A DNA stretch of 64,000 bases from Spirochaetales bacterium Spiro_02. Lineage in GTDB: Bacteria > Spirochaetota > Spirochaetia > Sphaerochaetales > Sphaerochaetaceae. Under the pieces are notes generated by a model. The model was not told where the DNA came from. It did not search any database and was given only the letters and a program-made list of their open reading frames with translations. The number at the start of each line of letters is the position of its first letter. Positions within the stretch are counted from its first letter, which is position 1. Position numbers and translations under genes: made by a program. The stretch covers positions 1-64,000 of the forward strand of contig LVBD01000011.1 in assembly GCA_001604275.1 (NCBI GenBank), in the 5' to 3' direction. Shown piece by piece: positions 1 through 64,000 of this stretch.

Positions 1-33
1 TATTTCGAGCTTGCCAACTGCAAGAACTATTAA
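1..33 (+). CDS. Possible C-terminal end of an upstream gene
   Basis: Frame 1 from the first base reads YFELANCKNY and then stops at TAA. A strong hairpin follows about 25 bases later, which is what the end of a plus-strand gene entering from the left would look like. Ten residues are too few to name a family, and the frame could be open by chance. Confidence 0.35.
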   Translation, partial: YFELANCKNY

Positions 34-57
34 GCGAGTGCGGCGGGGGATGGTGCC

Positions 58-84
58 GACGGCCCCGCAGGCTCCGGGGCCGTC
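58..84 (+). terminator. GC-rich hairpin, possible terminator
   Basis: GACGGCCCC (58-66) pairs perfectly with GGGGCCGTC (76-84) around a nine-base loop. The T-tract after it is poor. It lies between the possible gene end at 1-33 and the convergent amidohydrolase gene ending at 165, so it could serve either strand. Confidence 0.5.
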
Positions 85-164
85 TTGCTGGAGATGGCCG
101 AAAACGAGGAGCTGTTTCAGGATCTCAGGATCTTTGGAACGGCTCCTTTTCTATTTCCATGGGT

Positions 165-1502
165 CTATGGACGTTTCGGCTGGCGTCGGTACCATTTTCG
201 CTTCGGTTTCGGCGCTTCTTCCCGAATGCCGAAAAAACGCATTGGATTGGTTTGTGCGAAGGCCAGAACCTGTGCGTCTGAGAATGGCGAACGCTCAAAC
301 AGCCTGTAGTAGCTGGTATAGGATTCCACTTTCAGCAAGTTTACCGAGAAATCGGATCCGAACATCGTCCGCTCCAATATCCTGTCCGCCGTCTCTGGTT
401 CCGAGCTTTCGATGAAATGAAGCAGATGCTCATAGAATTCCGGACTTGTGCCTGAGAACGAAACGTCGGCGTACACACCCGGGTATTCCTTCATCAGGTC
501 TACGATTTCATAAAACCATGCGGATTCCGGCATTTTGTTGGCGACTGCGGTGATCATTGACAGGGGGCGCTTGCCGCTTGCGATGGAGTATTGTTTTCCG
601 TAGTGCGCGAAATCGACTTTCAGATCAGGGAAGTGTTCGAATACAGGTCTCCAGGACGACGGTGCGGTATACTGCCATGCTGTTTTCGCCGGTACGCCAC
701 GGAATCCTTGGTCGTCGCAATGGGTGACGATCGGTAACTCGTGGTCTACGCAGTATCGGTAGATGAGCTTGACTTTCTCCAACTCCTGCGGGGACTCTTC
801 CGGCCAGGGATTCGTTCCGAGCGGCGGATAGAATTTGACTCCATAGAATCGTTTGCGCTGTTCGACGGATGGAGCTATCGCATCCTGTGGCGGAATCCGA
901 CGATGGTCAGGATTGATCATTCCCAGCAATTTTTCGATGAATGCGACGTCATGGACCGCGGGATTGATTCCCAGCATCGGATAGAATTCGAACAACCCTT
1001 CCGGACGATTGGCATAGTACCAGTCGATTCCATCGAGCGTGTCCTGTGCATAACCGAGGATTTTCTGGGGTTGGTCGCACCGATAATAGATTTTGTCCCA
1101 TTCCTTCTGGTCCTGCGAAAAGTCCATGACCAGAGGACACATCGCCATTTTGTCGTAGGTACGGTTCCTGAAGTGGAACTTGCCGTCACGGATATAGCTT
1201 TGTTGCGGATATTCGGATCCCGCATGCGCTTTGCCGGCAGGTTGGGTGTATAGGCCACGCAAGTCGTCATCCATCATTGCGAAGATTTCGCCGATGGGTC
1301 GTTCGAATGCGGATAGCGCGTTCATCAGCGTATAGAGCATCTGCATGCCTTTTCTATTGGACGGGGTGAATATGTAGGAAGGGGAGAGCGCTCCGCCGGT
1401 AATGAATTCGGGAAGTCCTCCCTCGATCGATTCCATAAAGCTGATGAAACTGGGATGAGCGAGCGTCATTGCGTGGAAATGGGTATCGAAGAAATAATCC
1501 AT
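165..1502 (-). CDS. Amidohydrolase (TIM-barrel metal hydrolase), 445 aa
   Basis: The protein begins MDYFFDTHFHAM, with the HxH metal-binding signature of the amidohydrolase superfamily at residues 8-10. Later it has a histidine-rich IVTHCDDQGF strand, DFAHYGKQ and a late FGSDFSVN segment, as expected for successive barrel strands. It resembles the amidohydrolase-2 group, whose substrates vary widely, so no substrate is proposed. The start at 1502 is chosen because GGAGG lies six bases upstream; the frame stays open far beyond it, but that extension has no homology feel and runs over another gene. It is transcribed separately from the hip-like pair behind it. Confidence 0.75.
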   Translation of the reverse strand: MDYFFDTHFHAMTLAHPSFISFMESIEGGLPEFITGGALSPSYIFTPSNRKGMQMLYTLMNALSAFERPIGEIFAMMDDDLRGLYTQPAGKAHAGSEYPQQSYIRDGKFHFRNRTYDKMAMCPLVMDFSQDQKEWDKIYYRCDQPQKILGYAQDTLDGIDWYYANRPEGLFEFYPMLGINPAVHDVAFIEKLLGMINPDHRRIPPQDAIAPSVEQRKRFYGVKFYPPLGTNPWPEESPQELEKVKLIYRYCVDHELPIVTHCDDQGFRGVPAKTAWQYTAPSSWRPVFEHFPDLKVDFAHYGKQYSIASGKRPLSMITAVANKMPESAWFYEIVDLMKEYPGVYADVSFSGTSPEFYEHLLHFIESSEPETADRILERTMFGSDFSVNLLKVESYTSYYRLFERSPFSDAQVLAFAQTNPMRFFGIREEAPKPKRKWYRRQPKRP

Positions 1503-1543
1503 GGGCCCCTCCGCTAAGCTCGATGATACCAGAATATATACTC

Positions 1544-2548
1544 CTAGACCAGAGTTTTTAGGACCGCATACCGTTTTTCCGCGCTGTCGAGCAACAGCAT
1601 CCTGTGCCGACCGAGCTTCTTCATTGGAAAACGTTGCAGGAGCCGCATGACCGAGGGCTCTCGAATCAGGACAAACCGCAAGAGTCTTTCCGCATCCGTC
1701 CGGCACAGACCTAGACGCGCTGCCAGCGGATAATAGCGATGGATACGTTCCTCCGAGGTTCTCGCATTTTTCTGGAACAGGTCGAGCCCGTCGATGTTCA
1801 GCCGCAATCCAAGCGCGGGACCGAGACGGCGTGTGGAATCTTCCCGTTGTATCAGGATCAGTTTCCTGGATGAGCAGGCCGGTACGGAAAATACATATGA
1901 GAACAGCATCCTCAGGATGTATGCATGTGCGTCCTGCTTCGGATAATCCGAAGCCTGTAGCAATGTCAACCCTTGCTGAAGATCGAGACTTGAAAGAAGC
2001 GTCCGTTGCTGCTCCGATCGGAAGCCTTTTGGCTGACGACCGATCTGGGCCAGTGATTCTACATGGTGCTGGACAATGCCATGCGGGCCGACTTCCCGGT
2101 CGATTCTCGGAACGATCAATCCGATTCTTCCGGATTCGATCGGTACGAACTGCATCTGTACGGCAAAGATACCGAACGTCCGTGCAAGTGACATCGTCAG
2201 CCACTCGTTCTCAGCCTGCCGATTCGCTTCAGATACATTTCGTATGGCAGGAACCTTGAGGAAGAATCTGCCGGTCGTTTGCAGTGAAGGAATCAGTTTC
2301 ATCGATCTCGGATCAAGTCGTAGCGATATGAGGTATGATGATTCGCTGAAGGGATGCATGCATTCCATCCAGGCGCCTTCGAGTTTCAGCGTCGGCGCTC
2401 TTGTAAATCCGAACAGCTGTTCGCAACAGAGCGAATGATAGCCGTGGCGTACATCCATGTTGCGTATCAGAAGTCTGCCGCAGAACGGACAGAAACTTCG
2501 CGCACAGGAACACGCTCCTTCCGTATTCTCCGAACGGAGCGGCGTCAT
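1544..2548 (-). CDS. HipA C-terminal (HipT-like) protein, probable pseudokinase, 334 aa
   Basis: The architecture is that of the short HipA/HipT kinases: a zinc-finger-like start (CxxC at residues 20-23, then YHSLCC at 37-42), an ATP-lobe strand FFLKVP with Lys98, an ENE motif at 113-115 and a helical C-terminal lobe. In active members the catalytic loop reads like N-D-x-H-x-K-N and the metal loop like PAYD. Here the aligned stretches read SVPACSSRK (221-229) and LGPALG (242-247), so both catalytic aspartates are replaced, by Ala224 and Gly247. The start ATG overlaps the stop of the HipA-N-like gene by four bases, implying coupled translation. HipA kinases phosphorylate glutamyl- or tryptophanyl-tRNA synthetase; this copy probably cannot. 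Confidence 0.7.
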   Translation of the reverse strand: MTPLRSENTEGACSCARSFCPFCGRLLIRNMDVRHGYHSLCCEQLFGFTRAPTLKLEGAWMECMHPFSESSYLISLRLDPRSMKLIPSLQTTGRFFLKVPAIRNVSEANRQAENEWLTMSLARTFGIFAVQMQFVPIESGRIGLIVPRIDREVGPHGIVQHHVESLAQIGRQPKGFRSEQQRTLLSSLDLQQGLTLLQASDYPKQDAHAYILRMLFSYVFSVPACSSRKLILIQREDSTRRLGPALGLRLNIDGLDLFQKNARTSEERIHRYYPLAARLGLCRTDAERLLRFVLIREPSVMRLLQRFPMKKLGRHRMLLLDSAEKRYAVLKTLV

Positions 2549-2916
2549 CTTGCGAAATGCAGGCCGGTCGTTCCGTCGCCTCCGAGACCGCTATCCGTAG
2601 CGGGGGGGCCGAATGAGACGGCGCCGACCGTCCGTTTTCCGAGACGAGCAAGCACTTCGATGGGGTTCCTTGGGTTGCAGTGCTCCAGTTTTGCGAAAGC
2701 GAGCAAAGCCTTTCCTTTCGGAAGCAACTGGTCGAAGCAGGGAAACAGTTCCTGACTAACGAATTGCTGGCTTCGCAACGGGAGCGAATGGCTGATTGCT
2801 TCAGCGAAAGGCGAACCGAGGAAATTCGCTGCATAAATGAATCGATATTCATGGCGCGATCTCTGCAAGATTCCAGCGCACATGCCTTTCCAGTATACTA
2901 TGCATGAGTCTTCCAT
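2545..2916 (-). CDS. HipA N-terminal (HipS-like) domain protein, about 123 aa
   Basis: The sequence VYWKGMCAG...YRFIYAANFLGSPFAEAISHSLPLRSQ...LFPCFDQLLPKG...LGKRTVGAVSF matches the N-subdomain of HipA proteins, encoded here as a separate small gene. In tripartite HipBST systems this piece (HipS) is the antitoxin of HipT; that role is known for the family and only inferred here. The ATG at 2916 is used; an in-frame TTG at 2928 is possible, and neither has a clear ribosome site. A good promoter lies at 2956-2983. No HipB-type DNA-binding gene fits in the 180 bases upstream. Confidence 0.7.
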   Translation of the reverse strand: MEDSCIVYWKGMCAGILQRSRHEYRFIYAANFLGSPFAEAISHSLPLRSQQFVSQELFPCFDQLLPKGKALLAFAKLEHCNPRNPIEVLARLGKRTVGAVSFGPPATDSGLGGDGTTGLHFAR

Positions 2917-2955
2917 ACGTAAATCCAATCATGAGACGAATGATGTTTTTTCAAC

Positions 2956-2983
2956 ATTATAAACCGTTTTCTGTCAGGTTCAA
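2956..2983 (-). promoter_or_regulatory. Promoter of the hip-like pair
   Basis: On the minus strand TTGAAC (2978-2983) and TATAAT (2956-2961) are separated by 16 bases. It sits downstream of the glnS terminator, so the hip-like pair is an independent transcription unit. Confidence 0.6.
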
Positions 2984-3044
2984 GGAATTTGTTTCGGAAG
3001 GTTCGCAAGAGACTTGCAGGACATGCGACCCTGAGTGAGAATCC

Positions 3045-3080
3045 GTAAAACACCGCGACTGCCGACAGGCAAGTCGCGGC
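3045..3080 (-). terminator. Rho-independent terminator of glnS
   Basis: On the minus strand CCGCGACT (stem bases 3072-3079) pairs with AGTCGCGG (3053-3060) and is followed by TGTTTTAC. It lies just after the glnS stop at 3096. Confidence 0.7.
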
Positions 3081-3095
3081 GGTCCGGATGCTCCG

Positions 3096-4820
3096 TCACA
3101 GCCCCATTTTCTGCTTCATCTTCGCCCATGAGTCCTTGAGCGTTACCGTTCTGTTGAAAACCGGATGTTCAGGACTATGATCCTTGCTGTCCGGGCAGAA
3201 ATAGCCGTTGCGGATGAACTGCAGATAATCGCCGGGGCTCGTCCTGCGAACTTCAGGCTCAGCCTTGCAATGCTCCAGAACGATCAGTGATTCAGGATTC
3301 AAGTCGTCCAGATAGTTGCCGGTCTCTCCCCCCGGGTATTCCGATAGGAAGAGCTTGTCGTACAGCCGTACTTCGCAATCCACCGCATGGCTGGCGCTGA
3401 CCCAATGGCTCGTTCCCTTGACTTTGCGTCCGTCCGGTGTGGTTCCGCCTTTGGATAGTGGGTCGTACGTGCAGTGGACTTCGACGATGTTGCCATCCTC
3501 ATCCTTGACCACGCCGCTGGCTGTGATATAGTAGGCATGCTTGAGGCGTATCTCGTTGCCGGGATACAACCTGTGGTATCCTTTCGGAGGAGCTTCCATG
3601 AAATCTTCCCGTTCTATGTACAGTTCCCGGGAGAAGGGTATCTCTCGAGTTCCATCCTCGGGATTCTCCGGATTGTTTTCCGAGGTGATATATTCGACCT
3701 TCCCTTCCGGGTAGTTGTCGATGACCACCTTCAATGGGTCGAGAACTGCCATGAGCCGTTTCGCTCGTTTGTTGAGATCCTCTCGGACGCAGAACTCCAT
3801 CAGGCTATAGTCGACGACACCTTCGACCTTCGCTACTCCGACACGTGCGACGAAGTCCCGCATGGATTCCGGCGAATAGCCTCTTCTACGGATGCCGCTG
3901 ATCGTCGGCATTCGGGGATCATCCCATCCCGAGACGATCCCTTGCTTGACAAGATTCAACAGCTTCCGTTTGCTCATGACGCAGTAGTTGATATTCAGAC
4001 GAGCGAATTCGTATTGATGGGGGGTATGGTCGATTCCGTCGATGCTCGTAGCCCAGTCGTACGCCGGTCGGTGATCTTCGAACTCCAGAGTGCAGATCGA
4101 ATGGGTGATACCTTCGATGGCGTCGCTGATCGGATGGGTGAAGTCGTACATCGGATAGATGCACCATTTGTCACCGGTTCGCGGATGCGTCGCGAACTTG
4201 ATCCGGTACAAGGCGGGATCCCGCAAGTTGATGTTCGGGCTGGCCATGTCGATCTTCGCTCTGAGCACGAAGCTCCCTTCAGGGTGTCTGCCCTGTCGCA
4301 TTTCCTCGAACAGACGGAGATTGTCCTCGATCGAACGATCCCGGTCCGGACTGTTCTTTCCCGGTGTGGTCAGCGTGCCGCGGTATTCCTTCATTTGCTC
4401 GGGACTGAGGCTGTCCACATAGGCTTTGCCTTCCTTGATGAGCCGCACGGCGATTTCATACAGTTGCTGATAGTAGTCCGAGGCGTAGAATTCATAAGAC
4501 CCCCAGTCGAAACCGAGCCACCTGATGTCCCGTTTGATCGACTCGATATATTCCATATCTTCTTTTTCCGGGTTCGTGTCATCGAGTCTCAGATGGCAGC
4601 GCCCGCCGTATTTCTCCGCAAGGCCGAAATTGATGCAGATCGACTTGATGTGTCCGATATGCAGGTATCCGTTCGGCTCCGGCGGGAACCGTGTCACGAT
4701 CGTGTTGTTCGGCACGCGCTCGTTCGCTAGGTCATCCTCGATGATCCGTTCGAGGAAATTCAGCGGCGCTTTGTCCTTTCCTGCTTCTTCCTTGTCGATG
4801 TTGTTGGGCAGCTCTTCCAT
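3096..4820 (-). CDS. glnS: Glutaminyl-tRNA synthetase, 574 aa
   Basis: This cytosolic enzyme charges tRNA-Gln with glutamine. The class I signatures are visible: FPPEPNGYLHIGHIKS carries the HIGH motif and VMSKRKLL the KMSKS-like motif. RLDDTNPEKEDMEYIESI and the C-terminal beta-barrel region with HYSPEHPVFNRTVTLKD-like sequence fit GlnRS rather than GluRS. The length is close to the roughly 550 aa of bacterial GlnRS. I chose the ATG at 4820 (MEELPNN) because AAAGGAAGGAA lies directly upstream; an ATG at 4844 is less well placed. Having GlnRS implies direct glutaminylation, although a GatCAB route elsewhere is not excluded. Convergent with nothing; it ends in its own terminator. Confidence 0.95.
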   Translation of the reverse strand: MEELPNNIDKEEAGKDKAPLNFLERIIEDDLANERVPNNTIVTRFPPEPNGYLHIGHIKSICINFGLAEKYGGRCHLRLDDTNPEKEDMEYIESIKRDIRWLGFDWGSYEFYASDYYQQLYEIAVRLIKEGKAYVDSLSPEQMKEYRGTLTTPGKNSPDRDRSIEDNLRLFEEMRQGRHPEGSFVLRAKIDMASPNINLRDPALYRIKFATHPRTGDKWCIYPMYDFTHPISDAIEGITHSICTLEFEDHRPAYDWATSIDGIDHTPHQYEFARLNINYCVMSKRKLLNLVKQGIVSGWDDPRMPTISGIRRRGYSPESMRDFVARVGVAKVEGVVDYSLMEFCVREDLNKRAKRLMAVLDPLKVVIDNYPEGKVEYITSENNPENPEDGTREIPFSRELYIEREDFMEAPPKGYHRLYPGNEIRLKHAYYITASGVVKDEDGNIVEVHCTYDPLSKGGTTPDGRKVKGTSHWVSASHAVDCEVRLYDKLFLSEYPGGETGNYLDDLNPESLIVLEHCKAEPEVRRTSPGDYLQFIRNGYFCPDSKDHSPEHPVFNRTVTLKDSWAKMKQKMGL

Positions 4821-5075
4821 GGGTTCCTTCCTTTGTCCTTCCATAGGGACGTGAGTCAAGATACCGCATAGTACCACAAGGGGGTATTCTCGAGAAGTAC
4901 TCTGGACGGCCGGGATTCTCCTTTCTTCGTTTTTTGATGTCTATCTTGAAATATGGTCCTGCGGATGGAAAATCGTGTCGGAACCAGCCCTCGGGAGGAT
5001 GAAACAAAACGTGTTTCGTGCAATACTGTCCGAAGATTTTTCATAGACTTCCAAGCTAAGGATGGATTGCTTCGG

Positions 5076-6707
5076 ATGAATGCCTTTTATAAAAAATACT
5101 CCCTGGATCTGCGCAAGGAATTCGCCGGATACGACGCCTTGGCTTGCTCCAGGGACGTGATGGCCGGACTGACTGTTTCGGCCGTCGCATTGCCGCTCGC
5201 CCTGGCGTTTGGTGTCAGTTCCGGAGCGGACGCCGCCTCCGGCCTGATTACGGCGATCATCGCGGGGATTCTGATCGGGACACTTTCCGGGGCCTCCTAT
5301 CAAATTTCCGGTCCGACCGGCGCGATGACGGCGATCCTCGGCGGATTGGCGGCCCGCTATGGTCTGCAGGGAGTGTTCGTCGCCGGCTTGCTGAGCGGGG
5401 TGTTGTTGCTGGCGGCGGGAATCCTTCGCGCCGGCGCCTTGGTCTCGTTCATCCCTGCGCCGGTGATCACCGGCTTTACCAGCGGAATCGCGATCATCAT
5501 CGCGTTGGGGCAGCTCGACAATTTCTTCGGCACTGTTTCTGTCGGCGAGAGCGCGCTCGAGAAACTTGCGTCATACGGAACCCTCGGATTCAGTCCTTCT
5601 TGGCAAGCTGTCATGTTCGGTCTGCTCGTGATCGGCATCATGCTCGTATGGCCTCGTACGTGGAACAAGCGGTTTCCTTCATCGTTGCTCGGAATCATCG
5701 TGGCATTGGTCGTACAGTCGATCTGGAGTCTGCCGGTCGCGGAAGTAGGCGAGATACCGCGCACCCTGCTTCCCCAGACCCGTTTGACTTTTTCGTCCAT
5801 CCCTTGGTCGAATCTCGACGAATTTATCGGACCGGCCGTCAGCATCGCCGCGCTGGGTATGGTCGAGAGCCTGCTGTGCGGTGCTTCCGCCGGCAAGATG
5901 AAACACGAGAAGCTCGATGCCGGACGCGAGCTGGTCGCCCAAGGGATCGGAAACATGGTCATTCCGTTCTTCGGCGGAGTTCCTGCCACCGCCGCCATAG
6001 CGAGAACCAGCGTAGCGATCAAAAGCGGAGGCCGGACACGGCTTACCAGCGTTTTCCATTCCATCGGGTTGCTCTGCTCCATGTTCTTCCTCGGTCCCGT
6101 CATGGGGCGCATCCCGCTGTCCGCTCTGGCCGGGGTGCTGGTCGTCACCGCTTGGCGGATGAACGAATGGGAGGTCATCCGGCGGATATTCAGTCGCAGG
6201 ATCAAGACATCGATCGCCCAGTTCATCGTAACGATGGTCGCTACCGTCGTTTTTGACCTCACTTTGGCGATATTGATCGGCATCGGGCTGTCGATGCTGC
6301 TGTTCGTCATCCGGAGCAAGGATGTTCGCATCGAAGTCGTGGAGCCGGCGTTGGATCCGGAAGCAAAACGCACCAAGGTAGTCTATGTGGACGGTGCGCT
6401 ATTTTTCGCCACACAGGATAAGCTCGGTCCGCTCGTCGACGACTTGATTGCGGATGGTTGCCGGCGGATTCTCTTTTCGTTGCGAGGCGTGCCGACCATC
6501 GATCATTCGGCGCTCTCCGAGATCGAGGCGATCGTCAAGCAGTGCAAAGCGAATCGTGTCGAAGTTCTGTTCGCCGGCCTGCAGCCTACGGTTCAGAACA
6601 TGTTCGAACGACTGTCGCTCGACATTCTCGTGGGACGTGACAATTTCTATACCAGCGCCGTCGTGGCGCTCGATGCGATGGGGCTGCTTTCGGCTCGATC
6701 CGATTGA
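5076..6707 (+). CDS. SulP family anion transporter with STAS domain, 543 aa
   Basis: About ten to twelve hydrophobic segments span residues 25-430, starting with MAGLTVSAVALPLALAFGVSSG, the conserved first helix of SulP carriers, and including SYQISGPTGAMTAIL. The last 110 residues form a soluble STAS domain (VVYVDGALFFATQDKL...GVPTIDHSALSEIE). SulP proteins move sulfate, bicarbonate or dicarboxylates across the inner membrane; the substrate cannot be told here. The ATG at 5076 is preferred over upstream in-frame codons because the transmembrane domain follows at normal distance, though the ribosome site (AAGGATGG, 10 bases away) is only fair. Its 3' end overlaps the convergent gene at 6647-7249 by 61 bases. 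Confidence 0.88.
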   Translation: MNAFYKKYSLDLRKEFAGYDALACSRDVMAGLTVSAVALPLALAFGVSSGADAASGLITAIIAGILIGTLSGASYQISGPTGAMTAILGGLAARYGLQGVFVAGLLSGVLLLAAGILRAGALVSFIPAPVITGFTSGIAIIIALGQLDNFFGTVSVGESALEKLASYGTLGFSPSWQAVMFGLLVIGIMLVWPRTWNKRFPSSLLGIIVALVVQSIWSLPVAEVGEIPRTLLPQTRLTFSSIPWSNLDEFIGPAVSIAALGMVESLLCGASAGKMKHEKLDAGRELVAQGIGNMVIPFFGGVPATAAIARTSVAIKSGGRTRLTSVFHSIGLLCSMFFLGPVMGRIPLSALAGVLVVTAWRMNEWEVIRRIFSRRIKTSIAQFIVTMVATVVFDLTLAILIGIGLSMLLFVIRSKDVRIEVVEPALDPEAKRTKVVYVDGALFFATQDKLGPLVDDLIADGCRRILFSLRGVPTIDHSALSEIEAIVKQCKANRVEVLFAGLQPTVQNMFERLSLDILVGRDNFYTSAVVALDAMGLLSARSD

Positions 6708-7249
6708 TATCTGATCGAGCGGACTTCCAGCCGGATGCTTTCCGTTCCGCTGTTGCCGGCTAGGAATCCGAACGAGACGGCTCCCCCCGAAGAAGGGAGT
6801 TCGAAGTCCCTGACAAGTTGCCATGCCGCCGCGTCGGCCAGTGCATAGGATACCGCGATACGTTCCGCCTTGCGTCGGATTCGCCAGGAAAGAGTTCCGT
6901 CGCTAGGTGCTGAGGCAGGAAAGCCGACTACGTCGATGCATCCTCGGACAGCCATCGAAGAGCGGATCTGCCGCATGCCCTCCTCAGCGCCGACAGTCGA
7001 CGCCCAGAACCAGTCCCCCGGATCCTGATAGATTACCGGTCCGAACCGGATTTCTTGCGAAAGATCGATCGGCGGTATGGAAAATGTGAACGTGAAGTTT
7101 TCCTCGCTGACGGCGAGCATGCGTAATGTCCGTCCCACTGTATTGTCTTTGATCGTCCCCGGAGGAGCGATGAACGTAATCGATGCGCTTGTCTTTCTGA
7201 CACCCTTGGGAAGTTCCATCCATCTGAGTTCTTTCATGATCGGTTTCAT
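6647..7249 (-). CDS. DUF1349-like beta-sandwich protein, 200 aa
   Basis: The sequence (ELRWMELP...FTFTFSIPP...YQDPGDWFWASTVGAEEGMRQIRSSMAVRG...LSWRIRRKAERIAVSYALADAAAWQLVRDFELP...SFGFLAGNSG) resembles DUF1349, a concanavalin-like fold with no settled function. No signal peptide is present, so it is probably cytoplasmic. The start at 7249 is set by a promoter whose -10 box TATACT (7256-7261) lies exactly six bases before the ATG, which predicts a leaderless message. The gene overlaps the end of the convergent SulP gene by 61 bases. Confidence 0.65.
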   Translation of the reverse strand: MKPIMKELRWMELPKGVRKTSASITFIAPPGTIKDNTVGRTLRMLAVSEENFTFTFSIPPIDLSQEIRFGPVIYQDPGDWFWASTVGAEEGMRQIRSSMAVRGCIDVVGFPASAPSDGTLSWRIRRKAERIAVSYALADAAAWQLVRDFELPSSGGAVSFGFLAGNSGTESIRLEVRSIRYQSDRAESSPIASSATTALV

Positions 7250-7255
7250 GCCGCC

Positions 7256-7284
7256 AGTATAGGGCGAACCTGCCTTCGCTGTCA
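7256..7284 (-). promoter_or_regulatory. Promoter of a leaderless gene (DUF1349-like)
   Basis: On the minus strand TGACAG (7279-7284), 17 bases, TATACT (7256-7261), then GGCGGC and the ATG at 7249. The predicted start of transcription falls on or next to the A of the ATG. Confidence 0.6.
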
Positions 7285-7505
7285 TCCATTGCGCCTCGTC
7301 GATTCCACGCCGATCGTTTTCAGCACACAGCATTCACCCGCTGCGGGATGTCCCGCCTGCATGTCCGGTTCGTATCCGGCGGCTTCATCGTCGAAGCGTT
7401 TTTGTCTATCCTGCGGGTCTTCACGATGAGAGCTAGTTGTGATAGGCTGTCATTCTGGAAGGCTGGAAAGCGTGACGGCAAACGTCCGGCCGGGAGGATT
7501 GCCTT

Positions 7506-8312
7506 GTGAAATCACCGAAGGAACATTCGTTGGAACGTCGGTTCCTCTCTCTTTTCCCAGAAGATACCGCCAGCCACAGACTTGCGGAAGCCTTGGTCGA
7601 CGATCAGGAGATCCAGGCGATGCAGGACTACGGCAACAGCGTTTCGATCAAGCGTCTCGGTTTCAATGACCACGGCCCGGTCCACATGAGGCAGGTGGCG
7701 TATAATGCGGTCGTGATGCTGGATCTGCTGCGGGACGCTGGAGTCAGGACCTCTCTGGAGCTTGAGGGTACGGGAACGTACGAAGACAGTCTCTGCGCCG
7801 TCGTGCTTGCGGCGTTTCTCCATGATCTGGGCATGACGATCGGCCGGCAGGATCATGAATTGCTCAGCTGCCTGCTCGCCCAACCGATCATCGACAGAAT
7901 CCTTGCGGCCGTACTGCCCGATAGCCTGCAACGGAGAGTCGTAATCCGTTCGTTGGCGTTGGAAGGGATTTTCGGGCATATGGCTACCAGGAGGATACAT
8001 TCGCTCGAAGCAGGCCTGATCCTCATAGCCGACGGATGCGACATGGAGAAAGGCCGTGCGCGGATCCCTATGGCGCTGAACACTACGCCGAAGACCGGCG
8101 ACATCCACAAATATTCGGCGAATTCGATCGAGAACGTCACCATCGGCAAAGGAAATCGGAAGCCGATCAAGATCGAAGTGGAAATGTCCACCGACGTCGG
8201 ATTGTTCCAGATCGAAGAAGTCCTGCTACCAAAAATAGACATGAGTCCAGACAAACCATTCGTGGAGCTGTACGCACACGTCACCGGACAAGATCCGAGA
8301 CAATATCTGTAA
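7506..8312 (+). CDS. HD-domain phosphohydrolase, 268 aa
   Basis: An HD metal-binding domain spans roughly residues 55-190: HGPVHMRQVAYNAVVML supplies the first His, AAFLHDLGMTIGRQDHE the His-Asp pair, and SLEAGLILIADGCDMEKGRARI the distal Asp. Such proteins hydrolyse nucleotides or other phosphate esters; the C-terminal 70 residues (VTIGKGNRKPIKIEVEMSTDVGLFQ) are not familiar. The start is GTG 7506, supported by GGGAGG nine bases upstream. The PfkB gene begins 13 bases after its stop, so the two, with apbE behind them, probably form an operon. Confidence 0.75.
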   Translation: MKSPKEHSLERRFLSLFPEDTASHRLAEALVDDQEIQAMQDYGNSVSIKRLGFNDHGPVHMRQVAYNAVVMLDLLRDAGVRTSLELEGTGTYEDSLCAVVLAAFLHDLGMTIGRQDHELLSCLLAQPIIDRILAAVLPDSLQRRVVIRSLALEGIFGHMATRRIHSLEAGLILIADGCDMEKGRARIPMALNTTPKTGDIHKYSANSIENVTIGKGNRKPIKIEVEMSTDVGLFQIEEVLLPKIDMSPDKPFVELYAHVTGQDPRQYL

Positions 8313-8325
8313 GGGAGGGAACGGG

Positions 8326-9297
8326 ATGATAGCCGTCATCGGAGAATCCTTGATCGATTTCATAGGGGTGGAGTCGCCGTCGAGAGGCCGAATGTTCGAG
8401 TCCTTTGTCGGCGGATGCGGTCTCAATACCGCCACTGCGATCGGCAGACTTGGTGGAGCGGTCACGTTTTTCGGAGGAATATCGTCCGATATGTTCGGAC
8501 GGAGGATCGTCTCCCACTTGGTGACGAACCAAGTCCTGTTCGATCCCGACCTGTGCAACATGCCGGCTCCGACGACCCTTGGATTCGCCAGTCTGGATGA
8601 ACATGGCGGCGCATCCTATGCCTTCTATTGCAGGGGTACCGCGGCAATGACGCTTTCCACCGAACAGCTGTCGATGTCCCTGTCCCTGAACACGGATATC
8701 CGTATCGTCCATATCGGATCCCTCAGCCTCGTCGTGCAGCCGGTCTGCGACGCTATTCTCGATTCGGTGGAGTTCCTGAATCCTCATCCGGTCGTCTTCT
8801 TCGATCCGAATGTCAGACCTGCGGTCATCGATGATTTCCCTGCCTATCGTGCACGTTTTCTCAAGATTGCGAAAACCGCTGATATCATCAAGCTCAGCGA
8901 CGAAGATCTTGCTCTCATGTATGATGACATGGCTGTAGACGTTGCGGTGGCGAAACTGCGGGAGTCTTCCGGCGCCCATGTGGTGCTGACGAGAGGGAAA
9001 TCCGGTGCCGCATGGATTCTGCCGGACGGGACGTGGATCGACTGCCCGGCCTTCGAGACAACGGTCGTGGATACTGTCGGCGCAGGGGATACGTTCAGCG
9101 GGGCATTGCTCCATTTTCTGCAGGAGCGTGGGCTTCTCGGATCCGACGGTACCGCTCCCGAACTGATGCCGATTTCTCCGGACATTGCCTCCGAGGCGCT
9201 CAGATTCGCTTCCGCCGCGGCTTCGATCAACTGCTCCCGACCGGGGTGCGATCCTCCGACGGCCGATGAACTATCAGATAGGATAGATACTCTATGA
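8326..9297 (+). CDS. PfkB family sugar kinase (fructokinase-like), 323 aa
   Basis: The N-terminus (MIAVIGESLIDFI) and the early FVGGCGLNTATAIGRLGG glycine pair are typical of ribokinase/PfkB kinases. The C-terminal ATP and catalytic signature is DTVGAGDTFSGALL with the base Asp in GAGD. The family phosphorylates sugars or nucleosides; closeness to fructokinase is suggested by the N-terminus only. The ribosome site GGGAGGGAACGGG precedes the ATG. The stop overlaps the apbE start by four bases (ATGA). Confidence 0.85.
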   Translation: MIAVIGESLIDFIGVESPSRGRMFESFVGGCGLNTATAIGRLGGAVTFFGGISSDMFGRRIVSHLVTNQVLFDPDLCNMPAPTTLGFASLDEHGGASYAFYCRGTAAMTLSTEQLSMSLSLNTDIRIVHIGSLSLVVQPVCDAILDSVEFLNPHPVVFFDPNVRPAVIDDFPAYRARFLKIAKTADIIKLSDEDLALMYDDMAVDVAVAKLRESSGAHVVLTRGKSGAAWILPDGTWIDCPAFETTVVDTVGAGDTFSGALLHFLQERGLLGSDGTAPELMPISPDIASEALRFASAAASINCSRPGCDPPTADELSDRIDTL

Positions 9298-10400
9298 TCG
9301 GTGGTCCGATCGCTTTCCCCCGCTTTTTCCGAAGACCGCGACGTCCACGATTCGGCGTCGCTTTCCTGTTCGCCTTCATCTGCATCGCGATGCTTTCGGT
9401 GTCCTGTTCCCGCACGAAAGTCCGGAAATATTCCCGGACCGAGCTGATGTTCGGCACTGTCTGCCGAATTTCCCTCGTCGATACGTCCGGGGAGCTTGAC
9501 GGCGATGCCGCTCTTGAGGAAACGTTTTCGCGTTTGGCGGACATCGAAAAAAGGATCAGCCGGACGCAAGCCGGTAGCGAGATATCGTCGGTCAATGGTC
9601 AAGCGGGAACTGCGCCGGTCGCAGTGTCGGAGGAAACGTACGAGCTTGTGAAAACAGCGCTCCAGTATGCACGGCTGACCGATGGTGCGTTCAATCCCGC
9701 GATCGGTCCGTTGGTCTCGCTTTGGGGGATCAATACGGAAACCGCGAAGGTTCCCTCCGACGAGGAAATTTCCCGGGTCCTGCCGCTGCTTGATTGGCGC
9801 GAGGTCGTGCTCGATGACGTGGAGCGTTCCATCTTCCTGCCTCGACAGGGGATGTCCCTTGATCTGGGGGGAATCGGTAAAGGCTATGCGGCCGATGTCG
9901 CAAAAGCGACATTGCGCCGGTTCGGCGCAAGCAGTGCGCTGGTCAATCTTGGTGGAAATATCCTGGTCATCGGTACGAAACCTGATGGCGAGGCATGGCG
10001 GATCGGACTGCAGGATCCCGATAGCTCCCGGGGAGAGTTCTTCCTCTCCGTCTCATTGACCGACGGGACTGTGGTTACCAGTGGTCCGTACGAACGTTAT
10101 TTCGTTCAGGACGGAGTGCGTTATCATCATATCCTCGACGCATCGACTGGCTATCCCGCTGTCACGCATATTGCAAGCGTCACCATCGTGGGTGCCGATT
10201 CGACTGGAGCCGATGCGCTTTCCACCGCCGCGTTCGTCCTCGGAGTGGAACCCAGTCTTGCTTTGTTGCGGACGCTTCCAGGCGTAGAGGCCGTTTTTCT
10301 CATGGACGACGGGACCATCCGCATGAGCGAAGGTCTGGCAGACGATGCATCCCGGTGGCGACTGGCCACGGATCGCTACTCGGTCAAGCTTGGCGACTGA
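9294..10400 (+). CDS. apbE: FAD:protein FMN transferase, lipoprotein, 368 aa
   Basis: ApbE attaches FMN covalently to threonine in flavoproteins such as RnfG/NqrC outside the cytoplasmic membrane. The sequence shows a long charged leader, a hydrophobic segment and a lipobox ending in SVSC (about residue 39), then FGTVCRISL, ERFSRLADIEKRIS-like and YARLTDGAFNPAIGPLVSLWGI, and the Mg/FAD region SLDLGGIGKGYAADVAKATLRRFG and VNLGGNI. HHILDASTGYPA and GADALSTAAFVLG complete the family pattern. Translation is coupled to the sugar kinase gene. Its flavoprotein client is not in this window. Confidence 0.92.
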   Translation: MIGGPIAFPRFFRRPRRPRFGVAFLFAFICIAMLSVSCSRTKVRKYSRTELMFGTVCRISLVDTSGELDGDAALEETFSRLADIEKRISRTQAGSEISSVNGQAGTAPVAVSEETYELVKTALQYARLTDGAFNPAIGPLVSLWGINTETAKVPSDEEISRVLPLLDWREVVLDDVERSIFLPRQGMSLDLGGIGKGYAADVAKATLRRFGASSALVNLGGNILVIGTKPDGEAWRIGLQDPDSSRGEFFLSVSLTDGTVVTSGPYERYFVQDGVRYHHILDASTGYPAVTHIASVTIVGADSTGADALSTAAFVLGVEPSLALLRTLPGVEAVFLMDDGTIRMSEGLADDASRWRLATDRYSVKLGD

Positions 10401-10505
10401 CAGCCCGTTGTCCGTCGCCGACGCCCCCAGTTTCGTTTCCCCGCTCTTGTATTGTATTCCTGGAGTGTGTAAACTGTCCGGTGAGTATTCATATGGAGGC
10501 GATCG

Positions 10506-11807
10506 ATGGTACGACGAGGACGAGGAAGAAACGGCGGTGCGCTGCGGATTCTGCTCATCGTGTTGGGCGCGATACTTGCCATCGTACTGTCAGTGCTCCT
10601 GCTCAGGTGGACGCAGTCCATAGCTTCCAGGAGCAGGGAGCAGGAGCTTCGTCGTGCTCTGTCGGAAGTTCTGGCGCAAGGGGGCGAGCGCGGGTTGCTG
10701 GAAATGGCCGGCGTGCCTGTCAACAACATCTTCTATGGCGATAGCGGTGTCACGCTGTTCCAGGGGGACGAAGCGTCGTGGAGATTCAGCGCCGATGAAC
10801 TGCAGAACATCTCCATCTACGAAAAGTGCAACCAGAGTGTCGTCCATATCACTACGGTCGGCGAAAGTTCCGTCAGTTCGTTTCTCGACGTGATGCCGGA
10901 GCAAGGAACGGGAAGCGGGGTGATCCTTTCCACGGAAGGCTACCTGCTGACGAACGCCCATGTCGTCAATGGCGCCGCATCCATGACGGTGAGTCTCTAT
11001 GACGAATCTTCGTACGACGCGGTGCTGGTCGGAATGGACGAGGAGAACGATCTTGCGGTGATCAAGATCCAACCGGACGATTCCGTGAAGCTGACGCCGA
11101 TTACGTTCGGCACTTCCGCCGACTTGCAGGTCGGGCAGAAAGTCGTTGCGATCGGCAACCCCTTCGGCTATGACCGGACCATGACCGTCGGTATCGTCAG
11201 CGGTCTTGGAAGACCTGTGCGTTCCGACAACGGCAAGGTCATCATGGGGATGATCCAGACCGACGCCGCGATCAATCCCGGCAATTCCGGCGGACCGCTG
11301 CTCAACAGCAGGGGGGAGATGATCGGGATCAATACGTCGATCTATTCGACAAGCGGCGGTTCGATGGGCATCAGCTTCGCGATTCCTGTCGATACTGCGG
11401 TCGCGGTGATTCCAGACCTGATCAAGTTCGGCAAGGTTTCTCGGGGGTGGCTCGATATCGTTCCTGTGCAATTATCCTCCCAGATCGTGGAATATGCGAA
11501 GTTGCCTGTCGAAAAGGGAATCCTCGTCAGTCAGGTGGTTCCTGGCGGAAAGGCTGACAAGAGCGGCTTGAAGGGTGGTTCCGAGAAGGTGCGTTACGGC
11601 AACAGCGTCATCTATCTCGGTGGCGATGTCATCGTCGGAATCAACGGTACGCCGATTTCCGAATATAACGATCTGTATACGGCGTTGCTTGCCACCCGTC
11701 CCGGCGACAAGGTCAAGATGACCGTCAATCGCGGCGGTACGGAGAAGACGCTGCAGGTTGAGCTTGTCGAACGTACGTCGGAGAATGTCGGCTGGATCGT
11801 TCGTTAG
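10506..11807 (+). CDS. HtrA/DegP-like membrane-anchored serine protease, 433 aa
   Basis: A single transmembrane segment (residues 13-33) anchors a periplasmic or extracytoplasmic trypsin-like domain with the triad His152 (LLTNAHVVNG), Asp182 (DLAVIKI) and Ser261 (GNSGGPLL). One PDZ domain follows (about 330-425), so it resembles DegS-like or Gram-positive HtrA proteins more than two-PDZ DegP. It would degrade misfolded envelope proteins or act in stress signalling. GGAGGCGATCG stands before the ATG. It is separated from apbE by about 105 bases. Confidence 0.9.
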   Translation: MVRRGRGRNGGALRILLIVLGAILAIVLSVLLLRWTQSIASRSREQELRRALSEVLAQGGERGLLEMAGVPVNNIFYGDSGVTLFQGDEASWRFSADELQNISIYEKCNQSVVHITTVGESSVSSFLDVMPEQGTGSGVILSTEGYLLTNAHVVNGAASMTVSLYDESSYDAVLVGMDEENDLAVIKIQPDDSVKLTPITFGTSADLQVGQKVVAIGNPFGYDRTMTVGIVSGLGRPVRSDNGKVIMGMIQTDAAINPGNSGGPLLNSRGEMIGINTSIYSTSGGSMGISFAIPVDTAVAVIPDLIKFGKVSRGWLDIVPVQLSSQIVEYAKLPVEKGILVSQVVPGGKADKSGLKGGSEKVRYGNSVIYLGGDVIVGINGTPISEYNDLYTALLATRPGDKVKMTVNRGGTEKTLQVELVERTSENVGWIVR

Positions 11808-11884
11808 CTCTTGCCGTCGGCTCCTGTTTGCGATACACTAAAAGAGTACTTATCATTTGTTACCTATTTTAAAAGGATTGTCGC

Positions 11885-13963
11885 ATGACCGAAGATATGC
11901 AAAGTTCCCATGTCGACGCCTCCTGGGGAGGGGAAGTCGTTACCAATATCCATGACAACGCCAGAGGAGAATCGATTCCTTTTAAGGTAGAGGCTCCCTA
12001 CGAGCCGTCAGGTGATCAGGGGCAGGCGATCGAGAAGCTTGCCGACGGCGTGCTGAAAGGGTATGGGCGGCAGACGCTCAAAGGCGTTACCGGCAGCGGC
12101 AAGACATATACGATGGCCAAGATCATCGAGAAGGTCCAGCGCCCGACGTTGGTGTTGTCCCACAACAAGACGTTGGCAGCCCAGCTGTATCGGGAGTTCA
12201 AGTCGTTCTTCCCGCACAATGCGGTGGAGTATTTCGTTTCCACGTACGACTACTATCAGCCGGAGGCCTATGTTCCGGGCAAGGATCTCTATATCGAGAA
12301 GGATGCCGATATCAACGACGAGATCGATCGGCTCCGCCTTTCAGCATCGTTTTCGTTGATGGAGCGGCGGGATGTCATCGTCGTGGCCACCGTCTCCTGT
12401 ATTTTCGGACTGGGTAATCCGGTTTCCTTGAAAGATATGGTCCACACGTTCCGTGTGGGGCAGCTGTTCGATCATCATGATGATTTGGAACAATTGGTCC
12501 GGATGCAGTACGAACGCAACGACATGGTTCTCAAGCGCGGTTGTTTTCGTGTGCGCGGCGATGTCATCGAGATATGTCCTTCGTATCTGGAGAACGCGGT
12601 CAGGATCAGTATCGATTGGGACGAGATCGCCTCGATCCAGTGGTTCGACCCGCTGACCGGAGAGAAACAGGAACAGGAGGATTCGTTCACGCTCTATCCT
12701 GCCAAGCAGTTTGTCATGCCGCCGGAGGAGGTTCGTGCAGCCATCGGACGCATCCGGTCCGAGATGGAGGACCAGTACGCATATTTTGTCAATTCCGGCA
12801 GGCCGCTTGAGGCAGAGCGGATCAAGACGAGGACCGAGTACGATCTTGAGATGCTTCAGGAAATCGGCCACTGTTCGGGGATCGAGAACTATTCTCGCCA
12901 GTTGAGCAACCGTAAGCCGGGGGAACGACCGGCTGTCCTGCTGGATTATTTTCCTCCGGGGTTCCTGACGTTCATCGACGAATCGCATGTCACCTTGCCG
13001 CAGGTGGGGGCTATGTACGAGGGAGATCGATCCCGGAAGGTCAACTTGGTGAACTATGGATTCCGCCTTCCTTCCGCTTTGGACAACCGACCGCTGAAGT
13101 TCAATGAATTCACCGAGGTAGTGGGCCAGCGGATTTTCGTTTCCGCCACCCCCGGTCCGATGGAACGTGCCGAGAGCGCTCAGACGGTGGAACAGGTGAT
13201 CCGTCCCACCGGATTGCTCGATCCCGAGGTCATCGTCCGCCCGACGGAGGGGCAGATGGAGGACCTGTACGGAGAGATTCGCAAGTGCGTGGCGAAAAAA
13301 CAGCGGGTGCTGGTCACCACGCTGACGAAACGGATGGCGGAGGATTTGTCTGCATACTTGGCCAATCTCGGGCTCAAGGTCCGCTATCTCCATTCCGAGA
13401 TCGAGACGATCGAGCGCGTCGAAATTCTTCGGGATCTTCGTCTGGGCGAATACGATATCCTGGTGGGGATCAACCTGTTGCGGGAGGGGCTTGATCTGCC
13501 GGAAGTCGCCCTTGTCGCGATTCTTGACGCCGACAAGATCGGTTTCCTCCGTTCCACCACGTCGCTGATCCAGACGATCGGCCGTGCCGCCCGAAACGCC
13601 GAGGGGCGGGTGATCATGTACGCCGACCGAGAAAGCGATGCGATGAAGGAGGCGATCGAAGAAACCCGTCGACGCCGCGAAATCCAGATGGCATACAACA
13701 CGGAGCATGGTATTACCCCCAAGACGATCGTCAAGGCCGTGCAGGATCTGATCCAGCGGGAGAAGGAGGATACCGCCCAGTTGCAGAAGGATGATATCGC
13801 CATCCGCAAGAGCGGCTACAACCTTCTTGTCGCATCCGACCGAAAGAAATACGTCAAGGATCTGGAGAAAGAGATGCTTGAATGCGCAAAGAACCTCGAG
13901 TTCGAGCGTGCCGCGGTGCTTCGCGATGAGATCGAGTCGATCCGGAACATGCACATCGGCTGA
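11885..13963 (+). CDS. uvrB: Excinuclease ABC subunit B, 692 aa
   Basis: UvrB is the damage-verifying helicase of nucleotide excision repair. Walker A is GVTGSGKT (near residue 75), the beta-hairpin region contains YFVSTYDYYQPEAYVP, the DEAD-like box is TFIDESH, and the C-terminal UVR motif for UvrC binding is KDLEKEMLECAKNLEFERAA. The first 40 residues before FKVEAPYEPSGDQ are longer than in most UvrB proteins; the ATG at 11885 is kept because AAAAGGA lies eight bases upstream. Neither uvrA nor uvrC is nearby. Confidence 0.96.
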   Translation: MTEDMQSSHVDASWGGEVVTNIHDNARGESIPFKVEAPYEPSGDQGQAIEKLADGVLKGYGRQTLKGVTGSGKTYTMAKIIEKVQRPTLVLSHNKTLAAQLYREFKSFFPHNAVEYFVSTYDYYQPEAYVPGKDLYIEKDADINDEIDRLRLSASFSLMERRDVIVVATVSCIFGLGNPVSLKDMVHTFRVGQLFDHHDDLEQLVRMQYERNDMVLKRGCFRVRGDVIEICPSYLENAVRISIDWDEIASIQWFDPLTGEKQEQEDSFTLYPAKQFVMPPEEVRAAIGRIRSEMEDQYAYFVNSGRPLEAERIKTRTEYDLEMLQEIGHCSGIENYSRQLSNRKPGERPAVLLDYFPPGFLTFIDESHVTLPQVGAMYEGDRSRKVNLVNYGFRLPSALDNRPLKFNEFTEVVGQRIFVSATPGPMERAESAQTVEQVIRPTGLLDPEVIVRPTEGQMEDLYGEIRKCVAKKQRVLVTTLTKRMAEDLSAYLANLGLKVRYLHSEIETIERVEILRDLRLGEYDILVGINLLREGLDLPEVALVAILDADKIGFLRSTTSLIQTIGRAARNAEGRVIMYADRESDAMKEAIEETRRRREIQMAYNTEHGITPKTIVKAVQDLIQREKEDTAQLQKDDIAIRKSGYNLLVASDRKKYVKDLEKEMLECAKNLEFERAAVLRDEIESIRNMHIG

Positions 13964-13994
13964 TCGCGAAGGTTGCTGCGCCGGTTGTTCTTGC

Positions 13995-14945
13995 CTAGAA
14001 TTCGAACAGCACCAGATCGTACAGCCCGCGGATGAGTTGCGGGGACTGTAACTTCACATATTCTGTTGGCATCTCCGATACTGCATAGGAGAATAACCCA
14101 TCGATGGTCAATGTATTCCCGTTGCAGGCAGGAGGAGTGGTGAATGCATATGTCGTTTCGCCGTCCTCAGTATCTTCATTGACAAGTCCGAGTCCTTTCA
14201 GAATTGATTCCGTGAAAAATCCATGTCCTTCGTCGCCAGGTTCGAAGGATTGTTTATCGGTACTTGCGGCGGATATGACGAATAGACTGTCCGAAGATAT
14301 GGTGGTTTCTTTTTCCCATAATGAAGCAAATGCGTCGTGCCATGCATTTTCCGAAGTTTGAAGATCAATTGTAGTTTCGTCGTGAGGAATATGATTGCCA
14401 CTGAAGCAACTGTCAAGAATCAGGACTTTTTTCCCTGGAATGTCCACTAAAGCTTCCAGCATTTCTTCAGGGGAAATTCTTGCATTGGATTCTGTTGCTG
14501 AATAGGCAGGTAAAAGACTGCCGTCGGTATCGCCGTGTCCGCTGTAATAGATGACTGTTATATCGTTTTTATCACATTCCTTGAAGATTTCCAACTGATC
14601 AAGGATATTCGTTTTACTTGGGTATGATGGATCAGTGGCTGTATAGACTTTCCCCTTCTCTTGAAGCATTTCGATGATATTGCTTTCAGGAGAGAATTCT
14701 GAAAGATTCACTGCTGCTTGTGCCAATGCAAGAAACGCTTGCGAGATAGCTTTTGCGTCATTGACCGTTCCTTTCAAAGTACTAGGTTTGTTGCTGCCGC
14801 CATAATTGCTGTAATCGATGCCGATCGATATGATCCGTATCGTCCCGTTCTCCGGCTCCGGAACGAACAGTTCGCAGGAAGAGAGGAATATCGCCAGCGA
14901 GATGCTTGCGAGAACGATCATCGATAGAAACAGGAATCGTTTCAT
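13995..14945 (-). CDS. Caspase-like (C14) lipoprotein, 316 aa
   Basis: A signal peptide ends in a lipobox with Cys24 (LSSC), so the protein should be lipid-anchored outside the cytoplasm. The caspase/metacaspase fold follows: IISIGIDYSNYGGS, then the catalytic His137 in YYSGHGDTDG and Cys180 in LILDSCFSG. VISAASTDKQSFEPGDEGHGFFTESILKG is also typical of bacterial C14 peptidases. Substrate specificity is unknown; bacterial relatives cleave after basic residues. It overlaps the stop of the upstream envelope-protein gene by four bases. The gene is clearly AT-richer than both flanks, hinting at acquisition by transfer. Confidence 0.82.
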   Translation of the reverse strand: MKRFLFLSMIVLASISLAIFLSSCELFVPEPENGTIRIISIGIDYSNYGGSNKPSTLKGTVNDAKAISQAFLALAQAAVNLSEFSPESNIIEMLQEKGKVYTATDPSYPSKTNILDQLEIFKECDKNDITVIYYSGHGDTDGSLLPAYSATESNARISPEEMLEALVDIPGKKVLILDSCFSGNHIPHDETTIDLQTSENAWHDAFASLWEKETTISSDSLFVISAASTDKQSFEPGDEGHGFFTESILKGLGLVNEDTEDGETTYAFTTPPACNGNTLTIDGLFSYAVSEMPTEYVKLQSPQLIRGLYDLVLFEF

Positions 14946-15550
14946 CGAGACCTCATCTGCGTTGCGTCATCCATAGCTTGCGAGATGTTGTAATACCACC
15001 GCAATCCGATTCCCACTTGAACCGCCAGTATCTGGTTGCGAAATTCGAAACGTATCGGAGACGTCAGTTCAAAGACATTGTGTACCATGGAGCCAAGACG
15101 GAACGTGGGAGCCGCCATGACATCGATCGCCGCGAAAGCCTGCTGTGCCGGATCATACCAGCAGAACAACGCCGTTCCGGCGACCTGAAGCCCTATGGAG
15201 TCGTTGATCTGGATATGGATCGATGCCGCAGGACCGATCGCCCAGAACGGACGGTAGAACGTGTTTCCCCAGTAAATCGACCTGCTGGTGTATTTCAGCC
15301 AGAGTTCGCCACCGAACGTCACGGATCCGATCCTCAGCGAAAGGGGCGCCATATCGATCTGTACGGCGGCCTGACTGCGGAACGGAAGCGATTCCTGATC
15401 GGCAAGACCGGAACTCGTCGGAATTGCGGCGGAGTAGGACGATGAGAGCGAGATGCCTGACGTCCATGCGGCGTTTGCATGGAGCGGGAGGATCGTGAGC
15501 ATTACAAGCGACAGAAACGTCAGGCCGATATGTCGTAGCCGATGATACAT
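14942..15550 (-). CDS. Secreted beta-rich envelope protein of unknown function, 202 aa
   Basis: A signal peptide (MYHRLRHIGLTFLSLVMLTILPLHANA) is followed by alternating hydrophobic and polar strands with aromatic ends (SLRIGSVTFGGELWLKY, FRFEFRNQILAVQVGIGLRWYY), which suggests a small outer-membrane beta-barrel or a periplasmic beta protein. I do not recognise a family. The start at 15550 has GAGGTGGAG directly upstream. The caspase-like gene follows with a four-base overlap, so the two are made together. Confidence 0.6.
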   Translation of the reverse strand: MYHRLRHIGLTFLSLVMLTILPLHANAAWTSGISLSSSYSAAIPTSSGLADQESLPFRSQAAVQIDMAPLSLRIGSVTFGGELWLKYTSRSIYWGNTFYRPFWAIGPAASIHIQINDSIGLQVAGTALFCWYDPAQQAFAAIDVMAAPTFRLGSMVHNVFELTSPIRFEFRNQILAVQVGIGLRWYYNISQAMDDATQMRSR

Positions 15551-15673
15551 GCTCCACCTCACTTCGGCCTACTATAGCATGAAGGACGGACGTCTGTCCC
15601 TAGGGGTATGGACATGGAACTCCTCCTGTCGGAGATATGGAGAAATATCCCCTTCGCGATTCAAGGAGGGAGA

Positions 15674-16804
15674 TCAGATGTGATCCACAATGATACCGTC
15701 GATATATTCGACGAGTTCGGAAAGCCTGACTCCGAGAGTGACCAGCGAGCGCTTCGGCTTGTCTTCGGAAGCAGCGAGGATTCGTTTGCCGTTCCATTCG
15801 CATTCCATCAGATAGCGTGAGCCTTGATATTCGCAATCGAGGATCCGTGCGTCGACGAACCGAAGATGGGGGAGAAACTCCGGGAATGCGAGCGAAGGAT
15901 CGTCATGAACCAGCACGTTTTCCGGTCTGAAGAATACCTGATGCTCCCCGACGGTCTGTCTGAACACGAATGCGGTCGATCCGGCCTCGGCCGAAACCAG
16001 TGTCTTCGGGATGATTTCATAGGGAAGCACTGTTCCATCTCCCATGAACGTTGCGGCGAACAACGTGCCGGGACGCTGGTAGACCTGCTGCGGCGTAGCC
16101 AGCTGCTCGGCATTGCCATCGTGCATCACCAGTATCCGGTCGCTGAGGGAAAGCGCTTCTTCCTGATCGTGCGTCACGTAGATCGTCGTGATCCCCGTCT
16201 CCTCATGGATTCTACGGATTTCCTTGCGTAGATGCTTGCGAAGCTGGGCGTCGAGAGCCGACAACGGCTCGTCGAGCAATAGAAGCCGAGGATTCGATGC
16301 GAGAGCCCGCGCCAATGCGATTCGCTGACGTTCTCCTCCCGACAACTCGCCCGTCTTCCGTTTCTGATATCCCTCCAGACCTACAAGGGCGAGCAAAGAA
16401 GCCACCCGCTGTCTGCGGTCATTCTTCGGAACCCGTTGCAACTTGAGCGAGTATGCGATGTTCTGAGAGACGTTCAGGTGGGGGAACAACGCATAGTCCT
16501 GGAACACGAGACCGATGTTCCGTTCCCAAACCGGTTTGTGGGTAATATCTTCGTCCCCCAAACGGATCGTGCCGCCGTCAGGTTCCATCAGGCCGCTGAT
16601 CAATTGAAGCGTCGTGCTTTTTCCACACCCGGACGGACCGATGATAGACACCATCTCTCCCTGCAGTACGGTGAAGTCCAGGTTCAGACGGAATTCCGGA
16701 TAGGAAGCTTCGATATCACTGCAGACCAGCCACGGAGCATGGACATGTTGTTTCTGTACTGTCTCGATCGTATGCTCGTCGTCCTGCTGTCTCTCATCGG
16801 CCAT
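15674..16804 (-). CDS. thiQ: Thiamine-type ABC transporter ATPase, 376 aa
   Basis: The protein has Walker A GPSGCGKST, Q-loop FQDYALFPHL, signature LSGGERQRIALARAL, Walker B LLLLDEPLSALD and the switch His in YVTHDQEEAL. A 110-residue C-terminal extension resembles the TOBE-like regulatory domain of MalK/PotA-type ATPases, and there is an unusual 25-residue N-terminal tail rich in acidic residues. It energises the permease encoded upstream; the two genes overlap by 11 bases. Assignment to thiamine rests on the TPP riboswitch at the head of the operon and the ThiB-like binding protein, not on the ATPase itself. Confidence 0.85.
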   Translation of the reverse strand: MADERQQDDEHTIETVQKQHVHAPWLVCSDIEASYPEFRLNLDFTVLQGEMVSIIGPSGCGKSTTLQLISGLMEPDGGTIRLGDEDITHKPVWERNIGLVFQDYALFPHLNVSQNIAYSLKLQRVPKNDRRQRVASLLALVGLEGYQKRKTGELSGGERQRIALARALASNPRLLLLDEPLSALDAQLRKHLRKEIRRIHEETGITTIYVTHDQEEALSLSDRILVMHDGNAEQLATPQQVYQRPGTLFAATFMGDGTVLPYEIIPKTLVSAEAGSTAFVFRQTVGEHQVFFRPENVLVHDDPSLAFPEFLPHLRFVDARILDCEYQGSRYLMECEWNGKRILAASEDKPKRSLVTLGVRLSELVEYIDGIIVDHI

Positions 16805-18527
16805 GGCGGTTCCTCTTGAGCAATTCCCCGCCTATGAATACGATCGCACAGACAAGGATCAGGATTGTTCCCAGCGCACAGGCGCCTTGGTAGTTATATG
16901 CATTGATCAGCCGGTACATGACCAGCGGCAGTGTCGTCAGCTTGCTGTCGGCGAGCGTCAGCGTGGCGTTGATCTCCCCCATGGAGATGGCGAACGCGAA
17001 CATGGCTCCGGTGACGAGCGACGTACGGAGCAACGGTACTTCGATCGACCAGAAGGTCCGTGCGGGAGTCGCTCCGAGCGTCATGGCCGCCTGGCTGTAG
17101 GTGGCTGGGATTTTCCGATACTCCGGCAACACGGTCCTCAGGACGAATGGGGTGGCGATCACCATATGGGCAAGCACGACGAGCAGGAATCCGATGTCAC
17201 GTCCCCCCAGTCTCGATGCGATCAAGTAATATCCGAGACCGATGATCACCGAGCTGACGGCCATCGGAAGCATGACCAACAATTCCAGCAGTGTCGATGA
17301 CACTGTTCGGCTCCTTCGCACCGACGCCGCCACGGTCAGGGCGATGGGAATCGTCACAAGAGCCACGACCGCCGCGATCGACAGGCTGTGGACGATCGCA
17401 TCAGCCGCCGTCCCCATATGTCCTGTCGCCGCGCTGAATCCGAACAGCTGGCGGTACCATTTCAATGAGAAGCTTTCCCCTCCGGCTCGGGATACAGGAG
17501 CCATGAACGAGCGAATCACTACGCTGACCAGCGGGGCGAGAACGAAAGCGGCGGCGAGAACCGAGTACAGGATCGCAAGGAACCGTCCGAGCCGGGTGGC
17601 CGGTTTTTTCTCCAGCGCGGGAGCCATCGTCGAAAAAGATTCCTGTCGCGCCAGCGCCCGTTGCGTGGCTGAATACCAGAGTAACAGAAGACAAGTGATC
17701 AAGATGGAGAAAAGACTGAGCGACGCTGCCCCTCCGACATCCATGCTCATCCGCGCGCGACGGTAAATCTCCACTTCGATCGTGGTGAACTGCGGGCCGC
17801 CGCCAAGGACGAGGATGATCGCGAAGCTGGTGAAGCAGAACAGGAAAATCAGACTTGCGGCGGATATGATCGCAGGCATCAGCCGCGGCAGCGTGATGGT
17901 GCGGAATATCCTTCCCCGTTTCGCGCCCATGGTGGCGGCGGCTTGCTCGCATCGTACGTCCATATGCTCCCAGAATGAAGAAACGAGATTCAATGCGATC
18001 GGGAAATTGTAGAATGCATGGGCCAGAATGACCGCCGTGAACGAGTACAGGAGCTTGATCGGAGGTTCTTTCAACGAGAACAGACGCATCAGCGCCCGGT
18101 TGAGCAGTCCGTTGTTGCCGTAGAAGATGACGAACCCAAGCACTACCAGGATGGTTGGCAGCACGAACGGGATCGTACAGATCGCCCGGATGATTTTCTT
18201 TCCCGGGAACCGATAGGTCGCCATCAAATATGCGCCCGGCAGACCAATCAGGAGCGAAACAAAGGTACTGACGAACGCTTGCACGAGGGTGAACGCCATG
18301 ATCCGGAGCGTGTACGGGCTGGTGAAGTCCGATACGATCGCTGCGACGGAAAACTTGCCCTGGTCGTCGATGAACCCCCTTGAGAGGGTAAAGGTCAAGG
18401 GAAGGAGAAAGATCAGCGATAGCACGACGATCCCCGGAATCGGTATCGTGCGGTAGAACCGGCTTCGAGAGAGAATATCCTCTTTTGCGTTCGCAGTGCT
18501 GTTCCGACTTGCCGTTGTACGCTTCAT
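16794..18527 (-). CDS. thiP: Thiamine-type ABC transporter permease (fused two-domain), 577 aa
   Basis: Two BPD_transp_1 permease domains are fused in one chain, each with about six membrane segments and an EAA-type loop (QAAATMGAKRGRIFRTITLPRLMP in the first half; SQAAMTLGATPARTFWSIEVPLL in the second). This fused layout and length fit ThiP and the related iron FbpB permeases. The start at 18527 (MKRTTAS) has GGGAAGGA directly upstream. It is the middle gene of the binding protein-permease-ATPase operon. Confidence 0.85.
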   Translation of the reverse strand: MKRTTASRNSTANAKEDILSRSRFYRTIPIPGIVVLSLIFLLPLTFTLSRGFIDDQGKFSVAAIVSDFTSPYTLRIMAFTLVQAFVSTFVSLLIGLPGAYLMATYRFPGKKIIRAICTIPFVLPTILVVLGFVIFYGNNGLLNRALMRLFSLKEPPIKLLYSFTAVILAHAFYNFPIALNLVSSFWEHMDVRCEQAAATMGAKRGRIFRTITLPRLMPAIISAASLIFLFCFTSFAIILVLGGGPQFTTIEVEIYRRARMSMDVGGAASLSLFSILITCLLLLWYSATQRALARQESFSTMAPALEKKPATRLGRFLAILYSVLAAAFVLAPLVSVVIRSFMAPVSRAGGESFSLKWYRQLFGFSAATGHMGTAADAIVHSLSIAAVVALVTIPIALTVAASVRRSRTVSSTLLELLVMLPMAVSSVIIGLGYYLIASRLGGRDIGFLLVVLAHMVIATPFVLRTVLPEYRKIPATYSQAAMTLGATPARTFWSIEVPLLRTSLVTGAMFAFAISMGEINATLTLADSKLTTLPLVMYRLINAYNYQGACALGTILILVCAIVFIGGELLKRNRHGR

Positions 18528-18606
18528 AGTCCTTCCCGGTATGACCTTTTTTCCAAATTCTCCGCCGACAGACGGATATCTGTCTGCGGAGCTAAAGTCC
18601 ATATGG

Positions 18607-19653
18607 CTACTTGCTCATCGTCATCGTCCAATCAGTAAGCCACCTATCGAGATTTTTTTCAATACTCTCATCGGTGAGGCGCAAAGTCTTGGCCGGTTTC
18701 GGAGCCCATGCGAATGCATCGGGAAGTTCGACCGAGCTATTGGCAGGATACATCGTGTTTGTCGTCGCCACGGTTTCCTGCGCATTGGAAAGGAGAAAAT
18801 CGACGAATTGCCGAGCCTCCTGCTTGTGCGACGAACTGGAGAGGATGCCGACGCTCTCGATGGTAGCGCTATGTCCTTCGTCGAAGAGCAGCGTCTGGTA
18901 GCGAGTCGAGTCCTCCCACATTACGTGATAGACCGGACTGGTCGTGTAGCTGATTACCAACGGTGCCTCGCCTTCGGTGAACAGGCCGTATGCAGAACTC
19001 CACCCATCGGCGATCGTCAGCGCATTATCCTTCATTTTTTCCCACCAGGAGAGGTAGTTTTCTTCTCCATAGACTTCTATGGTCCACAACAGCAGTCCGA
19101 GTCCGACGGAGGAAGTCCTTGGATCGATGAGAATCACCTTGTTCTTGTATTTGGGGTCGGTGAGGTCTTCGAGGGATTTCGGGGCGTCCTCGGGGGCGAT
19201 CTTCTCCGTATCGTAGACGAACGCGAAGTTGCCGTAGTCGAAAGGAAGCAACCGTTTCGATTGGTCGAATTCCAGGAAGTCCGGGATGTCCTGGAGCATC
19301 GGGCTGTCGTACGGGTCGAACAATCCGCTGGCAAGAGCTTTCGCAGCCATGTCGTCGCTGATGCCCACGATGACATCCGCGTTCGGTCGATCTTTCTCCA
19401 GCATGGCGCGCTGGAGCATTTCGACTGCGTCTCCCGCCGATACCAGGTTCACCTTGATACCGGTTTGTTCTTCGAACTGCGGAATGATGGTCGGTCCGGG
19501 ACCCCAGTCGCCGGTGAAGGAATCGTATGCGTAGACGGTGAGGGTTTTCTGAGCTTCGGCGGTTTTCGCGTCCTCCTTGCTCCCTTGCGCGTAGACGGCC
19601 GTCGTGCAAAGAACAATGGCCAGAACTACAATGAAGAAACGATGCTTATCCAT
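18607..19653 (-). CDS. thiB: Thiamine-type ABC transporter substrate-binding protein, 348 aa
   Basis: A signal peptide (MDKHRFFIVVLAIVLCTTAVYAQ) leads into a periplasmic binding protein: LTVYAYDSFTGDWGPGPTIIPQFEEQTGIKVNLV, DVIVGISDD, PFDYGNFAFVYD and a C-terminal MYPANSSVELPDAF. These match ThiB/TbpA proteins, which bind thiamine and its phosphates. The start at 19653 is set by AGGAGG five bases upstream. A TPP riboswitch (19713-19783) and a consensus promoter stand in front, which makes thiamine uptake much more likely than iron. Confidence 0.9.
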   Translation of the reverse strand: MDKHRFFIVVLAIVLCTTAVYAQGSKEDAKTAEAQKTLTVYAYDSFTGDWGPGPTIIPQFEEQTGIKVNLVSAGDAVEMLQRAMLEKDRPNADVIVGISDDMAAKALASGLFDPYDSPMLQDIPDFLEFDQSKRLLPFDYGNFAFVYDTEKIAPEDAPKSLEDLTDPKYKNKVILIDPRTSSVGLGLLLWTIEVYGEENYLSWWEKMKDNALTIADGWSSAYGLFTEGEAPLVISYTTSPVYHVMWEDSTRYQTLLFDEGHSATIESVGILSSSSHKQEARQFVDFLLSNAQETVATTNTMYPANSSVELPDAFAWAPKPAKTLRLTDESIEKNLDRWLTDWTMTMSK

Positions 19654-19712
19654 AAGCACCTCCTGTGGTGTATTCTGCCATGGGGATGATGGTTGTTGAG
19701 ATATGGTCGTGT

Positions 19713-19783
19713 CTTCCTACGCTGGTATTATCCAGATCAGGTCAACGGGTGTGATCTCAGGCCTGTTCAAGGCCACCCCAGGA
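19713..19783 (-). promoter_or_regulatory. TPP riboswitch (THI element)
   Basis: On the minus strand the conserved THI-box core is plain: GGGGTGGCC, CCTGAGATCACACCCG, GACCTGATCTGGATAATACC and AGCGTAGGAAG. It lies between a promoter and thiB and should shut off thiBPQ when thiamine pyrophosphate is abundant. No clear terminator hairpin follows it, so control is more likely at translation. Confidence 0.95.
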
Positions 19784-19791
19784 CGCTTTCC

Positions 19792-19820
19792 AGCCTACCT
19801 TGATTGCAGGACGCTGTCAA
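19792..19820 (-). promoter_or_regulatory. Promoter of the thiBPQ operon
   Basis: On the minus strand TTGACA (19815-19820), 17 bases, TAGGCT (19792-19797). It places the transcription start just before the TPP riboswitch. Confidence 0.65.
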
Positions 19821-19902
19821 GACAGGGCCGGAAGCGCCTGTCGCGGTGGTTTTTGTGCCGTGCTTTGTACAATTCGCCGCTATCGTTCGCGCCTCTCCGT
19901 AG

Positions 19903-19931
19903 TTGACCGGCACAATGACCTGCGATACGAT
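19903..19931 (+). promoter_or_regulatory. Promoter of a leaderless gene (nnr)
   Basis: TTGACC (19903-19908), 17 bases, TACGAT (19926-19931), then AGCCGT and the ATG at 19938. There is no ribosome site, so the message is predicted to start at its initiation codon. Confidence 0.65.
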
Positions 19932-19937
19932 AGCCGT

Positions 19938-21563
19938 ATGATTACCGCGGTGAGTTCTCAGACGATGAGCCAGATAGATTCCAGCGCACAACGGGATTAT
20001 GCCATCCCCGGCATCGTCCTGATGGAGCAGGCCGGTCTGAGAGCTTGGCGGCAGGTTTCCCGGACCATCGAAAGCAAAGATGTCGCTGTCGTGTTCGTCG
20101 CAGGCGGTGGGAACAACGGCGGCGATGCGTTGGTCATGGCACGCCAGGCGTTCAACGATGGATGGATGAACTGCCGGTGCATCCTGTGCGGGACGCACTT
20201 ATCCCCCTCGTGCATCACGCAGCGGGCGATCTGCAGGAATCTCGGCATCGAGACGATCGATGTCGCCTCAGGCTCCGACGGCGACGGACCGATGGCTCGT
20301 GCCGAGCAGGCGCTAGCCTCTGCCGATCTGATCGTGGACGGGCTTTCCGGAACCGGGCTCCGGGGGCCGCTTTCCGGGGCGGCCGCTACGCTTGTCGCGC
20401 TCATAAACCAATGTGCCGACCGAGAGATCCCTGTCCTTTCCGTCGATGTCCCCTCAGGCGCCGGCGACGATGTTCCCGTTACGGCGCCCATCGTCCGTGC
20501 ATGCGCAACGATCTCCATGGGCCTACCCAAGCTTTGCTGCTATCATCCCGTCGTCAGGGCCTACGGCGGCGAAATTACGGTCGTGAATCCTTCGTTTCCC
20601 GCGCGTTTGCTCGGGCAAGCCCCCGCTACGGTTCAGCTCGCCACGTTCTCAGATTGCTCATTGACCGCGATGGATTCTACGCGATACAAGAATACACGCG
20701 GCCATGTCGCAGTGTTCGGCGGCAGCCCTGGCTTTACCGGTGCTCCGCGTCTCGCCGCGCGAGGGGCGTTCCATGCCCGGTGCGGCTTGGTGACATTGTT
20801 CGCCGATGACGAGATCTATCCAGTGCTCGCTGCGGAGAATCCATCGGTGATCGTCCGCAAGCTTCCGATGCAGACCATTTCCGGAAAAACTTCCATCGGA
20901 TTGTCCGTGGCCGATCTTCAGGACTTCCAGGCGATTCTCGCCGGACCGGGGTGGGGCGCAGAACGCACGGATCTGTTGCGGGTTCTGTTGGATAGCCGGC
21001 TTCCGCTGGTTCTCGATGCGGATGGAATCAAAGCATACGCTGCGTTGGTTCAGCAGGATCCTCTGGTATTGAAAGGCCATGGCCCGTTGCTTTTTACCCC
21101 GCACTCCGGAGAATTGAGGATCCTTGTCCAGGCTGTGCTCGGACAGGCTGCCGCCCAGACGATCGGCAGGGCCGATACTCCCGCACTATTTCTGGCATTG
21201 CTGCAGGAACTCTCCAAACGGACGGAGTCGATCGTGCTCGCAAAAGGGCATGTGAACTGGATCGTCGACTCCACAACCTCGCCTTCGCCACGCGCCGTCG
21301 TGGTAGACAGCATGACATGTGAACTCGGAGTGGCGGGAAGCGGTGATGTCCTTGCCGGCATTTGCGCCGCATTGCTCTCGCAGAAGCCCGTTGCTCCGCT
21401 TGGTTGCGCGGTTGACGGCGCATTGCTTCATCTTCGGGCGGGAACGCTTGCGAAGGAGAAGCAAGGCTGGTTCAGTAGCGAGGAACTTGTCGAATATGTA
21501 GGCCTGGCGGTGAATTCCTGTGCGCATTCCAACCGGCATGACATCGGGGGGACGGAGCAATGA
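19938..21563 (+). CDS. nnr: Bifunctional NAD(P)H-hydrate epimerase/dehydratase, 541 aa
   Basis: This metabolite-repair enzyme restores damaged NADHX/NADPHX. The N-terminal YjeF epimerase domain (residues 1-220) has the expected start MSQIDSSAQRDYAIPGIVLMEQAG and FVAGGGNNGGDALVMAR. The C-terminal ADP-dependent dehydratase domain has RGHVAVFGGSPGFTGAPRLAARGAFHARCGLVT, GPGWG, LVLDADGIKAY, FTPHSGEL and the GSGDVLAG catalytic/phosphate loop. The length matches the fused family. The start is set by the leaderless promoter. It overlaps the next gene by four bases. Confidence 0.93.
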   Translation: MITAVSSQTMSQIDSSAQRDYAIPGIVLMEQAGLRAWRQVSRTIESKDVAVVFVAGGGNNGGDALVMARQAFNDGWMNCRCILCGTHLSPSCITQRAICRNLGIETIDVASGSDGDGPMARAEQALASADLIVDGLSGTGLRGPLSGAAATLVALINQCADREIPVLSVDVPSGAGDDVPVTAPIVRACATISMGLPKLCCYHPVVRAYGGEITVVNPSFPARLLGQAPATVQLATFSDCSLTAMDSTRYKNTRGHVAVFGGSPGFTGAPRLAARGAFHARCGLVTLFADDEIYPVLAAENPSVIVRKLPMQTISGKTSIGLSVADLQDFQAILAGPGWGAERTDLLRVLLDSRLPLVLDADGIKAYAALVQQDPLVLKGHGPLLFTPHSGELRILVQAVLGQAAAQTIGRADTPALFLALLQELSKRTESIVLAKGHVNWIVDSTTSPSPRAVVVDSMTCELGVAGSGDVLAGICAALLSQKPVAPLGCAVDGALLHLRAGTLAKEKQGWFSSEELVEYVGLAVNSCAHSNRHDIGGTEQ

Positions 21564-22021
21564 TCCAGGTATATTTCCTCAGCGTCGCCTACCTGCTGGT
21601 CGGCGCAGGGTTGCTACTTGTCGATCAGTATGGCGGACGACTGTTGCTGCTGATCCGCCTGAGAAGCTCGTTCCGCAACAGCAAGACATTTCGCGCGATC
21701 ACGATCTTCGGTGGCCTTGCGCTTGTCATCCTGCTGTTGGTTTTTCCCATTCCCCCCGGTCCGAAAGTGCTCGGCGACTTGGTTCCGGCCATGAACATTA
21801 TGGCGTTGTGGGTTTGGTTCGTCTCGCAATCCATATCCCTTTCGCGATCCCGTAAAGCCGAGTCGGTCGCCGAGGACGACGAACAATCCGCGAAGAACCG
21901 GGAAGAAGACATGCTTAGCTATACAAGTTCGCTCATCGAGACGAACAAACGGAATTTCGGTATCGCGACACTGGTCGTGGCATGTCTTCATTTCATGGTT
22001 CCGATGTCCGTGCTGTTGTAA
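21560..22021 (+). CDS. Membrane protein of unknown function, 153 aa
   Basis: Four likely membrane segments are visible: residues 4-22, 48-66, 73-92 and the last 20. Between the third and fourth is a charged cytoplasmic or external loop (SRSRKAESVAEDDEQSAKNREEDM). No family is recognised. It is translationally coupled to nnr by an ATGA overlap and followed 26 bases later by the Nudix gene, so all three are probably co-transcribed. Confidence 0.65.
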   Translation: MIQVYFLSVAYLLVGAGLLLVDQYGGRLLLLIRLRSSFRNSKTFRAITIFGGLALVILLLVFPIPPGPKVLGDLVPAMNIMALWVWFVSQSISLSRSRKAESVAEDDEQSAKNREEDMLSYTSSLIETNKRNFGIATLVVACLHFMVPMSVLL

Positions 22022-22046
22022 TTCTGGAATAGGGGGGGGAGGGGTG

Positions 22047-22463
22047 ATGGAACAACTGAAGGAACGGATTACGACCGCCGGAGTTCTGATCTCATCGAAG
22101 CATGTGTTCGTGGCGCGTCGAACGGCTGGAGGGGCGATCGGAGGTCTGTGGGAGTTCCCTGGCGGCAAGAATCGCTGGGGGGAGACGCCTCAGGACACCT
22201 TGCGTCGCGAGTATATGGAGGAGTTCTCCCTCGCCGTTGAAGTCGGCGAGATGTTCCATTCCCATGATTTCATCAACAGAGGGACGCTGTACCATCTGCA
22301 GGCATTCCTGATTTCCTGCATTGATGCCTCTTCTCCGCGCTTAAGCGTCCATACGGAATACCGATGGGCACCCGCGGAAGAACTCGTGCTTCTTCCGTTC
22401 GCTCCCTCCGACCAGGAAATCCTCGCCAGTCTCCTTTCCGGCTCCACGCGCACGCTTCTTTAG
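22047..22463 (+). CDS. Nudix hydrolase (MutT-like), 138 aa
   Basis: A full Nudix box is present: GGKNRWGETPQDTLRREYMEE, residues about 36-56, preceded by FVARRTAGGAIGGLWEFP, which is the hallmark of the MutT group (8-oxo-dGTP pyrophosphatase or a close relative). Length and architecture fit MutT. The ATG at 22047 follows a run of G and GGAGG; a GTG one codon earlier is also possible. It is the last gene of the nnr run and faces glgC. Confidence 0.8.
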   Translation: MEQLKERITTAGVLISSKHVFVARRTAGGAIGGLWEFPGGKNRWGETPQDTLRREYMEEFSLAVEVGEMFHSHDFINRGTLYHLQAFLISCIDASSPRLSVHTEYRWAPAEELVLLPFAPSDQEILASLLSGSTRTLL

Positions 22464-22490
22464 GCGTTCGCCCAGCGCTGTCCGGATATG

Positions 22491-22524
22491 GAAAAGCCGC
22501 CGGAGGAACCCTTCCGACGGCTTG
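22491..22524 (-). terminator. Terminator of the glgA-glgC operon
   Basis: On the minus strand AAGCCGTCGGA pairs with TCCGGCGGCTT (22514-22524 with 22495-22505, one mismatch) and is followed by TTTCC. It lies between two convergent genes and may serve both. Confidence 0.65.
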
Positions 22525-22553
22525 CGACAGAATCCGGCCTGCGAACGGCCGTG

Positions 22554-23852
22554 CTACATCACCGTTCCGTTGGCGATGATGGCATTCTTGTTGATGACGA
22601 TGATTCCGTCATGGATCGAATACATTTCAAAATCACCCTCCTTGCGAGGGATATCGTCGATTCCGATCCTGCATCCGTCTCCGATCCGTGCATTCTGGTC
22701 GATGATCGCCTTCCTGATGATCGTTCCTTTTCCGATGCCGATGTTCGGAATGCCCCTTCGCGCGTTTTCCGCTTTCTCTTCTTCTGTCTCGTAGTGGGAA
22801 GCTCCCATGCAATAGACCCCGTCGAGACTCGCTCCCGATTCAATCAACGTCCGAACGCCGATGATCGAGTTCACGATATAGGCGTTGGTAATGATCGAGC
22901 CTTCGGAAGCTAGTGAACAGCTGATATTGCAGAAATTGACTTTCGTCGCGGGAAGGTGCCGGCGGTGGGTATAGATCGGCATCTGCTCGTCGTAGAAATT
23001 GAACGCAGGGTTGATTGAAGCCAGGTCGAGGTTCGTCTCGTAGAACGCTTTGATCGTTCCGATGTCCTCCCAGAACCCATCGAATAGGAATGCGCTGACT
23101 TTCCTCGACTTGATGACGTCGGGGATGATCTCCTTGCCGAAATCGGTCTTGTCGTTGTTCAGGACTTCCTCCATCGACTTGGAGTTGAAGATGTAGATGC
23201 CCATGCTGGCAAGGTACTCGTTCGATTCGTCCACCGGTTTGCCGAGTTCCTGGAGCATTAGCTTCTCAGGAACCATGAAATCCCTGATATCTGCATCATC
23301 TGCGGGTTTCTCGAAGAATTTGGTGATGTATCCATCTTCGTTCGCGCCGATGATCCCCAGCCCGGTCGCCTGCCTGCGGCTGATCGGTTTCGCTGCGATC
23401 GTCAGTTCCGCTCCGCTTTCGATATGCTTTTTCAGCATTTCCTCGAAATCCATCCGGTACAGCTGGTCCCCGCTGAGGATGATATAGTAGTCGGCTTGCT
23501 GGTCGTGGAAATGCTTGAGGTTCTTGCGTACCGCATCGGCGGTGCCTTGGTACCATGTTTCGCTATGGTAGGTCTGCTCCGCCGCGAGAATTTCGACGAA
23601 TCCGTTGGAGAACGTGTCGAAAACATATGTGTTCGCTATATGGTTGTGCAACGAGGCGGAATTGAACTGGGTGAGGATATATATCTTGAGAATGCCGCTA
23701 TTGATGCAGTTGGAGATCGGGATGTCGACCAGACGGTATTTTCCTGCGAACGGTACCGCCGGCTTCGAGCGATCCATCGTAAGGGGGTACAGCCGTGTCC
23801 CTTTTCCTCCTCCCAATACGATCGCGATAGCTTTCTGTTTGTTCTTGCCCAT
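22554..23852 (-). CDS. glgC: Glucose-1-phosphate adenylyltransferase, 432 aa
   Basis: GlgC makes ADP-glucose for glycogen synthesis. The N-terminal nucleotidyltransferase signature AIVLGGGKGTRLYPLTMDRSKPAVPFAGKYRLVDIPISNCINSG is split here as AIVLGGGKGTRLYPL then DRSKPAVPFAGKYRLVDIP; ILSGDQLYRMDFEEML and a C-terminal left-handed beta-helix (SIIGVRTLIESGASLDGVYCMG) follow. The start at 23852 has AAAGGGG eight bases upstream; an ATG at 23858 overlaps the glgA stop. It is the second gene of the glgAC operon. Confidence 0.94.
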   Translation of the reverse strand: MGKNKQKAIAIVLGGGKGTRLYPLTMDRSKPAVPFAGKYRLVDIPISNCINSGILKIYILTQFNSASLHNHIANTYVFDTFSNGFVEILAAEQTYHSETWYQGTADAVRKNLKHFHDQQADYYIILSGDQLYRMDFEEMLKKHIESGAELTIAAKPISRRQATGLGIIGANEDGYITKFFEKPADDADIRDFMVPEKLMLQELGKPVDESNEYLASMGIYIFNSKSMEEVLNNDKTDFGKEIIPDVIKSRKVSAFLFDGFWEDIGTIKAFYETNLDLASINPAFNFYDEQMPIYTHRRHLPATKVNFCNISCSLASEGSIITNAYIVNSIIGVRTLIESGASLDGVYCMGASHYETEEEKAENARRGIPNIGIGKGTIIRKAIIDQNARIGDGCRIGIDDIPRKEGDFEMYSIHDGIIVINKNAIIANGTVM

Positions 23853-23854
23853 GT

Positions 23855-25312
23855 TCATTTCCCCTTTCTGGTGATGTTGTAGTAAATGTCAAGATATGCT
23901 TTCGCAGAACGATTCCATGTAAAATCGCATTCCATCGCGCGTTTGCGAATGACGGAAAATTCTTGGGCGCCCTTGTTCCACCAGTGCATCGCCCTTCGGA
24001 CCCCGGATACGATCGCGGCGCCCGACATCTCGTCGAACAGGAATCCAGTGCCATGGAGCGGATCGACGTTCATATCCACGATGGTATCAGCCAATCCTCC
24101 TGTCCGACGCGCGATAGGAATCGTTCCATATCGCAAGGAATACATCTGGTTGAGCCCGCACGGTTCATAGCGACTGGGCATCAGGAAGAAGTCCGCCGCC
24201 GCCTCGACGCGATGCGCCGCCCGATTGTTGAAGATGATGTTGACCGATAGATTCTTGTGGATGTCACGCAGAACTTTTAGTTTCTCTTCCAGCCGCTTGT
24301 CGCCTGTGCCGATGATAATCATCTGCGCGGGAGTTTCTTCCAGCAGGATTTCCAGCGCACAGGGCGAACCCTCGAGCAGTTCGTTGAACCCTTTCTGTTC
24401 GGCGATCCTGCTGATCATGGCGACCAGCGGTACATGCGGATCCTGTTCAAGACCGAACTCCTTCTGGACTATCGGTTTCAACTGCGACTTTCCGCTCTGG
24501 TGCGTTGCATCGTAATGTTCGTCGAAATAGGTGTCCGACGCAGGATCCCATTCCCGATAGTCGATCCCATTGAGGATTCCTATCAGGCTGTCCTTCCTTG
24601 CATGCAGCAATTCGTGCAGGCCGCACCCGTATTCCGGCTGCTGGATCTCTTTCGCATATGTCGGGCTGACCGTCGTCACCAGATCGCTGAATTCGATTCC
24701 GGCTTTCAGCATATTGACTTGCTTCGCCGCGCCAGTTCCGGTAAACATCCGCTGATCCGGCTCTATGGCCGCGCGCAAGATATCTAGACGAGGGAACACC
24801 CCCTGGTAGGCGAGGTTGTGGATGGTGAATACCGTCTTCGTCTTCGAGAATGCGGGATCGGGGTGCCGTTTGACGAGATACGGTACGAAGCCTGCCGTCC
24901 AGTCATGGCAGTGGATGACATCCGGAATCCAGCCGGACGCCTTGCACAGCGGGAAGATCGCCTTCGATTGCAGGAGAAACCTTGCGAAATTATCGCCGTA
25001 GGGAGTGAACGAAGTTTCTCCATAGATCCCTTTCCGATTGGAGAACCATGGATGGCGGACTACTTGGAACAAGACGTTTCCCAGCCGTCTCTCAAGTATT
25101 TCGACCCTCTCGACGAATCCTTGCATCGGAATCTCCAGAGGGCGGTGGTGCGCATCGAAGCCTGACAGATCCATGTCACCATAGCAGGGGAGCAGGACTC
25201 TGACATCAACTCCACCTTCTGCCAATGCGTCCGAAAGGGCGCCAACGACGTCAGCGAGACCTCCGGACTTCGCGAACGGGACGGACTCACTGGAAACCAT
25301 CAGAACTTTCAT
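23855..25312 (-). CDS. glgA: Glycogen synthase (ADP-glucose), 485 aa
   Basis: This GT5 enzyme elongates alpha-1,4-glucan from ADP-glucose. The ADP-glucose-binding KSGGLADVVGAL lies at residues 15-26, HCHDWTAGFVPYL near 120, AMISRIAEQKGFNEL in the C-terminal Rossmann half and PSRYEPCGLNQMYSLRYGTIPIARRTGGLADTI near the end, which I shorten to EPCGLNQMYSLRYGT. The length is typical. The ATG has no ribosome site; a promoter ends six bases before it, so the message seems leaderless. glgC follows with a stop/start overlap. Confidence 0.94.
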   Translation of the reverse strand: MKVLMVSSESVPFAKSGGLADVVGALSDALAEGGVDVRVLLPCYGDMDLSGFDAHHRPLEIPMQGFVERVEILERRLGNVLFQVVRHPWFSNRKGIYGETSFTPYGDNFARFLLQSKAIFPLCKASGWIPDVIHCHDWTAGFVPYLVKRHPDPAFSKTKTVFTIHNLAYQGVFPRLDILRAAIEPDQRMFTGTGAAKQVNMLKAGIEFSDLVTTVSPTYAKEIQQPEYGCGLHELLHARKDSLIGILNGIDYREWDPASDTYFDEHYDATHQSGKSQLKPIVQKEFGLEQDPHVPLVAMISRIAEQKGFNELLEGSPCALEILLEETPAQMIIIGTGDKRLEEKLKVLRDIHKNLSVNIIFNNRAAHRVEAAADFFLMPSRYEPCGLNQMYSLRYGTIPIARRTGGLADTIVDMNVDPLHGTGFLFDEMSGAAIVSGVRRAMHWWNKGAQEFSVIRKRAMECDFTWNRSAKAYLDIYYNITRKGK

Positions 25313-25318
25313 AATTCA

Positions 25319-25348
25319 ATTACACCACTACTGTCAGCGAAACGTCAA
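25319..25348 (-). promoter_or_regulatory. Promoter of a leaderless gene (glgA)
   Basis: On the minus strand TTGACG (25343-25348), 18 bases, TGTAAT (25319-25324), then TGAATT and the glgA ATG at 25312. Confidence 0.6.
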
Positions 25349-25397
25349 GGCAAATGTTGCCTTCCGCCGTGGAAACCGTCGGGGAACGCTCCATCCA

Positions 25398-25430
25398 ATA
25401 AAATAGCCGTGGGAAGATACTCCCACGGCC
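25398..25430 (-). terminator. Terminator of the trxB run
   Basis: On the minus strand GCCGTGGGA (25421-25429) pairs perfectly with TCCCACGGC (25406-25414), followed by TATTTTATT. It lies just after the trxB stop. Confidence 0.8.
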
Positions 25431-25461
25431 AAGCCTTTTTCTCAGAGTTCTCTCGGAGTTC

Positions 25462-26397
25462 TCAACGATATGCCCTGCCGGCAAGCTCGTCGATATACTC
25501 GCTTGCGCAGTGTGCCGCTACGGCACCGTCGGCGGCGGCCGTCACGATCTGTCTGAACGGAGTGTCGCGCACATCGCCTGCCGCGTAGAGACCTGGGATG
25601 CTCGTCTCCATCCTGCAGGTCGTCACGATATATCCAGCGTCGTCTTTCTTCGCTTCCGGAACCAGCGAAGTCTGCGGAATCATGCCGACGAAAACGAAGA
25701 CAGCGTCGAATTCCTCGGTATAGACTTCATCTGTCCCAAGATTCCTGAGCACCACTCGGTCGACCTTGTCGCCATCCCCTTCGATGCTTTCGACCGTATG
25801 TTGAAGCTTTACCGTGATCTTCGGGTCCCTCATGACGCGGTCTGCGATTTCCTGCTGGGCGCGGAACCGGTCCCGTCTGTGGATCAACGTCACCTTGTCG
25901 GTGAGCTTCGCCAGATACAGCGCCTCGGTGCATGCGCTATCTCCGCCGCCGATCACCAGTATCTTCTTGTTGCGGAAGAACGGACCGTCGCACGTGGCGC
26001 AATAGGAGACGCCCTTTCCCTTGTATTCTTCTTCCCCTGGGACTCCCAGCGGCCTATGTTTCGCACCGGTGCACAGAATCACCGTCGGCGCAACGTACTC
26101 GCCCTCGGTCGTCTTGACGACGAAGTTGTCCTCGTCCTTGTCTACCGATTGCACCGTGGCGTACACCAGCTCTGCGCCGAATCGCTCCGCCTGATCCTGG
26201 AACTGCATGCCGAGCTCATAGCCGCTGATCGTCTTGTTCACTCCGGGATAGTTCTCGATCGAATCGATCGTCAGCGCTTGGCCACCCGGCGCAAGCTCTT
26301 CGATCATCGTCGTTCTGCGAGCCGCTCTGGCTCCGTATTGTGCGGCGGCAAGTCCCGCCGGACCAGCCCCGATTATCAGAATGTCACGTTCTTCCAT
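25462..26397 (-). CDS. trxB: Thioredoxin reductase, 311 aa
   Basis: TrxB is an NADPH-dependent flavoenzyme that reduces thioredoxin. FAD-binding GAGPAGLAAAQYGARA is at residues 10-25, the redox pair is Cys133/Cys136 in SYCATCDGP, the NADPH Rossmann motif is VIGGGDSACTEALYL, and the C-terminal FAD motif is GLYAAGDVRD. Length is normal. The start at 26397 has AGGAGG six bases upstream. It is the last gene of the TPR-tsaE-tsaB-trxB run. The ferredoxin-dependent relatives lack the NADPH motif seen here. Confidence 0.95.
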   Translation of the reverse strand: MEERDILIIGAGPAGLAAAQYGARAARRTTMIEELAPGGQALTIDSIENYPGVNKTISGYELGMQFQDQAERFGAELVYATVQSVDKDEDNFVVKTTEGEYVAPTVILCTGAKHRPLGVPGEEEYKGKGVSYCATCDGPFFRNKKILVIGGGDSACTEALYLAKLTDKVTLIHRRDRFRAQQEIADRVMRDPKITVKLQHTVESIEGDGDKVDRVVLRNLGTDEVYTEEFDAVFVFVGMIPQTSLVPEAKKDDAGYIVTTCRMETSIPGLYAAGDVRDTPFRQIVTAAADGAVAAHCASEYIDELAGRAYR

Positions 26398-26457
26398 CCT
26401 GTTCCTCCTGAAGGAAGCGATATCGCAGGAGCATCGCGAAGCCGTAGCCAAGAACCG

Positions 26458-27159
26458 CTACCGGTCTTGCCGGAGCCGCTCCTCAAGCGCGATTTCCGCG
26501 TCGCTTTTCCTGATATAGACGGGACCCTCTCCAATATCGTCCCCACCGCTTTCTTCAAAACGGAGTTTTCCGAGACGGATCAATGATTCCCCGAGATCCC
26601 TTTTCGTTAATGTATCTTCGGAAACAGGAATCGTCAAACCAATTTTTTCCATCTCCTTCTCAAGCAACGGTCTGAACTTGCCTGCGTCCGGTCCGGTGAT
26701 CAAGACGGACTCTCTTTTCGAGAGCATCGCCGCAAGTTCCTCTTGGTCGCAGTCCATGTCCGCCGTCAGCCGCTGTCCATGCCGGAACAATGCGCTGTAG
26801 TAGCGATTCTTCTTTGCGTCGATGACCGGCAGAACGACGCCATTGAACCACGAGACCGGTTCCTGGAGAGTGCGCAGCGTCGAGATGGAGACAAGCGGCT
26901 TGTCGCATGCAAAAGCAATGCCCTTGCACGCCGACATGGCGATTCTCAGTCCAGTGAATGAACCGGGACCTTTCGTGCATACCAGCAGATCGAGGTCCTT
27001 GAATTCCAGCCCGGCCCGCGTACAGAGCTCGAGCATTTCAGGCACCAGATTCTCCGAATGCTTCAAGCCCGCGTCCAACGTCCTGGATTCGAATCTCGCT
27101 CCCGCCTGGAGCGCAAGGTGCATGATCTGGGTAGACGTATCCACCGCCAGGATATTCAT
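26458..27159 (-). CDS. tsaB: tRNA threonylcarbamoyladenosine factor TsaB, 233 aa
   Basis: TsaB is the inactive-kinase-fold partner that, with TsaD and TsaE, adds threonylcarbamoyl to A37 of ANN-decoding tRNAs. The start MNILAVDTSTQIMHLAL and KGPGSFTGLRIAMSACKGIAFACDKPLVSISTL are hallmark sequence blocks (here KGPGSFTGLRIAMS, SACKGIAFA). The ATG overlaps the tsaE stop by four bases. The gene pair gives both dedicated subunits; tsaD is not in the window. Confidence 0.93.
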   Translation of the reverse strand: MNILAVDTSTQIMHLALQAGARFESRTLDAGLKHSENLVPEMLELCTRAGLEFKDLDLLVCTKGPGSFTGLRIAMSACKGIAFACDKPLVSISTLRTLQEPVSWFNGVVLPVIDAKKNRYYSALFRHGQRLTADMDCDQEELAAMLSKRESVLITGPDAGKFRPLLEKEMEKIGLTIPVSEDTLTKRDLGESLIRLGKLRFEESGGDDIGEGPVYIRKSDAEIALEERLRQDR

Positions 27160-27575
27160 AGGTCGATTCCCTCCACATCGATGATTCTGCTCTGGTCCGG
27201 CATGATCTCGAGGTTGACATAGATGGTACCGTCGGGAAGCATCGATTGGATCTTTTCGCTCCATTCGATCAATGCGATTCCATCGCTGTACAGCATTTCC
27301 TCGCCCCCGATCATCTCGAATTCTTCAGGACCCGAGATGCGATACAGATCCATGTGGTACATCGGCATGGAGCCTTCGTATTCCTGGACCAGCGTAAACG
27401 TCGGACTGACGATCGCCTCGGTGATCCCCAAGGCTTCGGCGACGCCTTTCGCAATGACTGTTTTCCCAGCTCCAAGACTTCCCCGCAAGGAGATGACCGC
27501 GCCCGGTCGACAGGCTTCGCCGAGCCTGCGGCCAAGCATGAGCGTGTCTTCCACGCTGTTGCTGACGAACTTCAT
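27156..27575 (-). CDS. tsaE: tRNA threonylcarbamoyladenosine ATPase TsaE, 139 aa
   Basis: This small P-loop ATPase drives the TsaBDE complex. Walker A is GSLGAGKT (residues 33-40), followed by the family block IVSPTFTLVQEYEGSMPMYHMDLYR and LIEWSEKI (cited in part: PTFTLVQEYEG, HMDLYRI, EWSEKI). The start at 27575 is set by GGAGG seven bases upstream. It is encoded two bases from the TPR gene and overlaps tsaB. Confidence 0.93.
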   Translation of the reverse strand: MKFVSNSVEDTLMLGRRLGEACRPGAVISLRGSLGAGKTVIAKGVAEALGITEAIVSPTFTLVQEYEGSMPMYHMDLYRISGPEEFEMIGGEEMLYSDGIALIEWSEKIQSMLPDGTIYVNLEIMPDQSRIIDVEGIDL

Positions 27576-27577
27576 GC

Positions 27578-28882
27578 CTACGCCTCCGGATGCTCCCCAT
27601 GGTCCGCTCCGCATCCACAGTCATCGCCATGGGCGTGCGAATGCGCATGATCGTTGTCATGGTCATGTTTCGCCAATTGATCCGCATCGACCATTTCCTC
27701 GATGATGATCTGCGACAGTTTTTCCCCGGTCTGCCGCTCATAGTCGTGCATCAGCTGGCGTACGCCCGGGTCGTGCTCGTCGCAGGCTCGTGCGCGTTCC
27801 AGCAGTTCCCTGGCCTGGTCATACTCGCCGTCCCGAAGATGGAGGAAGGCGAGGTTCGAAAGCAGCTTCACGTTGTCCCCGTCAAGATCCAGCGCTATGT
27901 CCAGATAGTTTTTGGCGAGTTCCCGATCCCCAGCTTCCAACGTGCAGATGGCCAGTTCGTTGTAGATGTCGCTGCTCGATTCCCCGAGCTCCAGACATTT
28001 GAGGAACGCTTCCTGCCCCGGACCGTATTCTCCGATCCTTCGATGCGCCCAGCCTTTCAGGAACCATGCGTTCCAAACCTTCGGGTTGTTCTTCAGAAAC
28101 GACTCGAGCAGTTCCAGAGCCTGTTCCTCATTTCCCAGCTGGATCTCGTCGTAGGCTTGCATGATGGTCTTGTCGTCGTTCAATTTTTCCTTGACGTCGC
28201 CCAGCATGTTCGCGATCTGCTTTTTCCGCGGACCGTCCGGCGCTACGGCGAGGTACCGTTCGAGATAGTCGCGGGCTATGTCCATGTTTCCCTGATAGAG
28301 ATTGAAGGTCCCGATCTCCGCAAGCAAGTCGGGATCGTCGGGGAACATGTTCAGCCCTTCCGCCAGCGTACCGAGCATTTTTTCCTGATAGAGATCGGCT
28401 TGCTCTTGCCGCTTATCCGCCTCAAGCGCCGCCGCACGTTCCCCATAGATGACGGCGAGGTTGATGAACGTGGCGGGTTCCGGCGAAAGATGGTTCACGG
28501 CAAGGAAAAGCTCCTCGGCGAAATCGTAGTCTCCCGTTTTCGCTTTTGCGATCGCGGCGAGATTCAGCTCCTTTGGCGCATCCGGCTGGAGGGCGAGGAC
28601 GAAATCCCGATAATAGGCGAAGTCCTCATGCTCCGGTTCCCATGCCACGACCTTGAGCAGTCCGGCCATGATCATTTCGATGCCGATTTCGTCTGTCGAA
28701 TCGATGCCCGTCCGTCCCTGCTGCAATTGCAACGGAATCCGTTTGGTCGGATCCACCGTGAATCCGTTGATCTCCTGCCGCATCGTTTCAGGAAGGGCGA
28801 TGTAGATGATGTCCTCCAGCTTCCCGGTTCTCTCTTTGAGATTTCCATCGGCGGACCGTGCGTTCTGATGTTCTTGTGTCAT
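27578..28882 (-). CDS. TPR protein with histidine-rich metal-binding tail, 434 aa
   Basis: From about residue 110 to 385 the chain is built of tetratricopeptide-like helix pairs (LLAEIGTFNLYQGNMDIARDYLERYL, WFLKGWAHRRIGEYGPGQEAFLKCLELGE are clear units; cited in part as TFNLYQGNMDIARDYLERYL). Such repeats hold protein partners. The last 25 residues are HDHDNDHAHSHAHGDDCGCG followed by ADHGEHPEA, a nickel/zinc-type chelating tail like those of HypB or SlyD. No signal peptide, so cytoplasmic. The gene starts only 15 bases behind the terminator of the 6S RNA gene and heads the tsaE-tsaB-trxB run. Confidence 0.75.
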   Translation of the reverse strand: MTQEHQNARSADGNLKERTGKLEDIIYIALPETMRQEINGFTVDPTKRIPLQLQQGRTGIDSTDEIGIEMIMAGLLKVVAWEPEHEDFAYYRDFVLALQPDAPKELNLAAIAKAKTGDYDFAEELFLAVNHLSPEPATFINLAVIYGERAAALEADKRQEQADLYQEKMLGTLAEGLNMFPDDPDLLAEIGTFNLYQGNMDIARDYLERYLAVAPDGPRKKQIANMLGDVKEKLNDDKTIMQAYDEIQLGNEEQALELLESFLKNNPKVWNAWFLKGWAHRRIGEYGPGQEAFLKCLELGESSSDIYNELAICTLEAGDRELAKNYLDIALDLDGDNVKLLSNLAFLHLRDGEYDQARELLERARACDEHDPGVRQLMHDYERQTGEKLSQIIIEEMVDADQLAKHDHDNDHAHSHAHGDDCGCGADHGEHPEA

Positions 28883-28897
28883 GGATGTTCCTGTGGT

Positions 28898-29105
28898 AAA
28901 AAAGCCCGCGGTGCCGGTACCGAAGTATGCTCTTGAACCGGTGGTCCAAGGGGGGTGCCAGTTGGCCGGACATTCTGTTCCTGAAAAACCGGAAGACCGG
29001 CAGGATCAATGCAATCCAGCTATGCCGCACCCCGTATGTGTAATTTGAGCCAAGAGACTTTGTCTCCGGGCGAACACCGCAGGCGGTTTCTTCGTTATTG
29101 ATTCC
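28898..29105 (-). ncRNA. ssrS: 6S RNA
   Basis: The minus-strand sequence folds into the 6S rod. A closing stem GCCTGCGGTG (29075-29084) pairs with CACCGCGGGC (28904-28913), then CTCTTG with CAAGAG, then a large unpaired central bubble of about 16 bases per side, then GGGGTGC with GCACCCC and an irregular apical hairpin. The 3' stem runs straight into TTTTTT. The total is about 205 nt. The position directly downstream of a ZapB-like gene parallels the known zapA-ssrS linkage. 6S RNA mimics an open promoter and sequesters housekeeping RNA polymerase. The 5' end is estimated from a weak promoter and could be some ten bases off. Confidence 0.85.
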
Positions 29106-29111
29106 GACCCT

Positions 29112-29117
29112 ATGCTA
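29112..29117 (-). promoter_or_regulatory. -10 box for 6S RNA (tentative)
   Basis: TAGCAT on the minus strand lies seven bases before the predicted 6S start. A -35 partner is poor (TCCTAA at 17 bases), so this is a weak call. Confidence 0.35.
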
Positions 29118-29174
29118 CCATGGACGGCAGGTGTTAGGAAAGGGGATATTTCCGACTTCCTGTCTCCTACCGTC

Positions 29175-29218
29175 CAAAAATAAATCGCCGCAACGGCCTT
29201 CCGACCATCGCGGCGATC
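29175..29218 (-). terminator. Terminator of the zapB-like gene
   Basis: On the minus strand ATCGCCGC (29210-29217) pairs with GCGGCGAT (29184-29191), followed by TTATTTTTGG. It separates the zapB-like gene from the 6S RNA unit. Confidence 0.75.
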
Positions 29219-29239
29219 TTCACGATACCCTTTGATTCC

Positions 29240-29620
29240 TCACAGCGGGGGAAGATCCCCGAGATCCCCCAGCGAATCCACATCGTCGTCGTCCAGTTCG
29301 ACTTCTTCGATCGTGATTCCGTCCGGTGTCGTGTAGCTTTCCGCTTCCTCGAGTTCCTGTGCTGACAGTGTGTCGAACAAATCGACATCGTCGAGACCTT
29401 CGATGCTGGACAACGTATCCAAGGCATTGGTGATACTCTCTTCGACAATCTTGTTGCTCTGGGTGAAGCTCTCCACATACTCTTCCAATTCCGCGTTATG
29501 CGTCTTCACGAGATCGAACTTTTCCTGAAGATCGGCTTTCTCCTTCCTCAGCATCTCGATCAGGAAGGCGGCCTTCTTGATTCTCTGTTCCAGTAGCTGC
29601 ATGCTATCAAGTGTCGACAT
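29240..29620 (-). CDS. ZapB-like coiled-coil cell division protein, 126 aa
   Basis: The first 70 residues form one continuous coiled coil (LLEQRIKKAAFLIEMLRKEKADLQEKFDLVKTHNAEL; cited in part as KKAAFLIEMLRKEKADLQEK). The C-terminal half is strongly acidic (TIEEVELDDDDVDSLGDLGDLPP). This and the 6S RNA next door resemble the zapA/zapB type of Z-ring stabiliser. Identity to a specific family is uncertain: no ZapA-specific globular domain is seen. A GGAGG lies about 10 bases before the ATG, and a promoter is at 29687-29715. Confidence 0.6.
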   Translation of the reverse strand: MSTLDSMQLLEQRIKKAAFLIEMLRKEKADLQEKFDLVKTHNAELEEYVESFTQSNKIVEESITNALDTLSSIEGLDDVDLFDTLSAQELEEAESYTTPDGITIEEVELDDDDVDSLGDLGDLPPL

Positions 29621-29686
29621 TCTGCTATTCCTCCTTGCCCGGAAAACACTTGGTTGTTTCTTCCGTCGTTGTCATCAGCTACGACC

Positions 29687-29715
29687 ATATTACCTTGCTC
29701 TGGTTGCATGGGCAA
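29687..29715 (-). promoter_or_regulatory. Promoter of the zapB-like gene
   Basis: On the minus strand TTGCCC (29710-29715), 17 bases, TAATAT (29687-29692), about 65 bases before the start codon. Confidence 0.55.
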
Positions 29716-29822
29716 GGGGAATCGCCCCAAGTTGAGCCATATTTGCATAAAATGTCATGGTTTCTGACGATATGCCATGCCCCAGGTATCCATGCACCTG
29801 GTTCCGCCGCTCGTTGCACGAA

Positions 29823-29869
29823 GCAAAAGAAGAGGGCGGTTTCAAGGAAAATTGAAACCGTCCTCTTCC
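29823..29869 (-). terminator. Terminator of the infC-rpmI-rplT operon
   Basis: A 17-bp stem (29829-29845 with 29852-29868, one mismatch) is followed on the minus strand by TTTTGCTT. It lies 20 bases past the rplT stop. The AAAAA on the other side could let it work both ways. Confidence 0.85.
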
Positions 29870-29889
29870 CAAAAACCCGTAAGGACGTA

Positions 29890-30249
29890 TCAGTTGGCCA
29901 GAACGCCCTTCACCTGGGACACCAGGCTGGAGAACGCGGCCTTGTCTTCGATGGCCATATTGGAAAGGGCCTTGCGGTTGATCTCGATCTCAGCGAGTTT
30001 CAATCCGTGCATGAACTGGGAGTAGTTGAGCCCCTCAGCCTGCACCGCCGCGCTGATCCTGGCGATCCAGAGCTTGCGGAAATCACGCTTGCGTTCTTTC
30101 CTTCCTCTGTAGGCATATTGACCGGCCTTCGCCACAGCATCTTTCGCAATGCGGTGGTTCGTACTTCTACGGCCGTAATATCCCTTCGCCTGATCGAGAA
30201 TCTTCTTTCTTCTGTCCTTGCGTTTGGTTCCGTCTACTGCTCTTGGCAT
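29890..30249 (-). CDS. rplT: 50S ribosomal protein L20, 119 aa
   Basis: The basic N-terminus MPRAVDGTKRKDRRKKILDQAKGYYGRRS and WIARISAAVQAEGLNYSQFMHGL are diagnostic of L20 (cited in part: KKILDQAKGYYGRRS). L20 binds 23S rRNA early in assembly and in many bacteria represses its own operon. It is the last gene of infC-rpmI-rplT, 15 bases after rpmI, and is followed by a strong terminator. Confidence 0.98.
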   Translation of the reverse strand: MPRAVDGTKRKDRRKKILDQAKGYYGRRSTNHRIAKDAVAKAGQYAYRGRKERKRDFRKLWIARISAAVQAEGLNYSQFMHGLKLAEIEINRKALSNMAIEDKAAFSSLVSQVKGVLAN

Positions 30250-30264
30250 ATTCCCACCCCGCCT

Positions 30265-30462
30265 TTATGCGTATGGAAGCAAGACTTTGACTTTCTTGGC
30301 TTCCGAGTCATGAAGGATGCCGGAAGCACGGAGATTTCTCTTGCGCTTGCTGCTCTTCTTGGTGAGAATATGGCGAAGACCCTGCTTTTTGTAGCGGACC
30401 TTGCCAGTCCCGGTGACCCTGTACCGCTTTGCAGCGGACTTTCTTGTTTTCATTTTCGGCAT
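30265..30462 (-). CDS. rpmI: 50S ribosomal protein L35, 65 aa
   Basis: [20 protein letters not shown] and the basic middle [30 protein letters not shown] (cited as [11 protein letters not shown]) are the normal L35 pattern and length. It sits between infC and rplT, as in most bacteria. Confidence 0.98.
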
Positions 30463-30545
30463 GATACCCTCTTTGCGCCCGCAAGGAACAAGAACCCCTT
30501 GGAGCTGCTATGTTCAACATTCCGTACGGAATGCCTTGCACATGA

Positions 30546-31088
30546 TTATTGTTTTTTCGCAGGTGCGCTCTTTGTCGGGCTGACGATGATCGACATCATC
30601 TTGCCTTCCATGGTGGCTCCTTTGTCAAGATTGAAACCTACACCATTTTCCGTAAGGATTTCAAGTATCTTGTCAAGAACGACCTTCCCAAGCTCGGTGT
30701 GGGCGAGTTCCCGTCCTCTGAAACGGATGCTCACCTTGACCTTGTTTCCCTCGGAGAGGAAATCGGTGATGAACTTGGACTTGGTTTCAAGGTCGTGCTT
30801 TTCGATCTTCGGCTGCATCCTGATTTCCTTGACCTTGATCACGGTCTGATTCTTCTTCGCGTCACGGATGCGCTTTTCCTGTTCGTACCGATACTTGCCG
30901 AAGTCAAGAATCTTGCAGACCGGCGGATTGGCGTTCGGAGACACCTCCACCAGATCCAAGCCCTCTTCTTCCGCGAGCTGAACGGCGTCATACACGCTCA
31001 TGATGCCCCGTTGCGTACCTTCTGCGTCGATGACGAACACTTCCCTAGCACGGATCTGTCTATTGATCCTCAAATCCTTCGTAGCCAA
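30546..31088 (-). CDS. infC: Translation initiation factor IF-3, 180 aa
   Basis: IF-3 keeps the 30S subunit free and checks the initiator codon. The N-domain starts [19 protein letters not shown] and [21 protein letters not shown] (cited as [15 protein letters not shown]); the C-domain carries [18 protein letters not shown] and VSIRFRGRE. The only plausible start is TTG at 31088, with GGAGATCGA ahead of it. A non-ATG start on infC is the family norm, because IF-3 rejects such codons and so limits its own synthesis. Confidence 0.97.
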
Positions 31089-31158
31089 TCGATCTCCTCG
31101 TTTTTTCTGGAAAAACCCACAATGAAAGAATATGTGGCTCTATGAGCCTCAGTTCAAA

Positions 31159-31187
31159 ACTATATCACAAGGCTATGGGCGTGTCAA
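31159..31187 (-). promoter_or_regulatory. Strong promoter of infC-rpmI-rplT
   Basis: On the minus strand TTGACA (31182-31187), 17 bases, TATAGT (31159-31164): nearly perfect sigma-70 consensus. It gives a leader of about 64 bases before infC. Confidence 0.85.
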
Positions 31188-31313
31188 AGTCCCGACCCGA
31201 CGAGATGATAGAAATATCGATGAAATGCGTTGTTTTCGTTTTTCGTCGCTTCACACGGCCATGGATCGGTCGTCGCGACACGGTTTCGATCGATAGCGAG
31301 AAACCGAGGCGGG

Positions 31314-32519
31314 TTACGTATCTGATTCTTTTTCGTCGGCGGATGCGTTTTGCGAACAGGGTCCTGTGGCGTCTGGGCTTGCGGTTCCGCCTTCCGTCTT
31401 CATTGCCTGTCTTGCATCGATCCGTTCCATGATCAGCTTGTAGCAGACCGAGACGGTCGGGACGGCGAACAACATCCCCCCTAGTCCGCCCAGGCCCCCT
31501 CCTACCGTCACTGAGGCGAATACCCATATCGCCGGCAAGCCTACGGAAGAACCCACGACCCGCGGATAGATCAGATTCCCCTCGATCTGCTGGAGGATCA
31601 GGAGGAACGCGACGAACCACAGTGCGCTCCATGGATCGACCATCGCGATCATGAACGCCCCGACAGCCGCGCCGATGAACGCTCCGACGATCGGTATCAG
31701 CGCGGTAGCGCCGACCAAGGCTCCGATCATGACGGCATAGGGCATCCTGAAGACGAGCATCCCGATCGCGCATAACGAACCGAGGATGATCGCTTCCGTG
31801 CACTGTCCCACTACGAACTTAGCGAACGTCCAGTAGGTGGTCGAGGCGATATGCGTGATTCTCCGTTCCGTCTTTGGCGATGCGAATGCACCGAGAGTCC
31901 GCGCCACCTGGGCTCCGAGCCGTTCTTTGCCTGCGAGGATATAGAGGGCGAACACCAGGGCCATGACGATGTTGACGACGATACCGATGCCGCCCGTGAT
32001 GATCGAGACCGTGTTGCTGAGCAGGTTCGGGACCATCCCTTGAAGTTTCTCCATGAGACTGTTCTTCAGATTGTAGATATCGATTCCGTGCCGTTGCAGG
32101 AATTCGGCGAGCTGGGGGTATTCGTCGCTATGACCTTCCCACCAGGTATTGAACTTGTCCAGCGCCGTGGACAGCGAATCGATGAGGATCTTCATTCCGT
32201 TGATCAACTCGGGAACCACCAGGTCGACTACCAGATAGATCAGCGTGAGGATGATGACGATGGATAGCAACAGGCTGATCGGACGCTTGATTTTCAGCAC
32301 CCATTTCTTCGGGCAGCAGTCGAACAGTTTCTCGAGGCGGCTCATGGGAATGTTCAGTACGAAAGCGATGCAGCCGCCAAGGATGAGAGGAAAGAAAGCG
32401 GAGACGAAATGTCGGACGGTGGCTTCGACAGCACGGAAATTCTGCAGGACCGTATACAACAGGATCATCGCCGCAACGATTCCCGCTACTTTCCATAGAT
32501 GCTTGTATCGTTCCTTCAT
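31314..32519 (-). CDS. AI-2E family transporter (YdiK/PerM-like), 401 aa
   Basis: Eight or so membrane segments surround a middle soluble stretch (DSLSTALDKFNTWWEGHSDEYPQL). The C-terminal half has the conserved FVVGQCTEAIILGSLCAIGML and LIPIVGAFIGAAVGAFMIA blocks (cited as GQCTEAIILGSLCAIGML). Family members export autoinducer-2 or act as sodium/proton antiporters, so the cargo is open. The start at 32519 has GAGG seven bases upstream. The last 25 residues are polar and variable. Confidence 0.8.
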   Translation of the reverse strand: MKERYKHLWKVAGIVAAMILLYTVLQNFRAVEATVRHFVSAFFPLILGGCIAFVLNIPMSRLEKLFDCCPKKWVLKIKRPISLLLSIVIILTLIYLVVDLVVPELINGMKILIDSLSTALDKFNTWWEGHSDEYPQLAEFLQRHGIDIYNLKNSLMEKLQGMVPNLLSNTVSIITGGIGIVVNIVMALVFALYILAGKERLGAQVARTLGAFASPKTERRITHIASTTYWTFAKFVVGQCTEAIILGSLCAIGMLVFRMPYAVMIGALVGATALIPIVGAFIGAAVGAFMIAMVDPWSALWFVAFLLILQQIEGNLIYPRVVGSSVGLPAIWVFASVTVGGGLGGLGGMLFAVPTVSVCYKLIMERIDARQAMKTEGGTASPDATGPCSQNASADEKESDT

Positions 32520-32542
32520 CCCATACCTCGCTATCAGTATGT

Positions 32543-32572
32543 ATGATAACGGCAATAGTGAATACTGGGCAA
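32543..32572 (-). promoter_or_regulatory. Promoter of the AI-2E family gene
   Basis: On the minus strand TTGCCC (32567-32572), 18 bases, TATCAT (32543-32548), about 25 bases before the start codon. Apart from this and the fba terminator, I see nothing in the 320-base gap 32520-32839. Confidence 0.5.
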
Positions 32573-32754
32573 TCCGCGGTTTCCCGTTCTTTTTTCACAA
32601 TAGCGAAGTTTTAGCCGCTGTCACGGTACGGGAGAAATGCTGTTCGATGCTGGGAGAGGATGGGCGGAATGAAAAGCGGCGAGGAGCCGATCCTGTCACA
32701 TAACGGAATGCTTTTCCGCCCGCCGGAGACCCACGGACCTGGCGTTGAATCCCA

Positions 32755-32797
32755 AAATAAAAAAACCGTTTCCCCGACGATGCTGTCAGGAAAACGG
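32755..32797 (-). terminator. Terminator of fba
   Basis: On the minus strand CCGTTTTCC pairs with GGGGAAACGG around a 12-base loop and is followed by TTTTTTTATTTT. It lies about 40 bases past the fba stop. Confidence 0.75.
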
Positions 32798-32839
32798 CTG
32801 ATCGGAAAAACGGCTTTGATATCCGTCAGGATCTGGAAC

Positions 32840-33832
32840 TCAAGCCTGTCCCGCGGAACCGAGGACGTCCTTGTTCTTGTGCATGTACATTGCCTTGAGC
32901 GCGTCTCTAGCCGGTCCGAGGTACTTGCGGGGGTCGAACCAGTCGGGATGCTCGTCGAAGACCCTGCGGATCGTACCGGTCATGGCAAGACGGCCGTCGC
33001 TATCGATGTTGATCTTGCATACCGCGCTCTTGGCTGCCTTGCGCAGCTGTTCCTCGGGGATTCCGACGCTGTCCTTCAAATGCCCGCCGTGCTCGTTGAT
33101 CATCTTCACGTATTCCTGGGGAACGGAAGACGATCCGTGCAGGACGATGGGGAAGCCGGGCAGCTTCTTCTCGATTTCCTCGAGGATGTCGAAGCGGAGC
33201 GGAGGCGGGATGAGGATCCCGTCTGCGTTGCGGGTACACTGATCGGGCGTGAACTTGTTCGCCCCGTGGCTGGTGCCGATGGAGATCGCCAGCGAATCGA
33301 CGCCTGTCTTGGAAACGAAGTCGATCACTTCGGACGGCTGCGTGTAGTGGGACTTCTCGGCGACGACGTCGTCTTCGATTCCGGCCAGAACGCCGAGCTC
33401 GCCTTCGACAGTCACGTCATGCTTGTGGGCGTATTCGACGACCTTCTTCGTCACGGCGACGTTTTCGTCGTAGGGAAGGTGGGAACCGTCGATCATCACG
33501 GACGAGAATCCGTTGTCGATGCATTCCTTGCAGGTCTCGAAGCTGTCGCCATGGTCGAGGTGCAGCACGATGGGGATCGCGTAGCCCAGTTCCTTGGCGT
33601 ATTCCGTGGCGCCACGCGCCATGTTCCTCAGCAGGTTGATGTTCGCATAGTCGCGAGCGCCCTTGGATACCTGGAGGATGACGGGGGATTTCGTTTCGAC
33701 GCAGGCCTGGATGATGGCCTGGAGCTGTTCCATGTTGTTGAAGTTGTATGCAGGAATGGCGTAGCCACCCTTGACAGCCTTGGCGAACATGTCTCTGGTA
33801 TTGACCAGTCCGAGTTCTTTGTAGGAAGTCAT
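32840..33832 (-). CDS. fba: Class II fructose-bisphosphate aldolase, 330 aa
   Basis: The zinc enzyme of glycolysis/gluconeogenesis cleaves fructose 1,6-bisphosphate. AYNFNNMEQLQAII at the N-terminus, the metal-binding VLHLDHGDSFETCKECID, DGSHLPYDENV, VEGELGVLAGIEDD and GTSHGANKF are class II motifs. PLRFDILEEIEKKLPGFPIVLHGSSSVP (cited as FPIVLHGSSSVP) adds the phosphate loop. The start at 33832 is set by AAGGAG. It has its own promoter and terminator. Confidence 0.96.
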   Translation of the reverse strand: MTSYKELGLVNTRDMFAKAVKGGYAIPAYNFNNMEQLQAIIQACVETKSPVILQVSKGARDYANINLLRNMARGATEYAKELGYAIPIVLHLDHGDSFETCKECIDNGFSSVMIDGSHLPYDENVAVTKKVVEYAHKHDVTVEGELGVLAGIEDDVVAEKSHYTQPSEVIDFVSKTGVDSLAISIGTSHGANKFTPDQCTRNADGILIPPPLRFDILEEIEKKLPGFPIVLHGSSSVPQEYVKMINEHGGHLKDSVGIPEEQLRKAAKSAVCKINIDSDGRLAMTGTIRRVFDEHPDWFDPRKYLGPARDALKAMYMHKNKDVLGSAGQA

Positions 33833-33869
33833 GACTTGCTCCTTGAATGTGATGTATCGTATCGCTCCA

Positions 33870-33899
33870 AATTTACCCAATTCATGGCACCGAGGTCAA
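33870..33899 (-). promoter_or_regulatory. Promoter of fba
   Basis: On the minus strand TTGACC (33894-33899), 18 bases, TAAATT (33870-33875). Confidence 0.65.
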
Positions 33900-33912
33900 C
33901 AGCGCCGTCTGC

Positions 33913-33941
33913 TTGACCAACGAAAAGGCCGTTGGTAGAGT
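33913..33941 (+). promoter_or_regulatory. Promoter of a leaderless gene (at 33948)
   Basis: TTGACC (33913-33918), 17 bases, TAGAGT (33936-33941), then TCCCGT and the ATG at 33948. No ribosome site is present. Confidence 0.6.
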
Positions 33942-33947
33942 TCCCGT

Positions 33948-34874
33948 ATGAGCGTAATCCATCGCAGGACGGCCGTCGCCGTGTCCCTGGTCCTGATCAT
34001 TTCCATAATTCTCGCACTGTTCGCGATCGTTCTCGTGGAGCGCTCCCTTCCCGTGGTGCTGTTCGTGCAGGATGGTGCATATGAAGAGACCGTCTGGCCG
34101 TGGACGCGCGCTTCGTTCATGGAAACGGTGCGAGACGCCGGTTTCTCCTGTTTCGCCGTGACGGTCGATGCTCCGGCGCTGACCGGTCCCGGCGGGTTGG
34201 AGAGCGAAATCGACGATTTGATTCTCCGTTACGAGCCGAAGGTCGTCATTTTTTCTCCGCTGGTTTCATCCTTGATGGCTTCATCGTCATCGGTCACCGA
34301 ACTTTTCGACGGGGAGCCATTGTTCGTCGCGACCGGAACCGTGTCCGACGATGGACGTTTCGACATCGTGTGCACCCCTCGGGCCGGCGCAGGATGGGAC
34401 GACGCTGCCGCGTATCTGGCCGTCGGGGACGATGAACCGCCGTATTCCGTGGCATTGCTCTTCACGCAGGGCGACGAGGCCGGAGAAGTCGCAAAGGCAG
34501 CGTTCGAATCGGCGTCCGAGGGGCGCAACCAGGAACTGTTCGTTCGCGAGAAGGCTCCCGACAGCGGCTCGAAATGGGCGGCGAACGTTCAGGACGAACT
34601 CGCGCGGCATTCCGTTCTTCAGGTCATGGCGCTTCCTATGGAGGGGTTCGCGACTTTGTTCGAGACTGACGGCGGGCTGTCGTGGATCGTCGATGCTCGC
34701 TATGCTTCCATCGTGCCCGAGCGGGCGCTCATAGGCGTGGTGGCCGATGACCTTGGGGCGACTTTCGCCCGAATCCTTGCGCAAGTCGACACGGGTGCAG
34801 TCGACGGAATCGGGAAGTTTCCTCTGGTCAGAACGTTCTATCCGCGGAAAACAGGGTTGCGAAGTTTGTTCTGA
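33948..34874 (+). CDS. Membrane-anchored protein of unknown function, 308 aa
   Basis: An N-terminal membrane segment (residues 8-30) is followed by an extracytoplasmic domain of alternating strands and helices (VVLFVQDGAYEETVWPWTRA, YEPKVVIFSPLVSS, PYSVALLFTQGDEAGEVAKAAFES, RALIGVVADDLGATFARIL). The pattern suggests a periplasmic-binding or LacI-sensor type fold, but I do not recognise a family. The message appears leaderless. Its last 47 bases overlap the convergent tatD gene. Confidence 0.6.
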   Translation: MSVIHRRTAVAVSLVLIISIILALFAIVLVERSLPVVLFVQDGAYEETVWPWTRASFMETVRDAGFSCFAVTVDAPALTGPGGLESEIDDLILRYEPKVVIFSPLVSSLMASSSSVTELFDGEPLFVATGTVSDDGRFDIVCTPRAGAGWDDAAAYLAVGDDEPPYSVALLFTQGDEAGEVAKAAFESASEGRNQELFVREKAPDSGSKWAANVQDELARHSVLQVMALPMEGFATLFETDGGLSWIVDARYASIVPERALIGVVADDLGATFARILAQVDTGAVDGIGKFPLVRTFYPRKTGLRSLF

Positions 34875-35652
34875 TCGCCTGCGCCAGTTCCGAAACCGGC
34901 ATCTGTCGCACAGTGGCGGCCACATCGTAGATGAACGGCATGCGTAGCGGCGTGTTGACTGTTCCTCGCAGCGGTTCCGGGGATAGATACGGACTGTCGG
35001 TCTCCAGCAATACCCGCTCGAGGGGCAGGTCCCTGAGGATATCCCTCAGATATCCATTCTTCTTGTATGTGATGGTTCCTGCGAACGAAATGTAGAATCC
35101 CCGTTCCAACGCGATCTCGGCAAGATCCATCGTCGCCGAAAAACAGTGGAGGATGCCCCCGCGTTTGGGCGGGTGTGCTTTCAGTATCTCCCCGGTCCGC
35201 TCGTCGGCGTCCCTGTTATGGATGATGATCGGAAGGTCGAGGGTGTCGGCCAGTTCGATCTGGCGGATGAACAGTTCCTCCTGGAGCGCCGGGGTGCCGT
35301 ATTTCCAGTAGGCGTCCAGACCGATCTCCCCGATGCAGTCCGTCGTGTACCGTTCGATGGCTGCGACCATGGTCCCGATCTGGGCGTCGATCGGTTCCCT
35401 TCCATAGTCGACTCCCCACGGTCCGATTCCTGCGGACAGCTTGATCCGCGGATATGGGGCCAGCCTGTCGGCGCGAAGCGGCAGGTCGTCGCATTCCGTG
35501 CCGACGTCGATCCCTCCGGCGAAACCGGCCGAGAACAGGTCCTGCAGGAGTTTTTCCACGTCCACTCCCTTGCGCGCCATCGCCTGGGTATGGAAATGGG
35601 TATCCATCAATCCCGTCATGGGGACGGGAGGTACTGCGTTCTTTTCTGCCAT
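34828..35652 (-). CDS. tatD: TatD family metal-dependent nuclease, 274 aa
   Basis: TatD-like DNases are TIM-barrel exonucleases. MDTHFHTQ provides the metal HxH, IGEIGLDAYWKYG the Glu, LPIIIHNRDADERT and GGILHCFSAT further His, and LLETDSPYLSPEPLRG the Asp with the typical family tail. The start at 35652 is used because a promoter -10 box ends six bases before it. The frame is open further upstream, but that would run into the divergent ybaK-like gene. Confidence 0.85.
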   Translation of the reverse strand: MAEKNAVPPVPMTGLMDTHFHTQAMARKGVDVEKLLQDLFSAGFAGGIDVGTECDDLPLRADRLAPYPRIKLSAGIGPWGVDYGREPIDAQIGTMVAAIERYTTDCIGEIGLDAYWKYGTPALQEELFIRQIELADTLDLPIIIHNRDADERTGEILKAHPPKRGGILHCFSATMDLAEIALERGFYISFAGTITYKKNGYLRDILRDLPLERVLLETDSPYLSPEPLRGTVNTPLRMPFIYDVAATVRQMPVSELAQAIRTNFATLFSADRTF

Positions 35653-35658
35653 GGCTCG

Positions 35659-35687
35659 ATGATAGGTCAATCGTCCGCTTCGTGCAA
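35659..35687 (-). promoter_or_regulatory. Promoter of a leaderless gene (tatD)
   Basis: On the minus strand TTGCAC (35682-35687), 17 bases, TATCAT (35659-35664), then CGAGCC and the ATG. Its -35 lies 7 bases from the -35 of the divergent ybaK-like gene. Confidence 0.6.
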
Positions 35688-35694
35688 GGTGGTG

Positions 35695-35724
35695 TTTACA
35701 GGGGCCCTCTGTTTGTGGTAGTAC
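35695..35724 (+). promoter_or_regulatory. Promoter of the YbaK-like gene
   Basis: TTTACA (35695-35700), 18 bases, TAGTAC (35719-35724). The start codon follows about 20 bases later behind GGAGG, so this gene has a short normal leader. Confidence 0.5.
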
Positions 35725-35743
35725 GGACCGGAGGTGCCGTGAC

Positions 35744-36238
35744 ATGTCGATTGAAGCTGTTCGAACATATCTTGCCCGGACGGGAAGGGACAAGGATATC
35801 CTGGAGTTTCCCGTGTCGAGCGCGACTGTGGATCTTGCCGCCCAGGCGCTGGGTGTGGAACCGGCGCGCATCGCCAAGACGTTGTCGTTTGAATACGACG
35901 ATGGTTGTGTTCTTGTGGTGACCGCAGGGGACGCGCGGATCTACAACGGGGCGTTCAAGCGCGAGTTCGGTCGCAAGGCTTCGATGCTTACCCCCGAGCG
36001 TGTGCTGGAACTGACCGGCCATGCGGTGGGCGGAGTCTGTCCGTTCGCCCTTTCTTCGAAGGATGTCCTGGTCGTTCTCGATGTCTCCCTCAAGCGGTTT
36101 CGAACGGTCTTTCCTGCCTGCGGGTCGGCCAACAGCGCCATCGAGCTGACGTGCGACGAGCTGTTTTCCCTCAGCGGCGCAGACCGATGGGTCGACGTGT
36201 GCAAGGATTGGCCGCGCGACGGGGAGATCGATTCCTGA
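35744..36238 (+). CDS. YbaK/ProX-type aminoacyl-tRNA deacylase, 164 aa
   Basis: The single-domain YbaK/EbsC fold removes wrongly attached amino acids from tRNA, for example Cys or Ala from tRNA-Pro. The sequence has the characteristic order SSATVDLAAQALGVEPARIAKTLSF with the catalytic-pocket Lys, LVVTAGDARI, FGRKASML and GHAVGGVCPFAL, and ends SANSAIELTCDELFSLSGADRWVDVCK (cited as ELTCDELFSLSGADRWVDV). Length is typical. GGAGG precedes the ATG. Which mischarged tRNA it edits is not readable. Confidence 0.85.
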   Translation: MSIEAVRTYLARTGRDKDILEFPVSSATVDLAAQALGVEPARIAKTLSFEYDDGCVLVVTAGDARIYNGAFKREFGRKASMLTPERVLELTGHAVGGVCPFALSSKDVLVVLDVSLKRFRTVFPACGSANSAIELTCDELFSLSGADRWVDVCKDWPRDGEIDS

Positions 36239-36271
36239 ATTCTCTTTTTCAGGTGATGATGCGTCCCCGGT

Positions 36272-36622
36272 TCAGTTTGTCTCAATTCTGGCAAGCCAGT
36301 CGATGTTCATCGCCGAAGCTTGGGCGGGAATGCTTCGGGTCATGATGCCGTTGAAGCCGACGACGACCATGTCTCCGACAAGGAACTCGTCGATCGGACG
36401 CGAGAACTGCGTCGCCCCTGCGGTTCTGAACAGTACGGGGATCCCGCCGTTGACATCTTGTACAAGGAGCGTGGGGGAGCCTGTCTTGGCATCGGTGACG
36501 ATCCGTTCTATCTTGCCTACATAGGTCTCCCTTGCGCCGTCTTGCTGGCCGGTTGCGAACGCCGGGGCTATGATGCCGGCGACGACCATGATCAGGAGCA
36601 GATATCTGGCGATGTGTTTCAT
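36272..36622 (-). CDS. Small secreted protein of unknown function, 116 aa
   Basis: A signal peptide (MKHIARYLLLIMVVAGIIAPAFA) is followed by about 90 residues that look like a small beta-barrel (YVGKIERIVTDAKTGSPTLLVQDVNGG...FLVGDMVVVGFNG; cited in part), reminiscent of OB-fold periplasmic proteins. No family is recognised. GGAGG lies five bases before the ATG. It is a single-gene unit convergent with the YbaK-like gene. Confidence 0.6.
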   Translation of the reverse strand: MKHIARYLLLIMVVAGIIAPAFATGQQDGARETYVGKIERIVTDAKTGSPTLLVQDVNGGIPVLFRTAGATQFSRPIDEFLVGDMVVVGFNGIMTRSIPAQASAMNIDWLARIETN

Positions 36623-36682
36623 ATGCGCCTCCGTAGTATCTAGAAAATAGGCATCAAAAAACGCATGGTCAATCCGATTCTC

Positions 36683-36712
36683 TTTACATTGCTTCGCAAG
36701 GATTGGTATACT
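36683..36712 (+). promoter_or_regulatory. Promoter of the tRNA gene
   Basis: TTTACA (36683-36688), 18 bases, TATACT (36707-36712). Transcription would start about seven bases before the mature 5' end. Confidence 0.7.
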
Positions 36713-36725
36713 CGATAATCGCAGC

Positions 36726-36798
36726 GCCCCAGTAGCCCAATGGCAGAGGCAGAGGACTTAAAATCCTTCCAGTATGGGTTCGAGTCCCATCTGGGGCA
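36726..36798 (+). tRNA. tRNA with UAA (Leu) anticodon and short variable loop, 73 nt
   Basis: Acceptor stem GCCCCAG pairs with CTGGGGC and is followed by discriminator A. The anticodon stem GAGGA/TCCTT closes the loop CTTAAAA, giving anticodon TAA, which reads UUA leucine codons. The T arm is ATGGG-TTCGAGT-CCCAT. The variable loop is only five bases (CCAGT). Normal tRNA-Leu is class II with a long variable arm, so this is a compact, class-I-shaped Leu-anticodon tRNA. CCA is not encoded. Confidence 0.85.
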
Positions 36799-36936
36799 AT
36801 TTAGCATTGTGCTTCTTTCCATGAGGAACATATATATGTTGCTATAAATGTTCCGATATGGGAATGATACTTTGTTTGATTAGTTGTCAATTCCTTGTAT
36901 TGATATTCTAAATTGTCCGTTCACTACCGAACGACA

Positions 36937-37416
36937 TCAATCGTCGGAATTGTCCTTCGAACTTTCGATCTGTCCGATGACGTTCGCATCGGTCTTCAGC
37001 GGGATGATTTTGCGGATGAACGGCTGTACGCCGAAGAACGTCTTCTCGAACTCGGCCTCGCTTTCCTTGAGAGCCGCCTGCCATGCGGCGCCGAAGCCCG
37101 GCGAATTGATCGTTAGCCGGTCTGCCGCCTGTTGGTAGACATGCAGCCGGGTGACTTCCTTGCGCCCCGGCTTCTGGGAGTAGGTACGCAAGCTGATTCG
37201 CAGGTTCTCGTTCTGCTGCTTGAGTTCGGCTACCTCGGCCTTCAGCTTGGAAAGCCCCTCGCTTTCCAGATCCATCCTGTCGGTGATCATCGCCTTGAGA
37301 CGGGCGATCTCCTTCTGGGAATCCTTCGATTCCTTCTGACGCTTGGCTGTAAGCCAGATGGCTACGATTATCGCTACGACCAGGCCGATGCCTAGGCCGA
37401 TGAGTAGTTGCTGCAT
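36937..37416 (-). CDS. Membrane-anchored coiled-coil protein of unknown function, 159 aa
   Basis: One N-terminal membrane helix (residues 3-21) leads into a coiled coil (QKESKDSQKEIARLKAMITD...LSKLKAEVAELKQQNENLR) and a 70-residue C-terminal domain (LHVYQQAADRLTINSPGFGAAWQAALKESEAEFEKTFFGVQPFI; cited in part as SPGFGAAWQAALKESEAEFE). I recognise no family. The start at 37416 follows GGGGGAC at a suitable distance. Confidence 0.6.
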   Translation of the reverse strand: MQQLLIGLGIGLVVAIIVAIWLTAKRQKESKDSQKEIARLKAMITDRMDLESEGLSKLKAEVAELKQQNENLRISLRTYSQKPGRKEVTRLHVYQQAADRLTINSPGFGAAWQAALKESEAEFEKTFFGVQPFIRKIIPLKTDANVIGQIESSKDNSDD

Positions 37417-37507
37417 GCTATATGTCCCCCTAGACGAGAATTGACATTACAAAACAATATACCACAGCCGTAGGGACTCGGACAACAGGAATAGATTCCG
37501 CACAGGA

Positions 37508-37543
37508 CAAGAAACAGGCCGGAACGTTCCGATCTGTTTCTTG
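37508..37543 (-). terminator. Hairpin after the threonine-synthase-like gene
   Basis: CAAGAAACAG (37508-37517) pairs perfectly with CTGTTTCTTG (37534-37543), with a smaller palindrome in the loop. It lies 14 bases past the gene's stop; the T-tract is weak. Confidence 0.55.
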
Positions 37544-37556
37544 TTGTGTCCACGGC

Positions 37557-38780
37557 TTAGGAAAATCGCCTGACTACAGCCTCCACCGAGTTCTCGATCG
37601 GTTCAGGAATCGATACTCTTCCGTCGAAGACCGCCATGTCCTTGAAGCCGGTGCCGGTCAGCAACGCGCATACCGACACATCCTTGCCGAACCGTTTCGC
37701 CAGCATATCGCTGTCCTTGCGCACTCCAGCCCAGGCGCAGGCGGCGGCTGGCTCGACAAAAATGCCCGCTTCCCTGGTCAGCTCCAGTTGCGCGTCGAGT
37801 ATCTGCTCGTCGGACACCTCGGTCGCCCAGCCATCGCTTTCGTTGATGTAGCGCACCGCCATCCTGCCGTTCGCAGGGCTCTCGACGGAAATGCTGTCGG
37901 CACGTGTGGTCGCTTCCTTGAGAGCGGCATATTCGCCCGTCTTCCACGCCTGTGAGATCGCATTGCTCTTCGTGCTCTGCACGCACACGATATGGGGCAG
38001 CTTGTCGATCAGACCAGCCTCCTTCAGATCGAAGAACCCCTTGAACACGCCGGCGTAGATGCATCCGTCTCCTACCGGTACGTACACCACGTCGGGAGCC
38101 GTGCGCCCCAGCTGCTCGAACAGCTCGATCGACACGCTCTTCTTGCCCTCGATCGTCATCGGGTTGTACGCCGTATTGCGGTTGATGCCCCCGAAGCGTT
38201 TGGTGTATTCGATCGACAGAGCGAACGCATCGTCGTACGTCCCCTTGACCGGAACTACCGTCGCACCGTAGAGGACGCTCTGCATCAGCTTGTTGATCGG
38301 CGCGGTGGCGGGCACGAACAGAATGATCTCAAGCCCGTAGGCCGCACCTGCGCAGGACATGGCCGCCCCGGCGTTGCCAGTGGAGGCAAGGGCTACCCGG
38401 CGCTCGCCGTGCGTGATCGCCTGGGCTGCGACCAACTGGCTGGCCCGATCCTTGAAGGAACCGGAGGGAAGCGCGCTATCGAGCTTGCACATCAGGTTGG
38501 GAAGGCCGTATTTCTTCACCAGTCTGACCGGACGCGCTACGGGAGTGCCCCCTACCGGATATGTATCCGGAGTCGGAATCGAGTAGGGGAAGAAATCATA
38601 CATATCCACATGGCCTTTCTTCGCAAGGGCGGCCAGGTCGTCCTTGTCCAGACGTACGATCAAGTTCCCCTTCTGGAACGTTCCCGGTTCGTTGTGAGCG
38701 CTGCAGGCGGGACATTGGTACATGACCTCGTCGGTCCTGAATTCCTGGCCGCAGTCGCTGCAAATGTAGGAAAAACGCAT
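37557..38780 (-). CDS. Threonine-synthase-like PLP enzyme, 407 aa
   Basis: A zinc-ribbon start (CSDCGQEF...YQCPACS) precedes a fold-type-II PLP domain. The Schiff-base lysine is in LPSGSFKDRASQL, the phosphate-binding loop is ASTGNAGAAMS, and GDGCIYAGVFKGF follows. This matches threonine synthases of the zinc-ribbon group, but the same fold includes diaminopropionate ammonia-lyase (YgeX). No other threonine genes are nearby, and the gene stands at the edge of a purine island that lacks ygeX, so a lyase role is possible. The start at 38780 has GAGG upstream. Confidence 0.75.
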   Translation of the reverse strand: MRFSYICSDCGQEFRTDEVMYQCPACSAHNEPGTFQKGNLIVRLDKDDLAALAKKGHVDMYDFFPYSIPTPDTYPVGGTPVARPVRLVKKYGLPNLMCKLDSALPSGSFKDRASQLVAAQAITHGERRVALASTGNAGAAMSCAGAAYGLEIILFVPATAPINKLMQSVLYGATVVPVKGTYDDAFALSIEYTKRFGGINRNTAYNPMTIEGKKSVSIELFEQLGRTAPDVVYVPVGDGCIYAGVFKGFFDLKEAGLIDKLPHIVCVQSTKSNAISQAWKTGEYAALKEATTRADSISVESPANGRMAVRYINESDGWATEVSDEQILDAQLELTREAGIFVEPAAACAWAGVRKDSDMLAKRFGKDVSVCALLTGTGFKDMAVFDGRVSIPEPIENSVEAVVRRFS

Positions 38781-38846
38781 AGACACCTCTTCTGTTCATC
38801 ATGTCGGACCGTCATCCGGCCCGGCGCCCGGCGCACCGCCGGATAC

Positions 38847-38889
38847 AAGAAAAGGCCGCCCGAGAGCCGATGTGGATCCGGGACGGCCT
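38847..38889 (-). terminator. Terminator between the two PLP enzyme genes
   Basis: On the minus strand AGGCCGTCCCG pairs with CGGGCGGCCT (one bulge), followed by TTTTCTTG. It sits about 20 bases past the stop of the 489-aa PLP enzyme, so the threonine-synthase-like gene is partly uncoupled from it. Confidence 0.65.
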
Positions 38890-38907
38890 GTGGTTCGGTC
38901 CTCCCGG

Positions 38908-40377
38908 TCACTTGACCAGGCCGACCTCCTTGTTGAACGCTTCGATCAGCTCGTCGATCTTGTCCGCATAGGCAGGAAGCTGCGTCCAGTAGTCGCGGTC
39001 ATACCACTGCTCATTGATCTCCTGGTACGTCTTTCCCTGCTGCTCGACCCAGGTGTAGTACTTGAGGTTGTGGATCCGCAGACGGTCGTAGTAGCCCAGT
39101 TCCAACGCATTGTCGATGCCCTGGTGGAGCAGCGCCGCCGCATGGACCTTCGCCGCTTCGGTCACGTCGAACGCTCCCTGTTGCTCGGTCAGCTCGGCGA
39201 GACGGGACTTGTACATGACCGAACTGTCGGTGAGGATGGTGAACACCACGTCGTCCTCGTCCATCTCGTAGTACTTGGCCATCTTGATCGCGCTCAGCAA
39301 ATTGCCGATGCCGCTGATTCCGAACAGCTCTAGGTTCTCGATATCCTGCTCTTCGACGCCGATCTTGCGCAGATACTCGATACCGGCCGGTTCGTTGAAC
39401 AAGCGGTAGATGTCCATGCAGTCCTGGTCGTCGATGGCGCAGATCATGTCCGTGTTCTTCACATTGTGGATCCATGGCACATGCTTGTCGCCGATCCCTT
39501 CGATCCTGTGTCCGCCGAACCCGTTGCGCAGGAGCGTGGGGCACTGCAACGCTTCGCCCGCTGCGATCTTGATGTGAGGATAGACGTTCTTGAGGTGGTC
39601 GCCGGCCGCCAAGGTGCCGCCGCTTCCGGTGGAGGATGCGTAGCCTCGGACATTTCCGGCCTTGATGCCGAGCTGCTTGAGGACTTCGATCATGGCCGAT
39701 CCTGTGACGGCGTAGTGCCACAGATAGTTCTCGAACTGTTCGAATTGGTTGAAGATCACGATATGTGCGCCGCGTTCGGCGTCCAGCTCATGGCACTTGT
39801 CGAAGATTTCCTTGACGTTGGATTCGCATCCTGGGGTGGCGATGATTTCGCCCGCCACGGTCTTCAGCCAGTTGAAACGTTCCTGGCTCATCTCTTCGGG
39901 GAGGATGGCGATCGACTTGCACGCCAGCAACGCGCTGTTGTATGCACCGCCGCGACAGTAGTTGCCGGTGGACGGCCAGACCGCCTGCTGCTCCACCGCG
40001 TCGAAGTTGCCGGTGACCAGCGCGGGGGCGAGGCAGGCGTAGGTCGCCCCTACCTTGTGCACTCCGCAGGGAAACCATTTGCCCGCGAGGGCGAGAATGC
40101 GAGCCTTCGTCCCGGTGAGGGAGCGGGGGATTTCGATATAGTTGACGCCCCCGAACTCTCCGTTCTTTTCCACGGGTTCGTTGTGCCAGGTGATCCTGAA
40201 CAGGTTGACGGGATCGACATCCCACAGGCCGGTCTTCGCGAGCTTGTCCTTGATCTGTCCTGGGACGGTGGAAGGATCGATCATCTGCTTGAAGGTCGGC
40301 AGCACGATGCCCCGTTCCCTGCAGCGTTCGATGTTCTTTGCCCGGATTTCCGGGTGCATAGTCAGATTGATCAACAT
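38908..40377 (-). CDS. Fold-type-II PLP-dependent enzyme, 489 aa
   Basis: The cysteine-synthase-like fold is recognised by the likely Schiff-base lysine in CGVHKVGATYA, the phosphate loop STGNYCRGGAYNSALL, and the glycine-rich YASSTGSGGTLAAGD. It is about 150 residues longer than cysteine synthase, with an N-terminal block (MHPEIRAKNIERCRERGIVLPTFKQM) and a C-terminal extension rich in Tyr. I know such proteins only as uncharacterised PLP beta-subunit-like enzymes. It has its own promoter with two palindromes in front. The start at 40377 has GGAGG seven bases upstream. The genomic setting suggests amino-acid or diamine deamination in purine breakdown, which is inference. Confidence 0.75.
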   Translation of the reverse strand: MLINLTMHPEIRAKNIERCRERGIVLPTFKQMIDPSTVPGQIKDKLAKTGLWDVDPVNLFRITWHNEPVEKNGEFGGVNYIEIPRSLTGTKARILALAGKWFPCGVHKVGATYACLAPALVTGNFDAVEQQAVWPSTGNYCRGGAYNSALLACKSIAILPEEMSQERFNWLKTVAGEIIATPGCESNVKEIFDKCHELDAERGAHIVIFNQFEQFENYLWHYAVTGSAMIEVLKQLGIKAGNVRGYASSTGSGGTLAAGDHLKNVYPHIKIAAGEALQCPTLLRNGFGGHRIEGIGDKHVPWIHNVKNTDMICAIDDQDCMDIYRLFNEPAGIEYLRKIGVEEQDIENLELFGISGIGNLLSAIKMAKYYEMDEDDVVFTILTDSSVMYKSRLAELTEQQGAFDVTEAAKVHAAALLHQGIDNALELGYYDRLRIHNLKYYTWVEQQGKTYQEINEQWYDRDYWTQLPAYADKIDELIEAFNKEVGLVK

Positions 40378-40473
40378 ACGATAGCCTCCATTGCGAGCAA
40401 TTGTATCCATAAGTATCTGTCCACGGAAAGCCCCGAGTCCGCTGGGCGGCGGGCCGGCCGTTTCATCTTCACC

Positions 40474-40501
40474 AGTATATCTGCAATCGTAGATTTGTAA
40501 A
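40474..40501 (-). promoter_or_regulatory. Promoter of the 489-aa PLP enzyme
   Basis: On the minus strand TTTACA (40496-40501), 16 bases, TATACT (40474-40479). About 90 bases of leader follow. Confidence 0.65.
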
Positions 40502-40511
40502 TAGCAAAATA

Positions 40512-40544
40512 CGTAAAAATGAGTTTTACGCAATAAAAATTGCG
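40512..40544. promoter_or_regulatory. Two adjoining palindromes upstream of the PLP enzyme promoter
   Basis: CGTAAAA-N5-TTTTACG (40512-40530) and CGCAAT-AAAA-ATTGCG (40529-40544) share two bases. They lie 10 bases upstream of the -35 box, where an activator would bind. No regulator gene is present in the window. Confidence 0.5.
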
Positions 40545-40611
40545 TGATTCTTCATTTATTTCGGTATGAATTGAATATTATAGCATTTGTAGGAAATGGT
40601 GAAGCGTCCTG

Positions 40612-41211
40612 TCATTCCCCCGAACCAGACAATGCGATTCTGCCGTTTCCGCTTTTTGTGAATCGTTTCGCCGTACATCCGGCGGCCAGGGCTTCCTCGA
40701 GGATCGCACGCACGCTCGCCCCCTTTCTCTGGTATCCGAGCAGCCTGGCCGTGATGGAGAATAGCTCCCCCTTGGCGACGAATTTCCGTCCGGTCTGTCC
40801 GAGCGCCTCCTCCATCGCATTGACCACTTCGGGCAGCGGGATCTGGTAGCTGTATCGATGGCTTTCGTCATCGCTGTACCGATAACAGCGGTAGCTATCG
40901 GCGAACGCGCCCTCTGCGGGTGCTTGGCGCTTCCAGTAGACGGTTCCGCCGGCCTGGACCGTGGTGGGGAAGTCCATCGTCGCTAGCAATCCCTCGAACT
41001 TCTCCCGAAGCCTGCGGCCGAGTTGCTGCATCCCATAGGAATTGATCAGCCGCTTGGCGAGCACCGCATGTATGACAGGCCCTTCGGCCTCGACGATCGC
41101 GGATATGCGTCGCATGATATCGTCGTCGAAAGCCCCTCCGATGAACTGCTCCGGCGTGATCGGAGTCGCCGTGAGGATCGCCTCTTCGTACTGTGTCCGT
41201 CGTATGTCCAT
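40612..41211 (-). CDS. Stand-alone DUF3320-like protein, 199 aa
   Basis: From residue 30 the sequence reads like DUF3320: ISAIVEAEGPVIHAVLAKRLINSYG, LGRRLREKF, YWKRQ, IPLPEVVNAMEEAL and FSITARLLGYQRKGASVRAILEEAL (cited in part). DUF3320 is usually the C-terminal domain of large superfamily I helicase/nuclease proteins; here it is a separate protein without helicase motifs. Function is unknown. The start at 41211 follows GGAAAGG. It is divergent from ygfK and shares its upstream region. Confidence 0.6.
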   Translation of the reverse strand: MDIRRTQYEEAILTATPITPEQFIGGAFDDDIMRRISAIVEAEGPVIHAVLAKRLINSYGMQQLGRRLREKFEGLLATMDFPTTVQAGGTVYWKRQAPAEGAFADSYRCYRYSDDESHRYSYQIPLPEVVNAMEEALGQTGRKFVAKGELFSITARLLGYQRKGASVRAILEEALAAGCTAKRFTKSGNGRIALSGSGE

Positions 41212-41240
41212 ACCTTTCCGCCCTACAAGGATTTGCTACA

Positions 41241-41269
41241 AGTATACGATGGACAGGGGTTCGCACCAA
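41241..41269 (-). promoter_or_regulatory. Promoter of the DUF3320-like gene
   Basis: On the minus strand TTGGTG (41264-41269), 17 bases, TATACT (41241-41246). Confidence 0.55.
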
Positions 41270-41390
41270 GCCTTTTTTCTCAATTTTTCACCGATGTCCG
41301 GTCTCCTGTTTTCTCCCGTGGCATAGGGCGTTTCCTGCATTCCCGCACTGGAAACCGAAACCCCTGGAGGCAGTCGGGTACGAAGAAAAC

Positions 41391-41407
41391 TGTTGCAAAA
41401 TGTTGCA
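41391..41407. promoter_or_regulatory. Purine-island operator, ygfK copy
   Basis: TGTTGCA-AAA-TGTTGCA: two identical seven-base half-sites one helical turn apart. It ends seven bases before the -35 box of ygfK. Equivalent sites stand before ygeW and the first NCS2 permease gene. Confidence 0.65.
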
Positions 41408-41414
41408 AAAAAGG

Positions 41415-41442
41415 TTGACTTCTCGCGATTCTCCGGTACAAT
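41415..41442 (+). promoter_or_regulatory. Promoter of ygfK
   Basis: TTGACT (41415-41420), 16 bases, TACAAT (41437-41442). The predicted start near 41449 gives a leader of about 100 bases. Confidence 0.7.
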
Positions 41443-41448
41443 GAAATC

Positions 41449-41521
41449 GAGGCACACCAGATGTGCGGATGAGTGCGTTCACTGTTTTCCCGGGTGCCTC
41501 CTCGCGCTCCCGTGCGGGCGC
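41449..41521 (+). promoter_or_regulatory. Structured leader of ygfK
   Basis: GAGGCAC (41449-41455), right at the predicted transcript start, can pair with GTGCCTC (41494-41500). A second hairpin GCGC...CCCG/CGGG...GCGC lies at 41504-41521, before the ribosome site AAGGAG at 41538. It matches no riboswitch class I know. Confidence 0.4.
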
Positions 41522-41548
41522 GAACCTCAGCTTCACCAAGGAGTGGGT

Positions 41549-44500
41549 ATGGGTGACATCATGCGTCCAGTTCCGTTTGAGGAACTTTTTCATCGAATCG
41601 TATCGGAATTTCGTAATCACGGATCGATCTTCGGCATCGACGAAGCGCAGTTCTACAAGGATCGGGGCCGGCATAGCGTCAAAGTCTTCGGACAGACATG
41701 CTCCACTCCCTGCGGACCTGCCGCGGGCCCCCATACGCAGCTCGCCCAGAACATCGTCAGCAGCTATCTGGTCGGCGGGCGGTTCATGGAGCTGAAGACC
41801 GTCCAGAAGATGGATACGCTTGAGATCGACAAACCATGCATCGATGCCCGCGACGAGGGCTACAACGTCGAATGGTCCACCGAGTACACCCTGCCCAAAG
41901 CGTGGGACGAATATATCAAGGCGTGGATCATCCTCCATGTGCTCGAAGCGGCGATGAACGGCGGCAAGTTCGACAAGCCTTCGTTCATTTTCAACATGAG
42001 CGTCGGGTACGACCTGGACGGAATCAAGACCGAGAAGATGCAGGCATACATCGATTCCATGATCGACGCTACGAAGAATCCCCTGTTCGCCGAATACCTG
42101 GAGCAGACCGAAGCCTTGTTGGACGACGGGCTATTCGACAAAACGGCGTGGGAAGGCGTGGAAAAGAAGCTGAAGGGGATCACGAAGAAGATCAGCGCCA
42201 ATATCAGCCCGTCGGTGACGATCAGCACGATGCACGGCTGTCCTCCCCATGAGATCGAGGCGATCTGTACCTACATGCTCACCGTCAAGAAGCTCGATAC
42301 GTTCGTAAAGCTCAATCCGACGCTTCTTGGCTACGATGCGGTCCGCGACATCCTCGATGTGCTCGGCTACGACTATCTCGGCCTCAAGCGGGAAAGTTTC
42401 GAGCATGACCTGCAGTATCCCGATGCGGTGGCGATGCTCCATCGGCTGGTCGATCTTGCGAAACAGGAGGGCAGAGGATTCGGCGTCAAGCTGACCAACA
42501 CCCTCGGGTCGGTCAACGACCAGGGCGTGTTGCCCGGAGCCGAGATGTACATGTCCGGTCGGGCGCTCTTTCCCATCAGCACCAACGTCGCGGCGTTGCT
42601 GTCCAAGGAGTTCGACGGGAACCTGCCCATTTCCTACAGCGGCGGCGCCAATGCGTTCACCGTCGAAGATTTGTTCGCCACCGGAATCCGGCCGATCACG
42701 CTGGCCACCGACATGCTCAAGCCGGGCGGGTACACGAGGATGAAGCAGCTGGTCGAGCTGCTCGACAAGTCCTCGGCATGGAAGATGGAGAAGATCGACG
42801 TGGCCAAGATCGAGGCCCTCGCCCTCAAGGCGCGGACCAATCCTCCTACTCAGAAGGATTTCCGTGGATTCGACACGGCGAAAGTCGGTGGCGAACTGCC
42901 GTTGACCGACTGCTATGTCGCCCCCTGCGTGGTGGCCTGTCCGATCCATCAGGACGTACCCGAATATGTGCATCTCGTCGGGGAGGGCAAGTACGCCGAG
43001 GCGCTGGCCGTCATCTACGACAAAAACGCCCTGCCGAACATCACCGGGCATATCTGCGACCATCAGTGCCAGTACCACTGCACCCGTCTCGATTACGAGG
43101 GGGCGGTGCGAATCCGTGAGATGAAGAAGATCGCCGTGGAGAACGGCTACGCCGAATATGTGAAACAATGGGAGGCTCCCGGAGAGCCCGCCGACGTGAA
43201 GGCCGCTGTCGTCGGAGCCGGTCCCGCAGGACTGTCCGCCGCCTATTTCCTCGCCCGCGCCGGCTTCGATGTCTCCGTGTTCGAGCGTGAGGAGAACGCC
43301 GGCGGCGTCGTGCGCAACGTCATCCCCGGCTTCCGGATTCCGCAGGAAGCGATCGAAGGCGACGTGGAGTTCATCAAAGCCCATGGTGTCAAGTTCCGGT
43401 TCGGCGTCGGACACGAGGCCGTGACGGTCGACGCGCTTCGCAAAGCCGGGTTCGACTACCTCTTCTACGCCGTCGGCAGCGAGAAGGACAACGAGATTCC
43501 GCTGCAAGGGGACAGGAGCCGCGTCATGGAGGCCCTAGGGTTCCTCGGCGCGTACCGCAACGATCCTTCGCTGGTCACCCTGGGCCGCCAGGTCGTGGTC
43601 GTCGGCGGAGGCAACACCGCCATGGACAGCGCTCGAGCTGCCAAACGGGTTCCCGGAGTGGAAAGCGTGACGGTCCTGTACCGCCGTACCGAAAAAGAGA
43701 TGCCTGCGGACCGCGAAGAGTATGAGCTGGCGATGAAGGAAGGGATCTCGTTCGTATTCCTGTCCAATCCCGAAGCGTATGACGGAGAAGGGACGCTCAC
43801 CGTCCGCAAGATGACGTTGGGGGAACCGGATGCCTCGGGACGAAGGCGCCCCGTCGAATCTGACGAGACGTTCGCTCTCCATGCCGACGCCATGATCACC
43901 GCCATCGGCGAACATCCCGATTCCCAGGCGCTGAACTGGTACGGGGTTCCCGTCGATGCCAAGGGGTGGCCTCAGGTCGATCCCCGGACACTCGAGACGA
44001 AAGTCGAAGGCGTCTATGCGATCGGCGATGTCCAAAGCGGCCCGTCCACCGTCGTGCGGTGCATCGCCAGCGCCCGTACCGCCGTCGAAGCCGCCATCGA
44101 CAAGGAGCTTGAAGACGATGGGGACGACGACTGCTGTTGCGACGAGGACGACTGCCATTGCCACGACCATGGCGATGCATGCGACTGCGGCTGCCATGAC
44201 GAGGATGACGACGAGCAGGATGAGACCGATGAGGACGCAGACATCGAGGACCTGACGGAAGCGGAGAACGAGTTCTTCGCCGAGATCCGGGAGAAGAAGG
44301 AGCGAATCCTTCCTTCGGTTTCGTCCGAGGATATCAGGAAATTCGCAAAAACCGAAGCAAAACGGTGCATCGAGTGCTCGTATCTGTGCAACAAGTGCGT
44401 CGAAGTCTGTCCGAACCGGGCGAACGTGGCCGTGGACATGCGCAACAGCGGGCTGTTCGACAACCCGTATCAGATTCTCCACATCGACGCATACTGCAAC

Positions 44501-44779
44501 GAATGCGGCAACTGCGCTACGTTCTGCCCGTGGGCTGGCGGTCCGTATCTGAAGAAGCTGACGCTGTTCAACCGGATGGACGATTTCGAGAACTCCACGA
44601 ATCAGGGCTTCTATGTCGACGGCGACCAGGTAACGATCCGGTATGCCGGAAAGACCGTCGTCTGTACGATGGACGGCAACGGAAATCTGCTGGGTGAAAT
44701 CCCGAGCGAGGAAGTCGGAGCGATCATCGAGGAAGTGTTCAATTCCTACGGGTACCTGCTGGGAAGCGTCGGAGAATGA
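41549..44779 (+). CDS. ygfK: YgfK-type iron-sulfur flavoprotein (putative selenate reductase subunit), 1076 aa
   Basis: The domain order is an N-terminal dihydropyrimidine-dehydrogenase-like TIM barrel with CSTPCGPAAGPHTQLAQN, a cysteine-rich linker (CYVAPCVVACPIHQDVPEY near residue 455; HICDHQCQYHC near 500), FAD and NADPH Rossmann domains (GAGPAGLSAAYFLARAG near 554; VVVVGGGNTAMDSARA near 683) and a C-terminal ferredoxin pair (CIECSYLCNKCVEVCPNR; CNECGNCATFCPW). YgfK is thought to pass electrons in selenium-linked purine metabolism. Residues about 852-895 form an extra Asp/Cys/His-rich stretch with CCCDEDDCHCHDHGDACDCG. The start follows AAGGAG by five bases. ssnA follows 32 bases later. 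Confidence 0.92.
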   Translation: MGDIMRPVPFEELFHRIVSEFRNHGSIFGIDEAQFYKDRGRHSVKVFGQTCSTPCGPAAGPHTQLAQNIVSSYLVGGRFMELKTVQKMDTLEIDKPCIDARDEGYNVEWSTEYTLPKAWDEYIKAWIILHVLEAAMNGGKFDKPSFIFNMSVGYDLDGIKTEKMQAYIDSMIDATKNPLFAEYLEQTEALLDDGLFDKTAWEGVEKKLKGITKKISANISPSVTISTMHGCPPHEIEAICTYMLTVKKLDTFVKLNPTLLGYDAVRDILDVLGYDYLGLKRESFEHDLQYPDAVAMLHRLVDLAKQEGRGFGVKLTNTLGSVNDQGVLPGAEMYMSGRALFPISTNVAALLSKEFDGNLPISYSGGANAFTVEDLFATGIRPITLATDMLKPGGYTRMKQLVELLDKSSAWKMEKIDVAKIEALALKARTNPPTQKDFRGFDTAKVGGELPLTDCYVAPCVVACPIHQDVPEYVHLVGEGKYAEALAVIYDKNALPNITGHICDHQCQYHCTRLDYEGAVRIREMKKIAVENGYAEYVKQWEAPGEPADVKAAVVGAGPAGLSAAYFLARAGFDVSVFEREENAGGVVRNVIPGFRIPQEAIEGDVEFIKAHGVKFRFGVGHEAVTVDALRKAGFDYLFYAVGSEKDNEIPLQGDRSRVMEALGFLGAYRNDPSLVTLGRQVVVVGGGNTAMDSARAAKRVPGVESVTVLYRRTEKEMPADREEYELAMKEGISFVFLSNPEAYDGEGTLTVRKMTLGEPDASGRRRPVESDETFALHADAMITAIGEHPDSQALNWYGVPVDAKGWPQVDPRTLETKVEGVYAIGDVQSGPSTVVRCIASARTAVEAAIDKELEDDGDDDCCCDEDDCHCHDHGDACDCGCHDEDDDEQDETDEDADIEDLTEAENEFFAEIREKKERILPSVSSEDIRKFAKTEAKRCIECSYLCNKCVEVCPNRANVAVDMRNSGLFDNPYQILHIDAYCNECGNCATFCPWAGGPYLKKLTLFNRMDDFENSTNQGFYVDGDQVTIRYAGKTVVCTMDGNGNLLGEIPSEEVGAIIEEVFNSYGYLLGSVGE

Positions 44780-44811
44780 TTCATCGATAGAGAACCAAGG
44801 AGGAAGGTGCG

Positions 44812-46152
44812 ATGGCAGTCATAGTGATCAAGAACGCGCGCGTCATGCAGACGATGCCCCCGTTCCAGGTCGAGGAAGGGATGGACATCGTCATCCAGGA
44901 CGATGTCATCAAGGCCGTGGGAAGCGGTGCCGCCAGCGGCGTCGAGGCCGACAAGGTCATCGACGGAACCGGACGGACCGTCATTCCCGGCAACGTATGC
45001 GGGCATCATCACTACTATTCGGGGCTGTCGCGGGGGATGCTCATCAGCGCCGGGCCGCAGAACGACTTCATCCAAGTCCTGAAGGAGTGGTGGTGGCGTC
45101 TCGACAGGGGCTTGGACGAAGAAGCCTGCTATTATTCGAGCCTGATCTGCTCGCTCGATGCGATCGCCGCGGGCACCACCTGCTGCATCGACCACCATGC
45201 GAGCCCGTCGTACATCAAGGGGTCGCTGGGGACCATAGCCAAAGGAATGCGGGATATCGGCGTGCGCGGCATGACCTGCTACGAGGTGACCGACCGCAAC
45301 CGCGGCATGGCCGAGGTCGAGGAAGGAGTACGGGAGAACATCGAGTTCGCCCGGAGCATCGACGCCGAGCGGAAGTCGGGCAGGAAGCCGCTGGTCGAAG
45401 CGATGATCGGCGGCCACGCCCCGTTCACGATTCCCGACGAAGGGCTTGCCCTGATGAAGGCCGCCTGCGATGAAACGAACCGGGGCATGCATCTGCATGT
45501 GGCCGAGGACAAGTACGATGTCGTATGGTCCCACCATATGCATGGAATGGACATCGTCGACCGGCTCGACAAATATGGACTGCTTTCCGACAAGACGCTG
45601 CTGGTCCATGGACTGTGGCTGAACCATCATGAAGCCGAAGTGATCAACGAACGGGGATGTTTCTTCGCCCACAACGGTCGGAGCAACATGAACAACCATG
45701 TCGGCTACTGCCAGGAGATCCGATCGGTCGACAACCTGATCATCGGGACCGATGGCTGCGGCGGGAACATGTTCGAGGAACTGAAGATCGCATTCTTCAA
45801 GCATAAGGACGAGGGCGGACCGTGGTGGCCGGCCGACTATGTCGCGGCGATGGCGCGAGGCAACAAGCTGGTGGAGAAGTACTTCGAGGGGAGCTTCGGG
45901 CGCGTGGCGCCCGGTTACAAGGCCGATCTGGCCATCCTCGACTACCACAGCCCGACCCCGCTGGTAGCCGACAACTGCGCAGGTCATTTCGTCTGGGGCA
46001 TGAGTTCCAACTGCGTCGAGAGCGTGCTTGTGGACGGCAAGCTGGTCATGGAGAACCGGACGTTCCCCGGCATCGACGTGCAGGATATCTACGCACGGGC
46101 GTCGAAAGTCGCCCAACGGGTCTGGAAGGTCGTCGACAAGATCGCTCCATAG
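44812..46152 (+). CDS. ssnA: SsnA family amidohydrolase, 446 aa
   Basis: A metal-dependent deaminase/hydrolase of the TrzN/GuaD group. The metal ligands are visible in VCGHHHYYSGLSRG, GGHAPFTI, HLHVAEDKYD, LLVHGLW and GTDGCGGNMFEE. SsnA is consistently linked with YgfK and the selenium-dependent hydroxylases, and in purine-using anaerobes it is thought to act on an oxidised purine or ring product. The exact substrate is not settled. The ribosome site AAGGAGGAAGG precedes the ATG. It is the second gene of the ygfK operon. Confidence 0.92.
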   Translation: MAVIVIKNARVMQTMPPFQVEEGMDIVIQDDVIKAVGSGAASGVEADKVIDGTGRTVIPGNVCGHHHYYSGLSRGMLISAGPQNDFIQVLKEWWWRLDRGLDEEACYYSSLICSLDAIAAGTTCCIDHHASPSYIKGSLGTIAKGMRDIGVRGMTCYEVTDRNRGMAEVEEGVRENIEFARSIDAERKSGRKPLVEAMIGGHAPFTIPDEGLALMKAACDETNRGMHLHVAEDKYDVVWSHHMHGMDIVDRLDKYGLLSDKTLLVHGLWLNHHEAEVINERGCFFAHNGRSNMNNHVGYCQEIRSVDNLIIGTDGCGGNMFEELKIAFFKHKDEGGPWWPADYVAAMARGNKLVEKYFEGSFGRVAPGYKADLAILDYHSPTPLVADNCAGHFVWGMSSNCVESVLVDGKLVMENRTFPGIDVQDIYARASKVAQRVWKVVDKIAP

Positions 46153-46312
46153 GAGACCGGGAACTGGGGACTGTTATCGTTTCCGTCTTCGGCGGAGTGT
46201 TTGTCAAACGTGTATTGCCGTTGTTCGGAAATGTCTGGAGATGATGGTTGTCGTGACGGGTGTGCTCCGGTTCGGAGACTCCCGCACGAATCGATACGGT
46301 GAGAACGAATTG

Positions 46313-46334
46313 GGGAAGGGGATGTCCTTCCCCG
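46313..46334 (+). promoter_or_regulatory. Hairpin before the ygeY ribosome site
   Basis: GGGGAAGG (46313-46320) pairs with CCTTCCCC (46327-46334) just before AAGGGAG and the ygeY ATG. It could tune translation or protect a processed 3' message. The 195-base gap 46153-46347 holds no other gene. Confidence 0.35.
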
Positions 46335-46347
46335 CAAGGGAGAACAT

Positions 46348-47568
46348 ATGAGCATTCAGGAACAGATCAGGGCGAAGGCCGCGGAATACCGCGACTATAC
46401 GGCGCAGAACCTTTCGAAGCTGGTGCAGACCAAGAGCTACAGCAGTCAGGAGGAGAATGTCTGTCGCCTCATCGTCAAGCTCTGCCAGGAAGCCGGATTC
46501 GATGAAGTCTACATCGACGGTCTGGGCAGCGTGATCGGAAGAGTGGGCAACGGACCGAAGAAACTCGCGTTCGACGCCCATATCGACACCGTCGAAGTCG
46601 GCAACCTCGCCAACTGGAAATTCGACCCGTTCAGCGGGGAGATCAAGGACGGAAAGGTACTGGGGCGCGGATCCTCCGACCAAAAGGGCGGCGCCGCATC
46701 CATGATCACCGCCGGCCGGATCCTCAAGGATCTTGGCTATGGCGGGCAGTATACGGTCTACTTCACCTTCACCGTCATGGAAGAGGACTGCGACGGCATG
46801 TGCTGGAAGTATTTGATCGAGGAAGAAGGCTTCAAGCCCGATCTGGTCGTCTCGACAGAACCGACCAGCTGCCGGCTGTATCGCGGACATCGGGGACGAA
46901 TGGAGATCAGGATCATCCTTCGAGGCATTTCCTGCCATGGTTCCGCTCCCGAACGTGGGGTGAGCGCCGCATACAAGGCCGCACGCGCTGCGTTGGCGAT
47001 CGAACAGTTGAACGCCGACCTGCAGCCGGACGAAGACAATTTCCTCGGAAAGGGAACGATCACCGTCAGCCAGATGGAAGTCAAGGGCCCGTCCCAGTGC
47101 GCGGTGGCCGACTATGCCATGATCTACTGCGACCGCCGCCTCACATGGGGCGAGGATGCCGATCTCGCCATCAGCCAGGTTCGTGAATACGTGGCCAAGG
47201 CGACCGGCGACGCACCGGATTCCTTTGTCGTCGAGATGCCCAACTACGAGAAGATCGGCTGGACGAAGAAGCCGTATTCCCAGGAACTCTACTTCCCGAC
47301 ATGGAAGCTTCCCGCCGACCATCCGCTGGTGCAGTCCGGGGTGGAGGATCACAAGGCGCTTTTCGGCAAGGATCCTGTGGTCGACAAATGGACGTTCTCG
47401 ACGAACCTCGTGGCGACCACCGGCCGGCACAAGATTCCCGCCATCGGGTTCGGCCCTGGCGACGAAGCGCAGGCCCACGCTCCCAACGAGATCAACCGGG
47501 TCGACGACCTGGAGATCTGCGCGGCATTCTATGCGATGCTGCCGTATTCGCTGGAAGCGCACAAATAA
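46348..47568 (+). CDS. ygeY: YgeY family M20 hydrolase, 406 aa
   Basis: The dinuclear zinc M20 fold is shown by FDAHIDTVEVG, GRGSSDQKGGAASMI, VMEEDCDGMC and EPTSCRLYRGHRG, with a dimerisation domain in the middle (FHGSAPERG appears as CHGSAPERGVSAAYKA). The family splits amide or carbamoyl bonds of peptides or ureido compounds. YgeY belongs to the selenium-linked purine cluster, where it is thought to process a ring-opened ureido or amino-acid product. Length matches E. coli YgeY. It is preceded by a small hairpin and followed by a terminator. Confidence 0.92.
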   Translation: MSIQEQIRAKAAEYRDYTAQNLSKLVQTKSYSSQEENVCRLIVKLCQEAGFDEVYIDGLGSVIGRVGNGPKKLAFDAHIDTVEVGNLANWKFDPFSGEIKDGKVLGRGSSDQKGGAASMITAGRILKDLGYGGQYTVYFTFTVMEEDCDGMCWKYLIEEEGFKPDLVVSTEPTSCRLYRGHRGRMEIRIILRGISCHGSAPERGVSAAYKAARAALAIEQLNADLQPDEDNFLGKGTITVSQMEVKGPSQCAVADYAMIYCDRRLTWGEDADLAISQVREYVAKATGDAPDSFVVEMPNYEKIGWTKKPYSQELYFPTWKLPADHPLVQSGVEDHKALFGKDPVVDKWTFSTNLVATTGRHKIPAIGFGPGDEAQAHAPNEINRVDDLEICAAFYAMLPYSLEAHK

Positions 47569-47597
47569 TCGTCCGTTCGTGGACGAGCGGATCTGGA

Positions 47598-47636
47598 CGG
47601 ACTGGGGCCGAGGGATGACCGAAGCCCCAGTTCTTA
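47598..47636 (+). terminator. Terminator after ygeY
   Basis: ACTGGGGC (47601-47608) pairs with GCCCCAGT (47624-47631), followed by TCTTACG. The rest of the 326-base gap to xdhA (47637-47894) is AT-rich and holds TATAAT and TATTAT boxes that may be promoters, without a convincing -35 partner. Confidence 0.55.
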
Positions 47637-47894
47637 CGTTCGGACATACATTGTTTTTGTAGAAATATAATGGAAGCGCCATGTCGTATGCGCTTTCGGT
47701 GGAGATTTCTCCACCATGGATGGGACAGGGGGAAGAGGCGGTATCGAAAATAATTCTGGCTGTTTCTGGACGATGCGAGGAAATTCTATGATATTATCCA
47801 TATGGGCACAGCGGAAGATGTGCAGGATGGTTTTCCTTTTGACCGGAAACGTCGGATTCGTTTCGGGACCGGCGATGAACGTGGAGGCAATGAT

Positions 47895-50225
47895 ATGGCG
47901 GTAACGCATGATACGCATAGTGGAAACAGAAAGATCATCGGCTCATCGGTCGACAGGGTCGACGCCAGGGCGAAGGTGACGGGAAGCGCCGCCTATGCCG
48001 AGGATCTGATGCCGGAAAAGTATCTGACCGCAATGGTGCTGCACAGTACCGTGGCGCATGCGAACGTAGTGAAGATCGATATTTCGAAGGCGCTTGAAGT
48101 CAAAGGGGTCGTGGACATCGTGACATGCTTCGACGTGCCCGATCTCCCGTTCCCTACCGCCGGACATCCGTGGTCGACCGAAAAGAAACACCAGGATATC
48201 GCAGACCGCCTGTTGCTGAACAGGCATGTGCGCTTCTACGGCGATGACATCGCCGCCGTCGTCGCCGAGAACGACATCGCCTGCAAGCATGCGCTCAAGC
48301 TGATCGAAGTGGAGTACGAGGAACTTCCCCATGTATTCGACGCACAGGAGGCGGCTCAGGATGGAGCGCCGCTCATCCATCCGGAACGGACGGATACCAA
48401 CGTGCTCGTCCATTCGTCCTACGATGTCGGCGACTACGACGAGGCGATCAAGGAACCGGGACTCGTGAAGATCGAGCGGAACTATCAGACGCCGATCGTC
48501 CAGCATTGCCATATCGAGGGGGTCAACAGCTTCGCCTATGAGGAGCAGGGAAAGATGGTCTGCGTCAGCTCGACGCAGATACCCCACATCGTACGGCGGG
48601 TCTGTTCCCAGGCTACCGGACTTCCGATGGGCGACATCCGCATCATCAAGCCGTATATCGGCGGTGGATTCGGCAACAAGCAGGACGTGCTGACCGAACC
48701 GTTGAACATCTTCCTGTCCAAGCGGCTAGGGGGGCGGTGCGTCAAGCTGTTCTATACCCGTGAGGAAGTGTTCGTTTCCACGAGAGTCCGTCATGCCATG
48801 AACTTCCGTCTGACTTCCTGGGTGAGGAAGGACGGTACGTTCGCGGCGCGGAAAGTTCTGGTCTATTCCAACCAAGGTGCGTACGCCTCCCATGCCCACG
48901 CCCTCGCCGCCAACGCAGTCAACGCCTACCGCATGATGTACCCCTATTCCGCGATCCACGGGGACGCCTACACGGTGTACACCAATCTGCCCACCGCAGG
49001 GGCGATGCGTGCCTACGGAATCCCGCAGATCGGATTCGCCCTCGAGTCCCATATCGACGATATCTGCGACGAAATGGGCTTCGACAGGATCGAGTTCCGA
49101 CTGAAGAACATGATGAAGATCGGCTACCGCGATCCGCAGACCACTATTACCTGTCACTCGACCGGGCTTGCGGAATGTATCCGCAAGGGGGCCGAGTTCT
49201 CCGATTTCCTCCGGAAGCAGAAAACCTACGGAAAGGGACAGACCGGCCCTGTCAGGCGAGGCATCGGCATGGGCATTTTCTGTTACAAGACCGGTGTGTA
49301 TCCGATCAGTCTGGAGACCAGCGCATGTCGCATGGTCCTCAACCAGGACGGTTCGATCCAGCTGCAGATGGGTGCGACCGAGATCGGACAAGGCGCCGAC
49401 ACCGTGTTCGCGCAGATGGCCGCCGAGGAGCTTGGCTTCTCGTTCAACCGCGTCCATATCCTCAGCACGCAGGATACCGACGTCACCCCGTTCGATACCG
49501 GCGCCTACGCCTCCCGGCAGACCTACGTGTCCGGCATGGCGGTCAAGAAGACCGCCCGGAAGATGAAATCCGAAATCCTTGCCTATGCGTCGACGATGAT
49601 CCATAAGGATCCGGGAGATCTGGACATCGAGGACGATATGGTCGTCCATGTCGGTTCCAGGGAGCCGCTCATCGCTGTCTCCGAGGTGGCGATGGAAGCC
49701 TGCTATTCGCTGACCAATTCAAAGCACATCGCCGCGGAAGAGACGCATCATTGCACGGACAACACGTATTCGTTCGGAGTCTGCTTCGCCGAAGTCGAGG
49801 TCGACATTCCTATGGCGCAGATTCAGGTGCTGAACATCGTCAACGTACATGACAGCGGAACGATCATCAACACGAAGACGGCGTCAGGCCAGGTCCACGG
49901 CGGTATGAGCATGGGGCTCGGATATGCGTTGTCGGAACGGATCATCATCGACGAGAAGACGGGAAGGGTGCTGAACAACAACCTGCTCGACTACAAGCTG
50001 ATGACCAGCATGGATACTCCCGAACTGCACGATCTGTTCGTAGAGACCGACGATCCTACGGGACCGTTCGGCAACAAATCGCTGGGCGAGCCGCCGGTGA
50101 TTCCCGTGGCTCCTGCGATCCGCAATGCGGTGAAGAACGCCACCGGAGTAGCCATCGATGCCAACCCGCTGTATCCGGAGCGCCTGTTCCATGCATTCAA
50201 GGAAGCCGGACTGATCGGCGAGTGA
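47895..50225 (+). CDS. xdhA: Xanthine dehydrogenase, molybdenum-binding subunit, 776 aa
   Basis: This is a molybdopterin hydroxylase large subunit. It shows SVDRVDARAKVTGSAAYAEDL, the substrate-domain VLHSTVAHANV, the molybdopterin segments PYIGGGFGNKQD and GAMRAYGIPQ, TEIGQGADTVFAQMAAEEL and the C-terminal Glu region GNKSLGEPPVIPVAPAIRNA (proton-abstracting Glu in GEPP). It hydroxylates purines such as hypoxanthine or xanthine using water. FAD and iron-sulfur partners follow as xdhB and xdhC, the E. coli order. The start at 47895 is set by GGAGG seven bases upstream. Confidence 0.93.
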   Translation: MAVTHDTHSGNRKIIGSSVDRVDARAKVTGSAAYAEDLMPEKYLTAMVLHSTVAHANVVKIDISKALEVKGVVDIVTCFDVPDLPFPTAGHPWSTEKKHQDIADRLLLNRHVRFYGDDIAAVVAENDIACKHALKLIEVEYEELPHVFDAQEAAQDGAPLIHPERTDTNVLVHSSYDVGDYDEAIKEPGLVKIERNYQTPIVQHCHIEGVNSFAYEEQGKMVCVSSTQIPHIVRRVCSQATGLPMGDIRIIKPYIGGGFGNKQDVLTEPLNIFLSKRLGGRCVKLFYTREEVFVSTRVRHAMNFRLTSWVRKDGTFAARKVLVYSNQGAYASHAHALAANAVNAYRMMYPYSAIHGDAYTVYTNLPTAGAMRAYGIPQIGFALESHIDDICDEMGFDRIEFRLKNMMKIGYRDPQTTITCHSTGLAECIRKGAEFSDFLRKQKTYGKGQTGPVRRGIGMGIFCYKTGVYPISLETSACRMVLNQDGSIQLQMGATEIGQGADTVFAQMAAEELGFSFNRVHILSTQDTDVTPFDTGAYASRQTYVSGMAVKKTARKMKSEILAYASTMIHKDPGDLDIEDDMVVHVGSREPLIAVSEVAMEACYSLTNSKHIAAEETHHCTDNTYSFGVCFAEVEVDIPMAQIQVLNIVNVHDSGTIINTKTASGQVHGGMSMGLGYALSERIIIDEKTGRVLNNNLLDYKLMTSMDTPELHDLFVETDDPTGPFGNKSLGEPPVIPVAPAIRNAVKNATGVAIDANPLYPERLFHAFKEAGLIGE

Positions 50226-50241
50226 TCGAGGAGAACACAAA

Positions 50242-51123
50242 ATGTATGATGTAAACAATATCTATGAAGCGTTCAGCATCGAAGAAGCGGTCCGACTCAA
50301 GGTCGAACACCCCGATGCGAAGATTATCGCGGGAGGTTCCGACGTCCTGATCCAGATCAGGGAAGGCAAACTTGCCGGAGTGGATCTCATCTCGATCCAG
50401 ATGATCGACGAACTGAGGGGAGTATCCATGCTGCCTGACGGGAGCATCCTGATCAAGCCGCTGACTTCGTTCTATGAAGTGACGTACAACGAGATCATCG
50501 AACGATATCTTCCGACGCTCGGGTACGCCGTGGATCAGGTGGGGGGACCGCAGATCCGGAACATCGGTACGATCGGAGGAAACATCTGCAACGGAGTGAC
50601 GAGCGCCGATTCGGCCGCTACGCTCAAAGCATACGATGCCGTGCTAAAGATCACCGGCCCCGATGGGAAGCGGACCATGCCGTATCTCGACTTCAGTCTC
50701 GGAGTGGGCAAGGTCGACCTGCGGGAAGGGGAAATCCTGACCGGCATCATCGTTCCGAAGGAGAGCTATGAACGGACATACGGGCACTACATCAAGTACG
50801 CCATGCGCAAGGCCATGGACATCGCGACGATGAGCTGCTCGGCGAACGTCAGACTCTCGAAGGATCTGAAGACCGTAGATCGGTTCAGGATAGCCTTCGG
50901 TGTCGCGGCTCCGGTCCCTACGCGCGCAGTTTCCGCCGAAGCCGCGGTACAGGGCATGCCTGTCGGCGAAGCCCTGCTGGATACGGTATCGAAGGCGGTC
51001 CTCCAGGATCTGAACCCCCGTTCAAGCTGGCGCGCCGGCAAGGAATTCAGACTGCAGCTCATCAAGGAGATGGCCCGGCGTTGCACGAAAGAAGCCATTA
51101 CGAAGGCAGGAGGGAAAATCTGA
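50242..51123 (+). CDS. xdhB: Xanthine dehydrogenase, FAD-binding subunit, 293 aa
   Basis: The FAD-binding-5 fold is marked by IIAGGSDVLIQIREGKL and GGPQIRNIGTIGGNICNGVTSADS (cited in part), the two flavin-binding stretches of the xanthine dehydrogenase medium subunit. It accepts electrons from the iron-sulfur subunit. GAGGAG precedes the ATG. The stop and the xdhC start share one base (TGATG), so translation is coupled. Confidence 0.93.
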   Translation: MYDVNNIYEAFSIEEAVRLKVEHPDAKIIAGGSDVLIQIREGKLAGVDLISIQMIDELRGVSMLPDGSILIKPLTSFYEVTYNEIIERYLPTLGYAVDQVGGPQIRNIGTIGGNICNGVTSADSAATLKAYDAVLKITGPDGKRTMPYLDFSLGVGKVDLREGEILTGIIVPKESYERTYGHYIKYAMRKAMDIATMSCSANVRLSKDLKTVDRFRIAFGVAAPVPTRAVSAEAAVQGMPVGEALLDTVSKAVLQDLNPRSSWRAGKEFRLQLIKEMARRCTKEAITKAGGKI

Positions 51124-51614
51124 TGAGAAAGGACATTCATTGCACTGTCAACGGTATGGAGCGGGAGTTCAACGTGGATGTGCGCTCATCCCTGCTGGAG
51201 ATGCTGCGGGGTGAGGAACATGCCCATAGCGTCAAGAAAGGCTGCGAGGTAGGCGAGTGCGGAGCTTGTACCGTTCTGATCGACGGACGGCCGTTCGTTT
51301 CCTGCATCTATCTCGCCATCTGGGCGGAAGGGAAGGATATCATGACCAGCGAGGGACTGGTGGATAAGAACGGCAAGCTGTCGGATATCCAGGAGGCATT
51401 CATCTCCGAAGGTGCGGTACAGTGCGGTTTCTGTACCCCAGGGTTCATTATGTCGGCCATTCCGATCATCAACGCCGACCGAAAGTACTCCCGGGACGAG
51501 ATCAAGAAATGGATCGCCGGCAACTTCTGCCGCTGTACCGGATACCAGAAGATCGTGGATGCGATCGAAAAGACGCAGGAGAAGCGGTTGCGGGAGAAAG
51601 GATTGTTGAAGTAG
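51123..51614 (+). CDS. xdhC: Xanthine dehydrogenase, [2Fe-2S] subunit, 163 aa
   Basis: Both clusters have all ligands: Cys41, Cys46, Cys49 and Cys61 (GCEVGECGACTVLIDG) for the plant-type ferredoxin domain, and Cys101, Cys104, Cys136 and Cys138 (QCGFCTPG, FCRCTGY) for the helical domain. It relays electrons from the molybdenum centre to FAD. It is the only intact [2Fe-2S] subunit in the island, although two molybdenum subunits and two FAD subunits are encoded. Confidence 0.95.
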   Translation: MRKDIHCTVNGMEREFNVDVRSSLLEMLRGEEHAHSVKKGCEVGECGACTVLIDGRPFVSCIYLAIWAEGKDIMTSEGLVDKNGKLSDIQEAFISEGAVQCGFCTPGFIMSAIPIINADRKYSRDEIKKWIAGNFCRCTGYQKIVDAIEKTQEKRLREKGLLK

Positions 51615-51668
51615 TTCCGTTGCGTCGCCGATGCCGGTGCGCAAAACGATGGGGAAGGAGGTTTGCAT

Positions 51669-53060
51669 ATGGACGATGGAACAATTGTACTGAAGGATAT
51701 CTTCTGCCTGCTTACGGACCCGGACAAGCCTTGGCTTCGGGGTGCGGACCTGCTGATGCAGAACGGCAAGGTGGCGAAGATCGTTCCGGAGGGAGGGCTC
51801 GCCGTTCCGGAAGGTGCCAGGAGCATCGATTGCTCGAACCATGTGGTGGTTCCGGGGTTCGTCAACACCCACCATCATTTCTACCAGACGCTGACGCGCA
51901 ATCATCCGGCGGTGCAGAATGCAGAATTGTTCGACTGGCTCACGTTCCTCTACGATGTCTGGAAGTACATCGACGAGGATGCTGTGTACTATTCATCGGC
52001 TCTGGCGATGGCCGAGTTGCTGAAGACCGGTTGCACGTGTTCCACCGATCACCACTATCTCTATCCCTCCGGTTTTTCGGGAGATCTGATGGGCCTGCAG
52101 TTCCATGCCGCGGATACGCTGGGGATGCGCTTCAGCCCGACGCGAGGATCCATGAGCCTCTCCCGCAAGGATGGAGGACTTCCTCCCGATAGTGTCGTCC
52201 AGGACGAGGACACCATCCTCGCCGATAGCGAACGATGCATCCGTCAGTACCATGATCCGGATCCGATGGCGATGCACAAGATCGTTCTCGCCCCGTGCAG
52301 TCCATTCAGCGTTACGAAACGCTGCATGCTGGAAAGCGCCCGACTGGCCAGGCGGTACGGGGTACGGCTGCATACACACCTGTGCGAGACGATCGACGAA
52401 GAGGACACGTGCAGGAAGATGTACGGTATTCGGCCCGTCGAGCTGATGCAGGAGTGCGAGCTGATCGGTTCCGACGTGTTCTATGCCCACGGGATCCATT
52501 TCAACGACGATGAGCTGAAGGTCCTTCAGGAAACCGGTTCCCATATCGCCCATTGTCCGTCAAGCAACATGCGTCTGGGCAGCGGCATCTGCCGGGTCAA
52601 GGAGATGCTTGCGATGGGGATCAATGTCGGGATCGCGGTGGACGGTAGCGCCTCCAACGATTCTTCCGACATGCTCGGCGAGATGCGCAACGCATTGTTG
52701 CTTCAGCGCGTACGCTATGGAGCCGACGCATTGACGGCGAGGCAAGTATTCAAGATGGCCAGCGAGAACGGAGCGAAGATGCTCAATTTCGGCAAGGTTG
52801 GAAAACTCGAGGAAGGATGGGCGGCCGACGCGGCGGTCTTCGATGTATCGACGATTCCCTATGCCGGTTCCCATAGCGACCCTGTGGCGAGCCTGCTCTT
52901 TTGCGGGTGTGACCACACCACAGATTATACGATCGTCAACGGCAAGGTCGTCGTGGACCGACGCCGTCTGGTCGGTCTTGATGAGGAGGAGCTTTCCGCC
53001 AAGGCCAACGCCATCAGCGCGAAGCTGCTCGAGAAAGCTGCAAGACAGGAGGCGGTATGA
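51669..53060 (+). CDS. 8-oxoguanine-deaminase-like amidohydrolase, 463 aa
   Basis: The fold is that of the TrzN/SsnA deaminases. The metal site is in NTHHHFYQTLTRNHP, STDHHYLYP, LHTHLCET and VDGSASNDSSDM. The pattern MRFSPTRGSMSLSRKDGGLP, DSVVQDEDTI and APCSPFSVT matches the 8-oxoguanine deaminase group, which converts 8-oxoguanine to urate, and less well SsnA. In this setting it would feed oxidised guanine into the pathway. The start at 51669 has AAGGAGG upstream. It overlaps ygfM by four bases. Confidence 0.8.
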   Translation: MDDGTIVLKDIFCLLTDPDKPWLRGADLLMQNGKVAKIVPEGGLAVPEGARSIDCSNHVVVPGFVNTHHHFYQTLTRNHPAVQNAELFDWLTFLYDVWKYIDEDAVYYSSALAMAELLKTGCTCSTDHHYLYPSGFSGDLMGLQFHAADTLGMRFSPTRGSMSLSRKDGGLPPDSVVQDEDTILADSERCIRQYHDPDPMAMHKIVLAPCSPFSVTKRCMLESARLARRYGVRLHTHLCETIDEEDTCRKMYGIRPVELMQECELIGSDVFYAHGIHFNDDELKVLQETGSHIAHCPSSNMRLGSGICRVKEMLAMGINVGIAVDGSASNDSSDMLGEMRNALLLQRVRYGADALTARQVFKMASENGAKMLNFGKVGKLEEGWAADAAVFDVSTIPYAGSHSDPVASLLFCGCDHTTDYTIVNGKVVVDRRRLVGLDEEELSAKANAISAKLLEKAARQEAV

Positions 53061-53899
53061 TTCAATCATTCTATATCGCAAAGGATGCGGAGGATGCGAT
53101 CCGACGGAAGCGGGAGTTGGACGGACGGGGAGTGTTCCTTGCCGGGGGTACGGAAATCAATCGACTGGGTTCGTCGGTCGATTCCGACGAGGTGATCAGC
53201 ATCCGGAAGATCGGTTGCGACCGCATCGACGATCAGTCCGAAACGATTCGCATCGGTTGCTGCGTCACGTTCCAGCAGCTGGTCGAATCCCCGTTGCTTC
53301 CCGCATGGCTTCGGGATGCCTCGAAATACTGCGACTCCAGGACAAAGCGCAACATGGCCACGATCGGGGGCAATATCGCCCTCGGGCGTGATGATTCGTA
53401 CCTGATGCCGGCCTTGCTGGCGGCAAAGGTCCGGTTGTTGACCGCAGGGCTCACCGAGGAAGGCGTCTATACCGAGGACGAACTACCGATCCGCGAATAC
53501 CATGCGTTCAAGGATCACTTCGCGGGAACGTTGATTCTTGCGATCCTCATCGACAAACACGAACGGTTCGTCATGACCAGGCGTTTCAGCAGGACAGCGC
53601 AAAGCCATGCCTCCGTCACCGTCGGGTTCGGCGCGGATCGGGACGAAGCCGGCAATCCTGCGAACGTACGGATATTCGCCGCGGTGAAAGGCAGCGGGAT
53701 CCAGCGATACGCCGATATCGAGAACGCAATCGAAGGCGATGCGTATAACAGCCCCGAGGATGTCCAGTTCGCCGTATCGTCCATGACGAAGGCGGTGGAC
53801 GATCTTTCCGGTTCCGCCACCTACAAGCGGTATCTCGCCGGCGTCGCGGTTTCCGACATCTACCGCATGTTCTTGAGCGGAACGGGAGGTGCGAAATGA
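53057..53899 (+). CDS. ygfM: YgfM-like FAD-binding hydroxylase subunit, 280 aa
   Basis: A second FAD-binding-5 protein, with FLAGGTEINRL and RNMATIGGNIALGRDDS as flavin-binding blocks and the family end YKRYLAGVAVSDIYRMF. The N-terminus MIQSFYIAKDAEDAIRRKREL and its place directly before xdhD match E. coli YgfM. It probably serves XdhD as the electron-accepting partner. Overlaps of four bases on both sides tie it to the deaminase and xdhD genes. Confidence 0.85.
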   Translation: MIQSFYIAKDAEDAIRRKRELDGRGVFLAGGTEINRLGSSVDSDEVISIRKIGCDRIDDQSETIRIGCCVTFQQLVESPLLPAWLRDASKYCDSRTKRNMATIGGNIALGRDDSYLMPALLAAKVRLLTAGLTEEGVYTEDELPIREYHAFKDHFAGTLILAILIDKHERFVMTRRFSRTAQSHASVTVGFGADRDEAGNPANVRIFAAVKGSGIQRYADIENAIEGDAYNSPEDVQFAVSSMTKAVDDLSGSATYKRYLAGVAVSDIYRMFLSGTGGAK

Positions 53900-56772
53900 A
53901 AATCAATTGTGTGATCAATGGGAGAACCAAGGAATTTGAGTTCGATCCTGCCAGGAGTCTTCGCGAACTGTTGGTTTCCGACGGTCATTTCTGCGTGCGT
54001 GATAGCGATGACAGGGAAGGGTTCGCCGGTAGCGACACCGTTGTCGTGGACGGGATTCCCGTCTATGCCAATCTGATGCTTGCCGGAGAAGTCGATGGAT
54101 GCGAAATCCGTACCCCCGATGGTCTTGCCGATGGTCGGCGGCTGAGCGTCGTCCAGCAGGCGATGGTTGACGCAGGTGTCGTGCAGAGCGCTTACAATGC
54201 TCCCGCCGCCGCCTTGTTGCTGACATGGCTGCTGGAGAACAATCCTGATCCCTCCAAAGAGGAAATCAAGGATGCTTTGAGCGGGATCTTCATCCGCGAT
54301 GCAGGCTATGAGCACTATTACCTTGCGGTGAAGCTCGCGCGCGAGAAGATCGCCAGCGGCGGCTATACGAGCGAGATCGCCCCTGAGTTCCGTGAGGAGC
54401 TGTCCGTCGTCGGCAAGGTCAAGCCGAAGGTTGACGGGCGTCAGCTTGTCGCAGGATGGAAAAGCTATGTCGAGGATCGAGTCGAGCCCGGTGCCTGCGC
54501 ATTGGTGTTGCTCAGATCTCCCCATCCGCATGCCTATATCACGAAAATCGATATCTCCGAAGCGGAAAAGATGCCCGGCGTGCTGACGATCATCACATGC
54601 GAGAACTGCCCCGATGTGTTCTATATGCAGGCCGGTCAGGGCAATCCCGAGCCGTCGCCGCATGACCGAAGGCTGTTCAACCGGAAGGTCCGCCATGTCG
54701 GGGATCGAGTGGCAGCCGTGGTCGCCGAGACCGAGGAGCAGGCCAAGGCCGCCCGCGACAAGATCAGGGTGGAGTACGAACTGCTCAAGCCTGTGTTCAC
54801 TGTCGAGGAGGCGATGGCTTCCGACGCTCCGCTGGTGCACAACGGGGTCGTCGAATATCGCGCCGGCGCCCCGGAGAATCTGGACGAGTACAACAAGACC
54901 GCCGATCCTCGCGATGGCAAGGTCATCTATCAGTTTCCGTTGCACGGCGATATCCGCCATAACATCGCCGCGGCGGCCCATGGCAAGATTGGTGATGTGG
55001 AGAAAGGATTCGCCGACGCCGATGTGGTGATCGAACGGACATACCAGACCTCGCAGATCCAGTGCACACCGCTGGAACCGCATGTCTGCTATGCGAAGAT
55101 GGACAACGATCGTCTGGTGATCCATGCTTCTACGCAGGTTCCTTGGCATCTGCGCCGGATCGTGGCATGGGTCTGCCAGATTCCTGAGAACAAGATCCAT
55201 GTGATCAAGGAGAAGGTCGGCGGCGGCTACGGGTCGAAGCAGGACGTGCTTGTCGAGGATCTGGTCGGATATGCCACGTGGATCACCGGCCGTCCGATCT
55301 ACTACCGCAACACCCGCGAGGAGGAGTTCATCGCCAACAGCACCCGACATCCGATGCGTGTCACCGTCAAGATGGGCGGTCGGAAGGATGGCTCGATCAC
55401 GGCGATCTACATGGATGTGCGTGCCAACACAGGTCCCTACGGCAACCATTGTCTGACGGTTCCGATGAACGCCTGTTCCAAGACGCTGCCTCTGATCAAG
55501 TGCGACAACATGAAGTTCGATGTCATCACGTATTATACGAATATTCCCCCCACCGGAGCGTACCAGGGCTATGGAGCCCCGAAAGGGACGTTCGGGTTGA
55601 TGATGTGCATGGCGGAGCTGGCCGACAAGCTAGGCGTGGACTACATGGATATGGCTAAGAAGAACCGGGTCGAGGAAGGCTATATGCTGGAAATCCTCAA
55701 GGGGCTCGGCGAAGGGAGGGAAGGCAATGTCGTTCCAGTCGGTAGCTGTGGATTGGGCGAGGCGCTGGACAAGGGTGCCGCGATGATCGAGTGGGGCAAG
55801 CGGGAAGTTTCCGTTGACCCGGACTGGAAGATCGGCAAGGGATTCGCCATGATCCAGCAAGGTTCCGGCCTGCCGGGGCTCGACCATGCGAACTGCGATG
55901 TCAAGCTCCTGACCGATGGAACATTCATGATCCATTCGGGCGGAGCCGACTTGGGTACGGGCCTTGATACGATCAGCGTCAAGATGGTGGCCGAGGTGAT
56001 GTGCGTCGATATGGATCGGGTGTCGATCCTCTCCGGCGATACCGACAACTGCAACTTCGATACCGGCGCCTATGCTTCCAGCGGCACGTATTTCTCCGGC
56101 AACGCAAGCCTGAAGGCGGCGCTCGACTTGAAGACGAACGTGCTCGATGAGGCCGCCTACCAATTAGGGGAGGACGTCGAGGATCTGGAGCTTCGGTATC
56201 CGGGCGAAGTTCATTCCTTGAAGACCGGCAATGTGCTTACCTATGCCAAGCTCTCCCACGATGCGCTTACCGGGACCGGACGAGGACAGGTCACCGGCAA
56301 GGGTTCGTTCGTCACCAATGATTCGGCAATTCCATACGGAGCCCATTTCGCCCAGGTGGCGGTGAATGTCCGTACCGGGGAAGTCAAGGTCCAGAAGTTC
56401 TACGCCTTGCAGGATGCGGGTACGCCGATCAATCCCGAGCTCGCCCTGTGCCAGATGTATGGTGCAGCGCTCAAGTCGATCGGACATTCTCTGTACGAGG
56501 GGATGGTCCTCGATGCCGACGGCACATGTCTCAATCCGAATTTCACCGACTATGGCGTGCCGATGATCAGCGAAATGCCCGATGATTTCAAGGCGGTGCT
56601 GCTCGACATCAACGATGCCTACGGCCCGTTCGGCGCCAAGTCCATTTCCGAGATCGCGACCAACGGGGCGGCTCCTGCGATCGGGGTCGCCATCCACGAT
56701 GCGGTCGGCATCTGGATCAGAAGCTGGCCGTTCACGCCCGAGAAGATCCTCAAGGAACTTGGTCGTATGTAG
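53896..56772 (+). CDS. xdhD: XdhD-type selenium-linked molybdenum hydroxylase, 958 aa
   Basis: The first 165 residues have the layout of a xanthine dehydrogenase [2Fe-2S] subunit, but every cluster cysteine is gone: VRDSDDREGFAGSDTVV (34-50) replaces the ferredoxin loop, VQSAYNAPA (96-104) replaces QCGFCTPG and IFIRDAGYEHY (131-141) replaces the CRCTGY region. The rest is a full molybdenum subunit with KVGGGYGSKQD, YQGYGAPKG, GADLGTGLDTI and GAKSISEIATNGAAPA. This agrees with what I remember of E. coli XdhD, whose N-terminus shows the same losses. XdhD-type enzymes use a labile selenium cofactor and act on purines. A strong terminator follows. Confidence 0.92.
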   Translation: MKINCVINGRTKEFEFDPARSLRELLVSDGHFCVRDSDDREGFAGSDTVVVDGIPVYANLMLAGEVDGCEIRTPDGLADGRRLSVVQQAMVDAGVVQSAYNAPAAALLLTWLLENNPDPSKEEIKDALSGIFIRDAGYEHYYLAVKLAREKIASGGYTSEIAPEFREELSVVGKVKPKVDGRQLVAGWKSYVEDRVEPGACALVLLRSPHPHAYITKIDISEAEKMPGVLTIITCENCPDVFYMQAGQGNPEPSPHDRRLFNRKVRHVGDRVAAVVAETEEQAKAARDKIRVEYELLKPVFTVEEAMASDAPLVHNGVVEYRAGAPENLDEYNKTADPRDGKVIYQFPLHGDIRHNIAAAAHGKIGDVEKGFADADVVIERTYQTSQIQCTPLEPHVCYAKMDNDRLVIHASTQVPWHLRRIVAWVCQIPENKIHVIKEKVGGGYGSKQDVLVEDLVGYATWITGRPIYYRNTREEEFIANSTRHPMRVTVKMGGRKDGSITAIYMDVRANTGPYGNHCLTVPMNACSKTLPLIKCDNMKFDVITYYTNIPPTGAYQGYGAPKGTFGLMMCMAELADKLGVDYMDMAKKNRVEEGYMLEILKGLGEGREGNVVPVGSCGLGEALDKGAAMIEWGKREVSVDPDWKIGKGFAMIQQGSGLPGLDHANCDVKLLTDGTFMIHSGGADLGTGLDTISVKMVAEVMCVDMDRVSILSGDTDNCNFDTGAYASSGTYFSGNASLKAALDLKTNVLDEAAYQLGEDVEDLELRYPGEVHSLKTGNVLTYAKLSHDALTGTGRGQVTGKGSFVTNDSAIPYGAHFAQVAVNVRTGEVKVQKFYALQDAGTPINPELALCQMYGAALKSIGHSLYEGMVLDADGTCLNPNFTDYGVPMISEMPDDFKAVLLDINDAYGPFGAKSISEIATNGAAPAIGVAIHDAVGIWIRSWPFTPEKILKELGRM

Positions 56773-56795
56773 GATACCCTTTTGCCCTGCTTTCG

Positions 56796-56829
56796 ACCGT
56801 CAGGCCATGTATATGGCCTGGCGGTTTTC
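56796..56829 (+). terminator. Terminator of the xdh operon
   Basis: ACCG-CAGGCCAT (56796-56808) pairs with ATGGCCTG-CGGT (56813-56825) around four bases, followed by TTTCC. It ends the long xdhA-to-xdhD operon. Confidence 0.8.
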
Positions 56830-56897
56830 CGTTATCTAGGGATTTGTAATTAATTTATTTGTACATAGCTAATTATATACTTTCATTGCTGTATGTT

Positions 56898-57031
56898 TGG
56901 TTGGTGATTGCTTTGCCGTTGATGCATGGTTGGTTGGTGATTGCTCGGATCATGCTTTTCCATTGCTCATAATTGATACATTCAGATGATTATGTCCAGA
57001 TAATTGACCTGCTAGGCAAAAGAACCAACCA
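56898..57031. repeat. TGGTTGGTGATTGCT repeats in the xdhD-ygeW gap
   Basis: A 15-base sequence occurs twice in the same direction (56898-56912 and 56931-56945), 33 bases apart, close to three helical turns. A third, inverted partial copy AACCAACCA is at 57023-57031. The surrounding 515-base gap (56773-57287) is AT-rich and contains no gene I can support. Confidence 0.6.
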
Positions 57032-57164
57032 GAATCTCATAGTCCATATATGAATTCTTGGTTATTTCTAGCAACAAGAAGGAAAGAATGCGTTCCAGGC
57101 CCCTTGATAACGCATTCTGAGCATGAATCATCATCCAAAACTGAGAATGGAAACACCTGAAAAT

Positions 57165-57181
57165 TGCAACAAAGTGCAACA
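57165..57181. promoter_or_regulatory. Purine-island operator, ygeW copy
   Basis: TGCAACA-AAG-TGCAACA, the reverse complement form of the site before ygfK. It ends seven bases before the -35 box, exactly as at ygfK. Confidence 0.65.
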
Positions 57182-57188
57182 AATTTGG

Positions 57189-57217
57189 TGGACAAGGAAA
57201 AACGCTTGTGATATCAT
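57189..57217 (+). promoter_or_regulatory. Promoter of ygeW
   Basis: TGGACA (57189-57194), 17 bases, TATCAT (57212-57217). Predicted start near 57224. Confidence 0.6.
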
Positions 57218-57287
57218 CAAGGAAACGTAGAATCGTGATAGTATGAAGAACGACCGTAATGACAAAAAAACGGAGGATGAAAGGGAT

Positions 57288-58487
57288 ATGAAAGACAAAG
57301 CCACTATCAAGAAGATGATCGAAGAGCTCAAGACGCTCAAGACCCAGGACATGTATCTCAACGATTTCTTCCATACATGGAAAGAATCCGACGACGAGAT
57401 CGCAGCGGTTTTCCAGGTCGCTGAAATCCTTCGCGCCATGAGGGAGAACAATATCTCGACCAAAGTGTTCGACAGCGGGCTCGGCATTTCCATTTTCCGC
57501 GACAATTCGACCCGAACGCGGTTCAGTTTTGCCAGCGCATGCAATCTCCTCGGCCTCGAAGTGCAGGATCTTGACGAAAAGCTGAGCCAGATCGCTCATG
57601 GAGAGACCGTCCGAGAAACTGCCAACATGATTTCGTTCATGGCCGACGTCATCGGTATCCGCGACGACATGTACATCGGCAAAGGCCACACCTACATGAA
57701 GACCGTGGCTTCCGCAGTGCAGGAAGGCTATGACGATGGAGTGCTCGAGCAGCGCCCGACGCTGGTCAACCTCCAGTGCGACATCGACCATCCGACCCAA
57801 TCCATGGCAGACATGCTGTGGGTGATCAACCATTTCGGCGGAGTGGAGAACCTGAAGGGCAAGAAGATCGCAATGACATGGGCGTACAGCCCCTCGTATG
57901 GAAAGCCGCTTTCAGTTCCCCAGGGCATCATCGGACTGTTCACCCGCTTCGGAATGGATGTCGTCCTCGCTCACCCGGAAGGGTACAATGTCATGCCTGA
58001 GATCGAGGACGTGGCCGCGGAGAACGCCAAGAAGTCCGGCGGTTCATACAAGCGAGTCAACAGCATGTCCGAGGCATTCAAGGACGCCGACATCGTCTAT
58101 CCGAAGAGCTGGGCTCCGTTCGCTGTGATGGAAGAGCGGACAAAGCTAGTCGAGGAAGGCAAGTTCGAGGATTTGAAGGATCTGGAGAAGCGCTGTCTTT
58201 CCAACAATGCGAAATTCAAGGACTGGACATGCACCGAAGACTTGATGAAGACGACCAAGGACGGCAAGGCGCTGTACATGCACTGCCTGCCCGCCGACAT
58301 TACCGGCGTTTCCTGCAAGGAAGGAGAGGTCGAGGCCAGTGTGTTCGACCGGTATCTGGTGCCGCTGTACAAGGAAGCGAGCTATAAGCCGTACATCATC
58401 GCCGCCATGATCTTCCTGGCGAAATTCCAGAATCCGTCCGCCAAGCTGGGAGACCTGCTTGAAGACGCAAAGAAGCGGATCAAGTAA
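57288..58487 (+). CDS. ygeW: Knotted carbamoyltransferase YgeW, 399 aa
   Basis: This trans-carbamoylase of the aspartate/ornithine transcarbamoylase superfamily carries the carbamoyl-phosphate loop FRDNSTRTRFSFASA, NLQCDIDHPTQSMADM, MTWAYSPSYGKPLSVPQG and the C-terminal MHCLPADITGVSC. These blocks and the length match E. coli YgeW. In purine-using anaerobes it is thought to run in reverse, transferring a carbamoyl group from a ureido product to phosphate for ATP gain through carbamate kinase. The start at 57288 has GGAGG and AGGGAT upstream; an ATG at 57243 lacks a ribosome site. It is a single-gene unit. Confidence 0.93.
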   Translation: MKDKATIKKMIEELKTLKTQDMYLNDFFHTWKESDDEIAAVFQVAEILRAMRENNISTKVFDSGLGISIFRDNSTRTRFSFASACNLLGLEVQDLDEKLSQIAHGETVRETANMISFMADVIGIRDDMYIGKGHTYMKTVASAVQEGYDDGVLEQRPTLVNLQCDIDHPTQSMADMLWVINHFGGVENLKGKKIAMTWAYSPSYGKPLSVPQGIIGLFTRFGMDVVLAHPEGYNVMPEIEDVAAENAKKSGGSYKRVNSMSEAFKDADIVYPKSWAPFAVMEERTKLVEEGKFEDLKDLEKRCLSNNAKFKDWTCTEDLMKTTKDGKALYMHCLPADITGVSCKEGEVEASVFDRYLVPLYKEASYKPYIIAAMIFLAKFQNPSAKLGDLLEDAKKRIK

Positions 58488-58541
58488 CTCGCGATTCGTT
58501 CACGACAGGGGACTGCCCTGGCTAGAAATATTCACACATCC

Positions 58542-58581
58542 GAAGGCCGCCGTTGCATCAGCAAATCGGCGGTCTTCTTGC
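58542..58581 (+). terminator. Terminator of ygeW
   Basis: GAAGGCCGCCG (58542-58552) pairs with CGGCGGTCTTC (58567-58577), followed by TTGC. Confidence 0.65.
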
Positions 58582-58651
58582 AAGGTTTGCATGGGCTCTT
58601 GCTCGTCATGCGCGTTTCTGCGACGATCCGCTCATTACCGAGCCGCTTCGG

Positions 58652-58691
58652 ATAAAAAAAATACCGTCGGGGCAGGCTGTCCGGACGGTAC
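58652..58691 (-). terminator. Terminator of the small membrane protein gene
   Basis: On the minus strand ACCGTC (58684-58689) pairs with GACGGT (58663-58668), followed by ATTTTTTTTA. Confidence 0.75.
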
Positions 58692-58720
58692 GGAATAGAA
58701 CGCTACGAATATGCTGCGAC

Positions 58721-59125
58721 TTACCAGTAGCAATATCCATATCTGAAGAAATTGCCGACGAAGCCGAACGCCATTCGCAATGCGACCAGTCCAAAAATAC
58801 CGATGAATGCGCTCATCACCAAGCCGATGATACTGAGGATGAATCCTGCTTGTGCCATTCCGTCGGAAGGATTCGCCTTTCGCGCCCAGTTGCCTTGCAG
58901 CAGGCCGATGATCGCCAGAATGATACCTGCGAGCACTCCGATGCCCGATGTCGCGGCAAACAAGGATAAAACCCCTAGCGTCAGCGACGCTACGCTATTG
59001 CCTGCATGAAGTTTTCGCTCGATAGGACTCGAAGCCGGCCGACCTTCTCCGTTCGCTTGATAGAAATTCTTCTGATCATGCCCTTCGTTCTGATCTTGTG
59101 TGTTTTTGTTTTCATTGTCTTCCAT
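58721..59125 (-). CDS. DUF4190-like small membrane protein, 134 aa
   Basis: A polar N-terminus of about 40 residues precedes two long membrane segments (SVASLTLGVLSLFAATSGIG... and MAQAGFILSIIGLVMSAFIGI) joined by NWARKANPSDG, the arrangement of DUF4190 proteins. It ends in an unusual aromatic FFRYGYCYW. Function is unknown. GGAGGAATACAGCAT stands before the ATG. It interrupts the purine island between ygeW and the permeases without an obvious link. Confidence 0.65.
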   Translation of the reverse strand: MEDNENKNTQDQNEGHDQKNFYQANGEGRPASSPIERKLHAGNSVASLTLGVLSLFAATSGIGVLAGIILAIIGLLQGNWARKANPSDGMAQAGFILSIIGLVMSAFIGIFGLVALRMAFGFVGNFFRYGYCYW

Positions 59126-59240
59126 ATGCTGTATTCCTCCGATAAGCTAGCGGAAAAATATGCTATTTCCGTCGTCCGGTACGAAAGATACCAAGAGGAC
59201 GGCTCGTCGGCAAGTGTTTTCGGTGATTCTGCGAGCACAG

Positions 59241-59274
59241 GAAACAAAACAGGCCGCCTATCGGTCGGCGGCCC
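59241..59274 (-). terminator. Terminator of the first NCS2 permease gene
   Basis: On the minus strand GGCCGCC (59267-59273) pairs with GGCGGCC (59252-59258), followed by TGTTTTGTTTCC. Confidence 0.7.
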
Positions 59275-59299
59275 GTGGTTCGAAAGCTACGGCATTCAC

Positions 59300-60583
59300 T
59301 CAGCCGACGATGATCTTCAGCAGGAACAATACCGCGATGATGATGGTCATCGGGGTGATTTCCTTTGCTTTCTTCGCTGCGAGCTTCAGGATGATCCATG
59401 CCAGGACGCCGAACATGATTCCGTCGGCGATTGAGTAGGCAAGCGGCATGAACAGGATGCACAGGAACGCAGGAATGCCTTCCGTGTAGTCGTCGAAGTC
59501 GATGTTCTTGACCGGGGAGATCATGAACAACCCTACGAGGATCAGCGTAGGAGCGGTCGCTGCGCTTGGAATTGACAGGAACAGCGGCGACAGGAACAGG
59601 GAAACGAGGAACAGGATCGCGACGACAAGCGCCGTCAGTCCGGTGCGTCCGCCTTCCGCAACACCTGCGGAGCTTTCGACGAACGTGGTGACCGTGGAGG
59701 TCCCGAGCATCGCTCCGACCGTAGTTCCTACTGCATCGGCGAACAGTGCTTCCTTACAGTTGGGGATCGAGCCGTCTTCCGCGATCATGCCGGCCTTCGT
59801 CGCGCAACCGATCAACGTACCGACGGTGTCGAACATGTCGACGAACAGGAACGTGAACATGACGACGAGGAAGTCGAGGGAGAAGATGTTGGAGAATTCG
59901 AATTGCCAGAAAGTAGGAGCCAGTGACGGAGGAACATACGATCCGCCGGCATACGATGTCACGCCGAACGGAATTCCCACGATGGTCGTCGCGATGATGC
60001 CGATCAACAATGCCCCCTTGACTTTGTATGCAAGAAGGATTCCTGTAATGACAAGGCCGATGATCGCAACAAGCGGCGCGCCATGGGTGATATCGCCCAG
60101 TGCCACAAGCGTGGAGCTGTCGACGATGATTCCGGCGTTCTGCATGCCGATGAAAGCGATGAACAGACCGATACCTACGGAAATCGCGTTTTTCAGATTC
60201 GCAGGAATGCTGTTGACGATCGCTTCGCGGATATTGAAGAGTGTCAGGATGATGAAGATGATTCCTTCGACGAATACCGCGGTAAGGGCGAACTGCCAGC
60301 TATATCCCATGCCGAGAACGACGGTGTAGGCGAGGAACGCATTGAGCCCCATGCCTGGAGCCAAAGCGAAAGGAAGGTTCGCCAGAAACGCCATGACGAG
60401 GGTCGCGATCGCTGAGGATAAAGCAGTGGCAGTGAATACCGCACCCATGTCCATACCTGCGTCCGAAAGAATGAGCGGGTTGACGATCAGGATGTAGGCC
60501 ATCGTGAGGAACGTCGTCACGCCTGCGATCAATTCAGTTCTCAGAGAGGTATGCCTTTCAGAAAGCTTGAATAGTTTTTCCAT
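59300..60583 (-). CDS. NCS2 purine permease (AzgA/GhxQ-like), 427 aa
   Basis: About 12 membrane segments with the AzgA-branch start LRTELIAGVTTFLTMAYIL and FALAPGMGLNAFLAYTVVLG. The substrate-binding strands include IGLFIAFIGMQNAG and the late TTFVESSAGVAEGGRTGLTAL (cited in part). This branch imports adenine, guanine or hypoxanthine with protons, rather than xanthine or urate. The start at 60583 has AAGGAG eight bases upstream. A copy of the TGTTGCA-type operator stands before its promoter, linking it to ygfK and ygeW. Confidence 0.88.
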   Translation of the reverse strand: MEKLFKLSERHTSLRTELIAGVTTFLTMAYILIVNPLILSDAGMDMGAVFTATALSSAIATLVMAFLANLPFALAPGMGLNAFLAYTVVLGMGYSWQFALTAVFVEGIIFIILTLFNIREAIVNSIPANLKNAISVGIGLFIAFIGMQNAGIIVDSSTLVALGDITHGAPLVAIIGLVITGILLAYKVKGALLIGIIATTIVGIPFGVTSYAGGSYVPPSLAPTFWQFEFSNIFSLDFLVVMFTFLFVDMFDTVGTLIGCATKAGMIAEDGSIPNCKEALFADAVGTTVGAMLGTSTVTTFVESSAGVAEGGRTGLTALVVAILFLVSLFLSPLFLSIPSAATAPTLILVGLFMISPVKNIDFDDYTEGIPAFLCILFMPLAYSIADGIMFGVLAWIILKLAAKKAKEITPMTIIIAVLFLLKIIVG

Positions 60584-60614
60584 GCTATTCACTCCTTGTG
60601 TTGATTGATACGTT

Positions 60615-60643
60615 ATTTTAGCGCGGTTTTAATGGTAAGTACA
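60615..60643 (-). promoter_or_regulatory. Promoter of the first NCS2 permease
   Basis: On the minus strand TGTACT (60638-60643), 17 bases, TAAAAT (60615-60620). Confidence 0.5.
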
Positions 60644-60660
60644 GTAAAATCGTTCGTGGT

Positions 60661-60677
60661 TGTTGCATTGTGTTGCG
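60661..60677. promoter_or_regulatory. Purine-island operator, NCS2 copy
   Basis: TGTTGCA-TTG-TGTTGCG. It lies 17 bases from the permease -35 box, that is one helical turn further than the 7 bases seen at ygfK and ygeW. Confidence 0.55.
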
Positions 60678-60874
60678 CATTATGACAGGGAGTTGCGGTT
60701 AAACCGGGGATAGTCGCATTAATTCATGGAAATCGCCATGCAACAAGATAAAAACATACAACAAAGCCAAAAATTATAGCCTGGAATATCGCTATGAGTA
60801 CGTTAAAATCATATGCGCTACTATGTTCATATGTTAATACTTTGCAAAGAATTATTTGCCATCTGAAATGAAGA

Positions 60875-60903
60875 TTGCGCCGGCATTCTTTCGGTTCTAT
60901 ACT
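60875..60903 (+). promoter_or_regulatory. Promoter of the second NCS2 permease
   Basis: TTGCGC (60875-60880), 17 bases, TATACT (60898-60903). The leader of about 130 bases before the GTG start carries no recognised riboswitch. Confidence 0.5.
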
Positions 60904-61042
60904 GCTGGTGACTGGGTCTTCGAAGCCGATTGCAGCGTTTCGGGACGCGGACGGTGACCCAAAAACTGAGAGGAAATGCTCGGTGGCGCAGATCGCGGGA
61001 AATAATCAATCCTCAATCGTGCGGCCGGGCGAAGGAGTGGGT

Positions 61043-62398
61043 GTGAAGGACTTCTTTGAGCTGAAATCAAAGGATTCGAATGTTCGCAGGGAAATCGTCG
61101 CAGGGTTCACCACGTTCTTTACGATGGCGTACATCATATTCGTCAATCCCGACATGCTGGCCTTGACCGGAATGAGCTGGGGCGGCGTCTTTATCGCCAC
61201 CTGTCTGTCCGCGACGATCGGCACATTGATCATGGCTCTGTTCGCCAACGTCCCGTATGCTGTAGCTCCGGGGATGGGGTTGAACGCCATTTTCACCTAT
61301 ACGGTCTGTCTTGGCGCCGGCTTCACCTGGCAGGAAGCGTTGGCGATGGTCTTCATCTGCGGCATCATCAACATCATCATCACTGTGACGAAACTGCGCA
61401 AGGCGATCGTGAAGTCCATCCCCATAGGCCTGCAGAACGCCATCGGCGGTGCCATCGGACTGTTCATTGCCTATCTTGGGATGAACAACGCCGGATTCAT
61501 TTCGTTCGGTGCGACTCCTGGCATGGCTCCGTTCGGCGATCCCTCCGTGGTCCTTTCCTTGATCGGACTGTTCATCATGATCGTCCTGATGGTACTGCAG
61601 GTCAAGGGCGCGATTCTGATCGGCATCATCGCCGCTACTGTCATCGGCATCCCAATGGGCGTGACAGTTCTCCCGCAAAGCATCCTTTCCAGCGGCGAGA
61701 CGTTCTCCGGCTTCCGCGAAGTTGCATTCAGCTTCTTCGGCAAACCTGGGTTCGGGACGTTGTTCTCTCACGGTTCTCAGATCCCGTTCGTACTGATCAC
61801 AATCTTCAGCATGAGCCTCGCCGATACGTTCGATTCGATCGGGACGTTCATCGGCACCGGCCGCAAGAGCCATATCTTCGACGAAGAGGATGAAAAGGCG
61901 CTGGAGGGGGCCGGCTTCAAGAGCCGTCTGGACAAGGCTCTTGTCGCCGATAGTTTCGCCACCAGCATCGGCGCATGTCTGGGGACGAGCAACGCCACCA
62001 CCTATGTCGAGAGCGCAGCCGGCATCGCCGCAGGCGGACGAACCGGCTTGACCAGTCTGACTACCGCCTTCCTGTTCCTGCTCTGTCTTCCGTTCGCTGG
62101 TTTGTTCGGCATGGTTCCCGGCGCCGCGACGGCTCCCGCACTGATCGTCGTAGGCATTCTGATGGCCGAGCCGTTCGCGGAAATCAACTGGAAGAATTTC
62201 TCGGAAGCGGTTCCTGCTTTCTTTACGGTGGCGGTGATGAGCTTCACCTACGGTATCACCAACGGTATCGCCGCAGGTTTCATCATGTACTGCGTCGTGA
62301 AACTTGCTACTCGCAAGGCAAAGGAGATCCACCCGATCATCGCCGTTGCCTCGATCCTGTTCATCATCGACTTCGTCATGAAGGCTACCGGAGCCTGA
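61043..62398 (+). CDS. NCS2 purine permease (AzgA/GhxQ-like), 451 aa
   Basis: A paralog of the divergent permease, with REIVAGFTTFFTMAYIIFVNP, AVAPGMGLNAIFTYTVCLGAG, IPIGLQNAIGGAIGLFIAYLG and NATTYVESAAGIAAGGRTG. The membrane pattern is the same, with a longer C-terminal region. The likely cargo is guanine, hypoxanthine or adenine. The start is GTG 61043, set by AAGGAG five bases upstream. Two permeases of one family back to back suggest split substrate or affinity ranges. A terminator follows. Confidence 0.88.
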   Translation: MKDFFELKSKDSNVRREIVAGFTTFFTMAYIIFVNPDMLALTGMSWGGVFIATCLSATIGTLIMALFANVPYAVAPGMGLNAIFTYTVCLGAGFTWQEALAMVFICGIINIIITVTKLRKAIVKSIPIGLQNAIGGAIGLFIAYLGMNNAGFISFGATPGMAPFGDPSVVLSLIGLFIMIVLMVLQVKGAILIGIIAATVIGIPMGVTVLPQSILSSGETFSGFREVAFSFFGKPGFGTLFSHGSQIPFVLITIFSMSLADTFDSIGTFIGTGRKSHIFDEEDEKALEGAGFKSRLDKALVADSFATSIGACLGTSNATTYVESAAGIAAGGRTGLTSLTTAFLFLLCLPFAGLFGMVPGAATAPALIVVGILMAEPFAEINWKNFSEAVPAFFTVAVMSFTYGITNGIAAGFIMYCVVKLATRKAKEIHPIIAVASILFIIDFVMKATGA

Positions 62399-62458
62399 TC
62401 CTGTTCTGTGTAGCGAACCGCGCGGAGGTGACTTCGCAATGAGCCCGATGTGCTGGAG

Positions 62459-62481
62459 GGCCGTTCTGGGGAACGGCCTTT
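62459..62481 (+). terminator. Terminator of the second NCS2 permease gene
   Basis: GGCCGTTC (62459-62466) and GAACGGCC (62471-62478) around TGGG, followed by TTT. Confidence 0.75.
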
Positions 62482-62544
62482 CGGTGTGTCCGTGCCCATG
62501 ATTTTCGAGGATGGCGTGCGATCCTGTCCGGGAACATGGACTTC

Positions 62545-62634
62545 CGTCTTGGCCCCACGCGTACACGACGAGCCGTCATACAGACTATGGTCCGCAAAGA
62601 AAAACGTCTTGGCCCCCGCATGCACGTGACGAGC
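62545..62634. repeat. Two imperfect 30-base direct repeats upstream of ade
   Basis: A unit starting CGTCTTGGCCCC and ending GACGAGC occurs at 62545-62573 and 62605-62634, exactly 60 bases apart. Each can fold with CGTC against GACG. The 537-base gap 62399-62935 contains these, the permease terminator and the ade promoter; I see no gene in it. Confidence 0.5.
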
Positions 62635-62863
62635 AGGTATTTCGTGGCGTTGATGACGGGAGAAAAGTCGCAGTACCAGCCCGCAAGGGACGCCTAGCCG
62701 TGATACTGGAATGATACGATCGTCCGCCGATTCAGAGACGCTTCCCCTAGGTGTTTTTCCGGAATAATTCGTGTGGTTGGACTGAAAAACGAAGAAAAAT
62801 GGACAATGCAAATTATCTGTCGGGATATTGCGTTTTCCCGCAGTGCTCGATGCATGAGTTCGC

Positions 62864-62892
62864 TTGTACGGGACTTTTTGTCATGGTACACT
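62864..62892 (+). promoter_or_regulatory. Promoter of ade
   Basis: TTGTAC (62864-62869), 17 bases, TACACT (62887-62892). The leader is about 37 bases and carries a small GAAATC/GATTTC hairpin before AAAGGAGG. Confidence 0.6.
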
Positions 62893-62935
62893 CTGTTTGA
62901 AATCCTTTGGAGATTTCTGAGAAAGGAGGCGTATC

Positions 62936-64000
62936 GTGGATGATCGCACGCAACTGAAACAATTGATCGATGTCGCCGCCGGGCGGTGTCCGGCAGATGT
63001 CGTCATCAAGAATTGCCGGATCGTGGATGTGTTCAACAAGGAGATTTTCCAAGGCGACGTGCTGGTCAGCTGTGGCCGGATCGCCGGCTTCGGTAAGCCG
63101 GGATTCCCGCAGGCGAAGGAAACCGTGGACGCGGGCGGTAAGTACTTGATACCTGGATTGATCGACAGCCATGTCCATATCGAGTCCTCCCACTGCAGTC
63201 CCGGGGAGTTTTCCCGGCTTGTCGTTCCTTGCGGAACGACGACAGTCATCGCCGATCCCCATGAAATCTGCAATGTCTGCGGTATCGATGGCCTCGACTA
63301 TATGCTCGATGCTTCCGAAGGGATTCCTCTGCAGGTTTTCATGATGATTCCCTCCTGTGTGCCTGCCACTCCGTTCGAAAATGCAGGTGCTACGATGCTG
63401 GCCGATTCCATTGCCACGCGCATCGACCATCCCCGTGTGCTTGGGCTTGGCGAACTGATGGACTATCCTGGCGTGATCCATGCCAACGACGCGATCCTCG
63501 ACAAACTGATGGTCGCTCGAAGAGCCGGCAAAGGAGTCGATGGGCATAGCCCGGCCATCGAAGGCACCGATCTCGATGCCTATAGCGCAAGCGGAGTACG
63601 GACGGACCATGAATGTGACACGCCGCAGGAGCTGCATGAGCGTATCCGTCGCGGTATGTATGTCCTGTTGAGGCAGGGATCGGCTTGCCGCAACGTGCTG
63701 AACTTGCTCGCAGGGGTCACCGACGCCAACGAACGGCGCTGTCTGTTCTGTACCGATGATCGACAGCCCAAGAGCATTCTGGAAGAGGGACATATCGACA
63801 ACAACGTCAGGCTCGCAATCGGCGCGGGGCTGGATCCGATCTCTGCGATCAGAATGGCGACGATCAATGCCGCGGAATGTTACGGCCTTCGGGATCGAGG
63901 GGCGATAGCTCCCGGCTATCGGGCGGATTTCTTCCTTTCTATGGATCTGTCGCATCTGCATGCCTGCCAGGTGTTCGTCTCGGGACAGCTTGTCGCTCAG
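62936..64000 (+). CDS. ade: Adenine deaminase, 5' part (355 codons, runs off the window)
   Basis: The GTG at 62936, six bases after AAAGGAGG, opens a frame that stays open to the last base. The translation has the Ade-type amidohydrolase pattern: IPGLIDSHVHIESSHCSPGEF (cited in part as DSHVHIESS), TTTVIADPHEICNV, LGLGELMDYPGVI, GVDGHSPAIEG, FCTDDRQPKSILEEGHID and ATINAAECYGL. The enzyme converts adenine to hypoxanthine, which the molybdenum hydroxylases can use. About 200 C-terminal residues should lie beyond the window. Confidence 0.93.
   Translation, partial: MDDRTQLKQLIDVAAGRCPADVVIKNCRIVDVFNKEIFQGDVLVSCGRIAGFGKPGFPQAKETVDAGGKYLIPGLIDSHVHIESSHCSPGEFSRLVVPCGTTTVIADPHEICNVCGIDGLDYMLDASEGIPLQVFMMIPSCVPATPFENAGATMLADSIATRIDHPRVLGLGELMDYPGVIHANDAILDKLMVARRAGKGVDGHSPAIEGTDLDAYSASGVRTDHECDTPQELHERIRRGMYVLLRQGSACRNVLNLLAGVTDANERRCLFCTDDRQPKSILEEGHIDNNVRLAIGAGLDPISAIRMATINAAECYGLRDRGAIAPGYRADFFLSMDLSHLHACQVFVSGQLVAQ

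Follow-up and report, generated by a model that had tools for sequence, protein, structure and literature searches.

The closest described relatives of the locus analysed here are the HipBST systems of E. coli O127:H6, of Legionella (Lpg2368-2370) and of Spirochaetota and Bacteroidota loci, in which HipS and HipT are likewise encoded by split genes. Trp65 of HipS enters the active site of HipT and is required to neutralise E. coli HipT, which W65A HipS fails to do; Glu63 of HipS points into the same active site, and Trp65 is missing from some HipS proteins (PMC10627512). On the HipT side, studied in Legionella, binding to HipS no longer occurs with D133A, R134A and E144A and is weaker with R154A, K157A and K201A (PMC9325769).

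In this work we describe a hipS-like and a hipT-like gene found in a 64,000-nucleotide stretch of a Spirochaetales genome (the window, meaning the whole stretch of DNA that was analysed). With moderate confidence, we favour the reading that they are a retained, non-catalytic HipS–pseudo-HipT pair over the reading that they are a decaying relic.

The gene pair and its genomic site

The genes concerned lie on the minus strand in the order glnS, hipS-like, hipT-like and amidohydrolase gene, with the following positions in the window.

3096..4844, minus strand: glnS
1503..3095, no strand: insertion of about 1.5 kb between glnS and the amidohydrolase gene, 1593 nt here versus 53-82 nt in 14 family genomes
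2545..2916, minus strand: hipS-like gene (HipA N-subdomain-1 / Couple_hipA), 123 aa from the ATG at 2916
1544..2548, minus strand: hipT-like pseudokinase gene, 334 aa, with a HipA_C match and HipT as best Foldseek match
165..1502, minus strand: amidohydrolase gene

The hipS-like gene, for which a TTG at 2928 is an alternative start, overlaps the hipT-like gene by 4 nt (ATGA), and its product carries a C-terminal extension of about 20 aa. Couple_hipA was matched in this product with 70.4 bits (Pfam cut-off 22.5) and HipA_C in the hipT-like product with 45.1 bits (cut-off 30.5), the latter match covering profile positions 19-132 alone and ending just short of the catalytic loop. From residue 20 to the C-terminus, the window HipT can be aligned with its relatives in frame. 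It corresponds to the HipA kinase fold without N-subdomain-1, as in HipBST (partly on the strength of the predicted structure), and the HipS homologue is encoded directly upstream of it, as expected of HipBST. Both reading frames are open, intact and in frame, and they are full-length when compared with HipS and HipT of tripartite hipBST.

When the two proteins were modelled with AlphaFold2, HipS-like and HipT-like folds were returned. The HipS model has a pLDDT of 85 and its best PDB matches in Foldseek are HipS and HipA N-domains. The HipT model has a pLDDT of 68.5 and a pTM of 0.69, with low confidence in the N-terminal segment and in the Gly-loop segment 58–92 (pLDDT <50); its top Foldseek matches are the HipT structures 7wcf, 7ab5 and 7ab3 (TM ~0.6). 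Plasmid-record sequences were excluded from the structure-prediction alignments, and since intact relatives formed the alignment for the HipT model, retention of the HipT fold is partly assumed. The identification of the pair as HipS and HipT in the initial annotation is borne out by the Pfam matches, the alignments and the Foldseek matches, and its statement that the frames are intact also holds, as both ORFs are without a stop and no frameshift is needed. A separate observation concerns the amidohydrolase frame, whose likely start is preceded by a further stretch of about 700 nt that is also open and crosses hipT in another frame; the resulting spurious ORF of 679 aa at 165-2204 (minus strand) may mislead automatic annotation.

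The spacing between glnS and the amidohydrolase gene in the other family genomes indicates that this lineage most likely gained the pair by insertion. Beyond the pair, the genome (2.61 Mb, 74 contigs) contains no further HipA_C or Couple_hipA domain. Likewise, no ortholog of the pair was found in the family sample (139 genomes of the only family of its order in the collection) or in the phylum and class samples, the genus being represented by this genome alone; these samples yielded distant relatives only, about 20–35% identical. Viral contigs, plasmids, phages and one HipT scan of genome contigs contained no ortholog either, and a second contig scan used the pattern FFDGLIPE, which could detect canonical HipS only. 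Placing the window HipT in a tree was abandoned as meaningless, because its branch is saturated and the divergence extreme. The same phylum also holds a fused HipS-HipT protein of 455 aa (L138:1459-2823; motifs FDGLIPEGW and GNADMHLKNFS), a HipA-like fusion inside the HipT group.

Upstream of hipS, the region where a regulator and its operator would be looked for contains the following.

2917..3095, minus strand: intergenic region without hipB and without a TATACC(N6)GGTATA operator, holding a glnS terminator-like hairpin
within 2917..3095, minus strand: the glnS terminator-like hairpin, CCGCGACT..AGTCGCGG-TGTTTT, read by eye
2956..2983, minus strand: sigma-70-like promoter TTGAAC-16-TATAAT upstream of hipS, well placed

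In the family copies inspected, an HTH gene for HipB stands just upstream of the canonical split hipS–hipT. HipB was present in 79 of the 80 HipS loci of the contig scan seeded on FFDGLIPE, and beside most split hipST pairs of relatives it scores 88–121 bits with the HipB profile. No HipB remnant was found upstream of hipS and no HipB-like reading frame in the window. A cognate HipB is absent from the genome too, whose best two matches to the profile score 21 bits each. The absence of an adjacent HTH partner, as first reported, was confirmed. The initial annotation had missed that the operator is gone as well: palindrome half-sites precede hipB in all 18 relatives, and the exact palindrome TATAC(N8)GTATA, usually TATACCnnnnnnGGTATA, in 11 of them, but neither the palindrome nor a half-site occurs at 2917..3110 of the window. 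Across phyla, TATACC(N6)GGTATA is conserved upstream of hipB (in L004, L005, L010, L013, L021, L024, L027, L028, L128, L129 and L158) and often repeated, with copies about 40 or 80 nt apart, and it looks like a candidate shared HipB operator. As for the TATAAT promoter claimed earlier, the element TTGAAC-16-TATAAT is indeed present, reading from 2983 to 2956, but such promoter-like matches are not above chance (2 found versus 1.1 expected).

Kinase motifs and the HipS-HipT contact surface

The motifs of the window HipT that were compared with those of its relatives are listed in the order of the gene.

2426..2491, minus strand: Zn-finger-like minidomain, retained (C20-C23-H38-C41, invariant columns)
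2297..2351, minus strand: region of the Gly-rich (ATP) loop; GVQKK absent and about 8 residues missing, from alignments
2255..2257, minus strand: Lys98, the ATP-phosphate lysine, retained, from alignments
2096..2107, minus strand: RxDR motif R148-I-D150-R151, retained (D133/R134 of Legionella HipT)
1853..1888, minus strand: former catalytic loop, SVPACSSRKLIL where relatives have GNSDMHLKNFSL
1805..1825, minus strand: former metal-binding loop, LGPALGL versus (L)xPAYDLL, after which about 14 residues are missing

Both essential aspartates had been reported as lost, and the alignments agree: the catalytic Asp column (224) holds Ala and the metal Asp column (247) holds Gly. They also agree that Lys98, the ENE motif (E113-N-E115) and the Zn-finger-like start remain, the last with 7 of its 8 conserved columns. 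The damage goes beyond what was first noted, as the Gly-rich loop of the relatives (TGVQKKLSL) is gone too, together with HxxN, the GKK motif and the residues past the metal loop. Lys98, the equivalent of Lys85, is the sole ATP-binding or catalytic side chain retained. In total, 32 of the 84 family-conserved columns are kept, 6/25 in the active site versus 26/59 elsewhere, and this preferential loss at the active site is not significant (Fisher p 0.09). The fold by itself may explain why some of the positions are retained.

A kinase that is still active through alternative residues is a very remote prospect. Lys98, ENE and RxDR do remain, but the catalytic Asp, HxxN, the metal Asp and the Gly-rich loop are all gone, and among 101 distinct related HipTs (family, phylum and GTDB-wide loci) the catalytic loop is present in every one and the metal-loop pattern in 99. 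With a kinase fold that is predicted to be retained and with both the catalytic and the metal Asp absent, the window HipT qualifies, as judged from the model and the alignments, as a putative pseudokinase, and it lacks the kinase motifs that a HipBST requires (motif list in PMC8262856).

HipS has changed in a corresponding place. Its PEGW motif reads PKGK in the window (E67K, W69K), which was missed in the initial annotation, and 23 of its 45 family-conserved columns are kept. PEGW is present in all 80 HipS loci scanned, a count biased by the FFDGLIPE seed of the scan. Taken with the kinase motif losses, E67K and W69K mean that the pair has lost the active site as well as the antitoxin segment that occupies it. 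The residues of the binding surface are few in number and were mapped by alignment. The equivalents of D133, R134 and E144 are identical in the window HipT (D150, R151 and E164), that of K201 is Arg (R228), and those of R154 and K157 are gone; like the lost Glu and Trp of HipS, these two make their contacts on the side of the active site. On the HipS side, Ser38, which contacts E144, is apparently kept as S42 opposite E164, while E58, the contact partner of R154, has become Lys. Hence the contact pairs appear to be lost or kept together.

These residues bear on the immunity role suggested earlier, in which HipS, the dead HipT or both would neutralise incoming HipA or HipT by binding or by forming mixed complexes. 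The retained HipS fold and HipT docking residues and the dead kinase would suit such a module, but the Trp that is essential for neutralisation and the neighbouring Glu are lost in HipS, and the genome is without any other HipA, HipT or HipS. With the neutralising Trp lost, the idea is a weak one, and we consider it quite improbable.

Decay or retention of the pair

The main alternative is that the pair is a decaying hipBST relic, in which hipB has gone and hipS and hipT drift without function, their frames open by chance. Several findings fit this reading and count against retention: the operator, HipB and both active-site partners are lost; the losses extend all over the kinase and include R154/K157; the divergence is extreme; the pair is known from one genome, with no relative in the family, phylum and class samples having the same pair; and codon adaptation is weak (GC3 of 0.59 versus 0.71, with a codon score near the bottom among the window genes). 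Even so, in 6 of 7 segments the codon score is higher in the annotated frame than in either of the other two.

The reading frames argue the other way. In a simulation, intact relatives were mutated without selection and without indels until 38% of the conserved sites were left, as in the window HipT. Such neutral decay leaves a mean of 3–10 stops in hipT, varying with base composition and starting gene, but the window hipT has none. The probability of no stop is 0–0.045 for hipT (0–0.005 at the GC content of the window) and 0.02-0.33 for hipS. The argument is less strong, at a few percent or more, once GC-biased mutation or an earlier phase of fast evolution is allowed for. Decay becomes even less likely because every length difference is in frame; the ATGA coupling is retained as well. 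A frameshift-tolerant alignment found zero frameshifts at an 8-bit penalty, with a score of 47.8 versus 13-19 for random window segments, and at a 5-bit penalty it gained only 4 bits and restored no catalytic motif. A compensated frameshift behind the lost catalytic loop was rejected on these results.

Two broken copies of hipT occur in the family. In one, a frameshift interrupts the gene close to the Gly-rich loop (L014:558-1500), and the other is shortened by an internal deletion of about 100 aa (L026:788-1489); the catalytic loop is intact in both. By their sequences these are real hipT decay, unlike the window pair, and the frameshifted copy speaks against a relic here, as its frame is broken yet its catalytic residues are present. 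Overall, we regard the relic as possible, though rather unlikely. Of the earlier proposal of a retained pseudokinase instead of decay, the part arguing against simple decay is supported by the no-stop simulations; the immunity role is not.

Under the favoured reading of a retained, non-catalytic pair, a hipBST toxin–antitoxin locus would have been acquired horizontally, after which HipB and its operator would have disappeared, the kinase would have ceased to be catalytic, and HipS would have lost the residues with which it blocks the active site. The translationally coupled pair would have been kept, its products most likely still associating much as HipS and HipT do, in a complex that serves binding and not catalysis. 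We infer that the pair is expressed, that the two proteins form a complex and that selection has maintained them after the loss of kinase activity. The chances are about even that, more specifically, a toxin–antitoxin module has turned into a stable non-catalytic two-protein complex under its own promoter, in which the toxin became a pseudokinase, the antitoxin lost its active-site plug along with the activity of the toxin, and autoregulation by HipB no longer applies.

Comparison with known systems

A two-gene arrangement of a kinase and a HipS-like protein without HipB is also known from hipJS (PMC8262856). In that system HipJ has been described as a kinase, with the antitoxin encoded downstream of it, whereas in the window a dead kinase follows hipS. 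Bacterial pseudokinase families, for example those of Legionella (PMC9758233), likewise have a kinase-like fold without the catalytic Asp; they are candidate effectors, and that source mentions no family that derives from HipT or is paired with HipS. In the literature searched we found no described case of a HipT-derived pseudokinase or of such a tamed pair. The pair bears on how chromosomes tame or reuse toxin–antitoxin modules. With catalysis, antitoxin contacts, regulator and operator gone and the frames still open, the pair offers a testable candidate for a domesticated toxin–antitoxin module and for a HipT-derived pseudokinase.

The likeness to HipBST itself consists of the 4-nt overlap (seen in family copies), the Zn-finger-like start of HipT, the HipS and HipT folds and the RxDR docking motif, at an identity of about 20-28% between the window HipT and any intact HipT. 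Unlike HipBST, the pair is without hipB, the operator, the Gly-rich, catalytic and metal loops, and PEGW. Although it descends from hipBST, we advise against classing it as a functional HipBST toxin–antitoxin system, since HipB, the operator, the kinase motifs and the HipS plug are all missing.
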